Shown: piece after piece, positions 1 to 64,000 of the stretch
How the letters are laid out: each line of letters starts with the position of its first letter
How positions within the stretch are numbered: the stretch's first letter is position 1
Assembly: GCA_000230955.3 (NCBI GenBank)
Contig: CP007060.1
Coordinates: 2,486,216-2,550,215 of the forward strand
Length of the DNA: 64,000 nt
From: Halobacterium sp. DL1
Lineage (GTDB): Archaea; Halobacteriota; Halobacteria; Halobacteriales; Halobacteriaceae
Direction: 5' to 3'
Made by a program: the position numbers and the translations under genes
Notes under the pieces: generated by a model
The model's input: only the letters and a program-made list of their open reading frames with translations
Database searches by the model: none
What the model was told of the DNA's origin: nothing

Positions 1-26
1 CGACCGTTCTCTCGGAGGATTCTACT

Positions 27-1829
27 ATGTCCGACGCAGACACCACGGAAACCACCGGGGACCTCCGCACGCCAATCGTGGCGGTCCTCGGCCACGTCGA
101 CCACGGGAAGACCAGCCTCCTGGACAAGATACGCGGCTCCGCCGTCATCGAGGGCGAGGCCGGCGCCATCACCCAGCACATCGGCGCGACAGCCGTGCCG
201 CTGGACGTGGTGTCGGAGGTCGCGGGCAGCCTCGTCGACCCGACGGAGTTCGACCTGCCGGGCCTGCTGTTCATCGACACGCCCGGCCACCACTCGTTCT
301 CGACGCTGCGCTCGCGGGGCGGCGCGCTCGCGGACATCGCCATCCTCGTCGTGGACGTCAACGACGGCTTCCAGCCCCAGACCGAGGAGGCCATCCGCAT
401 CCTCAAGGACACGGGGACGCCGTTCGTCGTCGCGGCGAACAAGATAGACACCGTGCCGGGGTGGAACCCCAACGAGGACTCGCCGGTCCAGCAGACCTAC
501 GAGGCCCAGTCCGACCGCGTCAGGTCGGACCTCGACGAGAAACTGTACGAACTCATCGGCGAACTCTCCGACGCGGACTTCTCATCGGACCTCTACTGGC
601 GCGTCCAGGACTTCCAGTCGAACATCGGCGTCATCCCGGTGTCCGCGGAGACCGGCGAGGGCGTCCCCGACCTCCTCACGGTGCTGATGGGGCTCGCACA
701 GCGCTACATGAAGGCCGAGATGGAGGTCAACATCGACGGGCCGGGCGCCGGGACGGTCCTCGAGGTGAAAGACGAACAGGGGTTCGGGACGACCCTCGAC
801 GTCATCCTCTACGACGGCACCGTCCGGCAGGGCGACCAGATCGTCGTCGGCGGGAAGAACGACCCCATCGTGACGGAGGTGCGCGCGCTCCTGAAGCCAC
901 GCGAACTCGCCGAGATCCGGACGGAGAAGCGCTTCGACGACGTACCCGAGATGCAGGCCGCGGCCGGCCTGAAGATAGCGGCGCCCGACCTCGACGACGC
1001 GATGGCGGGCGCGCCGGTACGCGCCGTCGGCGACCGAGACGTCGAGACCGTCGTCGAGGAGGTGGAGGCCGAACTCGCGGAGGTCGCCGTCGAGACGGAG
1101 GAGGAAGGCGTCGTCGTGAAGGCCGACACGCTCGGCAGCCTCGAGGCGCTCGTCAACGCCCTCGAGGAGGCCGAGATTCCCGTGATGTCCGCGGAGGTCG
1201 GCGACGTCGCGCCCCGCGACGTGGCGATGGCGACCACCGTCGACGAGGAGAAACACCGCGTCCTCCTCGGGTTCAACGTCGAGGTGCTCGCGGCGGCCGA
1301 GCAGAAGGCCGAGAACGAGGACGTCAGACTGTTCGAGAGCGACGTCATCTACCAGCTCGTCGAGGAGTACGAGACGTTCGTCGACGAGCGCGAGCGCGAG
1401 CAGAAGGAGGCCATCTTCGAGAACATCGTGCGGCCCGCGCGGTTCCGCATCCTGAAGGACCACACGTTCCGCCAGAGCGACCCCGCCGTCGTCGGCGTCG
1501 AAGTGGTCTCCGGGACGCTGAAGCGCAACACGCCGGTCGGCCGCATCGAGGGCAACGAACTCGACCGCGTCGGCGTCGTGAAGGGCATCCAGGACCAGGG
1601 AGAGGACGTCGACGAAGCGCGGGCTGGCAACCGCGTCAGCGTCTCCATCGACGGGCCGACGGTCGGCCGCGACATCGAGGAGGGCGACGAACTGTGGGTC
1701 GACCTCCCGGAGAAACACGCGAAGGTCCTCGAGCAGGAACTCGCCGAGGAGATTCCCGCCGACGAGCGCGAGGCACTGAAGGCCTACCTCGAGATTCAGC
1801 GCAAGCGCGACCCCTTCTGGGGGAAGTGA
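27..1829 (+). CDS. infB: Translation initiation factor aIF5B (IF-2 type GTPase)
   Basis: A 600-residue translational GTPase that promotes subunit joining and initiator tRNA placement on the ribosome. The GTPase motifs are all visible: G1 GHVDHGKT at residues 22-29, G3 DTPGH at 84-88 and G4 NKID at 138-141. The downstream beta-barrel and helical domains of the eukaryotic/archaeal eIF5B class follow, and the length is usual for archaeal aIF5B. It lacks the long N-terminal extension of eukaryotic eIF5B. The start is supported by a GGAGG Shine-Dalgarno sequence at 15-19. A leader with an SD suggests an upstream gene or 5'UTR outside the window, because most genes here look leaderless. The assignment is very secure. 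Confidence 0.97.
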
Positions 1830-1861
1830 GGCCCGGAGACTGACACGCGGCGGAGAGTAGA

Positions 1862-2002
1862 ATGTTAGTCTCCAGCGGTCCTACGCCCCACTGCGAGGTG
1901 GATTGTATGCGAGCCGACCAGCCAATCGACAGTCGAATCGCACGTGAGCTGGGCGACTCCGTCGCGCCGACTCCCGACTACCGCAAAGAACTGCAGAACT
2001 AG
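1862..2002 (+). CDS. Small hypothetical protein (46 aa)
   Basis: A short open frame 32 nt after aIF5B. It starts at ATG 1862, with an alternative ATG at 1907 that would give 31 residues. From the second ATG onward the codons show the G/C third-position bias of real genes here. The stop overlaps the stop of the convergent DUF5811 gene within a shared CTAG. I recognise no domain. It could be a genuine microprotein cotranscribed with infB, or chance. Confidence 0.35.
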   Translation: MLVSSGPTPHCEVDCMRADQPIDSRIARELGDSVAPTPDYRKELQN

Positions 2003-2364
2003 CGTGCCGTCCGCGGAACGTCGTCGCCGAGCGCGGCCTTTACCTGGAGGGCGGCGCTGGCGGCGAGGCCGCGAGCGACCTCCTCGCGGTCTTCGTCGGA
2101 GATGAGGTCGTCGTCCGCGAGGTTCTCGAACTCGGGGGTGAACCCCGCGCTGACCGGGTTGCCGACCGGCGGTCGGACGGCGACGGTCACCTGGACGCCG
2201 TTGTTCCCGTCGCTGATCTCGGAGCCGACGACGAACTCGTCGGGGAGGTAGTCCCTGGTTCGGGCGGCGATCTGTGCGGTGGAGGCACGCAGCGAGCGCC
2301 GCTGGGTCGCCGTCAGGTCGGCGCTGGACTGCTCCACACCGCTGTACGGCGTGTTCCCGTGCAT
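1999..2364 (-). CDS. DUF5811 family protein
   Basis: A 121-residue haloarchaeal protein of unknown function that I recognise as the DUF5811 type. It has a short N-terminal MHGNTPYSG segment, a central conserved stretch around DEFVVGSEIS and VRPPVGNPVSAGF, and a helical C-terminus. The frame stays open upstream, but ATG 2364 is preferred because the family begins with this MxGNTPYSG motif. There are no membrane segments. It lies 57 nt downstream of pdaD on the same strand and may be cotranscribed or have its own promoter. Confidence 0.75.
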   Translation of the reverse strand: MHGNTPYSGVEQSSADLTATQRRSLRASTAQIAARTRDYLPDEFVVGSEISDGNNGVQVTVAVRPPVGNPVSAGFTPEFENLADDDLISDEDREEVARGLAASAALQVKAALGDDVPRTAR

Positions 2365-2421
2365 TGTCCCCTTATAGGACCCCCCCACGTAAAGGCCTTT
2401 TACTGTGGGAAGGATTCGCAC

Positions 2422-2895
2422 TCAGTGAATCGGCTCGCTCCGGCCGTACGTTGCGACGACGACTGCCGCCGCGTACTCGCCGGCCGCGGCGTCCGTGCTC
2501 ACCGTCCGCGTCGTCTCCCCGGTGAACGTCCAGTCCCGGAGTTCGCGGCCCGCGGCGAGGCCCGCCTGCACGCGCTCGGCCACAGTCTCGGGGTCCGTCT
2601 CGCCGGCCGCCTCGTAGAACAGTCCCGGTCCGCCCTCGCTCTCGTCCCAGGCCAGTCCCGCGCTAACTTGCCCCGGGCCCGCGGCGTTGGCGTGCGCCTG
2701 GACGACGGTCAGGCGGTTCCCCGCGGAGCCGAGGTCGGGGGCCGTCCCCACCACCTCGACGTCCGCGTCGGCGGGGATCACCGAGGAGACGGAGACGAGG
2801 TTGTAGTTGTGGAGGTTCGCGTCCGCGAGCGCGGCGTCGTAGGCCGCCATCTCGGTCGGCCCCGCGCCCGTCCCCCAGGCGATTCGGATAGTCAT
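2422..2895 (-). CDS. pdaD: Pyruvoyl-dependent arginine decarboxylase
   Basis: A 157-residue member of the PdaD family, which decarboxylates arginine to agmatine. In archaea agmatine feeds polyamine synthesis and agmatidine modification of tRNA-Ile. The proenzyme self-cleaves at a serine in the motif VSVSSVIP (residues 35-42) to form the catalytic pyruvoyl group. That motif and the closing region with FYEA and the conserved glycine-rich strand are present, and the length matches the family. It is in the same orientation as PAN upstream, with a 63-nt gap. Confidence 0.92.
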   Translation of the reverse strand: MTIRIAWGTGAGPTEMAAYDAALADANLHNYNLVSVSSVIPADADVEVVGTAPDLGSAGNRLTVVQAHANAAGPGQVSAGLAWDESEGGPGLFYEAAGETDPETVAERVQAGLAAGRELRDWTFTGETTRTVSTDAAAGEYAAAVVVATYGRSEPIH

Positions 2896-2958
2896 ACCCC
2901 GGGGTAGCGGGGCGGCGAGGTAATGGGCTTCGATTCCGCGCCCGGGGAAAAGGGGAAG

Positions 2959-4194
<1,236 letters not shown>

Positions 4195-4292
4195 TCGTTG
4201 CCCGTCCTAGGGGCCGGGCGTAGAAGTTCCTTTGGGTAGGCGGAACGCCTTCCGACCGCCGCACGTCAGACGGTTTTCGGGCTAGTCGCTCG

Positions 4293-6086
4293 TTACTCGA
4301 CGAGTGTCTCGGCTTCGCCGAGGTAGTCGTCGTAGACGCCGAGCGCGCGCTCGATGGGGTCGCTCGTGGACATGTCGACGCCGGCGTCACGGAGCAGTTC
4401 GAGGGGGTACTCACTGGAGCCACGCTCGAGGAACTCGAGGTAGCGGTCGGCGGCCGGCTGACCCTCCTCGAGGATGTCCTGGACGAGCGCGACGGCGGCG
4501 GAGATGCCCGTGGAGTACTGGAAGACGTAGAAGTTGTAGTAGAAGTGCGGGATGCGCATCCACTCGCGGCGGATGTGGTCGTCGACGTCTGCGTTCGCGT
4601 AGTAGGCTTCCTTGCGCTCGCCGTACACCTCGTCGATGCGTTCGGAGGTCAGCGCCTCGCCCTCCTCGGTGAGGCGGTGGAGGCGCTGCTCGACGTCCGC
4701 GAACATCGTCTGGCGGTAGAGCGTCGAGCGGAACCGCTCGAGGTACTCGTTGAGGATGTGACGGCGGAACCGGTCGTCCTCGACGGTGTCCAGCAGGTGG
4801 TTGACGAGCAGCGCCTCGTTCACTGTAGAGGCGACCTCGGCCACGAAGATCTCGTACTGCGAGTAGACGTACGGCTGCTGTTCGCTCGTGTACTCGCTGT
4901 GGAGGCTGTGGCCGAGTTCGTGGGCCAGCGTGAACATCGAGGCGATGTCGTCCTGGTAGTTCATCAGGATGAACGGCTGGGTGTCGTACGTCCCCCCGGA
5001 GTAGGCGCCCGAGTACTTCCCGCGGTTCTCGTAGACGTCCACCCAGTTGGACTCGAGGCCCTCGGCGACCCGGTTCTGGTAGTCCTCGCCGAGCGGCGCG
5101 ACGGCCTCCACGACGTGGTCCTTGGCCGCCTCGTAGCCGATCTCCGGGCTCTCGGAGTCGACGATGGGCATGTAGAGGTCGTACATCTTGAGCTCGTCGA
5201 CGCCCAGGGCTTTCCGCTTCAGGTCGGCGTGGCGGTGGAGCTTGTCGAGGTTGTCGTCGACGGTGTCGACCAGGTTGTCGTACACTTCCGTCGGGATGTT
5301 GCCGCTGTCGAGGGCGGCCTCGCGGGCGGTGTCGTAGTTGCGCGCCTCCGCGAGTTTGACGTCACGCTTCATCTGGTTCTTCATCGTCGAGCCGATGGTG
5401 TTCCGGACGTCGCTGATGGTCTCGTAGAACGACTCGTGGACGGTCTGGCGGAACTCGCGGTCGGGCTCTTTCAGGAGTTTCGTGAGGTTCGCCTGCGAGA
5501 TTTCGACCCCCTCGCCGTCGGGGTCCTCGACGGTCGGGAACTCGAGGTCGGCGTCCGTGAGCATGTTGTACGCGTCGCTCGGGGCGCCGAACACCTCGCT
5601 CAGGTCGCTGAGTAGCTCCTCGACCTCAGCGGAGCGGGTGTGGGGCTTCATCCGGAGCACGTCGTCGAAGTAGTGCTCGTACTCCTCGAGGCCCTCCGTG
5701 GACTCCACCATCGACTGGAGCTCCTCGCGGCTGCAGTCCTGGAGTTCGGGGTCGAAGTAGGAGCTCGCGCTCGACACGTCAGCCATCAGGCTGGCGCCGC
5801 GCGCCTTCAGCGCCTGGTACTCCTGGTCGCGGGTGTCCTCGTCCGAGCGCATCCGCCCGTAGGAGGCGACCTTCTCGGCCTCGCGGTGGATCTCGTTGCG
5901 GAGGTCGAGCGCCTCGAGGAGCGTCTCGCTGTCCTCGGTGAGGCGGCCCTCGTAGGCCTCGAGTTCGCCCAGTTCCTCGGACAGCTGCTCGTACGCCTGT
6001 TCCCAGTCCTCGTCGCTCGCGTAGATGGACTCCAGATCCCACTTGTAGTCGTCGTCTCGCTCGCCGCGTTCGGGGACGCTGCTCAT
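4293..6086 (-). CDS. pepF: Oligoendopeptidase F (M3 metallopeptidase)
   Basis: A 597-residue zinc endopeptidase of family M3B that degrades oligopeptides in the cytosol, a natural step after the proteasome. The zinc site HELGH lies near residue 391, and the usual helical N-terminal half precedes it. The frame is open for another 183 codons upstream, but ATG 6086 (MSSVPERGE) is chosen. It fits the family start, and a TATA-like TTTAA box lies 25-34 nt upstream. The gene is divergent from the M28 peptidase at 6211. Confidence 0.94.
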   Translation of the reverse strand: MSSVPERGERDDDYKWDLESIYASDEDWEQAYEQLSEELGELEAYEGRLTEDSETLLEALDLRNEIHREAEKVASYGRMRSDEDTRDQEYQALKARGASLMADVSSASSYFDPELQDCSREELQSMVESTEGLEEYEHYFDDVLRMKPHTRSAEVEELLSDLSEVFGAPSDAYNMLTDADLEFPTVEDPDGEGVEISQANLTKLLKEPDREFRQTVHESFYETISDVRNTIGSTMKNQMKRDVKLAEARNYDTAREAALDSGNIPTEVYDNLVDTVDDNLDKLHRHADLKRKALGVDELKMYDLYMPIVDSESPEIGYEAAKDHVVEAVAPLGEDYQNRVAEGLESNWVDVYENRGKYSGAYSGGTYDTQPFILMNYQDDIASMFTLAHELGHSLHSEYTSEQQPYVYSQYEIFVAEVASTVNEALLVNHLLDTVEDDRFRRHILNEYLERFRSTLYRQTMFADVEQRLHRLTEEGEALTSERIDEVYGERKEAYYANADVDDHIRREWMRIPHFYYNFYVFQYSTGISAAVALVQDILEEGQPAADRYLEFLERGSSEYPLELLRDAGVDMSTSDPIERALGVYDDYLGEAETLVE

Positions 6087-6110
6087 ACCAACCTGGTCCG
6101 TGGCAATTCG

Positions 6111-6120
6111 GTTAAACGTT
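6111..6120 (-). promoter_or_regulatory. TATA box for pepF
   Basis: The minus strand reads AACGTTTAAC, 25-34 nt upstream of ATG 6086. This is the right place for an archaeal TATA element driving a leaderless mRNA. Confidence 0.45.
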
Positions 6121-6210
6121 CCCAAACGATGCGTGCGTGCCGCCAAATCGGGGCGGGAGAGGACTCCGTCGGGGCGTAGTTTTTCCCGGACGCCCCGCGT
6201 ACTTCCACTC

Positions 6211-7539
6211 ATGACCGACGAGGACGCGCGCGGCGTCGAGCGCGCGCTGGGACGGGCGTGGACCGACGAGGCGCCGTGGGACGTACTCACCGCACTCACC
6301 GAACTCGACGACCGTATGGCGGGCCACGAGGGCGAGCGCCGGGCGGCCGAACTCGCCGCCGACGCCTTCGCGGCGGCCGGCGCACGCGACGCGACCGTCG
6401 ACGACTTCGACCTCACCGTCTGGACGCGCGGAGACTGCTCGCTCGCGGTGACCGAGCCCGTCGAGCGGAGCTTCGAGGCGCTCGCACTCCCGTACGCGCC
6501 TGCGGGCGAGGTGAACGGGCGACTGGTCGACGTCGGCTTCGGGACGGGGTCGGCGTTCGAGGACCGCGACATCGAGGGGTGCGTCGTCCTCGCGTCCACG
6601 GACAGCCCAGCCAGCGAGCGCCTCGTCCACCGCATGGAGAAGTACGGGCGCGCGGTCGACGGCGGGGCCGCGGGATTCGTCTTCTACAACCACAAGGACG
6701 GCCAGTTGCCGCCGACGGGGTCGCTGCGGTTCGGCGACGAGGGCGAGATTCCCGCCGTCGGCGCCTCGAAGGAGACGGGCGCGTGGCTCCAGGAGTACGC
6801 CGAGCGGGACGGCCGAGTGGCGCTCTCGGTCGACGCGACCACAGAACAGGGGACCGGTCGGAACGCCCACGCCGTCCTCGGACCCGACACCGACGAGGAG
6901 GTCGTCGTCGTCGCCCACCACGACGCCCACGACATCGCGGAGGGCGCACTCGACAACGGCTGCGGCGTCGCCACCGTGGTCGCGGCGGCGCGCGTCCTCG
7001 CCGAACTCGACCTGGACTGCAAGGTACGCGTGGCGACGGTCGGCGCCGAGGAGGTCGGCCTCCACGGGTCGACGGCGCTCGCCGACTCCCTCGACCCGGC
7101 GTCCGTCCGCGCTGTCGTAAACGTCGACGGCGCGGGCCGTTACCGGACCCTGCGGGCGTTCACGCACGGCACCGACGCGTTCGAAGCGGTCCTCGACGAC
7201 CTCGCCGAGCGGACGGGCCACCCGGTCGAGGTCGACGAGAGCATCCACCCGTACAGCGACCACTGGCCGTTCCTCCGGCGGGGCGTCCCCGCCGTCCAGT
7301 TACACAGTGTCACGCCCGAACGCGGCCGTGGGTGGGGCCACACGCACGCCGACACCCGCGACAAGGCAGACTCGCGGAATCTCCGCGAGCACGGGATGCT
7401 GGCCGCGCTGCTCGTCCAGGACCTCACTCGCCGCGACGTCCCGCGGCCCGACCAGTCGGCGCTCCGCGACCAGTTGCTCGCCGCGGACGTGCGCCCCGGC
7501 ATGGAGGCAGCGGGCGTCTGGCCCGCCGACTGGGAGTAG
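6211..7539 (+). CDS. M28 family zinc aminopeptidase with PA domain
   Basis: A 442-residue peptidase. The N-terminal part carries a protease-associated insertion (about residues 100-210). The catalytic part has the co-catalytic zinc ligands expected for M28: HHDAHD followed by GALDNGCG near residue 230-255, the EE pair in GAEEVGLHG, and the late histidine in YSDHWPF. There is no convincing signal peptide, so it is probably cytosolic. ATG 6211 is preferred over earlier in-frame codons because a T-rich box sits about 25-33 nt upstream and upstream residues do not resemble the family. Its end meets truA convergently. Confidence 0.88.
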   Translation: MTDEDARGVERALGRAWTDEAPWDVLTALTELDDRMAGHEGERRAAELAADAFAAAGARDATVDDFDLTVWTRGDCSLAVTEPVERSFEALALPYAPAGEVNGRLVDVGFGTGSAFEDRDIEGCVVLASTDSPASERLVHRMEKYGRAVDGGAAGFVFYNHKDGQLPPTGSLRFGDEGEIPAVGASKETGAWLQEYAERDGRVALSVDATTEQGTGRNAHAVLGPDTDEEVVVVAHHDAHDIAEGALDNGCGVATVVAAARVLAELDLDCKVRVATVGAEEVGLHGSTALADSLDPASVRAVVNVDGAGRYRTLRAFTHGTDAFEAVLDDLAERTGHPVEVDESIHPYSDHWPFLRRGVPAVQLHSVTPERGRGWGHTHADTRDKADSRNLREHGMLAALLVQDLTRRDVPRPDQSALRDQLLAADVRPGMEAAGVWPADWE

Positions 7540-8334
7540 TCAGACGCCGTCCGCGACGTGGCCGGCGACCGCCGCGAGCGCGAGGCGGTCGTCCCGGAGC
7601 GCGGCGAACCGCTCGCGGGCGTGCGCCGCGGCTTCCTCGTCCACCGAGAAGTCGAGGTCGTAGTCCACGTCGTGGAGCACCAGCGGGTGCGGGTCCGCCG
7701 GCGGGACGCCCGCCCGGCCGTCGACCGGTTCCGAACCGAGTAGTTGGTCGATGCGGTCGAACGACGCGCCGGCCGCGACCTCCCGCACGAGCGAGACGAC
7801 GCGGCGAACGAGTTCCCGGCAGAACCCCTCGGCGCGCAGCGTGAGGACGAGGAAGTCGCCTTCGCACACCAGTGACCCGGAGAGTGCCCGGACCGTGTTC
7901 CGGTCGTCGGGCGTGAGGTTGTGGAAGTCGTGCTCGCCGGTGAGCCGGTCCAGTGCGCGGCGGCCGCGCGAGTCGTCGGCCTCTGGACTCAAAAGGTAGT
8001 AGCTGTACTCGCGCCAGTTCGCGTCGTGGGTCGCGTGGAAGTCGGGTGGGGCGTCGGCGCTGGCCCACGCGTCGACGGGGCCGGGGAGTTCGGTGTTCAG
8101 CGCCGACGGCACGAGCCAGTCGGGTGCGTCGAACGCGATGGTTTGAGCGCGCGCCGAGACGCCCGCGTCCGTGCGACCCGCCGCGGCGTAGCCCGGGGGT
8201 TTCTCGCCCTCGAAGACGTCGAGTCGCCGGAGCGCGCCGAACAGTTCGTCCTCGACGGTCGTCACGTCCGGCTGGCGCTGGAAGCCGTAGTAGGGGCGAC
8301 CGTCGTAGGCGACGCGGAACGCGCGACGGGGCAT
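7540..8334 (-). CDS. truA: tRNA pseudouridine(38-40) synthase TruA
   Basis: A 264-residue enzyme that isomerises uridines 38-40 in the tRNA anticodon stem-loop. The nucleophilic aspartate is D55 in AAGRTDAGVSA. The motif YYGFQRQ near residue 14 and the second half with FxHNLT are also present. Length matches the archaeal family. It begins 3 nt after the hisS stop on the same strand, so the two tRNA genes form a bicistronic unit. Confidence 0.94.
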   Translation of the reverse strand: MPRRAFRVAYDGRPYYGFQRQPDVTTVEDELFGALRRLDVFEGEKPPGYAAAGRTDAGVSARAQTIAFDAPDWLVPSALNTELPGPVDAWASADAPPDFHATHDANWREYSYYLLSPEADDSRGRRALDRLTGEHDFHNLTPDDRNTVRALSGSLVCEGDFLVLTLRAEGFCRELVRRVVSLVREVAAGASFDRIDQLLGSEPVDGRAGVPPADPHPLVLHDVDYDLDFSVDEEAAAHARERFAALRDDRLALAAVAGHVADGV

Positions 8335-8337
8335 CGG

Positions 8338-9636
8338 CTACTCGTAGTCGTCGACTGTCGGGGCGTCCAGTTCGCCGGGGAACTCGTCGAACGGCGCGGT
8401 CACCTGGTCGCCGCTCTCCATGTGCTTGACCGTCACCTCGCCGTTCGCGAGGTCCTGCTCGCCCACGATGACGACCGTCTCCGCGTCGATGCCGTCCGCG
8501 TAGTTCATCTGCGCGCCGAAGCTCCGACCGGTCACGTCGGTGTCCACGACGTTGCCGCGGTCCCGGAGGTCACCCGCGACGCGCGCGGCCTCGGCCTCGG
8601 TGTCCCCGACCTGAAGGACGTAGTAGTCGGCGGTGAACTCGCCCTCCGGGAGCACGCCCGCGTTCTCGAGGAGCAGCCCCAGGGTGGCGTGGCCGGGCGC
8701 GACCCCGACCGCGGGCGTCGGCTGGCCGCCGAAGCTCTCGATGAGGCCGTCGTAGCGCCCGCCGCCGAACACCGACCGGCCGACCTCGCCCGTCGCGTCG
8801 AAGCACTCGAAGACGACGCCGGTGTAGTAGTCGAGCCCTCTGGCCGTGGTCAGCGAGACGTCGCAGTACTCGCGGACGCCCAGGTTCTCGGCCGCCTGGA
8901 GGACGTTCCGGAGGTTCGCGACGGCGTCGTCGACGCGCTCCGTGCCCGCGAACTCGACGAGCGCGTCCAGGTCGTCGCCCGCGAGCAGGTCGTCGAAGCG
9001 CTCGGCCTGCTCCCGGGTGAGGCCGGCGGCTTCGAGGCCGTCGACGTACTCCGCGAACTCGACCTTCTCGCGCTTGTCGACCGTCCGGATGGCTTCCTCG
9101 GTGTCGACGTCCGCGTCGAACGCCTCGAGGAGACCGCCGAGGATGTCCCGGTGGCTCACGCGGAACTCGAAGTCCTCGCTCGTCAGCCCGAGGTCGGTGA
9201 GGCCGTCCGCGACTACCGCCAGCACCTCGGCGTCTGCGCGCGGGTCGCTCGACCCGAAGATGTCGACGTTCGTCTGGTAGAACTCCCGGAACCGGCCCTG
9301 CTGGGGCTCCTCGTAGCGCCAGAACGGCCGCGTCGAGAACCACTTGATGGGCTTCTGGAGCTCCTGCTGTTTTGCCACGACCATCCGCGCCACCGTCGGC
9401 GTCAGTTCGGGCGTCAGCGCCACGTCGCGGCCGCCCTGGTCCGTGAAGGTGTAGAGCTCCTCGACGATGCCCTCGCCGGACTTGTCGACGTACATCTGCT
9501 GGCCCTCCAGGGCGGGCGTCCCGATCTCCCGGAAGCCGTACTGCCGCGCGGCGCCCTCCAGGGCGTCTATCGCCACGCGACGCGGCCCCATCTCGTCGGG
9601 GTAGAAGTCACGGAATCCCTTCAGTCGGTCGTACAT
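8338..9636 (-). CDS. hisS: Histidyl-tRNA synthetase
   Basis: A 432-residue class II synthetase that charges tRNA-His. Motif 1 begins after GFRDFYPDEMGPRR, motif 2 includes FREFYQTNVDIFG, and GGGRYDGL marks the HisA-type motif. A C-terminal anticodon-binding domain follows (about residues 325-432). It is the first gene of the hisS-truA unit. Its upstream side abuts the AT-rich segment at 9637-10962. Confidence 0.96.
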   Translation of the reverse strand: MYDRLKGFRDFYPDEMGPRRVAIDALEGAARQYGFREIGTPALEGQQMYVDKSGEGIVEELYTFTDQGGRDVALTPELTPTVARMVVAKQQELQKPIKWFSTRPFWRYEEPQQGRFREFYQTNVDIFGSSDPRADAEVLAVVADGLTDLGLTSEDFEFRVSHRDILGGLLEAFDADVDTEEAIRTVDKREKVEFAEYVDGLEAAGLTREQAERFDDLLAGDDLDALVEFAGTERVDDAVANLRNVLQAAENLGVREYCDVSLTTARGLDYYTGVVFECFDATGEVGRSVFGGGRYDGLIESFGGQPTPAVGVAPGHATLGLLLENAGVLPEGEFTADYYVLQVGDTEAEAARVAGDLRDRGNVVDTDVTGRSFGAQMNYADGIDAETVVIVGEQDLANGEVTVKHMESGDQVTAPFDEFPGELDAPTVDDYE

Positions 9637-9864
9637 AGGACGTGGTTCTCGCGTCTCGCGCTTGAATGCTTTCGTTCCGTGTTTCTCTGTGGCGTACTAG
9701 CTTTGAGTTGAGGCTGCTCTACAAAATATAGGCATAATCAGGCGTCTATTACTCTGAAACAACCCAACTCGCACTGCTATTTATCTAGCTACTTTCACGC
9801 CAGAGATTATAGAGACCGTTCGAAAACAACCAAGTAGTGCCCTCAGGTAATGGACAAGTAAACT
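9637..9864. other. AT-rich intergenic segment at the edge of a low-GC insertion
   Basis: These 228 nt contain no gene that I can see. Base composition changes abruptly from the GC-rich hisS coding region to A/T-rich sequence from about 9660. A TATA-like TTATAG sits at 9808-9813, about 52-57 nt before the ATG of the next gene, and could drive a short-leader transcript. I found no flanking direct repeats by eye. Confidence 0.5.
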
Positions 9865-10896
9865 ATGCAGAATGGATTCTCCTGTTATTATAATAAGACG
9901 GTTGGCGAAAGGGACGAGAAGGTAACCGCAGTCCTCCGTATTGATGAAGGAGAGAGCGGAATTGAGATGGGGATATCACGCAAAGAGGCCACGAAGTGGG
10001 GGAGTTCGTTTGAAGTGCAGGAGGAGAGTGAACTAAAACTACAGGCATTATCTGTAGACCAAGTGTTGGGGGTTACTGGGCTACTTGAAGATTGGCTCAA
10101 ATCCGAGTCACGTCCAACAACTGATGTGCAACTTACTGACGTTGGAGGCGTTCACATCCGCAAAGATTTAGATTCGTATGGCTCTCATTCTCAAACGGAG
10201 ACTGAGTTCAACGACTTTACTGTCGCTGTAAGTGGACGAGACATCAAATTTTCCTACTGGTATGACACTGCTGAAGAGTGGCGAGAGATAGCTGTACCCT
10301 CTTGCGAAAACGCGAAAAGGGGAGTCTCACAGGATTACAGGAATGTACAGAATGTCTATGACACGATATACGATTTCTTCACGGTCGAATATTCGGGCCA
10401 AGTGAGTTACTTCCAGGAGGAGGAACCTGTGTCAGGGGAGAAAACGGCAGTTCATCAAATTGAGCAGATTTTTAACCAGTTTGGGGAAATCAGTATCCCG
10501 CTTCAAGAACGAAGAAGCGATAGAAAGCCTCTGACGATGGACGATGAGGCAGATGTTCAGTATCTTCTACATGGGCTTCTAAAACTCCATTTTGATGACG
10601 TTCGACGGGAGCCACATACTGAACGACACAGCTCAGTATCGCCTCGGATAGACTTCTTGATACAAAACGAGACGATAGGGGTGGAAGTAAAACGAGCCTC
10701 GCCAACCCGGCAGGAGCATTCACTTCGTAGTGAGTTGGCAGAGGACAAAGAACAGTATCGCCTTGACACGAATATTGATACCCTCCTCGTCTTTGTATTT
10801 GACCCCGAAAAACAGATTGGGAATAAGGCCGAGTTCGAAGACTCGTTTGAGCAAGAGACATCTCAGATGGAGACTCGGGTCACTGTTACGAGATGA
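9865..10896 (+). CDS. Putative PD-(D/E)XK nuclease, DpnII/MboI-like C-terminal domain
   Basis: A 343-residue protein. Residues about 225-320 resemble the DpnII-MboI-type restriction nuclease domain: DDEADVQYLLHGLL with E228, then RIDFLI with D263, then VEVKRA with E274 and K276, giving the E...D-X10-E-X-K signature. The closing LLVFVFDPE strand is typical of the family. The N-terminal 200 residues match nothing I recognise and may sense or bind a partner. Composition is foreign: the line at 10021-10080 has 28 G/C of 60, far below the neighbours, and codons are A/T-ending. No methylase or other defence gene adjoins it. It is probably a horizontally acquired solitary defence-type nuclease; the function is inferred. 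Confidence 0.65.
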   Translation: MQNGFSCYYNKTVGERDEKVTAVLRIDEGESGIEMGISRKEATKWGSSFEVQEESELKLQALSVDQVLGVTGLLEDWLKSESRPTTDVQLTDVGGVHIRKDLDSYGSHSQTETEFNDFTVAVSGRDIKFSYWYDTAEEWREIAVPSCENAKRGVSQDYRNVQNVYDTIYDFFTVEYSGQVSYFQEEEPVSGEKTAVHQIEQIFNQFGEISIPLQERRSDRKPLTMDDEADVQYLLHGLLKLHFDDVRREPHTERHSSVSPRIDFLIQNETIGVEVKRASPTRQEHSLRSELAEDKEQYRLDTNIDTLLVFVFDPEKQIGNKAEFEDSFEQETSQMETRVTVTR

Positions 10897-10962
10897 GTTT
10901 CTTTCGGTAGTTCTGGCGGACTCGATGGCAACGGAACAGAACTTGAGGCTCTACTCGGGAAC

Positions 10963-11841
10963 TTAGACGGCAATCAGACCAACACCGACGACAGCCAGTA
11001 CCGCAGCACCCAGCCGACGTCTGAGCCCGGGCTCACCCAGCAACAAGCAACCCAGCAAGACGGCGACGATGGCCTGGGCGTTGACGAGCGTGGAAACGAT
11101 GCTCGCGGGCGCGCTGGCGAACGCGAGCGCGGTGACGTGCTCGCCGACGGCGACGCCAGCGCCCGCGAGGACGAACTGGGGGAGGTAGGGGCGAATCCCG
11201 GTCGCTGGCCATCGGCGGAGGGCGAGCGGGAGGACGGCGACGGCGATACCGGCGAGGAATGTCGGCACCCAGAGGCGAGTCGGGAACGCGAAGTCGCCGA
11301 GGACGAGGCGACGGCCGATGTCGCTGGCGGCGTACAGCATCGCGGAGAGGAGGGCTAGCTGGGCGGGGCGGGCGGTGGCGGCCTTCCGGAGTGGCGTGAG
11401 GAGGTCGCCGCCCTCGTAGTTCGCGAGGTAGACCGCGGACGTGGCGACGGCGATGCCAAGGACGGCAGTCGGTTCGAGCGTCGCATCCAGTCCGAGGACC
11501 TCTATCGGGACGACGAACACCGGTACGATCTTCGCGATCGGTGCGACGTAGGAGACGTCGCCGACCCCGAGCGCGTAGACGGAGATGATGAACGCCGCGC
11601 CGCCGAGCACGACAGTCGCAGCGAACACGCCAACTGCGGTGGCGCCCAGCGACGGGAACGCCGGGAACCCGTCGGGACTCGTGGCGGCGACGGTCGGCAG
11701 GTACCACGCGATGGCCGAGACGTTCACGAACAGTGTGAGGACGGCGGCGTGGACGCCGGCGAAGTAACGCTTCAGAGCGAACAGCCAGACGCCCCAGACG
11801 CCAGCGGCGGCGAGCGCGTACAGTAGCCCCGACTCCATCAC
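10963..11841 (-). CDS. EamA/DMT-superfamily transporter
   Basis: A 292-residue polytopic membrane protein with about ten hydrophobic helices arranged as two EamA repeats, ending without a soluble domain. This is the drug/metabolite transporter layout. The substrate cannot be read from sequence. It is the last gene of a minus-strand run after the PP-loop protein (36-nt gap). Its 3' end lies only 66 nt from the low-GC nuclease gene, which it faces convergently. Confidence 0.85.
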   Translation of the reverse strand: MMESGLLYALAAAGVWGVWLFALKRYFAGVHAAVLTLFVNVSAIAWYLPTVAATSPDGFPAFPSLGATAVGVFAATVVLGGAAFIISVYALGVGDVSYVAPIAKIVPVFVVPIEVLGLDATLEPTAVLGIAVATSAVYLANYEGGDLLTPLRKAATARPAQLALLSAMLYAASDIGRRLVLGDFAFPTRLWVPTFLAGIAVAVLPLALRRWPATGIRPYLPQFVLAGAGVAVGEHVTALAFASAPASIVSTLVNAQAIVAVLLGCLLLGEPGLRRRLGAAVLAVVGVGLIAV

Positions 11842-11877
11842 GCGAACGGAGCGGGTTCCCGGAGAAGAGTGGTTCGA

Positions 11878-12471
11878 TTACTCCCGGAGGCCGTGGACGT
11901 ACGTCTGGTCGTGGTCCGGGAACACGTCGCGGATGGCCTCCTCGCCGTGCTCCTCGGCGAGGAGCGCACGGAGTTCGGCCTCGTAGTCGGCGCGCGGAAT
12001 CTCCTCGCTCGGGCCGACTTCGACGTCGAGTTCGGCGTCCACGAGGCGGTCGACCGCCCGGCGGCCGAACCCGGAGAGCGGGGAGAGGTAGTCGACGTCG
12101 TGGCGGTCCTCGAGGCTCTGTGCCTGGGCGCGCGAGACGGTCGGGACACGGTCGTCGCGGCGGGTGCCGTCAGCGATGGCGTCGAACCCCTCGCCGGCGA
12201 CAGCCTCCAGGGCGTGCTCGTGGACGTGTTGGATGCCGTTTCGGGGGTAGCCGTCCTCGCGCATCAGTTCGACGGCCTCCCTTGCGACGTCCTGGTCGAG
12301 TTCGATCTCGGTGAACTCGAAGCCCGCCGCGTCCGCGGCGTCGCGGGCGTGTTCCCACTCGTCGGTCACGCCGAAGTGCGCGGTGACGAGCGTGATGTCG
12401 TAGAACCGTTCGAGCACGAGTGCCGCCAGCGTGGAGTCCTTCCCGCCGCTGTAGAGCAGGCCCAGCTCCAT
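11878..12471 (-). CDS. PP-loop (N-type ATP pyrophosphatase) family protein
   Basis: A 197-residue protein starting MELGLLYSGGKDST. The SGGKDS motif at residues 8-13 is the PP-loop that adenylates a substrate, as in asparagine synthetase, ThiI/TtcA-type thiolases and diphthine-ammonia ligase. A conserved NGIQHVHEHAL segment and the C-terminal PLSGFGRRAVDRL follow. The substrate is unknown, and RNA or protein modification is likely given the S19e and PDCD5 neighbours. It starts one base after the PDCD5 stop, so translation is probably coupled. Confidence 0.8.
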   Translation of the reverse strand: MELGLLYSGGKDSTLAALVLERFYDITLVTAHFGVTDEWEHARDAADAAGFEFTEIELDQDVAREAVELMREDGYPRNGIQHVHEHALEAVAGEGFDAIADGTRRDDRVPTVSRAQAQSLEDRHDVDYLSPLSGFGRRAVDRLVDAELDVEVGPSEEIPRADYEAELRALLAEEHGEEAIRDVFPDHDQTYVHGLRE

Positions 12472-12472
12472 G

Positions 12473-12829
12473 CTAGCGGCGGTTGATGTTGAAGCTCTTG
12501 GAGTCGGGCTTGAGTTCGCGGAGCAGTTCCTTCATCTGCTCCTCGTCGATGCGGTCCTGTAGTCGGCCGGACTGGGCGAGCGCGAGGACCTGCTGTTCGA
12601 CCTTCTCGGCGAACTGCGGCTTGCTCATCCGGATGGTGTTGAGCCGCTTGCGCGCGCCGTCGGTGAGGTGCTGCTTGAGCAGCGCCTGTTTCTGCTGTTC
12701 GGCCTGCTGCTGGGCCTGCTGCTGTGCCTCTCCCTGGGCGCCCCCGCCTCCCTGCTGTTGCTGCTTGAGTTTCTCCATCTTCTGTTCACGGAGTTCGTCG
12801 AGCCGCTCGTCGTCTGGGTTCCCACTCAT
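12473..12829 (-). CDS. PDCD5-family DNA/RNA-binding protein
   Basis: A 118-residue homologue of human PDCD5/TFAR19. It has a charged N-terminal helix, a Gln/Gly-rich low-complexity linker (about residues 23-50), then the conserved triple-helix core with [21 protein letters not shown] and the end [13 protein letters not shown]. Archaeal members bind nucleic acid and sit beside rps19e, as here. Their exact role is uncertain. Confidence 0.93.
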
Positions 12830-12933
12830 GTTAGTCGGACCTTTGCTTCGTATCCCGTTAATTGTTGCGCACCCGGTCGGTGGTCGCGTGGCTCGGCGGC
12901 GGAGAAATCGGAGAAATTGCGTCGAACGCTACT

Positions 12934-13389
12934 TCAGGCGTAGCGCTCGAGTTCGGGACGGTCCAGGTTCTCGATGACCGTGTTCGCGGTGTCGTCGAGG
13001 AGGCTGCGGCCCTCCGCGGTGACGACGCGGCCGCGGTCGTGCTGCTGTTCGACGAGCTCCGCGTCCTCGAGCTGCTGGAGGATGGTGCGGATGATGTTCC
13101 GGGAGCCGGCGGCGCTCTCGGAGGGCGAGACGACGTAGCGGTTCGACCCGTCGCGGGTGTCGCCGTACGCCGTCGAGAGGCGCTTGACGCCGATGGGGCC
13201 TTCCATCGCGACCTTGCGCAGGAGGCTGGCGGCGCGGGTCGCCCAGAAGTCCTCCTGTTCGGGCGGGAGTTCTCGGCCGGAGCCAGTCTTCGCGAACTGT
13301 GCCCAGTCGGGCTCGTCGAGTTCGTCCTCGAGCTCCTCGGCGAGCTCGGCGAGGAGCTCGTCCGCAGGGGCGTCGTAGAGGGTTGCCAT
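12934..13389 (-). CDS. rps19e: 30S ribosomal protein S19e
   Basis: A 151-residue archaeal/eukaryotic ribosomal protein that acts in small-subunit maturation. Family signatures are WATRAASLLRKVA and GPIGVKRLSTAYG in the middle and a basic helix before the end. ATG 13389 (MATLYDAPADE) is chosen over upstream in-frame codons. The family starts this way, and CTTTAAACGA lies 22-31 nt upstream. It is the first gene of the run S19e - PDCD5 - PP-loop - DMT transporter. Confidence 0.95.
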   Translation of the reverse strand: MATLYDAPADELLAELAEELEDELDEPDWAQFAKTGSGRELPPEQEDFWATRAASLLRKVAMEGPIGVKRLSTAYGDTRDGSNRYVVSPSESAAGSRNIIRTILQQLEDAELVEQQHDRGRVVTAEGRSLLDDTANTVIENLDRPELERYA

Positions 13390-13410
13390 TGGGCCGAATT
13401 CACGGTGGAT

Positions 13411-13420
13411 TCGTTTAAAG
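13411..13420 (-). promoter_or_regulatory. TATA box for rps19e operon
   Basis: The minus-strand sequence CTTTAAACGA is 22-31 nt upstream of ATG 13389. This fits a leaderless haloarchaeal promoter. Confidence 0.5.
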
Positions 13421-13432
13421 CCATCGTTAGGC

Positions 13433-13610
13433 GCGTGGACGAACGCAGTGAGTCCACGGCATGAGCGAGCGGAGCCAGCCGCGAGCCGCGTGGACAAACG
13501 CAGTGAGTCCACGGCATGAGCGAGCGGAGCCAGCCGCGAGCCGCGTGGACAAACGCAGTGAGTCCGCAGACTGAGCGAACGGGGAGTGGAACGACCCGTG
13601 AGCCGCGTGG
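13433..13610. repeat. Intergenic tandem repeat, 55-bp units
   Basis: Two nearly identical 55-bp units begin at 13433 and 13488 (GCGTGGAC...). A third at 13543 diverges after about 25 nt, and a degenerate fourth start lies at 13605. Each unit opens with a hairpin: 13435-13457 and 13490-13512 have stem GTGGAC/GTCCAC around an 11-nt loop (gaacgcagtga or aaacgcagtga). The third, at 13545-13567, has one stem mismatch. The array fills the space between the rps19e promoter and thiL. It is not a CRISPR, because units abut without unique spacers. Confidence 0.8.
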
Positions 13611-13644
13611 CCGACCGGCGGGAGACCACTCCAGCATCCACGGC

Positions 13645-13652
13645 GTTTTAGT
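13645..13652 (+). promoter_or_regulatory. TATA box for thiL
   Basis: GTTTTAGT lies 22-29 nt before ATG 13674. The same octamer occupies the equivalent position before nadE (29590-29597), so both genes look leaderless. Confidence 0.45.
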
Positions 13653-13673
13653 CGCGGGCGGTGAAGGGCCGGT

Positions 13674-14534
13674 ATGGACGAACGGGCGGCGCTGGACCTC
13701 GTCGGTGGCCTCGTCGCGAGCGCCGGGGACGACGCCGCGTTCGTGGACGGGACGGTGCTCACCGTCGACATGCTCCACGAGACGACGGACTTCCCCGAGG
13801 GGACTACCCGCTACACCGCAGGCTGGCGGTCGGTCGGCGCGTCGCTGTCGGACGTGGCAGCGATGGGCGCACGGGTCACCGCAGCAGTGGCCGCCTACGC
13901 CGCGCCCGACTTCGACGACGAGGAACTGGGCGCGTTCGTCGAGGGCGCGTCGGCGGTCTGCGAGGACGCGGACGCGGCGTACGTCGGCGGCGACCTCGAC
14001 AGCCACCAGGAGTTCACGGTGGCGACGGCGGCGGTCGGCGAGACGGACCGCCGCATCGGGCGCGACGGCGCGAAACCCGGCGATAGCGTGGTCGTGACGG
14101 GAACGCTCGGGCGGAGCGCGGCCGCACTGCGGCTGTTCGAGTCGGGGGAGACCGGACGCGCGAACGAGCTGTTCCGGTTCTCGCCGCGGGTCGCGGCGGG
14201 AGTGGCCCTCGGCGAGTACGCGACGGCGATGATGGACTCCAGCGACGGCCTCGCGCGCTCGCTCCACCAGCTATCGGAGGCCAGCGACTGCGGGTTCGCG
14301 GTGGACGCCGCGGAGATTCCCGTCGCACCGGAACTCGACGCACTCGTAGACCAGCCCCTGGAGGCCGCCACCACGTTCGGGGAGGATTTCGAACTCGTGG
14401 CGACGCTTCCGCCAGAAGCAGTGGACGACGCGCGCGAAGCGACACCGGTTCCACTGTCGGTCGTCGGCGAGGTCGTCGAGGACGGCGTGACGCTGGACGG
14501 GGAGCCGCTGGCGGACCGCGGCTGGACCCACTAA
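13674..14534 (+). CDS. thiL: Thiamine-monophosphate kinase
   Basis: A 286-residue kinase of the PurM/SelD-like fold that makes thiamine diphosphate from thiamine monophosphate. Diagnostic segments are GDDAAF near residue 18, the metal-binding D in VLTVDML, SVGASLSDVAAMGA, GGDLDS, MMDSSDGL, and the late TTFGEDFEL. Length is slightly short but complete. The end abuts the convergent site-2 protease gene with a 4-nt overlap. Confidence 0.93.
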   Translation: MDERAALDLVGGLVASAGDDAAFVDGTVLTVDMLHETTDFPEGTTRYTAGWRSVGASLSDVAAMGARVTAAVAAYAAPDFDDEELGAFVEGASAVCEDADAAYVGGDLDSHQEFTVATAAVGETDRRIGRDGAKPGDSVVVTGTLGRSAAALRLFESGETGRANELFRFSPRVAAGVALGEYATAMMDSSDGLARSLHQLSEASDCGFAVDAAEIPVAPELDALVDQPLEAATTFGEDFELVATLPPEAVDDAREATPVPLSVVGEVVEDGVTLDGEPLADRGWTH

Positions 14535-15640
14535 CCCACGATCTGAATGGGGATGGGCATGAAGCAGAGCGCCCCGAGGACGAACGTCAGCACGCCCAGC
14601 GCGGAGCGGCGGCGGTCGAGGGGCTGGTCGTCGATCGGGTCGACGCTCCCCATGAACGTGACGAGCATGGAGAGGAACCCCCATAGCACCCAGATGCCGG
14701 CGGCGTTGCCGGCCTCGCCGACGAGCCAGAGGTAGCCCGCGAGCGCGAACAGGGTCGTGGGGACGAGCGGCGCGATGCGGTCGGCGGTGTCGCCGACGAG
14801 CGACCGGAGGATGTGGCCGCCGTCGAGCTGGCCGACCGGGATGAGGTTGAGGAACGTGACGAACATCCCGATCCAGCCGCCCATCACCACGGGGTTGATA
14901 GAGCGACTCGGGTCGCTGTAGGAGAGCGGCTCGCCGACGACCGTCGCGATGGCGCGCAGCAGCGGCGGGTAGGCGAACTGGATCTCCACGGCGGACGTGG
15001 AGTTGACTATCTCCGGCGGGACGTGCACCGGCGGGAGGAGGAGTCCGACGACAGTGACGACGACGGCGGCGACGAGTCCGGCGAGCGGGCCCGCAGCGCC
15101 GATGTCGAAGAGAGCGTCGCGGTCGGGCATCTGTCCGCGCATCCTGATGACCGCGCCCATCGTGCCGAACAGCGACGGGAACGGGATGAAGTACGGGAGG
15201 CTGGCGTCCACGTCGTGGTAGCGGCTCATCGCGTAGTGGCCGAGTTCGTGGGTGCCCAGCACGCCGATTACCGCGAGCATGAACGGGAGCGCGCGGAGAA
15301 TCGCCGGGGAGAACGGGTCGACGTAGTACCACTGCGCGCCCACGAACAGCGTCGAGAGCACGGTGGCGACGAACAGCGCGACGTTCTTCCACGGGAAGTC
15401 ACCCGTGTTCGTCTCGTGTGGCTCCGCGACGAGCACGAGTTCGCCGGTTCGGCGGGCGAGTTCGACCTCGTAGCCCCGCTCGCGGAACAGCGGCCAGACC
15501 GTCCGGATGACCGTCTGTCGGTCGGTCGTGGCGTCGCCGAAGTAGAGCACGCGGCCGTCCTGCTGGCTCACCTCGTAGACGTCGAAGACGGAGTCGAATC
15601 TCGCCGGCGCGGGCGCGTCGTCGGGCGGCTGGGCCGACAT
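14531..15640 (-). CDS. Site-2 protease family membrane metallopeptidase
   Basis: A 369-residue intramembrane zinc protease. The zinc motif HELGH lies near residue 129 inside a hydrophobic helix, and the second ligand motif NLIPVGQLDGGH follows near residue 275. Several other helices surround them. The soluble N-terminal 85 residues precede the first helix and contain no PDZ. Start ATG 15640 (MSAQPPDDA) fits a TATA box 24-33 nt upstream and the acidic, Pro-rich beginning common in haloarchaea. The substrate is unknown. Confidence 0.9.
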   Translation of the reverse strand: MSAQPPDDAPAPARFDSVFDVYEVSQQDGRVLYFGDATTDRQTVIRTVWPLFRERGYEVELARRTGELVLVAEPHETNTGDFPWKNVALFVATVLSTLFVGAQWYYVDPFSPAILRALPFMLAVIGVLGTHELGHYAMSRYHDVDASLPYFIPFPSLFGTMGAVIRMRGQMPDRDALFDIGAAGPLAGLVAAVVVTVVGLLLPPVHVPPEIVNSTSAVEIQFAYPPLLRAIATVVGEPLSYSDPSRSINPVVMGGWIGMFVTFLNLIPVGQLDGGHILRSLVGDTADRIAPLVPTTLFALAGYLWLVGEAGNAAGIWVLWGFLSMLVTFMGSVDPIDDQPLDRRRSALGVLTFVLGALCFMPIPIQIVG

Positions 15641-15663
15641 CACGCCGTAGTTACGCCCACAGT

Positions 15664-15673
15664 GGTTTAAACG
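15664..15673 (-). promoter_or_regulatory. TATA box for site-2 protease gene
   Basis: The minus-strand sequence CGTTTAAACC is 24-33 nt upstream of ATG 15640. Confidence 0.45.
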
Positions 15674-15811
15674 CCTTGTCACCGGCACCGGCCAATCGCC
15701 GGACGTGGGACGGGAGCCGGAGCGGAGCGTCGGAAGGGGGAATCCGACGGGAACGGGCGTCGAGAAAGGGAACGGGAGCGCGAGCGGGGACAGTAGTCGG
15801 GGAACGCCGGC

Positions 15812-16069
15812 TTACGCGGGCTGGACGCGCCACGTGGTGGCGCTGGTGTACGACCACTTCTCGATGTCCAGGTCGGTCGCGGACTGCGAGAGCTTCACCA
15901 TCAGCGCGCCGATCTCCTTGGGGGAGAGGTCGACGTCGTCGGCGATGAACTTGCTCTTGAAGTAGAGCTCACCGTCTTCGGCCTTCTCGCGGAGGTAGGA
16001 CTTGAGGCGGGTCTCCTTGTCCTGCGGTTCGGGGGTCGTGGAGGACTGCTGGGTTGCGCTCATCTTCAT
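15812..16069 (-). CDS. Small haloarchaeal protein, DUF7123-like, probable winged helix
   Basis: An 85-residue acidic protein (83 if ATG 16063 is used). It contains an N-terminal polar tail and a core KETRLKSYLREKAEDG, FIADDVDLSPKEIGALMVKLS and a closing EKWSYTSATTWRV. The pattern of short helices with a terminal beta pair resembles a winged-helix DNA-binding domain, and I believe it belongs to the haloarchaeal DUF7123 set. A strong TATA box lies 22-31 nt before the start. A regulatory role is a guess. Confidence 0.7.
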   Translation of the reverse strand: MKMSATQQSSTTPEPQDKETRLKSYLREKAEDGELYFKSKFIADDVDLSPKEIGALMVKLSQSATDLDIEKWSYTSATTWRVQPA

Positions 16070-16090
16070 CCCACCCTACTGCCCAGGAGA

Positions 16091-16100
16091 GGTTATAAAG
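16091..16100 (-). promoter_or_regulatory. TATA box for the DUF7123-like gene
   Basis: The minus-strand CTTTATAACC is 22-31 nt from ATG 16069 and 28-37 nt from ATG 16063. A second TATA-like sequence, CCTATAAAACG, lies further upstream on the same strand near 16183-16196. Confidence 0.5.
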
Positions 16101-16277
16101 GGGTGAACGTTAGCGGCTGTTCGCACGTTTTCAGCAGTAAACGGAATCAGTTGGACGTTTCACGACATTTTCAAACTCCCTTAGACGTTTTATAGGACCC
16201 CCTTACCGTTTCTTTCTCGTGGATTTTTGTAGCATCAAACGTCAGACAGTTGCGCCGGATTTCGACCATCGGACGCC

Positions 16278-17042
16278 TCAGTTCGGGTCGTGAACCCAGA
16301 ACTCCTCCTCGACGGTCACCTCCTTCTTGAATATCGGCACCTCCTCCTTGAGGCGGTCGATGCCGTCCTCGACGGCCTGGAACGCCTCCCCGCGGTGGCC
16401 GGCGAGCACCGCGACGAAGACGATGTCCTCGCCCGCCTCGACGCGGCCGACGCGGTGGTGGAGTCGTACCCCCAGCACGCCGTCGCGGACCTCGAGTTCC
16501 TCGCGAATGGTCGCCGTGCGCTCGGCGGCCACCTCGTCGTACTTCTCGAAGGTGAGCGACTCCGTCCACTCGTCCTCGTCGTCCTCGAGTGCGCGCACCT
16601 GGCCGGTGAACGTGGCGATGGCGCCCGCGTAGTCCGCTTCCGGGCTGCGTTTGAGTTCCGCGACGAGCGAGGATAGCGTCTCGAACGGCTCCGCGTCCTC
16701 GACGGCCGCGACGGCCGCGTCGAGGTCCGGGTCCGCTGCGATCGTCGAGAGCACGGGGTCCTCCACGCCGGCGTCACCGACCGCAATCTGGGGGACGCGG
16801 GCGTCCGGGAAGTTCACGAGGAGCGCGTAGTCGTGGTCGCGGGCCAGTTCGTCGAGTACGTCGTCGACGGAGCGCTCGCCGCCGACGCCGGTCCAGCCGT
16901 CGCCGACGACGTAGGCGGTCCAGTCGGGCGCGTCGGTGTCGCCCTCCCGGACGACGGCGACGCGGCCCCGGTCGGCGAGCCGGTCCGCGAGTTCGTCCGC
17001 GACCGGGTCGGCGCCGGGCCCGGCGATGCCGAGCAGTTGCAT
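16278..17042 (-). CDS. moaE: Molybdopterin synthase catalytic subunit MoaE with MobB-like N-terminal region
   Basis: A 254-residue two-domain protein. Residues about 1-75 begin MQLLGIAGPGADPVADELAD, a nucleotide-binding-like segment resembling MobB but without an obvious intact P-loop GKT. Residues about 120-254 form MoaE, which transfers sulfur to precursor Z to make molybdopterin: FTGQVRALEDD, LTFEKYDEVA, RLHHRVGRVEAGE, and the active-site lysines in FKKEVTVEEEFWVHD. Start ATG 17042 is chosen over upstream in-frame codons. It is divergent from pyrH. Confidence 0.9.
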   Translation of the reverse strand: MQLLGIAGPGADPVADELADRLADRGRVAVVREGDTDAPDWTAYVVGDGWTGVGGERSVDDVLDELARDHDYALLVNFPDARVPQIAVGDAGVEDPVLSTIAADPDLDAAVAAVEDAEPFETLSSLVAELKRSPEADYAGAIATFTGQVRALEDDEDEWTESLTFEKYDEVAAERTATIREELEVRDGVLGVRLHHRVGRVEAGEDIVFVAVLAGHRGEAFQAVEDGIDRLKEEVPIFKKEVTVEEEFWVHDPN

Positions 17043-17131
17043 ACGTCGAGGTGCGTGTCCGCGGGGCTTGTAGGTGTCGCCGCGACGCTGCGAGCAAAGG
17101 TGTTCCGCAGCCGAACGAACCCGAGTTGACA

Positions 17132-17140
17132 ACCCTTAAG
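17132..17140 (+). promoter_or_regulatory. TATA box for pyrH-lysS
   Basis: ACCCTTAAG lies about 28-36 nt before ATG 17168, in the usual place for a leaderless haloarchaeal transcript. Confidence 0.4.
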
Positions 17141-17167
17141 GCCGCTTCGGAGGTATCACGCTGTAGT

Positions 17168-17887
17168 ATGCGAGTCGTGGTTTCTATCGGCGGGAGCGTG
17201 CTCGCGCCCGACCTCTCACACGAGCGGGTCGAGGAGCACGCCGCCGCCATCGAACAACTGGCCGACGCCGGCTGCGAGGTCGGAGCCGTCGTCGGCGGTG
17301 GGGGTGTCGCGCGGGAGTACATCGGGACGGCCAGGGAGCTAGGGGCCAACGAGATCGAACTCGACGACATCGGCATCGACGTGACGCGTATCAACGCACG
17401 CCTGCTCATCGCGGCGCTCGGCGGGCGGGCCGCCCCCAGCCCCGCAGAGAACTACGAGGAGGCCGGAGAAGCGATGCGCCGCGACGACGTCGCCGTGATG
17501 GGTGGCGTCGTCGCCGGGCAGACCACCGACGCCGTGAGCGCGGCGCTCGCGGAGTACACGGACGCCGACCTCCTCCTCTACGCGACCAGCGTGCCGGGCG
17601 TGTTCAGCGCGGACCCCAACGAGGACGACGACGCCAAGCACTTCGAGCAGATGACCGCCGGCGAACTCGTCGACATCATCGCGGACATCGAGATGAACGC
17701 GGGTTCCTCCGCGCCGGTCGACCTGCTCGCCGCGAAACTCATCGAGCGCTCGGGCGTGCGCACCATCGTCCTCGACGGCACCGACCCCCAGCGCATCGTG
17801 GACGCGGTGCTGTACGGCGACCACGAGGGGACGGACATCATCCCGGACGGCGCCGACGACCAGATGACGTACTGGGCGAGCGAGTAG
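17168..17887 (+). CDS. pyrH: UMP kinase (archaeal type)
   Basis: A 239-residue amino-acid-kinase-fold enzyme that phosphorylates UMP to UDP. It shows the N-terminal VVSIGGSVLAP nucleotide-binding segment, VVGGGGVAREYI, the uridine-site region DDIGIDVTRINARLL, and TSVPGVFSADPNEDDDAK. Length is typical. The lysS ATG follows its stop codon directly, so the two are cotranscribed. Confidence 0.95.
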   Translation: MRVVVSIGGSVLAPDLSHERVEEHAAAIEQLADAGCEVGAVVGGGGVAREYIGTARELGANEIELDDIGIDVTRINARLLIAALGGRAAPSPAENYEEAGEAMRRDDVAVMGGVVAGQTTDAVSAALAEYTDADLLLYATSVPGVFSADPNEDDDAKHFEQMTAGELVDIIADIEMNAGSSAPVDLLAAKLIERSGVRTIVLDGTDPQRIVDAVLYGDHEGTDIIPDGADDQMTYWASE

Positions 17888-19534
17888 ATGCAGTCCGAGG
17901 ACGACCCCTACGCGCTCGCCGACGACCGCGACTTCTGGGCGGACGACGTCGCCGACCGCATCCTCGAACGCGACCCCGAGGAGCCAATCGTGATCAAGGG
18001 CGGCATCTCGCCGTCGGGTGTTCCCCACCTCGGCAACATGAACGAGATCGTCCGCGGCTACTTCGTCGCGGAGGCGCTCCGGGATCGCGGCTACGACGTC
18101 AGGCAGGTGTTCACGAGCGACGACCGGGACCCGCTCCGGAAGCTCCCGCGGAAACTCGCCGACCTCGACGGCAACATCGTCGACCTCGGTGACGTGAACG
18201 CGGGCGCGCTCGGGAAGAACCTCGGCGCGCCGTACACCGCGATTCCGGACCCGTTCGGCTGCTGTGACTCCTACGGCGACCACTTCTCGAACCTCATCGA
18301 GGAGTCCGCCGCGCTGCTCGGCATCGAGGTGGAGATGGTGTCGAACACCGCGCTGTACGAGGACGGCGACCTCGAGAACGTGACGGGGTTCCTCCTCGAG
18401 AACCGCGACACCGCCCGCGACGTTCTCGGCGAGTACCAGGACAAGGTCGACGAGGACTACGTGCCGTTCCGCCCCATCTGCGAGAACTGCGGGCACGTCA
18501 CGGAGACAGACGCCGTGACCGCCATCGACCTCGACGCCGGCACCGTCGACTACGAGTGCGCGGACATCGAGGCCGGCGACCAGACCATCGAGGGCTGTGG
18601 ACACGAGGGCACCGCGAGCCTGCGCGACGGGAAGCTTCCGTGGCGCTTCGAGTGGCCCGCCCAGTGGCGGGTCCTCGGCGTGGACTTCGAGCCGTTCGGC
18701 AAGGACCACGCGGAGGGCTCCTGGCCCTCGGGCGTCGACATCGCGCGCAACGTCCTCGGCGACGAACCGCCGGTGCCGATGGTGTACGAGTGGTTCACGC
18801 TCGACGGCGAGGCGTTCTCCTCGTCGTCGGGCCACGTGGTGCTCGTCCAGGACGTCCTCCGGATGCTCGAACCCGAGGTCGTGCGCTACTTCTTCAGCAA
18901 GGACCCGAAGAAGGCGCGGGACTTCTCCGTCGAGCGCCTCGACCAGCTCGTCGACGAGTTCGACCGCCTGGAGGCCGTCTACTTCGAGGACGCCGAAGCG
19001 GACGAGGACGAGCGCGAGCACGCCGAGCGCGTCTACCCGCTGGTCGCCGGCGAGGAGCGCCCCGAGCGCGTCCGCATCCCGTTCACGTTCGCGGCCGTCC
19101 TCGGGATGACCGACGACCCAGACATCCGCGAGACCATCGCCCGGAAGGAGGGCCACATCCCCGAGGACGCCTCGGAGGACGTCGTCGAGGACGCGCTCTC
19201 CCGCGTCGAACTCGCCCGGGAGTGGGCCCGCCGCACGGACAACGAGTTCAACTACGACCTGAAGCGGACCGAACTCCCGGACGCCGAGTTCGACAGCGTC
19301 ACCGAGACGGCGCTCGACGAACTCGCCGACTTCATCGAACGCGAGGACCCCGACAGCGAGGCGCTGCAGGGCGAGATATACGAGTCCGCGAAGCGCCACG
19401 ACGTCGACATCGGCGAGTTCTTCTCGGCGGGCTACCGGCTGTTCTTCGACGAGGACCAGGGGCCACAGCTCGGTCCGTTCCTCGCGAAACTCGACCGCGA
19501 GTTCGTCCTCGAGCGCCTGCGCCGGGAGCGGTAG
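17888..19534 (+). CDS. lysS: Lysyl-tRNA synthetase, class I
   Basis: A 548-residue class I LysRS, the form used by most archaea instead of the class II enzyme. The HIGH-type motif appears as PSGVPHLGN near residue 44. A zinc-binding knuckle with CENCGHV and a partner GCGHEGT lies around residues 198-240, and the KMSKS-equivalent FSSSSGH lies near residue 315. The C-terminal helical anticodon-binding domain is complete. It abuts pyrH with zero spacing. Confidence 0.96.
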   Translation: MQSEDDPYALADDRDFWADDVADRILERDPEEPIVIKGGISPSGVPHLGNMNEIVRGYFVAEALRDRGYDVRQVFTSDDRDPLRKLPRKLADLDGNIVDLGDVNAGALGKNLGAPYTAIPDPFGCCDSYGDHFSNLIEESAALLGIEVEMVSNTALYEDGDLENVTGFLLENRDTARDVLGEYQDKVDEDYVPFRPICENCGHVTETDAVTAIDLDAGTVDYECADIEAGDQTIEGCGHEGTASLRDGKLPWRFEWPAQWRVLGVDFEPFGKDHAEGSWPSGVDIARNVLGDEPPVPMVYEWFTLDGEAFSSSSGHVVLVQDVLRMLEPEVVRYFFSKDPKKARDFSVERLDQLVDEFDRLEAVYFEDAEADEDEREHAERVYPLVAGEERPERVRIPFTFAAVLGMTDDPDIRETIARKEGHIPEDASEDVVEDALSRVELAREWARRTDNEFNYDLKRTELPDAEFDSVTETALDELADFIEREDPDSEALQGEIYESAKRHDVDIGEFFSAGYRLFFDEDQGPQLGPFLAKLDREFVLERLRRER

Positions 19535-19610
19535 GCGGGCCGACCGGACGCCGGCCGGGCGAATCCCACCCCGAACGTCTTTTGTCGCCACGCCACTGAC
19601 GTTCTCATCA

Positions 19611-21413
19611 ATGGACATCTGGACGGTACTGCTCGTCGCACTCGTCGTCTACTGGGCGGGCGTGGCGTGGGCCCGCAGTTCTGGGCTGCTGCCGTCGTGG
19701 GTCTCCGCGACGGGGCCGGTGCTGACGCTGCACACGAAGCGCGGGAAGCGGTTCCTCGACTGGGCAGCGACGCCGAAGCGGGCGTGGCGCGCGTGGGGGA
19801 ACTTCGGGCTCGGCATCACCGCCGTCGTGCTCGTGAGCGTGCTGTTCGTCCTCCTGCTGTCGGCCGTTTCGACGCTCGCGAACCCGCCGGAGCCCTCCGC
19901 CGTGAACGAGCCACAGAACACGCTCATCATCCCGGGCTTCAACGAGTTCCTCCCCGCGTCTGTCGCGCCCGAAATCGTGCTCGGTCTCTTCGTCGGGATG
20001 GTCGTCCACGAGTTCGGCCACGGCCTGATGTCCCGCGTCGAGGACATCGAGGTCGAGTCGATGGGCGCCGTGCTGCTCGCCATCCTCCCCATCGGCGCGT
20101 TCGTCGAACCCAACCAGGAGAGCCAGAAGGAGAAGTCCCGCGGTGCGCAAGCGCGCATGTTCGCGGCGGGTGTGACGAACAACTTCCTCGTCGTCGTGCT
20201 CGCGTTCGGCCTCCTGTTCGGCCCCGTCGCGGGAGCCATCGCCGTCGCCGACGGCGGCCTCGTTGGCGCGGTGTACGACGACTCCGCGGCGGCCGAAGCG
20301 GGCATCTCGGGCGGCGACCGCATCGTCTCCGTGGGCGGCGAAGCGGTCGAGAACAACACCGAGTTCCAGCGTGCGCTCGGCGAGACCGGGGACCGCTCGG
20401 TGTCGGTGACGCTCGCGAACGGCGACCAGGTCGACGTCGACCGGCGGCTGCTGGTCGTCGGGAACTCCTCGGAGTCGCCGCTGGCCGCCATCGAGCGGGG
20501 CGACACGATAACCGAGGTCAACGGCACCGCGGTCCACACCGAGGCCGGACTGCGTGATGCCATCGAGAACAACACCGTCGCGACGTTCACGACCGAGGGC
20601 GGGAAGTCGGTGACCGGGCCGGCGGGCGCGTTCGTGACCGTCGCGCCGAACAGCCCCGCGGCCGCCAGCGGACTCCCCGCCGAGGCGACCGCGGTCATCG
20701 TCTCCGTCGACGGCGAACGAGTGACGGGCCGTGAGGACCTCCAGACCGTGCTGGACGCCCGCGCACCGGGCGAGACGGTCAGCGTGGTCGCGTACTTCGA
20801 CGGCGAGCGCCAGACCTACGAGGTCGAACTCGGGACCCAGCCCGACGGCTCGAGCTACTTCGGCGTCGGCATCGCGCCGGGCGTCAGCGGCCTCACCGTC
20901 TCCGGGTTCGGCGCGAACCTCTACCCCGCCGAGCAGTTCCTCACGATGGTCTCCGGCGACGCCACCGGGTCGGCGTACCTCTCGGCGGTGTTCGGCTCCG
21001 GCGGCGGCCCCGTCCTGGGCTTCATTCAGGCCATCGTCGGCGGGCTCTACCTCCCGCTCATCGGCCTGCTCGACCCCTCCATCGGCTTCAACTTCCCGGG
21101 TTTCACGGGCGTGAACACGAGCTTCTACGTCGTCGAGGGGGTGCTCGGCGCGCTCCCCGCCGGCGTCGTCTTCGTGTTCGCGAACGTCCTGCTGTGGACC
21201 GCGTGGATCAACCTCAACCTCGGCTTCTTCAACTGCATCCCGGCGTTCCCGCTGGACGGCGGCCACCTCCTGCGGACCGGCGCCGAGGCGGTCACTTCGC
21301 GGCTCCCGGTCGACAACCAGCAAGCGTTCATACGCGCCATCACGACGAGCATCGGGCTGCTGATGCTCGCGAGCCTGGTGTTGATGCTGTTCGGACCGGA
21401 GCTGCTGAACTAG
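19611..21413 (+). CDS. Site-2 protease family protein with PDZ domains
   Basis: A 600-residue intramembrane zinc protease. HEFGH is at H133-H137 within a hydrophobic helix, and the second metal motif PLDGGHLL is near residue 550. Between them are two PDZ-like regions: about residues 215-275 with AEAGISGGDRIVSVGG, and about 340-410 with AAASGLPAEATAVIVSVDG. Such enzymes release membrane-anchored regulators. This paralogue is much larger than the one at 14531-15640. No partner gene adjoins it. Confidence 0.92.
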   Translation: MDIWTVLLVALVVYWAGVAWARSSGLLPSWVSATGPVLTLHTKRGKRFLDWAATPKRAWRAWGNFGLGITAVVLVSVLFVLLLSAVSTLANPPEPSAVNEPQNTLIIPGFNEFLPASVAPEIVLGLFVGMVVHEFGHGLMSRVEDIEVESMGAVLLAILPIGAFVEPNQESQKEKSRGAQARMFAAGVTNNFLVVVLAFGLLFGPVAGAIAVADGGLVGAVYDDSAAAEAGISGGDRIVSVGGEAVENNTEFQRALGETGDRSVSVTLANGDQVDVDRRLLVVGNSSESPLAAIERGDTITEVNGTAVHTEAGLRDAIENNTVATFTTEGGKSVTGPAGAFVTVAPNSPAAASGLPAEATAVIVSVDGERVTGREDLQTVLDARAPGETVSVVAYFDGERQTYEVELGTQPDGSSYFGVGIAPGVSGLTVSGFGANLYPAEQFLTMVSGDATGSAYLSAVFGSGGGPVLGFIQAIVGGLYLPLIGLLDPSIGFNFPGFTGVNTSFYVVEGVLGALPAGVVFVFANVLLWTAWINLNLGFFNCIPAFPLDGGHLLRTGAEAVTSRLPVDNQQAFIRAITTSIGLLMLASLVLMLFGPELLN

Positions 21414-21551
21414 CGGTAGTCGCTTGTGCGGTTTTTCTTCGACCGTGGACGAGTCGTTCGGTAGGCGTGTGAATCCAGCGAGCGCCCGTTGGCAGTGAAT
21501 CCGCAACCAACGTGCGAGCAACCACTTTCGGGGCAGCACCGTACGGTGCGT

Positions 21552-21830
21552 ATGGACCATTCCGACTCCTACCGGCGTGAGGTCACCGCGAAGGTCGAAT
21601 CGGGCTGGCGGGTCGAGGAGGAGACCCGTGAGCGAGTCACGCTCGTGCAGCGTGACTTCGGGAACCCGGGCATCCACCTCATCATCGCCATCTTCACCAT
21701 CTGGTGGGCGATGGGCGTCCCGAACCTGCTGTACGCCGCGTACCGGTACTTCGGGAGCAACCAGCGCACCATCGTCTGGAAGGACCGGGGTGAGACCGAC
21801 GCGGACGAGCAGGCAACGACTGTGGAATGA
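21552..21830 (+). CDS. Small haloarchaeal membrane protein (92 aa)
   Basis: The protein has a charged N-terminal half (SYRREVTAKVESGWRVEEE...) and one strong hydrophobic segment at about residues 46-66 (HLIIAIFTIWWAMGVPNLLY). The following tail, AYRYFGSNQRTIVWKD, may be a re-entrant or second short helix. It resembles small conserved haloarchaeal membrane proteins of unknown function. ATG 21552 is chosen because earlier in-frame codons lie in low-quality coding sequence. Confidence 0.7.
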   Translation: MDHSDSYRREVTAKVESGWRVEEETRERVTLVQRDFGNPGIHLIIAIFTIWWAMGVPNLLYAAYRYFGSNQRTIVWKDRGETDADEQATTVE

Positions 21831-21983
21831 TGCAGTATCGACGGCGCTAGAACCGGCGTTCCAGACGGAGAGACCGGCGATGCACAGGCGGCGTCAGTTC
21901 CTGGTACTGCATCTACGCCCTCAGGCGAGCGGCTGTGTCACTGTACGCTCTGAACACCGAACCGTTCTGACACCTGCCGGGAG

Positions 21984-22505
21984 CTATTCTGAGAGGCCCA
22001 TCCGCTCGGCGAACTCCTCGGGGGTGTCCTCGACCCGCTCGAACTCCTCGAAGTAGTAGTCGTGGTGGCGGATGAGCTGTTCGACGATCCAGGCGGAGAA
22101 CGCCTCGTCGAAGCGCCACCCCTCGCCCGGTTCCGGGTTCGTTATCTCGAAGCGTTCGTCGGTGCCGAGCACCGCGAACACGTGGTAGAAGCCGAGGATG
22201 ACGTCGATGAAGTCGTCGCCCGTGTCGCCCACCTCGTCGCGCTTGTCCGCGAGTTCCGCCCGGCCCTCGTCGGTTATCTCGAAGTACTTCCGGTCGGGTT
22301 CGTCCTCGCGCTCGATCCGTTCGGCGTACCCCTCCTCCTCGAACTTGTAGAGGATGGGGTAGACGGAGCCGTAGGAGGGCTCCCAGTGACCGCCGCTGAG
22401 TGACTCGATCTCCTTGAGAATCTCGTAGCCGTAGCGGGGCTGTTCGTCGAGCAGTTCCAGGACGAGATAGGAGACGAGTCCCTTCGGTGGCCCGCTCTTT
22501 CGCAT
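21984..22505 (-). CDS. PadR family transcriptional regulator
   Basis: A 173-residue repressor-type protein. The N-terminal winged helix (residues about 8-85) carries the family core YLVLELLDEQPRYGYEILKEIE and SYGSVYPILYKFEEEGY. A C-terminal helical dimerisation region follows. It is divergent from the PitA/HemQ-like gene at 22701 with 195 nt between, so control of itself and possibly that gene is plausible but unproven. Confidence 0.9.
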   Translation of the reverse strand: MRKSGPPKGLVSYLVLELLDEQPRYGYEILKEIESLSGGHWEPSYGSVYPILYKFEEEGYAERIEREDEPDRKYFEITDEGRAELADKRDEVGDTGDDFIDVILGFYHVFAVLGTDERFEITNPEPGEGWRFDEAFSAWIVEQLIRHHDYYFEEFERVEDTPEEFAERMGLSE

Positions 22506-22700
22506 CTGCCCCCACGTTCCGCGGGTCGGCGGGAAAGGGTTTCGGTCGCGGTGACCCGCTCAGGAGGGGGACAACGGTGGGTTCACCCGACGAAACCGGC
22601 GCTCTCAGAGGGCGGGGCGGTGGCCCGAACGTGTCACTTCGGTAATTTCTCGTGGTCCTCGGTAGGAAAACCCTTCTACGCGGATTCCGAACCCCCGAAC

Positions 22701-24155
22701 ATGGTAGACGCCCCGCAGACCGAGGAGGGCTGGTTCGCGCTCCACGACTTCCGCACCGTCGACTGGGACGCGTGGCGGGACGCCCCGGAGCGCGACCGCG
22801 AGGCCGCACTCGAAGAAGCCGAATCGTTCCTGGAAGACCGCGAAGCACTCGCGCAAGCGGAGGATGGGGACTCCGCCGTCTTCTCCATCACCGGCCACAA
22901 GGCCGACCTCCTGTTCGTCCACTTCCGGGAGAGCCTGGACGAACTCGACCGCATCGAGCGCTCCTTCGAGCAGACGGCGTTCGCCGGCTACACCGAGCAG
23001 CCCCACTCCTACGTCTCTGTCACCGAAATTTCGGGCTACACCTCCCCTGAGTACTTCGAGGACCCGAAGAGCGTCGACGCGGGCCTGCGGCGCTACATGG
23101 AGGGGAAGCTCACGCCCGACATCCCCGAGGACACCTACGTCTCGTTCTACCCGATGAGCAAGCGCCGCCAGCCCGAGCAGAACTGGTACGACCTCTCGAT
23201 GGAGGAGCGCGCCGACCTGATGGCGGGCCACGGCGAGGTCGGCAAGCAGTACGCCGGGAAGATCAGCCAGGTCATCGCGTCCTCCGTCGGCCTCGACGAC
23301 TGGGAGTGGGGCGTCACGCTGTTCGCCGACGACCTCACCGACGTCAAGGACATCGTCTACGAGATGCGCTTCGACGAGGCGTCCTCGAAGTACGGCGAGT
23401 TCGGCGAGTTCTACGTCGGCCGCCGCTTCCCGCCCGCCGACCTCCCGGCGTACATGGCCGGCAAGCCGCTTCCGACCGGGGACGAGGACCAACAGAACGA
23501 ACTGAAGGAGGCCCACCACCACGGCGACACCGGCCACCACCACGGTGAGGGCGGCGAGGACGAGGCCGAGGACCAGGACCTCCGCGGCGAACTCGAGGAC
23601 CTGAACATCTACGCCGGCAAACCCCACGGCGAGGACGTTCACGCCACCGTCCTCTACTCCGAGGCGGACGTCGACGACCTCTTCGAGGAGGTCGAGGGGC
23701 TCCGCGGGAACTTCGACCACTACGACACGCACGTCAAGACCGCGGTGTACGAGGGCCGGGCGACCGACCGCTCCGCGGTCGTCTCCATCTGGGACACGGC
23801 GAGCGCCGCGGACACCGCCGCCGGCTTCCTCTCTGAGCTCCCCGACGTCGTCTCGCGAGCGGGCGAGGAGTCCGGCTTCGGGACGATGGGGATGTTCTAC
23901 GAGACCAAACCCGAGCACACCGACGACTTCGTCGAGAAGTTCGACACCGTCGCCGACGTGCTCGCGGACATGGACGGCCACTTCGAGACCGACCTGATGG
24001 TCAACGTCGAGGACGAGAACGACATGTTCATCGCCAGCCAGTGGGCCTCGAAAGAGGACGCCATGGCGTTCTTCCGCTCGGACGCCTTCTCGGACACCGT
24101 CGACTGGGGCCGCGACGTGCTCGCCGGCCGGCCGCGCCACGTCTTCCTCGCGTAA
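22701..24155 (+). CDS. pitA: PitA-type chlorite dismutase-like/ABM fusion, heme protein (HemQ-like)
   Basis: A 484-residue two-domain protein. The first half (about 1-260) is the chlorite-dismutase-like fold found in coproheme decarboxylases (HemQ), with SYVSVTEISGYTSPEY and YVSFYPMSKRRQ. A His-rich linker follows at about residues 271-287 (HHHGDTGHHHGEGG). The second half is an antibiotic-biosynthesis-monooxygenase-like domain with GTMGMFYETKPEHTDDFVEKF. This fusion is typical of haloarchaea, and a role in heme synthesis is likely from family knowledge. Earlier in-frame codons exist, but ATG 22701 matches the family start. The divergent PadR gene is a candidate regulator. Confidence 0.9.
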   Translation: MVDAPQTEEGWFALHDFRTVDWDAWRDAPERDREAALEEAESFLEDREALAQAEDGDSAVFSITGHKADLLFVHFRESLDELDRIERSFEQTAFAGYTEQPHSYVSVTEISGYTSPEYFEDPKSVDAGLRRYMEGKLTPDIPEDTYVSFYPMSKRRQPEQNWYDLSMEERADLMAGHGEVGKQYAGKISQVIASSVGLDDWEWGVTLFADDLTDVKDIVYEMRFDEASSKYGEFGEFYVGRRFPPADLPAYMAGKPLPTGDEDQQNELKEAHHHGDTGHHHGEGGEDEAEDQDLRGELEDLNIYAGKPHGEDVHATVLYSEADVDDLFEEVEGLRGNFDHYDTHVKTAVYEGRATDRSAVVSIWDTASAADTAAGFLSELPDVVSRAGEESGFGTMGMFYETKPEHTDDFVEKFDTVADVLADMDGHFETDLMVNVEDENDMFIASQWASKEDAMAFFRSDAFSDTVDWGRDVLAGRPRHVFLA

Positions 24156-24156
24156 C

Positions 24157-24199
24157 TTTTTGCGTCGGGGGTTCGCTGCGCGAATCCCACTCGCAAAAA
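24157..24199. terminator. Composite inverted repeat between convergent genes
   Basis: Outer arms TTTTTGCG (24157-24164) and CGCAAAAA (24192-24199) enclose an inner 8-bp stem, GGGGTTCG with CGAATCCC (one G-U pair), with a 5-nt loop CTGCG at 24176-24180. It lies between the ends of pitA and the aldo/keto reductase gene. A T/A-flanked symmetric hairpin here is best read as a bidirectional terminator. Confidence 0.5.
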
Positions 24200-24234
24200 T
24201 TTACATAAAAAGCCGCTCGCTATGCCCCTGACTC

Positions 24235-25293
24235 TCAGTCCGCGGAGCCGACGATACCAGCGTCTCGCAGGTCGTCGCCGTCGACGCTCGTCCGGTAGTC
24301 CTCCTCGGCCATCCCGTCGAAACGGTCGACACCGAAGTTGTCGGCGTAGAGGTCCGCGACGCGCTGGCGCTCCTCGTCGCTGACGGCGGGCGTCTCGGGT
24401 GCAGCCGCCCACTCGTCGATGTCGTCCTTCGAGCGGAACGTCGGCGTGACGGACGCGACCTCGTCGAAGCTGAGCAGCCACTGGATGGCGGCCTGGCCCA
24501 GCGTTCGGGCTCCGTCTCGTTCGAGGAAGCGCAGTTTCTCGATCTTCTCCCAGCCCGTCTCGTACCACTCGTCCGGGCGGAAGCCGCGGTGGTCGCCCTC
24601 GCCGAGCTCCGTCTCGGGCGTCACCTGCTCGTTCAGGAGCCCCGAGGAGTGTGGGACGCGGGGGATGAGCGACGTGGCGGCGCCCGTCTCGCGCACCGTC
24701 TCCACGAAGTGGTTGTGGACGTCCTGCTCGAGGAGGTTGCCGACGTACTGGACGCCGTCGAAGGCTTCCTCGATGGCGAAGTCGCCCTCCGCGAGCCAGC
24801 CGATGGACGGGCCGAGCGCGACGCCGATTGCCTCCGCGCGGCCGTCCTCGCGGAGTTCGTCGAGGAGTTCCAGCACGTCCGGCGTGAGCTCCGAAACGTC
24901 CGGATTGTGGAGCTGGAGGTAGTCCACGCTGTCGACGCCGAGTCGGTCGAGACTCCCCTCGACGGCGTCCCGGAGGTACTCGGCGTCCATCTCCTTCGGG
25001 AGTTCGCCGTGGCCCGCCTGCGGGTTGTTGTAGAAGTCGTAGCCAACCTTCGTCGCGACTGTCATCTCGTCGCCGCGCTCGGCGAGCACCTCACCCAGCA
25101 GTTCCTCGCTGCGGCCGTGCCCGTAGACGTCGCCCGTGTCGAAGTACGTGATACCCGCGTCGAGCGCGTACTCCACCATCTCGAGCGCGTCGTCCTCGTC
25201 GCGGTCACCCCACCAGTCGGTGCCGACGACCCACGCGCCGAAGCCGACCTCGCTGACCTCGACCCCGGAGTCCCCGAGTTCGCGGTGTTGCAT
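24235..25293 (-). CDS. Aldo/keto reductase
   Basis: A 352-residue NAD(P)H-dependent oxidoreductase with the (beta/alpha)8 AKR fold. Catalytic residues are visible as D and Y in YFDTGDVYGHGRSEELLG (about residues 54-71), K in TVATKVGYDF, and H in DYLQLHNPD. The loop at about residues 85-110 is of the length seen in bacterial/archaeal AKRs. The substrate is unknown. Start ATG 25293 (MQHRELGDSGVEV) matches the family N-terminus. Confidence 0.92.
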   Translation of the reverse strand: MQHRELGDSGVEVSEVGFGAWVVGTDWWGDRDEDDALEMVEYALDAGITYFDTGDVYGHGRSEELLGEVLAERGDEMTVATKVGYDFYNNPQAGHGELPKEMDAEYLRDAVEGSLDRLGVDSVDYLQLHNPDVSELTPDVLELLDELREDGRAEAIGVALGPSIGWLAEGDFAIEEAFDGVQYVGNLLEQDVHNHFVETVRETGAATSLIPRVPHSSGLLNEQVTPETELGEGDHRGFRPDEWYETGWEKIEKLRFLERDGARTLGQAAIQWLLSFDEVASVTPTFRSKDDIDEWAAAPETPAVSDEERQRVADLYADNFGVDRFDGMAEEDYRTSVDGDDLRDAGIVGSAD

Positions 25294-25386
25294 GCGCGGA
25301 GGTTGGAGGGTCCGTCACTTAGCGAGTGCGGTTCCGGCGTCACGAGTTGTACCAAGTTTCTCTGCCAGATTCATCTATACCACCCC

Positions 25387-25500
25387 GAAAGCCCCGGCCA
25401 GGTACGGTCGCGCGCCTCGCTGTGCTCCTCGCTCCCGCTGGTCGCTGCGGTGCTTGCTTCGGCGTGCTTCCCGTACCTGGCCGCCCCTTTCAGTCCCACC
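25387..25500 (-). ncRNA. Covarying structured element, copy 1 (unclassified)
   Basis: Read on the minus strand: box 1 GGTGGGACTGAAAGGGGC (25500-25483), a 12-nt arm GGCCAGGTACGG (25482-25471), a 63-nt inner region, the exact complementary arm CCGTACCTGGCC (25407-25396), then box 2 GGGGCTTTC (25395-25387). GAAAG of box 1 can also pair with CTTTC of box 2. The inner region contains GAAGCAAGCACCGCAG and GAGGAGCACAGCGAG, shared with copies 2 and 3. The stem sequence differs from the other copies yet pairs perfectly. Either a structured RNA or a hairpin mobile element would fit. I cannot place it in a named family. Confidence 0.6.
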
Positions 25501-25523
25501 GACTGACTGACCAACCGGCAGGC

Positions 25524-25639
25524 TGGGACTGAAAGGGGCGAGGCTGTGGACAAAGACGGACGACGCAAGCACCGCAGGGAGCGACGCGACCGAGGCGCGC
25601 AGCGAGTCCATCGAGTCCACAGCCTCGGGGCTTTCTACG
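25524..25639 (+). ncRNA. Covarying structured element, copy 2 (unclassified)
   Basis: Box 1 TGGGACTGAAAGGGGC (25524-25539) is followed by arm GAGGCTGTGGAC (25540-25551), a 63-nt inner region, the complementary arm GTCCACAGCCTC (25615-25626) and box 2 GGGGCTTTCTACG (25627-25639). The inner motifs are GACGCAAGCACCGCAG (25562-25577) and GAGGCGCGCAGCGAG (25592-25606). The inner length is identical to copy 1 (63 nt). It is head-to-head with copy 1, only 23 nt apart, leaving no room for two separate promoters between them. Confidence 0.6.
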
Positions 25640-25750
25640 CGGTAGAGAGAGTCCCACCAGCTGACTCCGAATACACGCAGTCACAACAGTAAAGCGGGGG
25701 TTCCCGTCGGTACGGAAACCACTATCTGTGACCACGGCCCACTACGACGC

Positions 25751-26662
25751 ATGACCAAGCGACGCGTCTCGCTCCCCGACGGCGCGGAGGCCACGCTCCG
25801 CGGGTTCATCGCGGAGGTGGACGACCGGCTCGCGGCGGCGAGCGACCCGGACGCGCTCTCAGAGGCCGTCACCGAGATCCTCGTGGACCTCCACGGCGAC
25901 CGGGACGCCTACGAGGCGTGGCGGAACGACGAGAGCGTCTCGCCCGTCGAGGCGGCGCGGCTGTCGAACTACGACCCGCGGAACGCCACGCTCGAATCGG
26001 AGTACTACGCCGAGAAGGACGAGGAGGCGTTCGCCCGCTCGAAGCCACTGCAGTGGCTCTGGCGGCAGTTCGACAACTCGCCGCTGGCTGACAACGTGGA
26101 GTTCGCCCACCGGTTCCGCCGGACGGTCGCCGACCACCTGTTCGCGGACGTCGGCGAGGACGTCCGCCTGTTCCGGGGCATCTCGATGACGTACGGCCAC
26201 AACATCGAACTCGGTGACAACGTCGTGGTCCACGACGACGTCCACCTCGACGACCGCGGCGAACTCGTCGTCGGCGACCGCGCGAGCGTCAGCGACGGCG
26301 TCCACGTCTACACCCACGACCACGACATCGTCGACCAGACCGCGGTGGACAACTTCCGGACGATCATCGGCGACGACGCCCGCGTCACGCAGGGCGCGAT
26401 GGTCAGGGCTGGCGTCCGCATCGGGACCAACGCCATCGTCGGCGCGCGCTCCGTCGTTCAGGCCGACGTCCCGGACCACCACGTCGCGGTGGGGATGCCC
26501 GCGAAGAGCGTCAAGGTGAAGCCGGGCTGGGAGTCGGACGCCGACCCGCTCGAGGACGCCAACGAGAACCGGCGAGAGGAGCGCCGCCTCCCCGTCGACC
26601 TGTCGGCTGAGGTCGACACGTACGACGAGTTCCAGCGCGACCTCCAGCCACCGGACGCGTGA
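25751..26662 (+). CDS. Left-handed beta-helix acyltransferase (maltose/galactoside O-acetyltransferase-like)
   Basis: A 303-residue protein. The N-terminal half is helical. Residues about 130-255 show the hexapeptide repeat pattern of trimeric acetyl/acyltransferases (GDNVVVHDDVHLDDRG, VVGDRASVSDGVHVYTHDHD, VRIGTNAIVGARSVVQADV). The catalytic histidine is expected in the THDHD loop. The C-terminal tail after MPAKSVKVKPGW is acidic. The acceptor is unknown, possibly a sugar or lipid. It follows the two structured elements at 25387-25639. Confidence 0.85.
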   Translation: MTKRRVSLPDGAEATLRGFIAEVDDRLAAASDPDALSEAVTEILVDLHGDRDAYEAWRNDESVSPVEAARLSNYDPRNATLESEYYAEKDEEAFARSKPLQWLWRQFDNSPLADNVEFAHRFRRTVADHLFADVGEDVRLFRGISMTYGHNIELGDNVVVHDDVHLDDRGELVVGDRASVSDGVHVYTHDHDIVDQTAVDNFRTIIGDDARVTQGAMVRAGVRIGTNAIVGARSVVQADVPDHHVAVGMPAKSVKVKPGWESDADPLEDANENRREERRLPVDLSAEVDTYDEFQRDLQPPDA

Positions 26663-26763
26663 GAACGTCCGCATCGCCGACGGTTGCTTCCCCCGACGAC
26701 AGCGGCGATTCCGTCGCTCCCGGCGGGCCAAGGCTGAATAGGCTCGGCGTGTTAGCTAGACAC

Positions 26764-27012
26764 ATGGAATGGGGGCTGTTCGTGCTCGCGATCGTCTTCG
26801 TCGCGGTGCTCCAGTTCGCGGTGTGGCGGCGCCTCCAGAGCGGCGACGTCGGCGCGACGGACTCCCCGATGCCGCGGGAGAGTGCCCACTTCACCGACCA
26901 CCCGGCCCACGAGGAGTCGGAGCCGGACGTGGCGCTCTGCCCGGAGTGTGGCGCCGAGAACGACCCCGACTACAAGTTCTGCCGCGACTGTGTCAGCGTG
27001 CTCCGGGCGTGA
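26764..27012 (+). CDS. Small membrane-anchored zinc-ribbon protein
   Basis: An 82-residue protein with one N-terminal transmembrane helix (about residues 4-20, GLFVLAIVFVAVLQFAV), an acidic linker, and a C-terminal zinc ribbon CPECGAENDPDYKFCRDC (residues about 59-76). Its stop overlaps the start of the Nmad3-like gene as GTGA (27009-27012), so translation is probably coupled. Haloarchaea have many such small zinc-finger proteins. The role is unknown. Confidence 0.8.
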   Translation: MEWGLFVLAIVFVAVLQFAVWRRLQSGDVGATDSPMPRESAHFTDHPAHEESEPDVALCPECGAENDPDYKFCRDCVSVLRA

Positions 27013-27719
27013 CGCGGGCCGTCGCCATCAACGTCGCAGCCAACACCAACCAGCCGGGGTTCCGCGGGCCGCTCCGGTCGGACGGCTCGTTCGTCTACGT
27101 GCCCATCCCGGAGTCCGAGCCCACGACGGAACCGGTGCCGACGTACGCCGACCTCGACCTCCCCCTCGACGTCCCGACAGACGTCCTGGAGACGCCGGTC
27201 CACCTCGACCCCACGTTCGCGGAGTATACCTGTTGTGACCGCTACACGTACGGCGACCCCCACGGCGTGAAGGCCCGACCGCTCTCCGCGCTGTCGGCGG
27301 GCGACCGGGTCTACTTCTACGCGACCCTCGACGCCCCGGGCGACCCGGCCGACTGGATGGCCGCAGAGTGGGGAACGTACCTCATCGGGGAGTTCACGCT
27401 CGCTCGCGACCCAGTGGACGGCGACGCGTTCGCCGACCTCTCCCACGCTGAGCGCGAGGCCTACGCGGGGAACGCGCACCTGAAACGCGACCCGTTCGAT
27501 GCCGCGGTGCTGCTCGTCGGCGACGACGGTTCCAGGCTGTACGACCGGGCGGTCCCGCTGAGCGGCGCGCGCGGCGTCGACGCCAACCACGTCGTGACGG
27601 AGTGGTCGGCCGACTCCGGGAAGGGGCCGTGGTGGCGCCGACCGCTGCGCTACGACGAGGACGGCGCCCGGAATCTTCGGGAGTGGGTCGGGCGGGAAGA
27701 CTACCCCCGCGTGCGCTGA
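27009..27719 (+). CDS. Nmad3-family putative nucleotide-modification protein
   Basis: A 236-residue protein that I recognise as the nucleotide-modification-associated domain 3 type: an N-terminal AINVAANTNQPGFRGPL, then SDGSFVYVPIPESE, TYADLDL, and a middle section HLDPTFAEYTCCDRYTYGD. Family members were predicted computationally to act with modified-base systems; no biochemical activity is assumed here. The GTG start at 27009 overlaps the upstream zinc-ribbon stop by 4 nt, which fixes the start and suggests coupling. No obvious base-modification enzyme lies within 10 kb. Confidence 0.7.
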   Translation: MTRAVAINVAANTNQPGFRGPLRSDGSFVYVPIPESEPTTEPVPTYADLDLPLDVPTDVLETPVHLDPTFAEYTCCDRYTYGDPHGVKARPLSALSAGDRVYFYATLDAPGDPADWMAAEWGTYLIGEFTLARDPVDGDAFADLSHAEREAYAGNAHLKRDPFDAAVLLVGDDGSRLYDRAVPLSGARGVDANHVVTEWSADSGKGPWWRRPLRYDEDGARNLREWVGREDYPRVR

Positions 27720-27751
27720 CGCTTACGTGGCTCGCGACCGTAGGACGGTGT

Positions 27752-28015
27752 ATGCTGGAACTCTACCAGTCCGAAGGCTGCCCGCACTCCCAGAAGGCTC
27801 GCGAGACGCTCTCGGAACTCGGCGTCTCCTACGTCGCGCACAACCCCCGTCTGCCCGGCGACGAGGGCGGCGACGTGACGAACGAGCAGACCCACCACCA
27901 GCTCACGGCCATCGGCGGCGAGGACACCATCCCGTTCCTCGTGGACACCGACCGCCAGGAAACGGTGTACGACTCCGAGGAGATCGTCGACTACATCGAA
28001 GAACATTACGCGTAG
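27752..28015 (+). CDS. Glutaredoxin-like / GST N-terminal domain protein
   Basis: An 87-residue single-domain thioredoxin-fold protein. The active site CPHS at residues 10-13 keeps the first cysteine but has serine in the fourth position, so monothiol chemistry is expected. The cis-proline region TIPFLVD and the end DSEEIVDYIEEHYA are typical of glutaredoxin and GST N-terminal domains. ATG 27752 follows the Nmad3-like gene by 32 nt on the same strand. Confidence 0.88.
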   Translation: MLELYQSEGCPHSQKARETLSELGVSYVAHNPRLPGDEGGDVTNEQTHHQLTAIGGEDTIPFLVDTDRQETVYDSEEIVDYIEEHYA

Positions 28016-28035
28016 TCACGGACGACGGCGTCCAC

Positions 28036-28440
28036 TCACCGCAACACTGCCGTCACACCACCGTCCGCGCGCTCGTAGGCGCCGTCGTCCGTCACCCGAA
28101 AGGCATCGATTCTGACGACGAGTCGGCCGCCGTCGAGCGTCGCCCGCAGCAGCGGCCCCCGACTCGTCACGACCACGTACGGCGGGGCGGCGACGGGGTC
28201 GGCCTGCAGACGCCCGCCGGCCGCGTCAACGGCGCCCGCGAGCAGGTCCGGGAGTCGTTCGAGCACCCCGTTCGTCGCGAGACACGCCTGCAGTCGGTCG
28301 GCGGCGGCGCTCGCGTCCGTCGTCCGGGGACCGTCCCAGGAGTCCGTCACGGCGTCCGCGCACGTCTCGACGGCCGCAACCACCTGTGCGTGTTCGGACG
28401 CGACGTGGTCGCGGGCCGCACCGGGGTCGAGCGTCGTCAC
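28036..28440 (-). CDS. Hypothetical haloarchaeal protein (134 aa)
   Basis: This frame is rich in Ala, Val and Asp and shows an alternating C-terminal beta pattern: PPYVVVTSRGPLLRATLDGGRLVVRIDAFRV, quoted here only to describe strands separated by short turns. I recognise no family. The GTG at 28440 is a tentative start, because the frame continues upstream into the overlapping region of the DUF7522-like gene on the same strand. It lies 52 nt downstream of that gene and could be cotranscribed. Confidence 0.55.
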   Translation of the reverse strand: MTTLDPGAARDHVASEHAQVVAAVETCADAVTDSWDGPRTTDASAAADRLQACLATNGVLERLPDLLAGAVDAAGGRLQADPVAAPPYVVVTSRGPLLRATLDGGRLVVRIDAFRVTDDGAYERADGGVTAVLR

Positions 28441-28492
28441 GCTCCGAGTTGGTCGGTCGGCGACAATGAGCGTTCGGGACGGTCTGCGCGCG

Positions 28493-28909
28493 TCACTCGG
28501 TGTCCTCGTACACCGATTCGACCGCGTCCACGACCGGTTCGACCGGCTCCCCGCGGTCGAGTGAGAGGAACAGCCCCTCGTCGCCGAAGTAGACGCGGAC
28601 GACGGTGAACACGTCGAACCCCGTCGCGAGGTAGCGGACCCGCTCGGACAGCGGGAAGATGTCCTCCTTGTAGAACTCCTTCTCGGTGAAGTCGAGGTGG
28701 ACGTAGGAGTGGATCTCCTCGAAGTGCGTCTGCATCTCGTCCTCGTCCTCGTAGAACTGGAGCGTGAGGTCGTCGACGTACAGCGCGTTGAACTCGTCGG
28801 CGTCGAACTCGACGAGCGATCGCAGCGACCCCTCGACCGCCTCCTCGATTGCCGCCTGCATGGCCGCCACGTCGAGCGACACGACACGTGGGTCGTTCGA
28901 GACTGGCAT
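28493..28909 (-). CDS. DUF7522-like haloarchaeal protein
   Basis: A 138-residue acidic protein. It contains EEAVEGSLRSLVEFDADEFN, then VDDLTLQFYEDEDEM, and a final VRVYFGDEGLFLSLDRGEPVEPVVDAV. It resembles a conserved haloarchaeal family of unknown function that I associate with DUF7522. There are no membrane segments. It is the first gene of a two-gene minus-strand unit. Confidence 0.7.
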   Translation of the reverse strand: MPVSNDPRVVSLDVAAMQAAIEEAVEGSLRSLVEFDADEFNALYVDDLTLQFYEDEDEMQTHFEEIHSYVHLDFTEKEFYKEDIFPLSERVRYLATGFDVFTVVRVYFGDEGLFLSLDRGEPVEPVVDAVESVYEDTE

Positions 28910-29340
28910 CGTTCCCCGGTGTCGACTACAGCCGCTTAGGTGTGAGTGTTAGTAAAAAAACATGAGTTGCGGGGTAGAGAACACTCAGTTGTGAGAACGT
29001 CTGCCGGCGGGGAGTAGCCCGAGCTGGATAGCTGACAATCCGCCAACTTGATTCGGGGGCCTCGAAGGAGAATGCGCCGGCCGGGAGGTCACCGAGCGAA
29101 GCGAGGTGACCATCGGCCGGCAAACGACCGAAGGGAGTGCGCCGGCCGGAAGTTGAACCCGGGCCACCAGAAGATTCGCCGTGCTCGTCTTCCGAGGTCG
29201 CAAAACTTCGCTTCGCTCAGTTTTGCTCCTATGAACTTGGGAACCTCGAAGGGAGTGCGCCGGCCGGGAATCTCGTGAGCGAAGCGAACGAGACATCGGG
29301 CGGCGGAGTCTCTGTCGCAAACGAACGTGAGCGACGAGAA
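28910..29340. repeat. Gene-free array of tRNA-Gly 3'-end fragments and hairpins
   Basis: These 431 nt have no gene. Three fragments repeat the 3' end of the adjacent tRNA-Gly (plus-strand reading TGCGCCGGCCGGGAG...): 29073-29087 (15 nt), 29138-29164 (27 nt, one mismatch) and 29256-29269 (14 nt). Each is preceded by a similar CGAAGGGAG-like leader. Hairpins with loop GAGCGAAGCGA follow two of them (29087-29111, stem GGTCACC; 29271-29293, stem TCTCGT), and a reverse-oriented one sits at 29200-29226 (stem GCAAAACT). The fragments look like remnants of repeated insertions at the tRNA 3' end. No integrase remains. Confidence 0.75.
29138..29247 (-). pseudogene. Interrupted tRNA-Gly 3'-half copy
   Basis: On the minus strand, 29247-29229 resembles the anticodon arm of tRNA-Gly(CCC) (19 nt, two mismatches). 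29164-29138 resembles its T arm and acceptor 3' strand (27 nt, one mismatch). They are separated by a 64-nt insert (29165-29228) that contains the hairpin at 29200-29226. The 5' half of the tRNA is absent, so it cannot be functional. Confidence 0.6.
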
Positions 29341-29411
29341 TGCGCCGGCCGGGAGTTGAACCCGGGCTATGAGCTTGGGAAGCTCATGTCCTACCACTAG
29401 ACCACCGGCGC
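29341..29411 (-). tRNA. tRNA-Gly(CCC)
   Basis: A 71-nt cloverleaf read on the minus strand. The acceptor GCGCCGG pairs with CCGGCGC, D arm GUCU/GGAC, anticodon stem UGAGC/GCUCA with loop UUCCCAA (anticodon CCC), T stem CCGGG/CCCGG with loop UUCAACU, and discriminator A. CCA is not encoded. Its 3' end is repeated in fragments immediately downstream. Confidence 0.95.
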
Positions 29412-29589
29412 TCACTGCGTTCGCGCCGAGCATCGGCGAACTCCGTTCGCCTCAACACCGACGCGGGTGCCTCGCGCCCGCGGATAGCGGGGCGCAAGGG
29501 AGCTTCGGACGTTACTAGCCGCCCGCCGCCACTTGAACGTAGCGTTTCCCGAAGTGGACGAACGTTCACGAATCGGGGGCGGTGAGTGG

Positions 29590-29597
29590 GTTTTAGT
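29590..29597 (+). promoter_or_regulatory. TATA box for nadE
   Basis: GTTTTAGT is 24-31 nt before ATG 29621. It is the same octamer as upstream of thiL. Confidence 0.45.
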
Positions 29598-29620
29598 CGG
29601 TGCCGGGAGAATCGCGGGGT

Positions 29621-30427
29621 ATGGCCGGTCCAGACACCATCGAGCCTCTCGACCTGCGGTTCTCCGAGACGGAACTCGCCGAGCGCCGCGACCGCATCCA
29701 GTCGTTCATCCGGGAGACCGTCGACGCCGCGGACGCCGACCGCTGCGTGCTCGGACTCTCCGGGGGTATCGACTCGACGACTGTCGCGCACCTCGCCGTG
29801 GCGGAGCTGGGGTCTGACGCGCTCCACGGGCTCGTGATGCCCGGGGAGGTGTCCAGCGAGGCGAACATGAGCGACGCCGAGCGGGTCGCCGAGCTGCTGG
29901 ACATCGAGTACGACGTCGTCGAGATCGACCCGTTCGTCGACCTACTGACTGAGCTCTACCCCGACGCAGAGGGCGACCAGCTCGCGGTCGGGAACGCCCG
30001 CGCACGCACCCGCGGCGTGCTCAACTACCTCGTCGCGAACCACGAGTCCGGCGTCGTGCTCGGAACCGGAAACCGGACGGAGGCACTCGCGGGCTACTTC
30101 ACCAAGTACGGCGACGGTGCCGTCGACTGCCACCCAATCGGCAACCTCTACAAGATGCAGGTTCGCCAGCTCGCCCGGGAGCTGGACGTCCCCGAGGACC
30201 TCGTGACGAAGACGCCGACGGCGGAGCTGTGGGCCGACCAGACCGACGAGGAGGAACTCGGCGTCGACTACGACACCATCGACGCGGTGCTCGCGGTTCA
30301 CGTCGACGGCGGCGTCCCGGCGAGCGCGACGGCCGGCCACCTCGGCGTCCCGGACAGCGTCGTCGAGAACGTGCGGGGGCTCTACGAGCGCAGCGAGCAC
30401 AAACGCGCGATGCCGCCGTCCCCCTGA
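29621..30427 (+). CDS. nadE: NAD+ synthetase (ammonia-dependent)
   Basis: A 268-residue enzyme that amidates nicotinic acid adenine dinucleotide to NAD+. It shows the PP-loop LGLSGGIDSTT near residues 45-55, GNARARTRG, GTGNRTEALAGYFTKYGDGA, and the late KTPTAELWADQTDEEELG. It lacks the N-terminal nitrilase domain, so ammonia is the expected nitrogen donor. ATG 29621 is preferred over 29600 because of the TATA spacing. It ends one base before the convergent enoyl-CoA hydratase remnant. Confidence 0.95.
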   Translation: MAGPDTIEPLDLRFSETELAERRDRIQSFIRETVDAADADRCVLGLSGGIDSTTVAHLAVAELGSDALHGLVMPGEVSSEANMSDAERVAELLDIEYDVVEIDPFVDLLTELYPDAEGDQLAVGNARARTRGVLNYLVANHESGVVLGTGNRTEALAGYFTKYGDGAVDCHPIGNLYKMQVRQLARELDVPEDLVTKTPTAELWADQTDEEELGVDYDTIDAVLAVHVDGGVPASATAGHLGVPDSVVENVRGLYERSEHKRAMPPSP

Positions 30428-30428
30428 G

Positions 30429-31107
30429 TCAGAACGGGTCCCGAGAGAGCAGTTCGCCGAACGCCTCGGCCTCCAGACGGTCGGTCTCCTCGCGGTCCGC
30501 GTCGACAGCGAGCAGCGCGTTCAACTCCTGGAGCGCGGCCGCGTCGTTCGCCGCCACCTCGTCGGCCACGTCTCTCGGCTCGGAGACGACACGGGAGACG
30601 AGACCCATCTCGCGGGCCGCCTCGGCGTCGACTGCCCGTCCGGACAGCGAGAGGTCTGCGGCGTGGGTCGCACCAACCGCTCGCTCGAGTCGTCGCGTCC
30701 CACCCCAGGCGCCGAACAGTCCGAGCGTGACGCCGGTCTCCGCGAACGTCGCGTCGGGCGTGCAGACGCGGAGGTCGCAGGCGAGCGCGAGTTCCACGCC
30801 GCCGCCACGGGCCGCGCCGTCGACGCCCGACGACGACCACGCTGTCGGCGTCCGCGATGGCGTTCATCGTGCGCTGGCCGCGCCGGGCGAACGCCTCGCC
30901 GCGCTCGCGGTCGAGGCCCCTGACCGTGTCGAGGTCCGCGCCGGCACAGAACGCCGCGCCCGCCCCGTGGACGTAGACGACCGGCTGGTCGGCGCCGCGG
31001 ACTGCGGCCCGCAGGTCGTCCAGGCCGGCGGGCGTGAGCGCGTTCCGCCGGTCGGGGCGGTTGAGGGTCACCACCCTGACGCGGTCGTCGTCTGTGACTG
31101 CGAGCAT
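30429..31107 (-). pseudogene. Enoyl-CoA hydratase/isomerase, frameshifted
   Basis: Two frames together make one crotonase-family protein. The upstream piece begins MLAVTDDDRVRVVTLNRPDRRNAL and runs through AAFCAGADLDTVRGL to ADSVVVV. The downstream piece resumes with the conserved GGGVELALACDLRV and continues to the end. The switch falls at a C run, 30826-30828 on the plus strand. Removing one base restores a 225-residue frame through VDGAARGGGVELA. The oxyanion-hole and catalytic regions are otherwise intact. It is either a recent pseudogene or a sequencing error. Without repair the product would be truncated before its active centre is completed. Confidence 0.85.
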
Positions 31108-31166
31108 ACCGGACCGTCGCGGTGCTTTCCAAAGGTCTTTGCCGTTCCCGCCGCTACCCTCCCGCG

Positions 31167-31832
31167 ATGGAGGAGGCCGAGCAGGCACGGGCCGCCGCCC
31201 TCGAAGCCGTCGCGGACATCGAACCCGACGGGCTCCGGGCGGTCATCGACGACCACGTCGCGTCGTCCTCGATGTTACCGGGCGTGTTGACGATTCTGAG
31301 TGCGCGCGTAGTCGACGGCAGCGCCGACGAGCACGCGGTCTCGCGGCGGGCCGCCGGCGTGCAGCTCATCTACGAGGGGCTCCGGGTCACCAGAGACCTC
31401 GTCGCCACCGAGCCGTGGGCGGACACCGACGAGTCCGACCCGGACGACGACCTCGACGTACTCGCCGCTGACGTCCTGGTCGCCCGGGGGTTCCGCATCC
31501 TCGCGCGCACGGAAGCGGCCAGCCACGCGGTCCAGACCGTCCGGGAGTTCGGGCGCGAGCAGACTGACGCCCAGGAAGGGCGGACCTCGACCGCCCAGAC
31601 CCTGGAAGCCAACGTCTTCGAACTCGCGGCCATCGCTGGCGCCACGGCTGCGGGCGGCGAGACGCCGGTGCCACTGCGCCAGTACGTCGTCGGTCTCGCG
31701 GCCAACCACGGCGCCCCGCCGCTCGCCGACGCGACGGACGCGCTCCCGGAGGGCGTCGAAGAGGTGATGACCCGCGTCGGCGGCCCGACGGCGGACGACA
31801 GGGTCAGCCCCACCTCGGTCGGGGACCGCTGA
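31167..31832 (+). CDS. Helical haloarchaeal protein (DUF7114-like, prenyl-synthase-like)
   Basis: A 221-residue, almost entirely helical protein. Helices such as MEEAEQARAAALEAVADIE and SMLPGVLTILSARVVDG, and a later LEANVFELAAIAGATAAGG, recall the all-alpha fold of trans-prenyl diphosphate synthases. The two DDxxD metal motifs are not present in canonical form, so catalysis is doubtful. I associate it with the haloarchaeal DUF7114 group. It ends 44 nt before tRNA-Thr. Confidence 0.65.
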   Translation: MEEAEQARAAALEAVADIEPDGLRAVIDDHVASSSMLPGVLTILSARVVDGSADEHAVSRRAAGVQLIYEGLRVTRDLVATEPWADTDESDPDDDLDVLAADVLVARGFRILARTEAASHAVQTVREFGREQTDAQEGRTSTAQTLEANVFELAAIAGATAAGGETPVPLRQYVVGLAANHGAPPLADATDALPEGVEEVMTRVGGPTADDRVSPTSVGDR

Positions 31833-31841
31833 ATCGAAACG

Positions 31842-31848
31842 AATAAAG
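31842..31848 (+). promoter_or_regulatory. TATA box for tRNA-Thr
   Basis: AATAAAG, preceded by a purine-rich CGAAACG (BRE-like), is 29-35 nt upstream of the mature tRNA 5' end at 31877. Confidence 0.5.
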
Positions 31849-31876
31849 AAGACGCCGTCCCTTGATACTGATGCGT

Positions 31877-31948
31877 GCCTGGGTAGCTTAGCGGTAAAGC
31901 GCGTCCTTGGTAAGGACGAGACCCCGGATTCAAATTCCGGCCTAGGCT
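31877..31948 (+). tRNA. tRNA-Thr(GGU)
   Basis: A 72-nt cloverleaf. The acceptor GCCUGGG pairs with CCUAGGC (one G-U), anticodon stem CGUCC/GGACG with loop UUGGUAA (anticodon GGU), T stem CCGGA/UUCCGG-type with loop UUCAAAU, and discriminator U. CCA is not encoded. It reads on the plus strand after the DUF7114-like gene. Confidence 0.95.
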
Positions 31949-32232
31949 CTCCACGTTCTCTCCGGTTTCTCGGCCCGTTCTACGCTTCGATAGCGACAGG
32001 TCTCGGCGACCCGTCAGTTGAGCTGATACTCAGAAAACGGGTTGCGGCCCGGAACCGGCCGCCTCGCTGCCTGGAGCGAGCGAAAGTGGGAGTGGGGAGT
32101 GCCGGACGCGTGGGGGGAGGTGGGGAGTAAGACGCGCGTCCAGTCGGCTGATTCTCGCCGGGTTACATAAGTGTACGTCAGACGCATGCGGCGACCGGAA
32201 ACGACTACGGGGCCTGGGGTCGTGGTCGCCCC

Positions 32233-33102
32233 ATGGACGGACTCGGCGTTCCACTGGCGACACCGTTCGACGACACGGGTGACGTGGACCACGACGCGCT
32301 GGCGGACCTCGTCGCGTGGGTGACCGACCGCGGTGTCGACTTCCTCGTGCCCTGCGGGTCGAACAGCGAGGCAGAACTGCTCACCGCAACCGAACGGGCG
32401 GCCGTCGTGGAGACGGTCGTCGATGCCGCACCGACGGACACTCCGGTGCTCGCGGGGACCGGGAGCCCGGGGCTGCGGGAGACCCTCGAGGCGACGGAGC
32501 GGGCGGCCGAGGCGGGCGCCGACGGTGTGCTCGTCGTCACGCCGTTCTACTACAAGCACGACGAGACCGACGTAGCGGCGTACTACCGGGAGGTCGCGGA
32601 CGCCGCCTCCCTCCCGGTCTACCTCTACAGCGTTCCGAAGTACACTGGTCACGCGCTAGTACCCGAGACCGTGGCGTCGCTGGCCTCGCACCCGAACGTC
32701 GCCGGTATGAAGGATTCGTCCGGTAACCTGGGCGCGTTCCAGCGCATCCGGGCGGCCACCGCCGACGAGGCCTTCGACCTGTTCGTGGGGAGCGGGAGCC
32801 TGTTCGCGCCGGGGCTCGACGCGGGTGCGGACGGCGGCGTCCTCGCGCTCGCGAACGTCGCGCCGGAACGCGCTGCGGAAGTCGCCGAGCACCACGCCGC
32901 CGGCGACGACGACGCGGCGCGAGCCGTGAACCGGTCGGTGGTGGAACTCGACCACGCGGTGACCGCGAAGTACGGCGTTCCCGGGCTGAAAGCGGCGATG
33001 CGCTACCGCGGCGCGCCGGCGGGCACCGTGCGCTCGCCGCACCGACCGGTCGACGACGACGCCATCACTGTCCTCGAGACCCTCGTCGACGACGCGCTGT
33101 AG
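32233..33102 (+). CDS. Dihydrodipicolinate synthase / N-acetylneuraminate lyase family aldolase
   Basis: A 289-residue (beta/alpha)8 class I aldolase. The Schiff-base lysine is K160 in MKDSSGN. The catalytic tyrosine is expected in VYLYSVPKY, and the pyruvate-binding signature region PCGSNSEAELL takes the place of GTTGE, so this need not be a true lysine-pathway DapA. A sugar-acid aldolase such as a 2-keto-3-deoxygluconate aldolase is equally possible. No lysine biosynthesis genes are nearby. Confidence 0.88.
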   Translation: MDGLGVPLATPFDDTGDVDHDALADLVAWVTDRGVDFLVPCGSNSEAELLTATERAAVVETVVDAAPTDTPVLAGTGSPGLRETLEATERAAEAGADGVLVVTPFYYKHDETDVAAYYREVADAASLPVYLYSVPKYTGHALVPETVASLASHPNVAGMKDSSGNLGAFQRIRAATADEAFDLFVGSGSLFAPGLDAGADGGVLALANVAPERAAEVAEHHAAGDDDAARAVNRSVVELDHAVTAKYGVPGLKAAMRYRGAPAGTVRSPHRPVDDDAITVLETLVDDAL

Positions 33103-33190
33103 CGTGCGGTAGGCCGACCCTGTTCCACTCGCATCAGCGTTCTGCCACCCGTCGGAAGACACATTACCCAGTAGCGTCGGACTGTTGGGC

Positions 33191-33958
33191 ATGAACCGCC
33201 GTAGATTCCTCGGAGGAGCGGGCGTCGTTGGGCTCGGGGCGCTCGCTGGCTGTAGTAGTGCTGTCGGCACTGTCGCGCCGCCGGACGTCCCGCAGGCGGA
33301 GATCGACGAGGGCGGCTGGGAACGGACGGACAAGACGGAGCAGACGGTCTTCGAGGAGTCCTACGGCCCGGTCACCATCACCGGGAAGTCGACGACGCTG
33401 ACGTTCGCCGACGAGGCGCTCGCCGCCGAGGTCTCCGAGAAGACGCTCGACCAGATCGACGGCACGCTCGCCATCTTCGCGGCCTCCCACATCAACTTCT
33501 CTCCAGACCTCAACAACCTGCCCGGTGGCGTCGGTCAGAAGGAGGTCGTCGAGCAGGCTGAGACCGCCGCGCGCGAACAGTTCAAGCAACGGATGCGCGA
33601 CCAGGGACTCGAGAACGTCCAGGAGACCGGTGAGGAGCCCTTCCAGACGGACTCCGGGGCGAGCCCGGGGCTCGCCACGTTCACCGCCGAGTTCCCGGTC
33701 GGGAAGATGGCGTACGACACCGGCGAGGAGACGTTCAACATCGACGTGGGCACCATCGAGGTCGCGGGCGACCTCGCGGTGTGGAACGTCGGCGACTACG
33801 TCGTCGTGGCGGGTGGGGCCTACCCCGCCGAGAGCTTCGCGACGACGACGACCAAGGAGCTCTCCGAGGCCATCAGCGTGACCGTCGACATCGACCTCGG
33901 ACTGACGCCCGGGGAGTACCGCCAGGAAGTGCGGAGCCTCATCGCCGGCACACAATGA
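33191..33958 (+). CDS. DUF6517-like TAT lipoprotein
   Basis: A 255-residue predicted secreted lipoprotein. The signal peptide has a twin-arginine start (MNRRRFLGG), a hydrophobic core and the lipobox LAGC with C18 as the lipid-modified residue, typical of haloarchaeal TAT lipoproteins. The mature domain is mostly beta/alpha with no recognisable enzyme motif and fits the DUF6517 group. It starts a three-gene unit: the next ORF begins within its stop codon as ATGA. Confidence 0.8.
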   Translation: MNRRRFLGGAGVVGLGALAGCSSAVGTVAPPDVPQAEIDEGGWERTDKTEQTVFEESYGPVTITGKSTTLTFADEALAAEVSEKTLDQIDGTLAIFAASHINFSPDLNNLPGGVGQKEVVEQAETAAREQFKQRMRDQGLENVQETGEEPFQTDSGASPGLATFTAEFPVGKMAYDTGEETFNIDVGTIEVAGDLAVWNVGDYVVVAGGAYPAESFATTTTKELSEAISVTVDIDLGLTPGEYRQEVRSLIAGTQ

Positions 33959-34050
33959 CGACGTGGCAGTCGTTGTTCGAGCGCGCGGCCGAGTACGACG
34001 TCGACGTCGAGGACGTGCGAGACGCCCTTTCTGAACGTCGCGATGAGTGA
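33955..34050 (+). CDS. Microprotein (31 aa) in coupled operon
   Basis: A tiny ORF whose ATG overlaps the lipoprotein stop (ATGA at 33955-33958). Its last 8 nt overlap the start of the PIN-like gene at 34043. It encodes one amphipathic helix pair, MTTWQSLFERAAEYDVDVED, then VRDALSERRDE. Tight overlap at both ends argues that it is translated. The function is unknown; it might be a small partner or antitoxin-like peptide for the PIN-like protein. Confidence 0.55.
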   Translation: MTTWQSLFERAAEYDVDVEDVRDALSERRDE

Positions 34051-34513
34051 CGTCGACCCGGCCCGCGTCGTCGCCGGCGCCGACGTGCTCGCCGCCGACC
34101 TGTTCGTCGACGGCGACGCTCGGCGGGCGCTTGACCACGTCCGCTCGCACTCGTGGGTCGGACTCGTCGCGAGCGAGCCGCTACTCGACGACGCTGCCGC
34201 GATCGTCGAGGAACTCGGCGGCGCTGCACTGGCGGCCGACTGGAGAGAGAAGGTCGAAGCGACGGCGACGCTCGTCGAGCACCCAGCGGGCGACCACCCG
34301 GCGCTCGCGGTGGCCTACCACGGGAACGCCGCCCACCTACTCACGTACGACGAGGACCTGCAGTCGGCGCGGACGGGGATGGAGCTACAGAAGCGCGTTG
34401 ACGTGAGCGTGAAGTCGCCGACGGCGTTCGCGGCCATCTTCGACCCCGAGCGGCTCTACTCGGCAGTGGTCGGCGGGGAGTATCCCGGTCCGGACCACGA
34501 CCCGCGGGACTGA
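34043..34513 (+). CDS. PIN-like domain protein (DUF7384-like)
   Basis: A 156-residue protein with a Rossmann-like PIN outline: an early acidic strand ADVLAADLFVDGDARRALD, a middle WVGLVASEPLLDDAAAIVEEL, and late acidic residues HLLTYDEDLQSA. PIN proteins are usually Mg-dependent ribonucleases, but I cannot confirm all four acidic ligands. I associate it with the haloarchaeal DUF7384 group. It starts inside the 31-aa ORF. Confidence 0.7.
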   Translation: MSDVDPARVVAGADVLAADLFVDGDARRALDHVRSHSWVGLVASEPLLDDAAAIVEELGGAALAADWREKVEATATLVEHPAGDHPALAVAYHGNAAHLLTYDEDLQSARTGMELQKRVDVSVKSPTAFAAIFDPERLYSAVVGGEYPGPDHDPRD

Positions 34514-34631
34514 GGGGCTGACAGGTGGCGCGCGACTCGCTCCCGGGCCGGTGCGCCGCCGGTTTCCGCGTCGCCGACCCGGGCTGTTCTCAGGTCACCC
34601 GCCGGGTTAGTCCCGGCTTCCCACTTGAATC

Positions 34632-35180
34632 TCAGCGTTCGGCGAGCCAGTCGGCGAGTTTCGCGAGCGCGCGGCCGCGGTGGCTGAGCGCGTTCTTCTC
34701 GGCGGTGTCCATCTCGGCGAACGTCTCGCCGTCGTGTTCGAAGATGGGGTCGTAGCCGAACCCACCGTCCCCCCGCGGTTCGACCAGTCGGCCCTGGACG
34801 GCCCCCGAGAACGTCTCGGTGGTGTCGCCGTCGGTGAACGCCACGACGCAACGGAACGCGCTCCGGCGGTTCTCCAGGGACTCCGCGAGGTTCCAGACGC
34901 GCTCGACACCCAGCGTGTCCTCGACGTACGCGGAGTACGGGCCGGGGAAGCCGTCGAGTGCGCGGACGAACAACCCCGCGTCGTCCACGATGACGGGCAC
35001 GTCGGCGTCCTGGTCCTCGTAGGCCTCCTCGGCGCCGCGGGCGGCGATGGTGTCGAGGCTGACGCTCTGCACCTCGGTGTAGTCGTAGTCGAACTGTTCG
35101 ACGTCGTAGACGTCCTCGAGATACTGCTCGGCCTCCCGGACCTTCCCGGGGTTCGTCGTGACGAACCGGAGCGTGCGCAT
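34632..35180 (-). CDS. rdgB: Non-canonical purine NTP pyrophosphatase (RdgB/HAM1)
   Basis: A 182-residue house-cleaning enzyme that hydrolyses ITP, dITP and XTP. Conserved segments are RFVTTNPGKVREAEQYL at the start, VIVDDAGLFVRALDGFPGPYSAYV in the middle, GGFGYDPIFEHDG, and the closing EKNALSHRGRAL. Length and motif order are standard. It lies 39 nt upstream of nothing on its own strand except the intergenic tail at 34514-34631, which holds no gene. Confidence 0.95.
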   Translation of the reverse strand: MRTLRFVTTNPGKVREAEQYLEDVYDVEQFDYDYTEVQSVSLDTIAARGAEEAYEDQDADVPVIVDDAGLFVRALDGFPGPYSAYVEDTLGVERVWNLAESLENRRSAFRCVVAFTDGDTTETFSGAVQGRLVEPRGDGGFGYDPIFEHDGETFAEMDTAEKNALSHRGRALAKLADWLAER

Positions 35181-35219
35181 GTGCTCCGCGTCGCGGGCCA
35201 GGGAATTGGGTGCGTCGAT

Positions 35220-35492
35220 TCAGTCGTCGTCGACGACGACTTCGACCGCTTCGTCTCGCGTATCCCCGTCGTCGTCCCCTTGCTGTTGCTGCCACAGCAG
35301 TCCCCCGGCGACCGCGAGCACGATCCAGGACCGCCAGTTCGCCAGGTTCAGCGTGTAGCCGACGCCGAACGGCTTGTCCACGAGCATTCCCTCGCCCGGC
35401 TGCCAGTACGAGGAGAGCATCCGGCTGATGCTGGGTCGCTCGAAGTTGTACGGCACTCCGAACAGTTCACCGCGCGTCGATTTCTCTGCCAT
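35220..35492 (-). CDS. DUF5808 family membrane protein
   Basis: A 90-residue protein starting MAEKSTRGELFGVPYNFERP, with PKPFGVGYTLNL-type spacing (here DKPFGVGYTLNLANWRSW) and one hydrophobic segment at about residues 53-68 (WIVLAVAGGLLW). It ends in an acidic tail. These features define DUF5808, whose function is unknown. It lies between kae1/bud32 and rdgB, in the same direction as both. Confidence 0.85.
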   Translation of the reverse strand: MAEKSTRGELFGVPYNFERPSISRMLSSYWQPGEGMLVDKPFGVGYTLNLANWRSWIVLAVAGGLLWQQQQGDDDGDTRDEAVEVVVDDD

Positions 35493-35520
35493 GGGCGGAC
35501 CTTCGGCGTGACGGCCCAAA

Positions 35521-37137
35521 TCAGTTTGGGGCGGCCTGGTAGCGGCCTCGGCCCTCGATAGCCCGCAACTGGTCGACGACGCTCTCCACCCCGTGTTCCA
35601 GGTAGGCCGCCTCGAAGGCGGTGGCGAGCGCGTCGGCGTCGTCGGCGGTGCCCGCGAGACTCTGCTCGAAGACGTGGCAGTCCATCGCGTAGTCCTCCTC
35701 GTCGTCCGTGTAGTAGCCGAGGCCGAAGTCGATGAGGTAGGTGCGGTCGTCGCTCGCGTTCGCCGCTCGTTCGTCCCGTGACGTCTGCGACGTCACGCGC
35801 ACGTTCCGAGTGGTCGGGTCGCCGTGGACGAACCCGGCCCGGTGGATGGTTGCGAGGTGGCGGCCGACGTCCCGCACCCGGGATTCGGTGAGCGCGTCCC
35901 GGAGGTCGGCATCCCCGACGCGCTGGAGCGTGAGCGTCGCCTTCGGCACGTCGACGTCCCACACGAGCGGCGTCGGCACGCCGTGGCGCCGCGCTTCGCT
36001 CGTGAGTCGTGCTTCTAGGACGGTGCGGTCCCGCCGCAGTCGGGCGTCCAGCGTCTCGTGGCGGTAGGTCTTCGGGAGGCGGGTCTTCACCACGCGGTCG
36101 TCCTCGAAGGTGATCGTCGCCTCCGCGCCCTGTACGACGTCGCCGTCCCGGAGTGGCGGCGGGTCCGGTCCCCGCCACGTCACGGGCACCTCGTCCGGCC
36201 GGAAGTTCGAGTCGATACCGGAGTCCTCGATAGCGAGCGTATCGCCCGCCGCGGCCATCTTCGCGCCGAGCACCGCTATCATCCCCGCGTTGTCCCGCAG
36301 GAATCGGGGTTCGGGCGCGAAGAACTCCGCGCCGCGCTGCTCACACATCGACGCGAGCATCCCCCGAAGGCGGTCGTTCTGGCCGACGCCGCCGCCGAGG
36401 ACGAGTTCGTCGCGGCCGGTCAGCGAGAGCGCGCGTTCGGCGACTTCGGTCAGCATCGCGAAGACGTGCTCCTCCAGGCCGCGACAGACGTTCTCCACCC
36501 GTTCGCCGTCGTCGTACGCTGCCTTGGCGGCGCTCATGATGCCCGAAAAGGAGAAATCCATCCCCTTCACGACGTACGGGAGGTCGGTGTACTCGCCCTC
36601 CTTCGCGTGGGCCTCGACCTTCGGGCCGCCGGGGTGGGTCCAGCCGACGTGGCGCGTGAACTTGTCGAGGGCGTTGCCGACGCCGGTGTCCATCGTCTCC
36701 CCGAGCACGCGGTAGCGGCCGTTCCGGTAGGCGAGGACGTGGGCGTTCGCGCCGCTGGCGTTCAGGCAGACCGGCGAGTCGAACCCCGAACGGTGGCGCC
36801 CGACCTCCAGATGCGCGACCATGTGGTTGACGCCGACCAGCGGCACGTCCAGGGTCTGGGCGAGCGCGCGCGCTGCGGAGCCGACGATGCGCAAGCAGGG
36901 TCCGAGACCCGGCCCGCGGGAGAAGGCGACTGCGTCGACGTCGCCGTCGCTCTCGTCGAGGATGGTTTCGACGACGGAGGGAACCGCCGACCGCATGTGT
37001 TCTGCGGCCTCTCTCGGGTGGATGCCACCGCTCTCGGGCTGGTAGGCACTCGACTCGATGAGGACAGAATCAGTCCCGGAATCGTAGAGGGCGGCGCTCG
37101 CACACCAGGCGGTTCCCTCGATTCCGAGAACGCGCAT
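35521..37137 (-). CDS. kae1/bud32: Kae1-Bud32 fusion (KEOPS tRNA t6A threonylcarbamoyltransferase and kinase)
   Basis: A 538-residue bifunctional protein. Residues 1-about 320 are Kae1, which transfers threonylcarbamoyl to A37 of tRNAs, with the metal-binding HMVAH (about residue 105) and the nucleotide motif GGGVGQNDRLRG. The rest is Bud32, a small atypical kinase with FVHGDPTTRNV (catalytic loop) and LIDFGLGYYTDD (metal-binding DFG). The fusion is known in several euryarchaea. It lies at the 3' end of the translation/transcription operon that begins with aif2g. Confidence 0.97.
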   Translation of the reverse strand: MRVLGIEGTAWCASAALYDSGTDSVLIESSAYQPESGGIHPREAAEHMRSAVPSVVETILDESDGDVDAVAFSRGPGLGPCLRIVGSAARALAQTLDVPLVGVNHMVAHLEVGRHRSGFDSPVCLNASGANAHVLAYRNGRYRVLGETMDTGVGNALDKFTRHVGWTHPGGPKVEAHAKEGEYTDLPYVVKGMDFSFSGIMSAAKAAYDDGERVENVCRGLEEHVFAMLTEVAERALSLTGRDELVLGGGVGQNDRLRGMLASMCEQRGAEFFAPEPRFLRDNAGMIAVLGAKMAAAGDTLAIEDSGIDSNFRPDEVPVTWRGPDPPPLRDGDVVQGAEATITFEDDRVVKTRLPKTYRHETLDARLRRDRTVLEARLTSEARRHGVPTPLVWDVDVPKATLTLQRVGDADLRDALTESRVRDVGRHLATIHRAGFVHGDPTTRNVRVTSQTSRDERAANASDDRTYLIDFGLGYYTDDEEDYAMDCHVFEQSLAGTADDADALATAFEAAYLEHGVESVVDQLRAIEGRGRYQAAPN

Positions 37138-37145
37138 CTACCGCG

Positions 37146-37280
37146 CTACTCCCACTCGGTGTAGCCGCACTTCCCGCAGTGCTTGCGGTCACCGTGGTCC
37201 GCGAGGAACGTGTCGCCACAGCGGGGGCAGTGTTCTCGGGCCTCCTGGCCGTCGTCGTCGTAGTAGTCACCGCGGGGCAT
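37146..37280 (-). CDS. rps27ae: 30S ribosomal protein S27ae
   Basis: A 44-residue zinc-ribbon ribosomal protein. It starts [18 protein letters not shown] and has two CxxC knuckles, CPRCG and CGKCG, separated by 16 residues. The ATG overlaps the rps24e stop by one base (TAATG). It is too short for default gene finders but fully supported by the zinc motif and operon position. Confidence 0.92.
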
Positions 37281-37591
37281 TATTCGGCCTCCTCCGCTTC
37301 GCTGTCGGCGTCCTCGCCGATCTTGTTGCGCTTGAGCATGTGCTCGTGTTCGACCTCGGCGGCCTCCTCGGGGGAGTCGTACACCTTCGACCGGCCGACG
37401 GTCTGGCGCATCCCGAACTTCGTATTCAGGTTGTGGACGACGACCTCCTCGGAGTCCTTGTCCAGTTTCGCGGCGAGGCTGTCCCGCACGGAGAGGCGGG
37501 ACGGCGTCTCCTCGTCGTGTTTGATCTCGAATTTGACCTCGGTCCGGTGGAGCAGCGGGTTCTCCTCCTGCTCCAGAATTTCGATTTCCAT
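37280..37591 (-). CDS. rps24e: 30S ribosomal protein S24e
   Basis: A 103-residue small-subunit protein. [19 protein letters not shown] begins the family, followed by [15 protein letters not shown] and [20 protein letters not shown]. The acidic tail is haloarchaeal. ATG 37591 is preferred over the in-frame codon 18 nt upstream because of homology. It is coupled to rps27ae by a 1-nt overlap. Confidence 0.95.
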
Positions 37592-37666
37592 GGTCAGTTG
37601 TGTGTACATGGACGCGAAATCAGTAAAAGGATTTCGAAGGGACTGTCGGGCGCTCGAACCCGAAAC

Positions 37667-38200
37667 TCAGTCGAGAACCGCCCAGAACTCCTCGGTCGTC
37701 TCTAGCAACTTGGCCAGTTCTCGGGCCCGCGCCTTCGTCTCGCTGTCGACGTTCACCAGCACCATCCCCTCGTTCGGCTGGCCGTAGACGACGCTCGCGC
37801 CCGTCGGCGACGCGAGCACTGCTGGGAGCGTCGCGAGGTCCTCCTCGCCGGCGACGGTGACGAGCGTCGACCCGTCGGCGTCGATGGCGTCGACGAGCGC
37901 TTCCAGCAGTTCGTCGGATACCGTCGCGGGCTCGCTCGCGACCTCGACCTCGCGGTCGGCGTCGGGCACGCCACTGCGGACTTCCTCCGATGCCTCCTCG
38001 CGCTTGGTCTTCCCGTCGACGAGTGCGACTTTCGGCGGCGCGCCCGCTGCGACGAGGTGGTAGGTGACGACGTCGCCTACCGCGATGACCGGGTCGCCAG
38101 CGTCCGCGAGCAGTCGCTCGGCGTCCTGGTAGACGGGTCCGAGGGGGTCCTTGAACGCGCCGCGCGCGTCCGGCGGCAGCGTGGCGACCGGTCGGGGCAC
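37667..38200 (-). CDS. GTP-dependent dephospho-CoA kinase (DUF359)
   Basis: A 177-residue archaeal enzyme that phosphorylates dephospho-CoA with GTP, the last step of CoA synthesis and unrelated to bacterial CoaE. Typical segments are VIAVGDVVTYHL, KVALVDGKTKREE, and DGSTLVTVAGEEDLATLPAVL with YGQPNEGMVLV near the end. It starts one base after the Spt4 stop. Its position among spt4, rpo7 and aif2g is the conserved archaeal arrangement. Confidence 0.92.
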   Translation of the reverse strand: MPRPVATLPPDARGAFKDPLGPVYQDAERLLADAGDPVIAVGDVVTYHLVAAGAPPKVALVDGKTKREEASEEVRSGVPDADREVEVASEPATVSDELLEALVDAIDADGSTLVTVAGEEDLATLPAVLASPTGASVVYGQPNEGMVLVNVDSETKARARELAKLLETTEEFWAVLD

Positions 38201-38201
38201 G

Positions 38202-38399
38202 CTATCTGACTTTCAGCGCGTACTCGCCCGACTCCGCGACCTCCATCTTCTCGGCAATCTCGGACTGCTCGGGGTGCGTGATGACCACGTAGCCCGCCCA
38301 GTCCTCGGTGAGACTCGTCGAGGAGCAGTACGGACACATCTCCTCGTCGGGCTCGACGATGTGGTGGCAGTCGTGGCAGGCGAGACGGTTCGATGCCAT
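38202..38399 (-). CDS. spt4: Transcription elongation factor Spt4 (RpoE'')
   Basis: A 65-residue zinc-finger partner of Spt5 that increases RNA polymerase processivity. The zinc ligands are ACHDCHHIV near residue 8 and MCPYCSS near residue 21, followed by the WAGYVVITHPEQSEIAEKM core. Its ATG overlaps the rpo7 stop by one base. Confidence 0.94.
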   Translation of the reverse strand: MASNRLACHDCHHIVEPDEEMCPYCSSTSLTEDWAGYVVITHPEQSEIAEKMEVAESGEYALKVR

Positions 38400-38971
38400 T
38401 ACTCGGCCTCCTGGTTCTGCTCCTGTTGCTCGCGGTCGGCCCGGAGCCAGCCGTGCTTCCCGAGCCCGGGCTGTTTCGCGGTCAGCCCGATCTTCGATTC
38501 GCGCGGGTTGCGCTCGTCGATGCTCTTCGTGACGATTCGCGCCCGCACCGCGTCGCCGGTGCCGATGACGCTGTTGGACTCGCGGGACGCGAGCTGCTGG
38601 TTCTCCTCGTCGAACGCGAGGTACTCGTCGGAGATCTGGGAGACGTGCAGCAGGCCGTCGACCGGCCCGATGCCGACGAAGGCGCCGAAGCTGACGACCT
38701 CGACGATCTCGCCGTCGACGACCTCCTGCATCTCGGGGTCGAACGTGACCGCGTCGAACTCGGCATCGTAGTAGACGCCGGGTCGACTCGGCAGCACCGC
38801 GCCGTCACCGAGGTCGTGGACCTCCGTGACGGTGACGATGCTCCCGATGTCCTCGTCCATCCGTCCCTCTAGTTTGTCCTGTAACAGCCGCTTCACGAGG
38901 TCCGGCCCCACGTCTCCGAGGTGCTGGGGCGGAACCTCCACCGTGTCCTTCAGCCGTGCTCGCTTGTACAT
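38399..38971 (-). CDS. rpo7: DNA-directed RNA polymerase subunit Rpo7 (RpoE')
   Basis: A 190-residue stalk subunit of the archaeal RNA polymerase, homologous to Rpb7. It begins MYKRARLKDTVEVPPQHLG, has the tip domain to about residue 80, then an S1-type RNA-binding domain with EIVEVVSFGAFVGIGPVDGLLHVSQI. The Q/E-rich tail follows. It overlaps spt4 by one base and follows the PIN nuclease with no gap. Confidence 0.95.
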   Translation of the reverse strand: MYKRARLKDTVEVPPQHLGDVGPDLVKRLLQDKLEGRMDEDIGSIVTVTEVHDLGDGAVLPSRPGVYYDAEFDAVTFDPEMQEVVDGEIVEVVSFGAFVGIGPVDGLLHVSQISDEYLAFDEENQQLASRESNSVIGTGDAVRARIVTKSIDERNPRESKIGLTAKQPGLGKHGWLRADREQQEQNQEAE

Positions 38972-39352
38972 CTATGGTTGAGTGATAGTCAGTTGATTCC
39001 GACCCCTTAAATGAATTACCGGGACGCCCGCGTCGAGCAGGCGCTCCTTCAGGGGGCCGTCGTTCGTGACGACTGCGTCCACGTCGCCCCGCGTGGCGAG
39101 TCCGTAGATCGCGTCGTCGGCGTACGGTTCCTCGGTCTCCACGGCGTCACAGCGGGTCGCCAGGTCCGCCCCCACGCTCGCGGCTTTCCCCTCCTCGCCG
39201 CCGCGTTCGGCGAGTTTCGAGAGCTCCGCGACGACGCAGTCGGGCACGACGGCGTCGTAGCTGCCGAGGGTGCGGTCGAGTTCCTCGAAGAGGCGAACCC
39301 CGACCTCCACCGGCATCATCAGCGCGTTGGCGTCCATGGCGACTCGGGTCAC
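38972..39352 (-). CDS. PIN-domain rRNA-processing nuclease (FAF1/Utp24-like)
   Basis: A 126-residue PIN protein with the acidic pattern [38 protein letters not shown] and [12 protein letters not shown], consistent with a Mg-dependent endoribonuclease. Archaeal members sit in this same operon and are related to eukaryotic Utp24/Fcf1, which cuts pre-rRNA. The GTG start at 39352 overlaps the aif2g stop (GTGA), giving [11 protein letters not shown]. The later ATG 39337 is possible but would lose the first strand residue. Confidence 0.88.
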
Positions 39353-40587
39353 TCCGTGAGCGTTCCCACGCCGATGAGCCGCCAGCGGGCGCCCACGCGG
39401 CGGTTGATGGCGATCTTCGCGCCCGGCGGCGCGCACACCGGCCGCTTGAGTTCTACCTCGCACTCGTCCTCACGGGCACTCGTCACCGCCCCGACGGTCG
39501 TCGCGGTGCCGACGGTGAGCATCAGCGGCTCACCGGTGGAGATGTCCTCGATCTCCTCGCCCTCTTCGGCGCCGACGAGGCGCTCGAGCAGGTCGACGTC
39601 CATCGTGAAGGAGTTCCACGTCGGCGGGAGCGTGCCGGGCGGGCCGGCGACCTGTCCCGCGAGCGCGTCGCCCTTCGTGAGACTCGGGTCGAGACCCGTG
39701 CCGACGCCGAGCAGGCCGCCCGGCGACACCGAGTCGACCGTCTCGCCGCCCGCCTGGAGGCTCCGGACGTCCGTGCTGACCGAGCGCCACTCCGTCTGGC
39801 CGCCCTCGTCGACCTCGCGGCCGGGGCGGAGTTCGATCTCCTCGTCGACCTCGAGTTCGCCGGCGACGAGACTGCCGCCGAGCACGCCGCCGGTCAGGCC
39901 GTCCCAGGTCGTGCCCGGGCGGTTGATGTCGAACGACCGCGCGACGTACATCTGGGCGTCCGCGTCGGGGTCCCGCTCGGGCGTGGGGATCTCCGACTGG
40001 AGCGCGTCGATGACGAGGTCGATGTTGATCTCCTGTTCGGCGGAGATAGGGACGATGGGCGCGCCCTCCGCGACCGTGCCCTCGACGAACTCCTGGATCT
40101 GCTCGTAGTTCTCGCGGGCCTGCTCGGCGTCCACGAGGTCGATCTTGTTCTGCGCGATGACGATGTTCTCGATGCCGATGATGTCCAGCGCCATCAGGTG
40201 CTCCTCAGTCTGGGGCTGAGGGACGGGTTCGTTGGCGCCGACGACCAGCACCGCGCCGTCCATCAGGGACGCCCCCGAGAGCATCGTCGCCATCAGCGTC
40301 TCGTGGCCGGGCGCGTCGACGAAGGAGACGGTCCGCAGTACCTCCGTCTCCGTCTCGTGGTCCGGGCACGTCTCTTCGACCGTGTAACACTCGGGCTCGT
40401 CGCAGTCGGGACACCGGCGCAGCGTGGCGTCGGCGTATCCGAGGCGGATGGAGATACCGCGTTTCATCTCCTCGGAGTGCTGGTCAGTCCACTCACCGCT
40501 GAGTGCGCGGACCAGCGTCGTCTTGCCGTGGTCCACGTGGCCGACCAGTCCGATGTTCACCTCCGGTTGTCGGTGGTTGTCTGCCAT
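39349..40587 (-). CDS. eif2g: Translation initiation factor aIF2 subunit gamma
   Basis: A 412-residue GTPase that carries initiator Met-tRNA to the small subunit. G1 [13 protein letters not shown] is near residue 14, switch 1 with [12 protein letters not shown], a zinc knuckle [16 protein letters not shown] around residues 58-75, G3 VDAPGHETL, and G4 NKIDLVD. C-terminal EF-Tu-like barrels follow. The start is ATG 40587; a GTG two codons upstream is an alternative. It is the first gene of the eight-gene minus-strand operon. Confidence 0.97.
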
Positions 40588-40723
40588 GTTCACAGAGTAA
40601 TCTTGCGTGAATTTCGCCCCGAACGACTGATAAACCTACTGTTACAGAGGCGGCCGAGACGCCCCCGCGGGCGCCGAGACGCGGCCCTCGGCAGTCGGCG
40701 GTCTCCGGCCGCCGGGGACGCGG

Positions 40724-40732
40724 CGTTTAACC
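40724..40732 (+). promoter_or_regulatory. TATA box for the DUF5787 gene
   Basis: CGTTTAACC is 24-32 nt upstream of GTG 40756. It supports that start and a leaderless transcript. Confidence 0.5.
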
Positions 40733-40755
40733 GGGCCGGCCGCCTACGCCGGCCC

Positions 40756-41736
40756 GTGCGAGAGTTCGGCTTCGAACTGCGGCTGTGCGCCCACCTCGAA
40801 GCAGCGGGCGTGCCGGGCGTCGGGGACGCTGGCGTCGTCTCGCGGCAGCTCGGCACGAGCGTCCACGCCGCCGGCGGCCGCATCGTGGACACCGTCTGCG
40901 TGCTCCCGGGGCCACAGTTCGACGCACGGACCGAACTCACCAGCGAGACGATTCCGCCCGCGATCCTCGACGGCGACGTGCGCGTCGGCCAGTGGACCCG
41001 CGTCACCCGCGCCTTCGACGGGCCGCCGGAGCGCGCCCGCTCGCTTGCCGAGCGCGGCGCCGACACGGGGTTCCTCGACCTCACCCGGCGGAGCGGCCAG
41101 CACGTCGTCCGGCAGACCGCGCGCTACCCTGACTGGGTCGGCGGCCTCGTCGGCGTGGAGAACAAACCCGATCTCGGCCGCCCCGGCGACCTGCGACTCC
41201 AGATGCGCCACGACGCCAGTCTCGGGGTCCTCGACTACGCCGTCCTCGCCACCGCGTCCCACGTCACGCGCGCCCACCTGAATCGGCTTCCAGACGAGGT
41301 GGGCGTCTGGCGCGTCGACTTCGACAGCGAGGACCCAGTCGAAGTCGTCCGCGAACCGCAGCGACTCGACGCGGCGGGACCGGGTCTGGAGGTGCTCGAC
41401 GAACAGCCCGGACGGACGGACGTGCAACCCGTGACCGCCGCCGAGAAGGCCCGCCAGCGCCGCAGCGTTGCCGAGCGCGCGTACGGCAAGGGGTGGAGAA
41501 CGTTCGACCTCCCGGCCTGCACGGAGGCTTCCACTGGCGAAGGCGACACCACGCTCCCGTTCTGCGCGTTCAAGGACCGTCTCGTGGATGCTGCCGCGGA
41601 GTGCGGCCCGGACTGCCCGGGCTACGCCGAAGCGGACCCGCCGGAGACGGACCTCGACAGCGAGCGCGAGGCGGCGACGGCGTGGCGTGCGGACGCGGGC
41701 GGCCGCAGGAGGCAGTCCGGTCTCGACCAGTTCTGA
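40756..41736 (+). CDS. DUF5787 protein, candidate PD-(D/E)XK nuclease with Cys cluster
   Basis: A 326-residue haloarchaeal protein. I read a restriction-like nuclease core: an early helix with ELRLCAHLEAAG, an acidic strand with D45 in GRIVDTVCVLPG, and the E-x-K strand GVENKPD (E135, K137), followed by LRLQMRHDASLGVLDYAVLA, the Q/D helix of the fold. The C-terminal part has four cysteines, C255, C270, C283 and C287, which could ligate a metal or Fe-S cluster as in Cas4/AddB-like nucleases. GTG 40756 is the start, and the TATA at 40724 agrees. The nuclease activity is my inference. Confidence 0.75.
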   Translation: MREFGFELRLCAHLEAAGVPGVGDAGVVSRQLGTSVHAAGGRIVDTVCVLPGPQFDARTELTSETIPPAILDGDVRVGQWTRVTRAFDGPPERARSLAERGADTGFLDLTRRSGQHVVRQTARYPDWVGGLVGVENKPDLGRPGDLRLQMRHDASLGVLDYAVLATASHVTRAHLNRLPDEVGVWRVDFDSEDPVEVVREPQRLDAAGPGLEVLDEQPGRTDVQPVTAAEKARQRRSVAERAYGKGWRTFDLPACTEASTGEGDTTLPFCAFKDRLVDAAAECGPDCPGYAEADPPETDLDSEREAATAWRADAGGRRRQSGLDQF

Positions 41737-41853
41737 GCGGATTCACGGAGAAGTGGCTACGCATCGAGAGAGCGCTTCGATAGCCCACGCCAGGCGGGTT
41801 CTGTCTTCTACGTCACGAGGCCACCAGCGACTGAACGTCTTACGGTGCATCGG

Positions 41854-42669
41854 TCAGATATGGAACGTCTCGCCGTCCACCGCCAGCGCGTCGTCGAACG
41901 CCTCGTCGACGGGGTAGAAGTGTGAGACGTGGACGAGTCGGGTCTGGCTGGCACCCAGGTCGTCGGCGAGCGCCAGCGCGCCCTCTCTCGTCATGTGCTT
42001 GGTTCCGAACGTGCGCGGAACCCCGTTGTCACCCTCGTGCTGGCCGCCCGCGGGGTGGTACTCGCAGAGGTGTGCGGGCACGATGCCGTCGGCGAGCAGG
42101 AGGTCGGGGTCTCGCATCGCGTCCCTGGATTCCTCGGGAATCGCGTACGTGGTGTCGCCCGAGAGCACGAGTTTCGCCCCGCCGCGCTCGACCACCACGC
42201 CGTAGCACAGCAGCGGCGGGTGGTCGACCGGAACCAGCGTCACGTCGAAGCCGGCGGCCTCGAAGGACTCGTGCGGCGAGACGGCGCGGGGATGGACGTT
42301 GTCGAGGTAGTCGTACTTCCGGGCGACCGTCTCGGCGACGGACTCCCCCGTCTCCGGGTCCGTCTCGTCGGCGGCGTACACCGGCAGGTCGTCGAAGAGG
42401 CGGTAGGCGTTCCCGAGGCCGTCGAGGTGGTCGAAGTGGACGTGTGTGACGACGCCGGCGTCCGGAAGCGGGACGTCCTCGCGGAGGAACTGCGTCCGGA
42501 AATCTGGACTAAAATCGAGGAGGAGGGAGTCGCCGCTGTCGGCTTCGACGTGGACGGAGAAGCGCGTGCGTTCGACGCCGCGCTCGACCGCCGCCCGGCA
42601 GGTGTCGCAGTCACACCCCGGCGTCGGGGTGCCCGTCGTGTCGCCGGTGCCGAGCAGCGTGACTCGCAT
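41854..42669 (-). CDS. MBL-fold metallohydrolase (PhnP/PqqB-like)
   Basis: A 271-residue metallo-beta-lactamase-fold enzyme. It begins MRVTLLGTGDTTGTPTPGCDCDTC, carries the zinc motif THVHFDHLDG near residue 80, a later LSGDTTYAIPEE, and a final histidine in VHVSHFYPVDE. The N-terminal CDCDTC cluster is like that of PhnP-type phosphodiesterases. Its ATG overlaps the upstream AAA ATPase stop by one base (TGATG), so the two are coupled. Confidence 0.88.
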   Translation of the reverse strand: MRVTLLGTGDTTGTPTPGCDCDTCRAAVERGVERTRFSVHVEADSGDSLLLDFSPDFRTQFLREDVPLPDAGVVTHVHFDHLDGLGNAYRLFDDLPVYAADETDPETGESVAETVARKYDYLDNVHPRAVSPHESFEAAGFDVTLVPVDHPPLLCYGVVVERGGAKLVLSGDTTYAIPEESRDAMRDPDLLLADGIVPAHLCEYHPAGGQHEGDNGVPRTFGTKHMTREGALALADDLGASQTRLVHVSHFYPVDEAFDDALAVDGETFHI

Positions 42670-44009
42670 CAGTGGTCGTGCGCGTGGTCGTGGTCGTGTC
42701 CCTCGTGACTCTCCGCGGTGGTGCCGTCCTCGAGTGCGTCCTCGAGCGTGTCGAGGTTCCGGAGGTGGTCGCGGTCCTCGAAGTCCTCGACGGCGGCCAT
42801 GAGGTCCTCCTGGGTGAGCGTGCGGCGGTCCTCGACGAGCGCGTCGAGGACGGCCTCGCGGAGCACCAGTCGGAGGTCGCTGCCCGTGAGGCCCTCCGTC
42901 TGGGCGGCGACAGCGGCCGGGTCGAACTCCGCGATGTCGAGTTCCCGGGTGACGAGCGCGAGGATGTCCGCGCGCATCGCCTCGTCGGGCCGCGGGAAGG
43001 AGAGAATCTCGTCGAAGCGACGCCACGCCGCGGCATCGAGTTCGTCCGGGTGGTTGGTCGCGCCAATGAGCAGCACGTCGTCGTTGACGAGGCTCACCTC
43101 GTCGATGCTCTTCAGGAGCGTGTTGACGGCGCGCTTGATGGCGTTGTGCTCGTCGCCCGTGCGCGTGGTGGCGACGAAGTCGAACTCGTCCATGAAGAGG
43201 ATGCACGGCGAGAGCCGTTTCGCCACCTCGAACACCTTCTCGACGTTCTTCGCCGTCTCGCCGAGATACTGGCTCGTGATCATCGAGAGCTTCACCTCGA
43301 CGAACGGGAGGTCGAGCTGGTGGGCGAGCCCGCGCGCGGTCGAGGTCTTCCCCGTCCCCGGCGGCCCGACGAAGAGGAGCTTCCCGATCTCGCTGAGCCC
43401 GATTGTGGCGAGGTAGTCGCGGTGCTCGATGGCCTTCGCCACCTTCGACATCTCCTCCTCCTGCTCCTCCGTGAGCACGATGTCGTCGAGGGTGACGTCG
43501 ATCTCCGCGGGGGAGCGCACCTCCACGAGGTCGAGCATCTCCTCGTCCTCCTCGTCGAAGTACTCCGCGAGCAGGCCGTCGATCCACTTCCGGTCGGCCT
43601 GCACGGAGCGGTTGTCCGTTCGTGCGGTCTCGTAGTCTACACCGAAGTCCTCGCCCATGACGAACGCCAGCGCGGGGTTGTCGTGGACCCGCTCCGCGTC
43701 GGCTCGCTCGGCGAACCAGTCGATCGCCATGTCGTCGTCGACGAGTTGCATACTGCCCGCGAACGTGTCGCGGTCGGTGAACATCAGCCCGGACACCGCC
43801 TCCCAGGGGTCCTCGACGCCGGCAGCCTCGCTGACTGCCTCCTCGGTCGCCTGTGGCGGCCGCGGAACGCCGTCGTTCTCCCAGAGTGCGCTGCGGTGTG
43901 CGGGCGGTAGGTCGTTCTCGTCGAGTTCCCGGTGCTGGTCGTAGACGCGGGCCGTGAGCAGGAATTCGACGACGTCGAGCGCCTCAGTCACTATCCGGGA
44001 ACTATCCAC
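42669..44009 (-). CDS. AAA+ ATPase with His-rich C-terminus
   Basis: A 446-residue protein. Residues 1-about 185 are an uncharacterised helical N-domain. A single AAA+ module follows with Walker A GPPGTGKTSTARG near residue 217, Walker B ILFMDEFDFVATT near 275, and sensor ATNHPDELD. The helical lid ends near residue 400. The tail ESHEGHDHDHAHDH is a strong candidate metal-binding segment. It is coupled by overlap to the metallohydrolase. Related haloarchaeal proteins are annotated only as ATPases. Confidence 0.88.
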   Translation of the reverse strand: MDSSRIVTEALDVVEFLLTARVYDQHRELDENDLPPAHRSALWENDGVPRPPQATEEAVSEAAGVEDPWEAVSGLMFTDRDTFAGSMQLVDDDMAIDWFAERADAERVHDNPALAFVMGEDFGVDYETARTDNRSVQADRKWIDGLLAEYFDEEDEEMLDLVEVRSPAEIDVTLDDIVLTEEQEEEMSKVAKAIEHRDYLATIGLSEIGKLLFVGPPGTGKTSTARGLAHQLDLPFVEVKLSMITSQYLGETAKNVEKVFEVAKRLSPCILFMDEFDFVATTRTGDEHNAIKRAVNTLLKSIDEVSLVNDDVLLIGATNHPDELDAAAWRRFDEILSFPRPDEAMRADILALVTRELDIAEFDPAAVAAQTEGLTGSDLRLVLREAVLDALVEDRRTLTQEDLMAAVEDFEDRDHLRNLDTLEDALEDGTTAESHEGHDHDHAHDH

Positions 44010-44052
44010 CCGGGCGGCTTAAGAGCGTCGCAGTCGTCCCGGGAGTTTCTGG

Positions 44053-45759
44053 TCAGCCAGTCGCGTTCGCTCGAACGTAGAACACCACCGGCTGGCCGTG
44101 CTGGTAGCCCTGGTGGACGGTTCTGGTGTAGCCGCGCTCCGCGAGGTCCACCTCGAGGTTCTGCTCGTCGGACTCCAGCGTGACGACGACCGGCGGGTCG
44201 TGTTCGATAATCTCCTCGGACTGCATCGTGCTGGAGACGTTCGCGTCGTAGATGCCGAAGTACCACGGCAGCGGCAGGCGACTGAACCAGCCCTGGTAGC
44301 CGCCGCCCGTGTCCGTCTCGTTGTCGTAGTTGTCGATGCGCAGCGTCTTCTCCACCCCGAGTTCGTTCGGCGAGTAGTACTCCTCGCCGTAGAACATCAC
44401 GTCCACGCCGTCGTTGGTCGCCGACACCTCGCGAATCTCCGCGAGCGTCGGCTGCATCTCCCCGGAGGGCTGGGCGTACTGGACGAGCGGGTTGTCCGGC
44501 CCCTGGGCGTTCGCGTAGGACGTCTGTGCCGCCACGGCACCCGTTCCGGCGGCCGCGACGAGCAACACGACGGCGGCGGCGCGGGCCTGCGCGGTGTTGC
44601 CGGCGGCGAGGGCGCGGCGGCCGTGGTCGAAGACGAGCGCGGCGCCGACGCCCGCGGGCACCGCCAGCGGGACGAGCGCGTTGACCATCGTCCACCCCGC
44701 CGTGATGTCCGACACCGCGGGGTAGCCGAAGACGGAGAACGCGCCCCAGTAGAAGCAGAACGCGACGACGGCCCGCGGCTGTTCGGTGGCGTAGCGGTCG
44801 TAGAGGAAGCCCAGCAGTGCGAACGACACGAGCGCGAGACCACCCACCCCCAACACAGTGAGGTCGTGTTTCAGGAACGCGATGTAGGAGTGGGCCTGCA
44901 TCCCCGTCGACCCCCAGAGCCCGGCGAACTCGTCGTAGGTGCCGAGCGTGGCCGCGCGCAGCACCTCGGGGACCAGGTCGGGGTTCGTGAACATCCGGTA
45001 GAAGTCGGGCTTCGGCGCGTAGAACGAGACGACGACGACGGCGAACTCGACGGCGGCCAGCGAGAGGTGGAGTTTGTAGCGCCACGCGTCACGGAGCGCA
45101 CTGCGGGCGTACGTTCTGGCCGTTTCGTACCGCGACGCGTCGTCGCTCGCGCCCGCGAGCACGAGCCGGCCGTCGAAGACGAGGACGAGCGCGCCCAGCC
45201 AGCAGACTGGGTAGAGCAGGCTGTTCTCCTTGGTGGTGAACGCGAGCGCGAACGGGAGCGCGCCGGCGTAGAGGTAGCGGGCCTTCCCGGTGGAGAGCGC
45301 GCGGAGGAACAGGCCGAGCGCGGTGAGCATGAACGCCGCGAGCAGCAGGTCGTTGCGCATGAACCGCGAGTAGTAGAGCAGGACGGGGTTGGCCGCGAGG
45401 AAGACGCCGACGGCGACCATCTCCGTCCCGCGCAGGTGGTCGCGGTAGAGCCACGCAGCGAGCGGCAGCAGGCCGCCAACGAGCGCGACGACGAGACGCA
45501 TCGCGAAGTCCGAGGGTCCGAGCAGGTCGAAGACGATGCCGTTGACGTGCGGGAGGAACGGCCCGTGGATGATGGCGCGGTACTCCCAGCCGCCGACGTC
45601 CATGTAGTGGCGGATCCAGTCGGCGACTCGCGCCTCGTCCTGGTGGGCGACCCGCCAGCCGAGCGCCCAGAGGCGTGCGACCAGTGCGACTGCGACGACT
45701 CCGAGGAGGGCTGCGACGACTCGGATGCGTCCGCCCGAGTCGCCCCGCGGCCGTGACAT
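44053..45759 (-). CDS. TIGR03663-like membrane glycosyltransferase (GT-C fold)
   Basis: A 568-residue polytopic membrane protein. The first external loop contains HQDEARVADWIRHYMDVGG, where DE is the acidic pair expected of GT39-like, dolichyl-phosphate-dependent transferases. About ten to twelve hydrophobic helices follow, then a C-terminal soluble domain (about residues 430-568). It fits the TIGR03663 group. The substrate is unknown, but cell-surface or lipid glycosylation is likely. Confidence 0.8.
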   Translation of the reverse strand: MSRPRGDSGGRIRVVAALLGVVAVALVARLWALGWRVAHQDEARVADWIRHYMDVGGWEYRAIIHGPFLPHVNGIVFDLLGPSDFAMRLVVALVGGLLPLAAWLYRDHLRGTEMVAVGVFLAANPVLLYYSRFMRNDLLLAAFMLTALGLFLRALSTGKARYLYAGALPFALAFTTKENSLLYPVCWLGALVLVFDGRLVLAGASDDASRYETARTYARSALRDAWRYKLHLSLAAVEFAVVVVSFYAPKPDFYRMFTNPDLVPEVLRAATLGTYDEFAGLWGSTGMQAHSYIAFLKHDLTVLGVGGLALVSFALLGFLYDRYATEQPRAVVAFCFYWGAFSVFGYPAVSDITAGWTMVNALVPLAVPAGVGAALVFDHGRRALAAGNTAQARAAAVVLLVAAAGTGAVAAQTSYANAQGPDNPLVQYAQPSGEMQPTLAEIREVSATNDGVDVMFYGEEYYSPNELGVEKTLRIDNYDNETDTGGGYQGWFSRLPLPWYFGIYDANVSSTMQSEEIIEHDPPVVVTLESDEQNLEVDLAERGYTRTVHQGYQHGQPVVFYVRANATG

Positions 45760-45802
45760 ACCCTTGTTGTCGGGCCGACGTGGGTAAACGCTTTCCGGAG
45801 TG

Positions 45803-45827
45803 GGTGGACGAACGAAGTGAGTCCACC
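45803..45827. repeat. Hairpin with conserved 11-nt loop
   Basis: Stem GGTGGAC/GTCCACC encloses loop GAACGAAGTGA. It lies between the TIGR03663-type gene and the thiolase gene. It belongs to the same hairpin class as those at 13435, 29087, 29271, 47210 and 59530: constant loop, different stem. Confidence 0.7.
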
Positions 45828-46022
45828 GAATACACGAGCGGGGAGCACAGCGACCCGCGAGGTGCGCACACGGAGCACGTTGACGCGAACGGCGACCAGC
45901 GGGAACCGTGAGCAGTATTCTCTACGACCGGGAGGCCCCCGCGGCTGAGACGCTCGATAAACAGCGAGCGACTGGCGTCCGGTTGTGAGAGGTTTATGGT
46001 TCGTCGTCCGCCACGTCATAGT

Positions 46023-47165
<1,143 letters not shown>

Positions 47166-47404
47166 CGCGACACAGTCACTTTTTGGCGGAGATTTTCCGA
47201 GGGAGCAACGCGCGGAGCGAAGTGACGCGCCTCGGACTGTGCGAACGGTGAGCAACGCGAACCGTGAGCAGAGCGACCGAGAGAAAAGGTCCTCGCGCCA
47301 GGGCGCGGCCATCACCTTCGAGCGGTAAGACCGCACTCCCCCTCACGGCCGTGAGCGTATCCTAGCTGTCACTTATTTCGGCCTGGCGCGCGTTAGCCAG
47401 TGAC
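47166..47404. repeat. Intergenic region with duplicated thiolase 3' end and hairpin
   Basis: These 239 nt contain no gene. The last 32 nt of the thiolase gene (47134-47165, including the stop) recur exactly at 47297-47328. Between the copies lies a hairpin at 47210-47230: stem GCGCG/CGCGC, loop GAGCGAAGTGA, plus further GCGAACGGTGAGCA-type sequence. The GTG start of the DMT transporter follows at 47405. Confidence 0.8.
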
Positions 47405-48319
47405 GTGACCCGCTCGCGAACGGTGGGCCTGTTCGTCGTCGTGACGCTCGTCTTCGGAACGGCGTTTCCGGCGGTCAAGACCGGGCTCTCCGACATCCCA
47501 CCACTGCTGTTCGCCGCGGGTCGGAGCTACGTCGCCGCCGCCGTCCTGCTCGTCTACGTGGGTGCGACGGTGGAGTACCGGAGCCCGCAGTCGCGTGAGG
47601 ACTGGCAGGCCGTCCTCGCGGGGGGCGCGTTCCTCATCGGCGGGTCCGGGTTCGCGTTCGTCGGCCAGCAGTTCATCACGAGCGGCGTGGCCGCCGTCAT
47701 CTTCAGTCTCTCGCCCATCGTCACGGCGCTGCTCGCCTGGGCTCTGCTCCCGGCGGAGCGACTGGTCGGCCGCGACTACCTCGGTGTGGTGCTGGGCTTC
47801 CTCGGCGTGGCGATACTCCTCAGACCGGACCCGGCGAGCCTCCTCGACCCGGCCGTCGTCGGGAAGGCGCTCGTCCTGACCGGGGTGAGTACCGTCGCGT
47901 TCGGGGCCGTACTCGTCCGTCGGAGTGGGTCCGCGATGCCAGTGCCGGCGCTGACCGCCTGGTCGATGGTCGTCGGGGCGACGATACAGGGGACGTTCGC
48001 GTTCGCGGTCGGGGAGTCCCTGGCGAGTGTCCGGCCGACTCCGCTGGCGGTCGTGTCGGTGGTCTACCTCGGTCTCTTCGCCGGTGCCATCGGGTTCGTG
48101 CTCTACCTCACGCTGATGGGGGAGGTGGGCGCGCTGAAGGCGAACCTCGTGACCTACCTCACGCCCGTCGTCGCGCTCGTCCTCGGGTGGCTGCTGCTCG
48201 GGGAGCGCGTCGAGGCGGTGACGCTGCTCGGGTTCGCCGTCATCGCCGCCGGGTTCGTGCTCCTCGAGAGCCGGGAGTTGGCCGCGGAACTGGCGAAGTA
48301 CCGTAGCCTGTACCGGTGA
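47405..48319 (+). CDS. EamA/DMT-superfamily transporter
   Basis: A 304-residue membrane protein with about ten helices in two EamA halves (first MTRSRTVGLFVVVTLVFGTAFP, second near residue 155). The second half ends with the family GWLLLGERVEAVTLLGFAVI. The GTG start at 47405 gives a short basic N-terminus before helix 1. The substrate is unknown. It is a second DMT transporter, not closely linked to the one at 10963. Confidence 0.85.
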   Translation: MTRSRTVGLFVVVTLVFGTAFPAVKTGLSDIPPLLFAAGRSYVAAAVLLVYVGATVEYRSPQSREDWQAVLAGGAFLIGGSGFAFVGQQFITSGVAAVIFSLSPIVTALLAWALLPAERLVGRDYLGVVLGFLGVAILLRPDPASLLDPAVVGKALVLTGVSTVAFGAVLVRRSGSAMPVPALTAWSMVVGATIQGTFAFAVGESLASVRPTPLAVVSVVYLGLFAGAIGFVLYLTLMGEVGALKANLVTYLTPVVALVLGWLLLGERVEAVTLLGFAVIAAGFVLLESRELAAELAKYRSLYR

Positions 48320-48602
48320 GCGCGTCGCTGACTCGGATTTCGGAGTTTGGCGAACTCAGCCACGTCTCCCACCGTCGAAGACGACCCCGACGACGAGGCC
48401 CACCAGAACCGCCGCCGAACCGGAGCGGCGACTGGAACAGTGCTGTCCGGCGCAGCCGAATCCGGCTCCTTCGGCGTCCCGCCGGTCGACGGTCGGTGGA
48501 GTCACGATAGCCGAGACACCGTAGCCAGATAGGGATGTGTTCACGTGACAGTGGCGTCCCGAGCCACGAAACTGATACCGCTTGCACACGTTCTCCTACG
48601 GG

Positions 48603-49370
48603 ATGCCCTCCCTCGGAATCGTCGTTCCAGCCTACAGCCCGAACGTCCAGGTGCTCGTCGAGTACCTGCAGTCGCTCCGCGAGACCCTGGACCCCGAGCG
48701 CCTCCACGTCGAACTCGACGGTGGGCGGACGGAGACAGTCGAGCGCGTCCGGGATGCGGGTGCGACGGTGAACAACGCCTACCGACGACGCGGCAAAGGA
48801 GCGGCCATCACCGCCGGCTTCGAGGCACTGGAGACCGACGTGCTCGCGTTCGCGGACGCCGACGGCAGCACGGGCGCCGACTCGCTGGGCGACGTCGTCG
48901 CGGCCGTCGTGGACGGCGGCGCGGATCTGGCCGTGGGCTCCCGGCGCCACCCCGACGCGGAGGTGACGAGCCACCAGACGTTCGCCCGCCGGTTCCTCGG
49001 CGACGGGTTCGCGTGGCTCGCCGGCAACCTGCTCGCGGTCGACCTCTACGACTACCAGTGCGGCGCGAAGGCGCTCACCGCCGGGGCCTGGCAGCGCGTC
49101 CGCGACCACCTCCACGAACCCGGGTTCGCGTGGGACGTCGAACTGGTGGCGATGGCCGGCGCGCTGGGGCTGCGCGTCGCGGAGGTGCCACTGGTCTGGG
49201 AGGACAAACCCGGTTCGACCGTCTCGGTGGTCCGGACGCCGGTGGAGTTGTTGGAGACGCTGGTGGCTGCCCGCCACCGCGCGAAGCGACTCGAGGACAG
49301 TCGACTCCACGAGGCCATCGCCGCCCGGCGCCAGGAGTCCGCGGCCCTCGTCGAACGAAACCATGAGTAG
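48603..49370 (+). CDS. Glycosyltransferase family 2 (polyprenyl-phosphate type)
   Basis: A 255-residue GT-A enzyme. It begins with the nucleotide-sugar-binding strand SLGIVVPAYSPN, has GKGAAITAGFEAL and the DxD-type LAFADADGS, and ends with a helical C-terminus with no membrane helices. This pattern resembles dolichyl-phosphate mannose/glucose synthases. It overlaps the GtrA gene by 8 nt, a pairing seen in surface or lipid-linked sugar pathways. Start ATG 48603 is preferred over TTG 48582. Confidence 0.88.
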   Translation: MPSLGIVVPAYSPNVQVLVEYLQSLRETLDPERLHVELDGGRTETVERVRDAGATVNNAYRRRGKGAAITAGFEALETDVLAFADADGSTGADSLGDVVAAVVDGGADLAVGSRRHPDAEVTSHQTFARRFLGDGFAWLAGNLLAVDLYDYQCGAKALTAGAWQRVRDHLHEPGFAWDVELVAMAGALGLRVAEVPLVWEDKPGSTVSVVRTPVELLETLVAARHRAKRLEDSRLHEAIAARRQESAALVERNHE

Positions 49371-49851
49371 CGGCGACCGCCTGCGGGGCGTCGTCCCCGA
49401 GCGCTTCGACTCGCTGGTGTCGGGCGCCCGGTTCGGCCAGTTCGTCTCGGTCGGCGTCGTCGGCGCGGTCAGCGACAACGCAGTGCTGGCGGCGCTCCGG
49501 CTCGGCGCCGGCGTGCCGGAGATGTGGGCGAAGGCAGCGGGCGTCGAGACGGCCATCCTCGTGATGTTCCTCGTCAACGAGCACTGGACGTTCGCGGGGG
49601 AGGGCGCCACCGGGCGCAAGGCGTTCGCGAAGCGCCTCGGAAAATCCCACCTCGTGCGCTCGGGCGGCGTCGCCGTCCAGCTGGCGGCGTACTGGCTGCT
49701 CACGCAGCGGCTCGCCGTGACGCTCGTCGTCGCCGGCACCGACCTCTGGTTCCTCGCCGCGAGTCCGCTCGCCATCGCGGCGGCGATGCTCGTCAACTAC
49801 GTCTTCGAGAGCGTCTTCACCTGGCAGGTCCACCAGGACGATCCGGCGTAG
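49363..49851 (+). CDS. GtrA family membrane protein
   Basis: A 162-residue protein with four predicted transmembrane helices, characteristic of GtrA, which is thought to flip lipid-linked sugars across the membrane. The segment GARFGQFVSVGVVGAVSDN marks helix 1, and FESVFTWQVH closes the last helix. It overlaps the GT2 gene by 8 nt and is presumably coupled with it. Confidence 0.88.
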   Translation: MSSGDRLRGVVPERFDSLVSGARFGQFVSVGVVGAVSDNAVLAALRLGAGVPEMWAKAAGVETAILVMFLVNEHWTFAGEGATGRKAFAKRLGKSHLVRSGGVAVQLAAYWLLTQRLAVTLVVAGTDLWFLAASPLAIAAAMLVNYVFESVFTWQVHQDDPA

Positions 49852-49932
49852 CCGTCGGGTCGGGTGGCCGACCAATCAGCTATGTCTCACGTCCGCGGTG
49901 AGCTTTTCCGGGTGTCGACAGTAGCAGACCCC

Positions 49933-52587
49933 ATGGACGAACGAGCGGGCATCGGTGACGTCGGGTTCTGGGCAGACGCCGACGGCGCCGAGGCGCTACA
50001 GCACTACCGAACGCTCGTGAACCTGGTCGACGACGGCATCTACCAGCTAGACGCCAGCGGGCGGTTCGTCGCGGTGAACGACGTCATCGTGGACCTGACG
50101 GGGTACGACCGCGAGGAGCTCATCGGCAACTCCGTCGCGCTGCTGCTCGACGAGGACGACTACCGGCACATCGAGCGCGGGATCGTCGAGCAGCTCGCGA
50201 CCGACGCGGGGCAGATGCAGACGTTCGAGCTGACGGTGGAGACGGCCGACGGGACGCTGATTCCGTGCGAGCTCAGGGTGAACCTGCTCGTGGAGGACGG
50301 GGAGTTCCGTGGGACCGTCGGCGTCGCCCGCGACATCAGCGCGGAGGAGCACGGCCAGGAGCTGCTGCGCAAGCAGCGCCAGTACGACGCCATCTTCAAC
50401 GACCCGAACATCCTCGTCGGGCGTCTGGACCCTGACGGAACGGTGCGGGACATCAACGAGACGGCGATGGAGTACATCGACGCCGACCTCGCCGACGTCG
50501 TCGGCGAACCGTTCTGGGAGACGCCCTGGTGGGGTCGCGGGAACAGCGTGGAGGCCGACGTCCGGGAGTGGGTCGAGCGCGCGGCCGCCGGCGAGTACGT
50601 CGACTTCGAGGCCGACATCGCCAGCCTGAGCGGGGAGGCCCGCACCGTCAGCGGCTACTTCCGGCCCGTGACGGACGACGACGGCGAGGTCGTCTCCCTC
50701 ATCGTCTCCGACCGAGACGTCACCGAGCGCCAGGCCCGCGAGCGCGAGCTCCGGGAGGTCGAGCGGCGATTCCAGACCCTCGTCGACAACTACCCGGCGG
50801 GCGGTGTCTCACTGGTCGACGAGAGCCTCCGCTACGTCATGTTCGTGGGAACACCAGGTGGTAACGCCGGCCTGACGAGAGACGACCTGGAGGGAGAGCG
50901 CATCTCGGACGCACTGCCGGAGGCGGTCGCCGACGTCGTCGTCCCCTACTACGAGGCTGCGCTCGACGGTGAGAGCACCGAGGTCGTGGAAGCCATCGGG
51001 GACAGGGCGTACCAGCTACACTTCGTCCCCATCCGGGACGACGACGGCGGCGTCACGAGCGTGATGGGGATGTCCCAGGACATCACCGAGCAGACGGAAC
51101 GCGAGCGGGACCTGCGCGAGGCGAAGGCACAACTCGAGGCGGCGACGGAGGCCGGCGCGGTCGGCACCTGGGAGTGGCACGTTCCCGAGGACCGGTTCGT
51201 CGCGGGCGCGTCGTTCGCCCGAAAGTTCGGCGTCGACCCGGACGCCGCCCGTGAAGGTGTGCCCATCGACCGGTTCGTCGCGGCAATCCACGAAGACGAC
51301 CGCGAGCGTGTCGAACGGAAGATCGACGCGGCGCTCGAGTCCTGCGGGGAGTACGAGGCCGAGTACCGCGTGCAGAACGCCGACGGGGAGTGGCGGTGGG
51401 TGGTCGCCCGCGGCCAAGTCGAGTGCGACGAGGACGGCGACCCCGTCACGTTCCCCGGGGCCGTCACCGACATCACGGAGCGCAAGCGGGCAGAGCTCGA
51501 GCGCCAGCGGACGAAGCAGGAGCTGGAGACGATCTTCGAGATTCTGCCGGTCGGCGTGATGGTGGCGCGCGCGGACGGCCACCTCGAGCGGGTGAACGAG
51601 GTCGCGACGGAGATCTGGGGCGGGGAGGTGTATCCGGCAGAGGACCAGAGCGACTACGACGAGTACCCGGGCTGGTGGGCCGACACCGGCGAGCGCGTCG
51701 GGCCCGACGAGTGGACGATGGCGCGGGCCCTCGAGGGCGAGGCGGTCGACGACCCCGACGTGTTCGAGATCGAGTCGTTCGACGGCGAGCGCAGGACGAT
51801 CGAGGTCCGCGGGAAGCCGATCACGGACGCCGACGGCGAGGTCACCCGGGCGGTCGTCGCGTTCACCGACGCCACGGAGCGTCGGGAAACCCAGCGCAAA
51901 CTCGAGGAGTCCAACGAGCGCCTCGAGCAGTTCGCGTACGCGGCGTCCCACGACCTCCAGGAGCCCCTGCGGATGGTATCCAGCTACCTGCAACTGCTCG
52001 AGAGTCGCTACAGCGACGAACTCGACGAGGACGCCGAGGAGTTCATCGAGTTCGCCGTCGACGGCGCCGAGCGGATGCGGGAGATGATCGAGGGGCTCCT
52101 GGAGTACTCGCGGGTCGAGACGCAGGGCGACCCGTTCGAGCCAGTCGACCTCGAGGACGTGCTCGCGGACGTCCGCGAGGACCTCCGCGTGAAAATCGAG
52201 GAGAGCGACGCCGCCATCCACAGCGACTCCCTCCCCCGCGTGCTCGGCGACCCGAGTCAGCTCCGGCAGGTGTTCCAGAACCTGCTGGCGAACGCCATCG
52301 AGTACAGCGGCGACGGGCCGCCGCGGGTCGACGTATCCGCCGAGCGCACTGGCGACCGGTGGCGACTCTCGGTCAGCGACCAGGGCATCGGCATCGACCC
52401 CGCCGAACGGGAGCGCGTCTTCGAGGTGTTCCAGCGCCTCCACAGCCAGGACGAACACGCGGGGACGGGCGTGGGGCTCGCCCTCTGCAAGCGCATCGTC
52501 GAACGCCACGGCGGCGACATCCGGGTCGACTCGGAACCGGGAGAAGGGACGACGTTCTCGTTCACGCTGCCGGCAGCCGACGACTGA
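49933..52587 (+). CDS. Multi-PAS sensor histidine kinase
   Basis: A protein of about 884 residues. I see five PAS-type sensor modules in tandem, at about residues 20-130, 150-260, 280-390, 400-515 and 530-655, then a HisKA dimerisation domain with the phosphoacceptor H673 in ASHDLQEPLR and an HATPase domain with NLLANAIEY, DQGIGI and GTGVGLALCKRIVERHGG. There is no transmembrane helix, so it is cytosolic. No response-regulator gene is adjacent. In-frame starts at 49864 (GTG) and 49882 (ATG) are also possible. Confidence 0.93.
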   Translation: MDERAGIGDVGFWADADGAEALQHYRTLVNLVDDGIYQLDASGRFVAVNDVIVDLTGYDREELIGNSVALLLDEDDYRHIERGIVEQLATDAGQMQTFELTVETADGTLIPCELRVNLLVEDGEFRGTVGVARDISAEEHGQELLRKQRQYDAIFNDPNILVGRLDPDGTVRDINETAMEYIDADLADVVGEPFWETPWWGRGNSVEADVREWVERAAAGEYVDFEADIASLSGEARTVSGYFRPVTDDDGEVVSLIVSDRDVTERQARERELREVERRFQTLVDNYPAGGVSLVDESLRYVMFVGTPGGNAGLTRDDLEGERISDALPEAVADVVVPYYEAALDGESTEVVEAIGDRAYQLHFVPIRDDDGGVTSVMGMSQDITEQTERERDLREAKAQLEAATEAGAVGTWEWHVPEDRFVAGASFARKFGVDPDAAREGVPIDRFVAAIHEDDRERVERKIDAALESCGEYEAEYRVQNADGEWRWVVARGQVECDEDGDPVTFPGAVTDITERKRAELERQRTKQELETIFEILPVGVMVARADGHLERVNEVATEIWGGEVYPAEDQSDYDEYPGWWADTGERVGPDEWTMARALEGEAVDDPDVFEIESFDGERRTIEVRGKPITDADGEVTRAVVAFTDATERRETQRKLEESNERLEQFAYAASHDLQEPLRMVSSYLQLLESRYSDELDEDAEEFIEFAVDGAERMREMIEGLLEYSRVETQGDPFEPVDLEDVLADVREDLRVKIEESDAAIHSDSLPRVLGDPSQLRQVFQNLLANAIEYSGDGPPRVDVSAERTGDRWRLSVSDQGIGIDPAERERVFEVFQRLHSQDEHAGTGVGLALCKRIVERHGGDIRVDSEPGEGTTFSFTLPAADD

Positions 52588-52615
52588 CCGCCGCCGGGGC
52601 GCGAGAAAATATACC

Positions 52616-54478
52616 TCAGTCGCGCGGGTGGGACCACTCCAGCGCCTCGCGGACCGCCTCCGTCCGACCGAGGAACGTGAGGTGGTCGCCGTGCTGCAGC
52701 GTGAAGTCCGGGTCCGGCACCTGGTTGTCGCCGTCGCGGCCGACGAGCGCGATGATGCAGCCGTTCGGGAGTTCGGCGTCGACCTCCTCGATGGTGCGGC
52801 CGACGAGGTCCTCCGAGGTCACTTCGACCTCCTGGACGTCGCCCGAGCGCCCGATCTCGGTCATCCAGTTGGCGAGCGCGGGGCGCTCGATGATGTTGTC
52901 GATGCCCCACGCGGTCGCCAGCGACGAGGAGACCGTCCGGACGCCGAGGTCCTCGAAGGCGTCGACGTTGTCCGGGTTGTTCGCGCGAGCGATGATGGTC
53001 TCGACGTCGAACTTCGACTCGGCCAGCTGGGCGACCAGCAGGTTGGCGTCGTCGTCACCCGTCGCGGCGACGACGATGCGGGCGCTGTCCGCCCCCGCCG
53101 ACCGGAGTTCGTCGGTGTCCGTCCCGTCGCCGTGGTAGACGGTGAACCCCTCGTTCCGCGCTCGTTCGACCATCGATACGTCCCGTTCGACGATGACGAC
53201 GTTCTCACCGCGGTCTTCGAGGCGCTCAGCGAGCGCACGACCGACGGTGCCGCCGCCGACGATGATGACACGCATTGGTATGACGTCGAGTGCTTCCGCG
53301 ATGTGTCTTGCGAGACCGCCCTCGAAGACGACCGTCAGCAGGATGGTGAGGAAGACGATGCCGACGAGGAGGCTCGCCGCTGCCTCCATGCCGACGTTCT
53401 GGAGTTCCACGGCGAACAGCGTCGCGACCGACGCCGGGATGATGCCACGAGGACCGACCGCGCTCATGAACGTCCGCTCCGCCCACGAGTACCGGCCGCC
53501 GTACGTGGAGAGGTAGACGGCGATGGGGCGGACGATTGCCGCGATGACGACGACCGCCGCGAGCCCCGCGAGACCGAACTGCGTCAGGTCGTCGAAGGAC
53601 AGCAGCGCCGCCAGCGCGATGAACACGAACGAGAGGACGACGAGCGTCACGTCGCCCTTGAACGACTCGATCTCCTCCTCGTAGGGGAGGTTAGCGTTGC
53701 CGAGCACCATCCCCGCCGTCGCCACCGCCGCGATGCCCGCTTCGCCGCGGAGCGTGTTGGCGGCACCGTAGGAGACCAGCGCGCCCGCGAGTACGATGAG
53801 ACGGGCGCTCTGGGGTGCGTTCCCCCGCGAGAGGTCGACGTGGCGGAGCAGGTACCAGATGACGGCCGCGACGACCAGGCCGACCAGGACGCCGACGCCG
53901 AGCCGGGTCATGAAGTCCTGGAGCACCGCCATCGCCGGCAGGTCGGGGTTGACGACGACCTGGAACACGACGATGGCGAGGATGGCGGCCGTCACGTCGT
54001 TGACCACGCCCTCGGTCTCCAGGGCCGCGCCGACGCGGTCCCGGACCGGGACCACCTCGAGGATGGGCGTGATGACCGTCGGTCCGGTCGCAACCAGCAG
54101 GCTGCCGACGAGGAAGGAGACGTCCCAGCGGGCGTCCAGCAGGTAGTGGACGGCGAGTGAGGTGCCGACCAGCGAGATGACCGCCCCGATGGTGACGAGC
54201 CGGAGCGTCGCGCCCGGCGCCTCCCGGAGCTTCGAGGCCTTCAGGTGGAACGCTCCCTCGAAGACGATGATCGCGACCGAGAGCCCGACGACGCCCGCCA
54301 GCGGCTCCACGCCGCCGAAGGACTCGATGGTCACGACCCCGAGCACTTCCGGCCCGACGACGATACCAGCGAAGATGAGGAACAGGACGCTGGGCACCTG
54401 GAGTCGGTCCGCCAGCACCTGCGCCGCGACCCCGAGTGCGATGATGGTCGCGACGATGGGGATGATCGCCGAGCTCAT
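52616..54478 (-). CDS. Cation:proton antiporter (CPA type) with TrkA-N/TrkA-C domains
   Basis: A 620-residue membrane protein. Residues 1-about 400 hold the CPA antiporter helices, with EGVVNDVTAAILAIVVF carrying the ion-site ND motif. A nucleotide-binding TrkA-N domain follows with RVIIVGGGTVGRALAERL near residue 402, and a TrkA-C domain after residue 530. The fusion suggests gating by NAD(H)-type ligand. Na+/H+ or K+/H+ exchange fits a halophile. Confidence 0.92.
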   Translation of the reverse strand: MSSAIIPIVATIIALGVAAQVLADRLQVPSVLFLIFAGIVVGPEVLGVVTIESFGGVEPLAGVVGLSVAIIVFEGAFHLKASKLREAPGATLRLVTIGAVISLVGTSLAVHYLLDARWDVSFLVGSLLVATGPTVITPILEVVPVRDRVGAALETEGVVNDVTAAILAIVVFQVVVNPDLPAMAVLQDFMTRLGVGVLVGLVVAAVIWYLLRHVDLSRGNAPQSARLIVLAGALVSYGAANTLRGEAGIAAVATAGMVLGNANLPYEEEIESFKGDVTLVVLSFVFIALAALLSFDDLTQFGLAGLAAVVVIAAIVRPIAVYLSTYGGRYSWAERTFMSAVGPRGIIPASVATLFAVELQNVGMEAAASLLVGIVFLTILLTVVFEGGLARHIAEALDVIPMRVIIVGGGTVGRALAERLEDRGENVVIVERDVSMVERARNEGFTVYHGDGTDTDELRSAGADSARIVVAATGDDDANLLVAQLAESKFDVETIIARANNPDNVDAFEDLGVRTVSSSLATAWGIDNIIERPALANWMTEIGRSGDVQEVEVTSEDLVGRTIEEVDAELPNGCIIALVGRDGDNQVPDPDFTLQHGDHLTFLGRTEAVREALEWSHPRD

Positions 54479-54598
54479 GAGTTACCCTCCTGTGTCGGCA
54501 TCGGTGGGGACTTGTCGAGGGGGCCGTATAAAGCGCGTGGGTTGCGGCCCGAACTGCTCTGTTTCGCCCGTCGCCGCTCGGGTTCGACTGGTCGCCGG

Positions 54599-56533
54599 CT
54601 ACTCGTACATGTCGCCGATCTGGTCGGCGAACGCGTCGAGGATGTTCCGGCGCTTCTTCTTCATCGTCGGCGTGAGCATCTCGTTGTCCTCGGTGAACTC
54701 GGTGGGGACGAGCCGGAACTGCTTGATCTGCTCGTAGCGCTCGAACTGCTCGTTGACGTGGTCGACCTCCTCCTGGATGCGGGCCTTCACCCGGTCGTCG
54801 CGGCAGAGTTCGGCGTCGTCGGCGGGCACGTCGACGTCCTCGTTGTGCGCCCACCGGCGGACGCCGTCGAAGTTCGGGACCACGATCGCCGAGACGAACT
54901 TCTGCTCGTCGCCGACGACCATGGCCTGCTCGACGAGCGGGCTGGCGGCGAACGCGTCCTCGATGGGGCCGGGGGCGACGTTCTTCCCCGTCGACAGCGT
55001 GAGCAACTGTTTCGCGCGCTCGAGGAATCGAACGTAGCCGTCTTCGCGGATCTCGACCACGTCGCCGGTGCGGAACCACTCCTGGCCGTCCCGCTCGACG
55101 AACGCCTCCTCGGTGGCCTCCGGGAGCTCCCAGTAGCCGTCGAACACCTGCGGACCGCGGACCAGCAGTTCGCCCGCGCGGCCGGCGGTCCGCTCCTGCT
55201 GTTCCGGGCTGGCGACTGACTCGTCGAGTTCGAGGTCGGTGCCCGGCACCGGCGGACCGATGGTGCCGACCTTCGGCTCCTCGGCCGGGTTGACGGAGAC
55301 CACCGGACTGGTCTCGGTGAGCCCGTACCCCTCCAGGATGGGGAGGCCGATGCCGTGGTAGAGCGCGCAGAGCTCCGGAGAGAGCGAGCCACCGCCGGAG
55401 ATGAAGAACTCCACGTTGCCGCCGAGGGCGTCCCGCACCTTCTCGAAGACGAGTCTGTCCGCGACGGCGCGCTTCCCGCGGAGCACGAGGCCGGGGTCGT
55501 CGGCCTCGTAGTACTCGCGGCCAACGTCGACGGCCCACTCGAAGATGCGCTCTTTCGTCGGCGACTCGGTGGCTTGCTCGCGGACGGCGTCGAACAGTTT
55601 CTCGTAGACGCGCGGGACGCTGGTGCCGGACGTCGGCTGGACCAGCCCGAAGTCCTCCTGGAGGGTGTCCGGGGACTCCGCGTAGCAGACGTGGGCGCCC
55701 GAGGCGAACATCAGGAAGTGGCCGGCGAGGCGTTCGAGGACGTGGGCGAGCGGGAGGTAGGAGACGACGCGGCTGGTCTCGTCGATGCTCTGGCCGTCCT
55801 GCTTGTCGGGACGCGGCCCGAATCGCTTGCGGGACTGGTTGAGGTTCGCCCGGAAGTTCTCGTGGGTGAGCGTCACGCCCTTCGGCTTCCCGGTGGTGCC
55901 GGAGGTGTAGATGAGGCTCGCCAGGTCGCCGTAGTCCCGCTCGTCGATCCACGACTCGTAGGCGTCCCGGTCGTAGGCCTCGCGGCCGCGCTCGTAGAGG
56001 TCGGCCAGCGAGAGGGTGTCCGCGTCGGCGACGTGGTCCATCGTGACCACGAACTTCACCTCGAGGTCGTCCTCGACCTCGCGGAAGCGCTCCAGTTCGG
56101 ACTCGCCCTCGACGACGACGCCCGTCGCGCCACTGTCGCCGAGCAGGTGTTCGACCTGCCGGCTACTCGACCCGGGGTAGACGGTGGTGACGGCGCCGCC
56201 CGCCGCGAGTACGCCGAAGTCGCACTGCGCCCACTCCATCCGGGTGTGTGCGAAGATGCCGACGCGGTCGCCCGGTTCGATGCCCAGCTCGCGGAACCCC
56301 GCGGCGAGGTTCCGCACGATCTCCCGCATCTCGCCGTAGGAGACGTTCGCGTAGTCGCCGTCGGGCGCGGGCGGGAGTACGTCCGGCGTCAGCGTCCGGT
56401 CGTAGATGCCGCCCTTGTAGCCCTGCGCGGGGCGGGCCGAGTGGCGTTCGGCCGCGTTCTCGAACATCCGTGGCAGGGTGTCCTCCACGGTCACCTCGTC
56501 CTCGTAGTTCTGCTCGGCCTCGCGCCAGTTCAT
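54599..56533 (-). CDS. Long-chain acyl-CoA synthetase (AMP-binding enzyme)
   Basis: A 644-residue ANL-superfamily enzyme that activates fatty acids to acyl-CoA. The phosphate-binding loop is SLIYTSGTTGKPKGVTLTH (about residues 200-218), the adenine site is GYGLTETSPVVS, and the lid hinge is FLERAKQLLTLSTGKNVAP. It begins MNWREAEQNYEDEV at ATG 56533. It lies 11 nt after the MBL-fold gene and likely forms a unit with it. Confidence 0.93.
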   Translation of the reverse strand: MNWREAEQNYEDEVTVEDTLPRMFENAAERHSARPAQGYKGGIYDRTLTPDVLPPAPDGDYANVSYGEMREIVRNLAAGFRELGIEPGDRVGIFAHTRMEWAQCDFGVLAAGGAVTTVYPGSSSRQVEHLLGDSGATGVVVEGESELERFREVEDDLEVKFVVTMDHVADADTLSLADLYERGREAYDRDAYESWIDERDYGDLASLIYTSGTTGKPKGVTLTHENFRANLNQSRKRFGPRPDKQDGQSIDETSRVVSYLPLAHVLERLAGHFLMFASGAHVCYAESPDTLQEDFGLVQPTSGTSVPRVYEKLFDAVREQATESPTKERIFEWAVDVGREYYEADDPGLVLRGKRAVADRLVFEKVRDALGGNVEFFISGGGSLSPELCALYHGIGLPILEGYGLTETSPVVSVNPAEEPKVGTIGPPVPGTDLELDESVASPEQQERTAGRAGELLVRGPQVFDGYWELPEATEEAFVERDGQEWFRTGDVVEIREDGYVRFLERAKQLLTLSTGKNVAPGPIEDAFAASPLVEQAMVVGDEQKFVSAIVVPNFDGVRRWAHNEDVDVPADDAELCRDDRVKARIQEEVDHVNEQFERYEQIKQFRLVPTEFTEDNEMLTPTMKKKRRNILDAFADQIGDMYE

Positions 56534-56544
56534 GGGTATCCCTC

Positions 56545-57453
56545 TCACTCCCGGTTCTTAAGATAGTGGAGAACTCCACGAACGTTCATTTTCGTTTCCG
56601 CTTCCGCCTTGCGGTCGCCCCAGACCCCGGCGACCTCGTTGGTCGCCGCGAAGTGGTCGGCGGTGGCCGTCTCGCTGCCGCGTTCGACGACCTCCGCCTC
56701 GACGGCGTCGACCCACTCTCGCAGCACCTGCTCGTACTGCTTCAGCACGGCGTCCGTCTCCGCCGGCCCAGGACCGAAGTGCGCGTACAGCAGCACGTCG
56801 GGGTCGATGCGGCGGATCATCTCGACGTCCGTGACGCACTGCTCGAGGTCGAAGTTCGGCGGCGGACTCGTCTCCCGCACCTGCTCCTTTGCCGGCACCC
56901 AGATGCCGGCCGCGTCCGCGGTGAACACCGCGTCACAGGAGTGGTCCTCGTAGACGACCTGGTGGGGCGCGTGGCCGGGGGCGTGGTGGACCGTCAGCTC
57001 CCGGGAGCCCAGGTCGACGGTGTCGCCGTCGGTCAGTTCCACGATGCGCTCGGCGGGGACCGGCTGCGGGTCGGTGTAGAACTCCCACTGGTCGCCGACC
57101 GCGCGCTTGGTCCCCTCGACGAGGCGTTCCGGGTCGACGAGGTGGGGCGCGCCGACCTCGTGGACGTAGACCTCCGCGTTCGGACAGGCGTCGGCGAGGA
57201 AGCCCGCGCCGCCCGCGTGGTCGAGGTGGACGTGCGTGACGAGGATGGCCGCGAGTTCGTCGCGGCCGATGCCCGCCTCGTCGAGGGCCTCGAGGATGCG
57301 CTCGTAGTTCGTGCCGATTCCCGTGTCCACGACGGCGGGGCGGTCGGCGTCGACGACGTAGACGGAGCCGTACGCTTCGGTGTCGTACATCCCGGTGTCG
57401 ACGTAGGAGATCCCGGGGCACTGCTCGACATCGAAGACGTCACCGATACTCAT
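56545..57453 (-). CDS. MBL-fold metallohydrolase
   Basis: A 302-residue metallo-beta-lactamase-fold enzyme. The zinc motif is THVHLDHAGG near residue 78. HHAPGHAPHQVV and FTADAAG supply other ligands. It lacks the CDCDTC N-terminus of the paralogue at 41854. The C-terminal tail is helical. It is followed by the acyl-CoA synthetase, so a role in lipid or thioester hydrolysis is conceivable, but the substrate is unknown. Confidence 0.9.
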   Translation of the reverse strand: MSIGDVFDVEQCPGISYVDTGMYDTEAYGSVYVVDADRPAVVDTGIGTNYERILEALDEAGIGRDELAAILVTHVHLDHAGGAGFLADACPNAEVYVHEVGAPHLVDPERLVEGTKRAVGDQWEFYTDPQPVPAERIVELTDGDTVDLGSRELTVHHAPGHAPHQVVYEDHSCDAVFTADAAGIWVPAKEQVRETSPPPNFDLEQCVTDVEMIRRIDPDVLLYAHFGPGPAETDAVLKQYEQVLREWVDAVEAEVVERGSETATADHFAATNEVAGVWGDRKAEAETKMNVRGVLHYLKNRE

Positions 57454-58020
57454 GTGTCAAAGCAGGGGCGGCCGCGGGCAAAAGCGTTCGCGTGGGAGAG
57501 CGGCCGAGGACCACGAACCGACCGCCCGACTGCTCGATGGCGGCGAGGCGGTCGAGGTGCGGGTAGAGGTAGCGGCTGATGACGGCGCCGAACCAGAAGC
57601 CCACGACGGGCGCGATGAGCCACCAGACGACGATCTCGCCGAGCACCGCGAGGTCGAGGGTGTCGGTCGCGAGACCGAGGCCGGCGATGGCCCCGACGGC
57701 AGTCATCGACGTGGAGACGGGGACGCCGTAGAGGTTCGCGACGGCCATCCCGAGGCCGATGAACCCGAGCACGACGATGCTCGCCTCGATGGTGAACGCC
57801 GACCGGCGACGAGGTCGCCGCCGAGCGTCGCGATGACCTTTCTGCCGACTGTCCACCCGCCGAGGAGGACGAAGAACGTCATCAGCGCCGCGGCGGTCGT
57901 CTTCCGGGTGACGCCCGCGCCGACCGGCGGCCCCCAGACGACGCCCGTCGACGACCCGCCGATGTTGAACCCGACGAACCCGGCCACGGCCAGGCCGACC
58001 AGCAGGAGGGTCGAAACCAT
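57440..58020 (-). pseudogene. pit: Inorganic phosphate transporter (PiT), frameshifted and truncated
   Basis: The upstream piece starts MVSTLLLVGLAVAGFVGFN and includes GGSSTGVVWGPPVGAGVTRK. It breaks near 57800, after LATLGGDLVAG-like sequence. The homology resumes in another frame as FTIEASIVVLGFIGLG and YGVPVSTSMTAVGAIAGLG, then ends where the MBL gene begins. The C-terminal half of a normal PiT permease is missing. One lost base accounts for the shift; the truncation is additional. The 14 nt at 57440-57453 overlap the start of the MBL gene. Confidence 0.8.
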
Positions 58021-58143
58021 GCCCGGCCGTTCGTATCCCCCGAAGTATAGATTCTGGGTCGGTCGTCGGCGGGACGCGGGGTTTGCCACGCCCTCCCGGG
58101 GATGCGACACGTTCTTGCCGCGTCCCGGTGAACCAACAGGAAA

Positions 58144-59526
58144 ATGCTGAGCAGACAGTTCGTCCGGGAGCACCCAGAGGCGGTCCGCGACGCCCTCGCG
58201 AAGAAGGGCGTGGACGCGGACGTGAGCCGGATTCTCGAAGTCGACGAGGAGTGGCGGGAGCTGAAGAGCCGCGGGGACACGCTCCGCCACGAGCGCAACG
58301 AGGTCTCCTCGAAGATCGGCCAGCTCAAACAGGAGGGCGACGAGGAGGCAGCCCAGGAGGCCATCGACCGCTCGGGAGAACTGAAGGCGGAACTGGAGGA
58401 GGTCGAGGACCGCGCCGACGAACTGGAGGCGGAACTGGAGCGGAAACTGCTCACGCTCCCGATGATCCCCGACGACGACGTCCCTGTCGGGGCCGACGAG
58501 ACGGAGAACGTCGAGCGGCGCCGCGAAGGCTTCGACGACCTGCGCGACCTCCCCGTGGAGGTCGTCCCCCACTACGACCTCGGGGAGGACCTGGACATCC
58601 TCGACTTCGAGCGCGGCGCGAAAGTGTCGGGCGGCGGCTTCTACTTCGCGAAGGGTGCGGGCGCTCGCCTCGAACACGCGCTCGTCCAGTTCATGCTCGA
58701 CGTCCACCGCGAGCAGGGCTACGTCGACGTCTTCCCGCCCATCCCGGTGAACTCGAAGTCGATGGAGGGCACCGGCCAGTTCCCGAAGTTCGTGGAGGAC
58801 GCCTACCGCGTCGGCGACGTCAACGAGGCCGACTACGAGGACGACGACCTCTGGCTGCTTCCGACCTCGGAGGTACCGGTGACGAACATGTACCGCGACG
58901 AGATTCTGCTCAGCGACGACCTCCCGCTGAAACACCAAGCGTACTCGCCGAACTTCCGGCGCGAGGCGGGCGAGCACGGCACGGAGACGCGGGGCATCGT
59001 ACGAGTTCACCAGTTCAACAAGGTGGAGATGGTGAACTTCGTCGAACCCGAGGAGTCCTACGAGCGCTTCGAGGGTCTCGTCGACGAGGCCGAGGAGGTC
59101 CTCCGGCGCCTCGAACTCCCCTACCGCATCCTCGAGATGTGCACGGGCGACCTGGGGTTCACGCAGGCGAAGAAGTACGACATCGAGGTGTGGGCGCCCG
59201 GCGACGAGATGGACGAGGGGCCCGCGGAGGGCGGCCGCTGGCTGGAGGTCTCGTCGGTGTCGAACTTCGAGGACTTCCAGGCGCGGCGCGCTGGCATCCA
59301 GTACCGCCCCGAGCGCCACGAGTCGGCGGAGCACCTCCACACGCTGAACGGGTCGGGGCTCGCCATCCCCCGCGTGATGGTCGCCATCCTCGAGTACTAC
59401 CAGAACGACGACGGCACCGTCGACGTACCCGAAGCGCTCCAGCCGTACATGAACGGCCAGGCGGTCATCGAGGGGACGCAGAAAGTCGGCGAGTCGGCGC
59501 TGGGCGACGGCGAACGCGAGGCGTGA
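58144..59526 (+). CDS. serS: Seryl-tRNA synthetase
   Basis: A 460-residue class II SerRS of the bacterial/haloarchaeal type. It has an N-terminal tRNA-binding coiled coil (about residues 25-110) and then the class II core: motif 2 FRREAGEHGTETRGIVRVHQF and motif 3 near GSGLAIPRVMVAILEYYQ. It starts at ATG 58144, about 123 nt downstream of the divergent PiT remnant. Confidence 0.96.
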   Translation: MLSRQFVREHPEAVRDALAKKGVDADVSRILEVDEEWRELKSRGDTLRHERNEVSSKIGQLKQEGDEEAAQEAIDRSGELKAELEEVEDRADELEAELERKLLTLPMIPDDDVPVGADETENVERRREGFDDLRDLPVEVVPHYDLGEDLDILDFERGAKVSGGGFYFAKGAGARLEHALVQFMLDVHREQGYVDVFPPIPVNSKSMEGTGQFPKFVEDAYRVGDVNEADYEDDDLWLLPTSEVPVTNMYRDEILLSDDLPLKHQAYSPNFRREAGEHGTETRGIVRVHQFNKVEMVNFVEPEESYERFEGLVDEAEEVLRRLELPYRILEMCTGDLGFTQAKKYDIEVWAPGDEMDEGPAEGGRWLEVSSVSNFEDFQARRAGIQYRPERHESAEHLHTLNGSGLAIPRVMVAILEYYQNDDGTVDVPEALQPYMNGQAVIEGTQKVGESALGDGEREA

Positions 59527-59529
59527 GCA

Positions 59530-59612
59530 GCGAGACAACGAGCGAAGCGAGTTGTCTCGCTACAAGCGAGCGGGGAGCACCGCGACCCGCGTGGCCGACC
59601 GGAGGGAGGCCA
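59530..59612. repeat. Two hairpins with conserved-length loops
   Basis: At 59530-59560 a perfect 10-bp stem GCGAGACAAC/GTTGTCTCGC encloses loop GAGCGAAGCGA. At 59588-59612 stem CGTGGCC/GGCCACG encloses an 11-nt loop GACCGGAGGGA. Both follow the serS stop. They share the 11-nt loop length with the hairpins elsewhere, and the first shares its sequence. Confidence 0.75.
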
Positions 59613-59788
59613 CGGACTGAGCGAACGCCTCGGAACGCGCGAGCGGCGAACGTAGTGGGCCGTGAGCGCCGCGGTAGCGAGTAACGCCGCGTCGGCGGCG
59701 AGCGAAACTAACCTGAAACTACACTCTTTCCGGTTCGTGCCGAACTGTGGAGGCGATGGCACGAATCCTACCAGCGAGGTGGCCGTAG

Positions 59789-60757
59789 ATGGTCGACCTC
59801 GGCTACACGCTCTCCAGCGAGGAACACCCGCCGAACGACCTCGTCGCCGACGCGGTCCGCGCGGAGGACGCCGGCTTCGACTTCCTCGGCATCTCCGACC
59901 ACTTCCACCCGTGGACGAGCCAGCAGGGTGAGAGCCCGTTCGTCTGGTCGACGCTCGGCGGCGTCGCCCACGCGACCGACGACATCCCCGTCGGCGTCGG
60001 CGTCACCTGCCCCATCATCCGCTACCACCCCGCGACCGTCGCGCACGCAGCGGGGTCCGTCGCCGCGATGCTGCCCGGGCGGTTCGCGCTCGGTGTCGGC
60101 ACCGGCGAACTCCTCAACGAGCACGTCTACGGCGACCACTGGCCCGAGCACGCGGTTCGCCTGGAGATGCTCGAGGAGGCCGTCGACGTCATCCGGAAGC
60201 TCTGGACGGGCGAGCAGGTGAGCCACCACGGCGAGTACTACACCGTCCAGAACGCGCGGCTGTTCACGCTCCCCGAGGAGACGCCACCCATCCACGTCTC
60301 CGCGTACGGCGAGCGAACGGCGAAGGTGGCCGCCGACATCGGCGACGGCTTCTGGTGCGTCGGCCCGCAGGACACCGTCGAGACCTGGGAGCAGGCGGGC
60401 GGGGAGGGGCCGCGGTACACCCAGCTCCAGATGTGTTACGCTGAAACCGAGGAGGAGGCCGTCGAGACCGCCTACGAGTGGTGGCCGAACGACGCGCTCC
60501 CCGGCGAGTTGAGCGCCCAGTTGCCGACGCCGGTCCACTTCGAGCAGGCCTGCGAGATGGTGTCGAAGGAGGACATCCGTGAGGGGAGCATGGTCACCAG
60601 CCCCGACCCCGAGGACCACGTCGAGAGCATCCGGGAGGCCGTCGACGCGGGCTACGACCACGTCTACGTCCACCAGGTCGGCCCCAATCAGGCGTCGTTC
60701 GTCGAGTTCTACGAGGAGGAGGTGTTCCCCGCGCTCGAGGACGCCGGGCTGGCGTAG
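59789..60757 (+). CDS. TIGR03557-type F420-dependent LLM-class oxidoreductase
   Basis: A 322-residue TIM-barrel flavin/F420 enzyme of the luciferase-like monooxygenase class. Features are GYTLSSEEHPPNDLV at the start, GISDHFHPW with the cofactor-site histidines, and GVGTGELLNEHVYGDHWPEHAVR. It fits TIGR03557, where F420 is the expected cofactor. The substrate is not predictable. Its 3' end overlaps the convergent SnoaL-like gene by 49 nt. Confidence 0.9.
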   Translation: MVDLGYTLSSEEHPPNDLVADAVRAEDAGFDFLGISDHFHPWTSQQGESPFVWSTLGGVAHATDDIPVGVGVTCPIIRYHPATVAHAAGSVAAMLPGRFALGVGTGELLNEHVYGDHWPEHAVRLEMLEEAVDVIRKLWTGEQVSHHGEYYTVQNARLFTLPEETPPIHVSAYGERTAKVAADIGDGFWCVGPQDTVETWEQAGGEGPRYTQLQMCYAETEEEAVETAYEWWPNDALPGELSAQLPTPVHFEQACEMVSKEDIREGSMVTSPDPEDHVESIREAVDAGYDHVYVHQVGPNQASFVEFYEEEVFPALEDAGLA

Positions 60758-61068
60758 GTCCGCAGCCCGGTTATCTCGCCGTCGCCCACCTCGAAGACGT
60801 CGACGAACGCGAACAGTTCCCCCTCGGCGTCGAGCAGTCGGCCGCGAGCGGCGACGCCCTCCTGTCCCTCGTACACCGCGTCGACGACGTGCCGGGTGTC
60901 CGTCCGCGGCCGGTCGTCGCGCATGAACGAGACGAACGCCTCGCGGCTGGAGAACGTGCGGTCGGGGCGGACCTGCTCGAACTCCGCGGCGAGCAGCGCG
61001 GCGAGCGCATCGTACTCCCCGTCGTCGATGGCGTCGTAGTAGGCCTGGGCGAGGGCGGCGGCGTCCAT
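60709..61068 (-). CDS. SnoaL/NTF2-like family protein
   Basis: A 119-residue cone-shaped alpha+beta fold. It starts MDAAALAQAYYDAIDDGEY and includes FEQVRPDRTFSSREAFVSFM with the usual cavity residues, and DVFEVGDGEITGL. Such proteins act as isomerases, hydrolases or simple binding modules. It is convergent with the F420 oxidoreductase gene and overlaps it. Confidence 0.8.
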   Translation of the reverse strand: MDAAALAQAYYDAIDDGEYDALAALLAAEFEQVRPDRTFSSREAFVSFMRDDRPRTDTRHVVDAVYEGQEGVAARGRLLDAEGELFAFVDVFEVGDGEITGLRTYASPASSSAGNTSSS

Positions 61069-61135
61069 ACCGTGGCTGTGGGCGCGCCCCGCCAAGAAAC
61101 CGAGGGCTGGAATCGGCATCCGCCACAACCGGTAG

Positions 61136-61260
61136 TGGGCGGACTGAAAGGGGCGGCACGCTCGCGCTTGCTTGTTCTCTCGCGACGCAAGGACCGCAGG
61201 CCGTCAGGCCGAGGACCACAGCGAGCGAGCGGACGCGAGCGTACCGGGGCTTTCTACGGG
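61136..61260 (+). ncRNA. Covarying structured element, copy 3 (unclassified)
   Basis: Box 1 TGGGCGGACTGAAAGGGGC (61136-61154), arm GGCACGCTCGCG (61155-61166), a 67-nt inner region, arm CGCGAGCGTACC (61234-61245, one C-A mismatch), box 2 GGGGCTTTCTACGGG (61246-61260). Inner motifs GACGCAAGGACCGCAG and GAGGACCACAGCGAG match those of copies 1 and 2. It lies between the SnoaL-like gene and tsr3. Confidence 0.6.
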
Positions 61261-61336
61261 TTCTAGCGCCAATGCGAGCGGACGCGAACCGTTCTCGGGT
61301 CGGGGCGCTTTTGCCCGGTGGCCGACAATCGAACCC

Positions 61337-61870
61337 GTGGACCTCCACGTCAGGTACGAGGGCGACGACGACCCCGAGAAGTGCACGGCACGGAAGCTCG
61401 CGCGCTTCGACATGGCGACGCTCCACGAGTCGGCGCGAGCGACGCCCTACGGCGTGGTCCTCAACCCGCACGCCGAGCAGGCGCTGTCGCCCGCGGACGC
61501 CGACCACGCGAACCTCGTCGCCCTCGACTGCTCGTGGGAGACGGCCGGGCGCGCGATGTTCGAGATGAAAGGGGAACACCGCGCGCTCCCGTTCCTCGTC
61601 GCGGCCAACCCCGTGAACTACGGAAAGCCGTTCCAGCTCAACACCGTGGAGGCGTTCGCGGGCGCGCTCTGCATCCTCAGGGAGCGCGAGCACGCCGAGG
61701 AGATTCTCTCGAAGTTCCGCTGGGGCCACACGTTCCTCGAACTGAACGAGGAGCCGCTGCGCCGCTACAGCGAGTGTGTGAACTCCGCGGACGTCGTCGC
61801 CGTACAGGACGACTACCTGACCGACGAGGAGGCGGCGGACGCGGCCGAGGAACTGGAGGGTGACACGTGA
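61337..61870 (+). CDS. tsr3: rRNA aminocarboxypropyltransferase Tsr3-like (DUF367)
   Basis: A 177-residue SPOUT-like enzyme that adds an aminocarboxypropyl group from SAM to small-subunit rRNA in eukaryotes and archaea. Family segments are [20 protein letters not shown], and [26 protein letters not shown], with [12 protein letters not shown] near the end. The GTG at 61337 gives a start matching the family [13 protein letters not shown]. The next ORF begins within its stop (GTGA at 61867). Confidence 0.92.
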
Positions 61871-62295
61871 CGGGCGACCTCTCGGACACGTACGTCGCGG
61901 CGCTCCAGCACGACCAGGCGGACCTCCCGGCGGACGTCACGCTCGTGGGCGTGGTGCGTCGGCCGACCGGCTGGTTCTCGGCGGCCGTCGACGAGAACGT
62001 GCCGGCGGTCGCCCCGCCCGAGGAGTTACTGGACGACGCGAAGGCCCGCGAGGCCGAACTGGAGGGCGACGGCGTCGCTGACGCGGCGGCGAACCGGCGG
62101 GCGTGGGCAGACGTCGACTTCGCCGACCGCTACCGCGAGCACCTCGAGCGCGACCCGGAGGCGCAGGCTGCCGTCGACGCGCTCGCCGAGCGACTCCGGG
62201 ACGGCGAGTCGCTGGCGCTGGTCTGCTTCGAGAACACCGACGAGAAGCGCTGTCACCGGACGATTCTCCGCGATCGGCTGGCTGCGGTACGCTAA
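61867..62295 (+). CDS. DUF488-like protein
   Basis: A 142-residue protein. Its C-terminal [17 protein letters not shown] is the conserved Cys/His signature of the DUF488 group, whose members resemble small DNA-associated or nuclease-like proteins. The N-terminal part contains an unusual [17 protein letters not shown]. It is coupled to tsr3 by a 4-nt overlap (GTGA). The function is unknown. Confidence 0.75.
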
Positions 62296-62358
62296 GCGGT
62301 GGGCCGCACTCACAGCGTCGCGACGGGGTTTTTCCGTGCGTCCGCAGTAGCGCCGCGC

Positions 62359-63273
62359 ATGGACGCACCGCCGACGAGCGTCCTCCTGCCGACGACGCGG
62401 TGGACGCCGGCCTGCGAGGAGGTAGCGACACAGCTCGGCCCGGAGGACGAACTGCTGGTCGTCTGCGACACCGAAACGGACCCCGTCGCCGAGCGGGTCG
62501 CCGACGAACCCGACCGCGTTCGGCTGGTGGTCGCCGGGGAGCCAGAGGGCTGCTCGGGGAAGGCCAACGCCGTCGCGGCAGGGATGGAGGCAGCCCGCCA
62601 CGACCGAGTCGCCTGGACCGACGACGACTTCCACCACCCGCCGGACTGGCTCGACGGTCTCCAGGCCGACTACGAGCGCCACGGTCCGGTGTCCGAACTT
62701 CCGGCGTTCGTCGGGCGGGACCCGCTCTCGGTGCTCCTGGAGCCACTGTACGTGCTCGGCGGGACCGCCGGCGTCTACGCCGGGGACAAGGTGTGGGCCG
62801 GCGCCGTGCTGTTCGAGCGCGGCGACCTGGACGTCGACGCCTTCCTCGCGGACCTGCGGCGCACCGTCAGCGACGACGGTCTGCTCTCCGAGCACCTCGA
62901 CGCGACCGCGCTCCGCCGGACCCGGCGGGTGGCTGTCGGCGGGTCCATCCGGGAGAGCCTTGAGCGACACGTCCGGTTCTCGAAGATAGCCTACATCCAC
63001 GACCCGCGGGGGATGGTCGCAAGCAGCGTCGTGACCGCCGGCCTCGCGGCCGCCAGTCTGCTCGCGCCGCTGTACGCGTTCGTCGTGGCGGCGCTGCTGT
63101 TCTCTGGCCTGTACGCCGCGTTCGGCAACCGGCGCTGGACGGCGGTCCTCGCGTACCCCGCGATGCTCGCGTCGTTACCGCTGCTCGTGTACGCTCACGC
63201 CCGCCGGACGTTCGTCTGGGGCGGCCGGCGCTACCGCTGGCGGAGCAAGTTCGATGTCGAGGTGTCGTCCTGA
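62359..63273 (+). CDS. Glycosyltransferase family 2 membrane protein
   Basis: A 304-residue protein. The N-terminal GT-A-like domain includes SVLLPTTRW, GKANAVAAGMEAARH and the acidic metal motif VAWTDDDF. The C-terminal third has about three transmembrane helices (residues about 220-285), as in processive or membrane-anchored transferases. Start ATG 62359 gives the usual strand at the start; an earlier in-frame ATG at 62299 is less likely. No partner gene is adjacent. Confidence 0.82.
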   Translation: MDAPPTSVLLPTTRWTPACEEVATQLGPEDELLVVCDTETDPVAERVADEPDRVRLVVAGEPEGCSGKANAVAAGMEAARHDRVAWTDDDFHHPPDWLDGLQADYERHGPVSELPAFVGRDPLSVLLEPLYVLGGTAGVYAGDKVWAGAVLFERGDLDVDAFLADLRRTVSDDGLLSEHLDATALRRTRRVAVGGSIRESLERHVRFSKIAYIHDPRGMVASSVVTAGLAAASLLAPLYAFVVAALLFSGLYAAFGNRRWTAVLAYPAMLASLPLLVYAHARRTFVWGGRRYRWRSKFDVEVSS

Positions 63274-63293
63274 CCACCGCCTCGTTCCGAACC

Positions 63294-63302
63294 GCTTAAA
63301 CG
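63294..63302 (+). promoter_or_regulatory. TATA box for rpl40e
   Basis: GCTTAAACG is 23-31 nt upstream of ATG 63325. Confidence 0.5.
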
Positions 63303-63324
63303 CGGCGCGGGCGAACCCGGTGGC

Positions 63325-63468
63325 ATGACCGAGACCATCGAGGACCGGCTGCTGGGCAAGCAGATCTGCATGCGGTGCAACGCGCGGAACCCGAAGGACG
63401 CCGAGAGCTGCCGGAAGTGCGGCTACAAGAACCTCCGCCCGAAGGCCAAGGAGACCCGTTCGACGTAA
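63325..63468 (+). CDS. rpl40e: 50S ribosomal protein L40e
   Basis: A 47-residue zinc-ribbon ribosomal protein: [18 protein letters not shown], then [20 protein letters not shown], ending KAKETRST. The two CxxC pairs (C15, C18, C29, C32) bind zinc. It is too short for default gene finders, but the family match is clear, and the TATA box is well placed. It is followed on the opposite strand by the GNAT gene, 3 nt away. Confidence 0.93.
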
Positions 63469-63471
63469 CCG

Positions 63472-64000
63472 CTACTCCTCCTCGCGCCACTCGTCTTCGA
63501 GCACCGCGTAGTACCGCACGTCGAGGTAGTCGCCGTCGACGAACACCTGGTCGCGGTGGGTGCCCTCCAGTTCGTAGCCGAGTTTCTCCCAGATGCGGGC
63601 CGACGCCTCGTTGCCCTCGAAGACGCGGGCGACGACGCGGTGGCGGCGGTGCTGGTCGAACGCGTACTGCGTGGCGAGCCGGCCGGCCTCCGTGCCGTAG
63701 CCGTTGCCCCAGTGCTCCTCGGCGAGGAAGATGCCGAGTTCCGCGCTCCCGTTGGCGTCGTCGACGCCGTGGATGCCGAGGCTGCCGACCGGGTCGCCGT
63801 CGACGGCGACGACGAAGTTCACGTTGCCGTTGTCCGCGCTCGCGCGCTCCTCGTACCACTCCCGCTCTTGTTTCTCCGTGAGCGGCGTCCGCATCCCGGT
63901 CGTCCGCCAGACGGCGGGGTCGTTGACGGTGTCCAGGAGGAACTCGACGTCGTCCTCCGAGACCGCACAGAGGTCCACGCGCTCACCTGAGACGAAGGGG
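63472..64000 (-). CDS. GNAT family N-acetyltransferase (5' end outside window)
   Basis: An acetyltransferase of the RimJ/RimL-like GNAT type. The acetyl-CoA-binding region is seen in EEHWGNGYGTEAGRL, and the usual VFEGNEASARIWEKLGYELEG and DYLDVRYYAVLEDEW complete the fold. A GTG at 63978 could be a start, but the frame continues open to the window edge with FVSGERVDLCAV, the typical GNAT beginning. The true start therefore probably lies beyond 64000 and the gene is partial here. Confidence 0.88.
   Translation of the reverse strand, partial: PFVSGERVDLCAVSEDDVEFLLDTVNDPAVWRTTGMRTPLTEKQEREWYEERASADNGNVNFVVAVDGDPVGSLGIHGVDDANGSAELGIFLAEEHWGNGYGTEAGRLATQYAFDQHRRHRVVARVFEGNEASARIWEKLGYELEGTHRDQVFVDGDYLDVRYYAVLEDEWREEE

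Follow-up and report, generated by a model that had tools for sequence, protein, structure and literature searches.

What kind of element has identical boxes in two copies whose stems are unrelated in sequence and still pair perfectly? This question is raised by two hairpin repeats in the window, by which we mean the whole stretch of 64,000 nucleotides from Halobacterium sp. DL1 that was analysed. The right-hand repeat (25525–25635, + strand) consists of box 1 GGGACTGAAAGGGGC (25525–25539), a 5′ stem arm GAGGCTGTGGAC (25540–25551), an inner part of 63 nt (25552–25614), the second arm GTCCACAGCCTC (25615–25626) and box 2 GGGGCTTTC (25627–25635). The left-hand repeat (25387–25497, − strand) has the same layout, with box 1 at 25483–25497, the 5′ arm GGCCAGGTACGG at 25471–25482, an inner part of 63 nt at 25408–25470, the second arm at 25396–25407 and box 2 at 25387–25395. 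The centre of the pair (25498–25524) contains the near-palindrome GACTGACCAACCGGC, in which the family motif ACCARCCGGYA is found in both directions. The pair is flanked on the left by an aldo/keto-reductase-like gene (24235–25293, − strand) and on the right by an acyltransferase-like gene with the look of a hexapeptide-repeat protein (25751–26662, + strand), both named from the appearance of their sequences only; their start codons lie 93 and 115 nt, respectively, from box 2 of the adjacent copy. The initial annotation had described a head-to-head pair here with shared boxes, inner parts of equal length and 12-bp stems that pair perfectly despite their unrelated sequences; each of these points was confirmed. 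Compared with shuffled controls, both copies have far more stable folds (z scores of −5.1 and −5.2).

A covariance model, R1, was built from 12 copies found in the same genome. In the window it scores 133.1 bits for the right copy (25521–25643), 123.4 bits for the left copy (25379–25501) and 86 bits for a single third copy at 61140–61254 (+ strand), which the initial annotation had also counted; everything else scores 14 bits or less. The third copy has its stem at 61155–61166 and 61234–61245, with one C/A mismatch, and its box 2 at 61246–61254. Three occurrences of box 1 with up to two mismatches are found in the window, where 0.12 would be expected. The sole Rfam matches in the window are two tRNA genes (29341–29411, − strand; 31877–31948, + strand). 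It had been stated that the element could not be assigned to a named RNA, and this agrees with our searches of Rfam, in which no family exceeded its gathering score and a search at E ≤ 10 gave nothing credible; the matches below the gathering scores were of microRNA type and at chance level only. The literature, searched by box sequence and by topic, gave no name or description of the family, the nearest being the SMR analogy discussed below, and this haloarchaeal repeat family of ~112 bp is apparently undescribed.

The non-coding unit of ~112 bp reads GGGACTGAAAG, GGG and C, followed by 12 variable base pairs, an inner rod with purine loops, the 12 pairing positions, and G, GGG and CTTTC. In the fold common to the family the outermost layer is a GAAAG/CTTTC helix, followed by a 3 × 3 GGG/GGG loop, a C–G pair and the 12 variable pairs, inside which short helices are separated by the conserved purine-rich loops GAC/GA, AA/GCA, A/C and GCA/GA. 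Two sub-families can be distinguished, A (GGACTGAAAGGGGC...GGGGCTTTC), to which both copies of the window pair belong, and B (GGATTGAAAGGGCGAG...CGAGGGCTTTC). The genome of the window (3.16 Mb, two contigs) contains about 40 copies, of which ~39 are clear and few are degenerate. The initial annotation had proposed a covariance search of haloarchaeal genomes, and many copies were indeed recovered: R1 has matches in 63 of the 98 genomes tested and in 27 of 41 genera, with from none to at least 36 copies per genome, some of these genomes being incomplete and the E values of the matches rough. Within the genus of the window the number varies from 0 to 36 per genome among the matches listed, so that the distribution is very patchy even at this level; two further genomes hold 79 and 82 copies. 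A scan of ~85,000 prokaryote species for the exact box-to-box pattern found it in haloarchaea only, among the matches listed. The copies are present on both chromosomes and plasmids, and none was found in viral collections. The other outcome that had been envisaged, matches limited to the ends of one insertion sequence, is not what we observe.

The larger alignment also shows the covariation that had been anticipated. In 136 aligned matches 97.3% of the cells pair, compared with a mean of 71% for shuffled and at most 46% for slid versions, and changes on both sides are found in 28 of the 32 consensus pairs; the 2-bp inner helices between the conserved loops covary as well. As this alignment was itself fitted to the structure model, the stem test was repeated without one, the stems being located by the boxes alone. 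For 121 distinct stems located in this way 93.7% of the positions pair, whereas arms recombined across different copies pair at 54% of positions (maximum 60%). These 121 stems include 114 different 5′ arms. The data strongly support the view that evolution has kept the arms matching while leaving their sequence almost free to change.

The stem pairs that depart from Watson–Crick geometry indicate which strand folds. Overall there are 70 G–U pairs and 20 A–C pairs (p = 1e-7), and in stems with no more than three such positions the numbers are 49 and 8; the excess of G–U identifies the folded strand as the one carrying GGACTGAAAG at its 5′ end, that is, reading GGGACTGAAAG. Its folded form is, to judge from this pattern, RNA or single-stranded DNA. 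RNA is the usual cause of such an asymmetry, but a strand-specific hairpin of single-stranded DNA would have a similar, weaker effect. The asymmetry also bears on a reading without any selection, in which strand switching in the course of replication or repair would correct the palindromes and gene conversion would make the cores alike. Haloarchaea are polyploid, gene conversion is active in them, and cores are swapped and inverted (see below), as this reading would expect. Strand-symmetric correction, however, predicts equal numbers of G–U and A–C pairs and not the ratios of 70:20 and 49:8 observed, nor does it fit the covariation of 2-bp helices separated by conserved loops. It is disfavoured by the strand asymmetry and we regard it as improbable. 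Selection acting on one strand maintains the pairing.

Comparison of related genomes indicates how the copies arise and change. Several congeners have both of the genes that flank the window pair with an intergenic region of ~150 bp and no pair between them; the flanks at these empty sites are too diverged for exact junctions to be placed or a target-site duplication to be defined. For about half of the loci of the window's genome the element is found at the same site in the congener G010. At the 15 such sites with readable stems 84 of the 180 pairs differ between the two genomes; in 63 of these both bases have changed and the pairing is retained. Stem pairs are still formed at 97.8% of positions in the window's genome and 92.8% in G010 despite a base change of 41%. 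The orthologous core is nevertheless the best match at only four of the 19 sites common to G000 and G010; the remaining cores resemble those of another site or of the opposite half of a pair, and at site 286814 the entire core is of another type. Some cores are inverted relative to the boxes, among them four with model matches on both strands (L101 2821–2943; G010 404890–405008; G003 C52:9515–9637 and C53:68873–69003).

Near-identical units (94–99%) are rare overall. They occur in unrelated flanks within one genome (L130/L138 in Natronococcus pandeyae; L290/L061 in G003; L183/L079 in a metagenome-derived genome) and also between G011 and G003 (L269/L299 and L266/L293), although for some of them the flanks have in common only the family itself. 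The identity starts at GG(G)ACTG and stops just beyond CTTTC, and it follows from these limits that what moves is the unit bounded by the two boxes, which either inserts or takes the place of an older copy's core. A sub-family B unit in G011 has also spread in a burst as the cargo of a MITE of ~200 bp with ends GGYRGTGTTCAGATAAG and CTTATCTGAACACTGCC, of which there are near-identical recent copies (those with the sub-family B hairpin are L271, L272, L274, L276, L278, L279 and L281–L284). Whole units have thus been copied to intergenic positions with unrelated flanks, and at sites that already had a copy they have been exchanged or turned round. Together with the MITE rider, these observations argue for a unit that is mobile in origin. 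They also qualify the claim of the initial annotation that compensatory change is the signature of selection on structure. The covariation and the preference for G–U over A–C bear this out, but part of the change is due to the copying, swapping and inversion of whole hairpins, which alters both arms at once, so that co-mutation at a single site is not the sole source.

Some additional observations concern individual copies. In the region upstream of endA in two genomes of the Natrinema clade the units at the same site (L321 and L325) are 99% identical within flanking intergenic DNA that is only ~80% alike, and the unit is absent from three near relatives. A second double-hairpin repeat of ~59 nt (GTGGTTCGAGAGAGC..GCTCTCTCGTCATCACGAAAG..CTTTCGAAC), the stems of which also vary, lies within four copies, either in the inner part or in an arm (G000:C1 1859140–1859320, 2385698–2385879, 2385902 onward and 2481850–2482030; also listed for L016, L040 and L027). 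The palindromic module CTGGTGGTCGCCGGGAGAGC..GCTCTCCCGAGGCCTCGGAAATCGGAGATTTC takes the place of the usual upstream motif in L278, L279, L281, L284 and L289 and near 2735886 of G000:C1, and another, GGAAGAC..GTCTTCC, is found in L261, L269 and at G000 138839.

The positions of the copies relative to genes are constrained. With a simple codon-usage gene caller all 40 copies of the window's genome are intergenic, as are 125 of 126 pattern-located copies from other genera, the exception overlapping a called gene; the gene calls behind these counts are crude. In 30 copies of the window's genome the 3′ end precedes a start codon, typically by 71–130 nt, and in 10 it faces a stop codon, typically at a distance of 32–66 nt; for the 126 copies of other genera the distance to the start codon also peaks near 100 nt. 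All 37 close pairs in five genomes are head to head and centre on a near-palindrome built from two ACCARCCGGYA motifs. We claim no bias in orientation relative to replication (p = 0.05 in the window's genome and 0.08–0.83 in four others). No TATA-like site was found in the 60 nt upstream of any of 123 copies, and T4 or longer occurs within 30 nt in only five of them; accordingly, neither a promoter nor an intrinsic terminator is supported. The genes enclosed by the head-to-head copies 2242595 and 2244838 were considered and set aside, being ordinary ones that happen to lie between single copies independent of each other. On Natrialbaceae plasmids (L223, L228, L229 and L231) an orthologous copy, the stem of which shows compensatory change in place, lies ~550 bp upstream of a gene for a protein of ~290 amino acids with a weak OB-fold match; this gene was rejected as a general partner, the association being confined to one orthologous locus.

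Such regular placement would suit a structured RNA with a function in the host. Here the + strand, within RNA that crosses the intergenic region, would fold to a protein-binding rod through which transcripts are processed or insulated ahead of the following promoter or gene end; where two copies stand head to head, the genes on both sides would be shielded. One-strand selection with tolerance of G–U, compensatory change in place at orthologous sites, the scarcity of degenerate copies and the 3′ end facing a gene at similar distances in many genera are all consistent with this. Constant distances are, however, also expected from short intergenic regions in which insertions are tolerated only in the middle. 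The numbers of TATA-like sites and T-tracts given above, the nearly equal numbers of +E+ and −E− contexts (39 and 30) and a presence that is very patchy even within a genus also count against it, and we consider a host RNA possible but less likely than the reading preferred below, of which it is the main rival. A more specific form has a similar, slightly lower probability: a haloarchaea-wide class of structured RNA with tens of intergenic sites per genome, spread by the block copying of hairpins and acting on transcripts that cross intergenic regions, in which one protein would read the boxes and purine loops and leave the 12-bp stem free in sequence.

A mobile unit calls for a mobiliser, and the candidates sought were not found, which counts against the mobile-repeat reading. 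Reverse transcriptase (RVT_1) is absent from all 98 genomes. Of 25 good genomes with ten or more copies, 13 lack the Y1_Tnp/RAYT transposase; it is missing from complete genomes in which the copies number between 33 and about 80, and no association was found. No gene family recurs as a neighbour. Hairpin units, inverted pairs and folding of one strand recall REPINs, but these results, together with stems that are not conserved in sequence as those of REPs are, largely refute REPINs moved by a RAYT or IS200-like Y1 transposase, or a retron or group-II-type retroelement, as the present-day mobiliser, and we consider this explanation very improbable. If there is no RNA-templated copying, the one-strand selection must target either single-stranded DNA while the unit is being mobilised or RNA within the host.

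In our view, the window pair are probably members of a haloarchaea-wide, non-autonomous family of hairpin repeats of mobile origin, to which we give a probability of roughly 0.58. Block copying combined with selection for folding on one strand appears, from the sequence comparisons, to be the best account of the data. The unit appears to be a dispersed repeat of mobile origin and not a conventional RNA gene; neither a promoter-like TATA nor a terminator-like U-tract is associated with it. A folded single strand may be what some enzyme or recombination process acts on, with recognition through the conserved boxes, the purine loops and the shape of the stem; the sequence of the stem could then drift while its pairing is maintained. 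Only copies at mid-intergenic positions, away from promoters and from the ends of genes, would persist, and head-to-head pairs would arise around a fixed palindromic centre. Against this reading, stems at long-shared sites still pair, as those of plain dead transposon copies would not; to account for this the copies would have to be under local selection or be renewed through conversion. The family is large and precisely defined, is present in at least 27 haloarchaeal genera, and shows a covariance signal of a kind usually seen only in functional RNA. It can now be tested what moves small repeats in genomes without reverse transcriptase and Y1 transposase, and whether dispersed palindromes are retained for a job. 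There is also a caution, in that perfect covariation in dispersed repeats can partly reflect hairpins copied and swapped as blocks.

Among known systems, covarying structure is shared with Rfam families, but none matches at its gathering score, and retron and group II intron RNAs require the reverse transcriptase that is missing here. ERIC elements of enterobacteria are intergenic imperfect palindromes of ~127 bp with a patchy distribution and no known mobiliser; they have a conserved consensus throughout, whereas the long stem here is free in sequence and the family belongs to another domain of life. As the stems differ from copy to copy, a shared terminal inverted repeat of the MITE type is impossible for most copies. 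REP/REPIN–RAYT systems are likewise dispersed intergenic hairpins, non-autonomous and found as inverted pairs (37 of 37 here; PMC3116915, PMC8266576), but the present family is longer (~112 bp), its stem sequence is unconserved and many high-copy genomes have no Y1 transposase. The SMR-A repeats of Haloquadratum walsbyi (HqIRS42/43/55) are non-coding, ~110 bp long with prominent inverted terminal repeats, and occur in up to 54 copies without a transposase or a target-site duplication; the HqIRS families are more than 95% identical internally and target PATE/IS605 palindromes, and 'SwitchRepeats' are positions that carry either of two different repeats, or the same repeat in either orientation (PMC3119063). 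The family described here resembles SMR-A in length, inverted ends, inability to code, copy number and the lack of a known mobiliser, and it too has sites at which a different or inverted repeat occupies the same position; some units adjoin other palindromes. It is set apart, by comparison with the published description, by low identity within the family (114 different 5′ arms among 121 stems), conserved boxes with freely varying compensated stems, pairs that are obligately head to head and a location mostly in plain intergenic sequence, and R1 has no match on the Haloquadratum plasmid PL47 or half of PL100. Our best reading is that the family would be placed as a variant of the dispersed palindromic repeats of SMR, REP and ERIC type, as a member of neither SMR-A nor REPIN.
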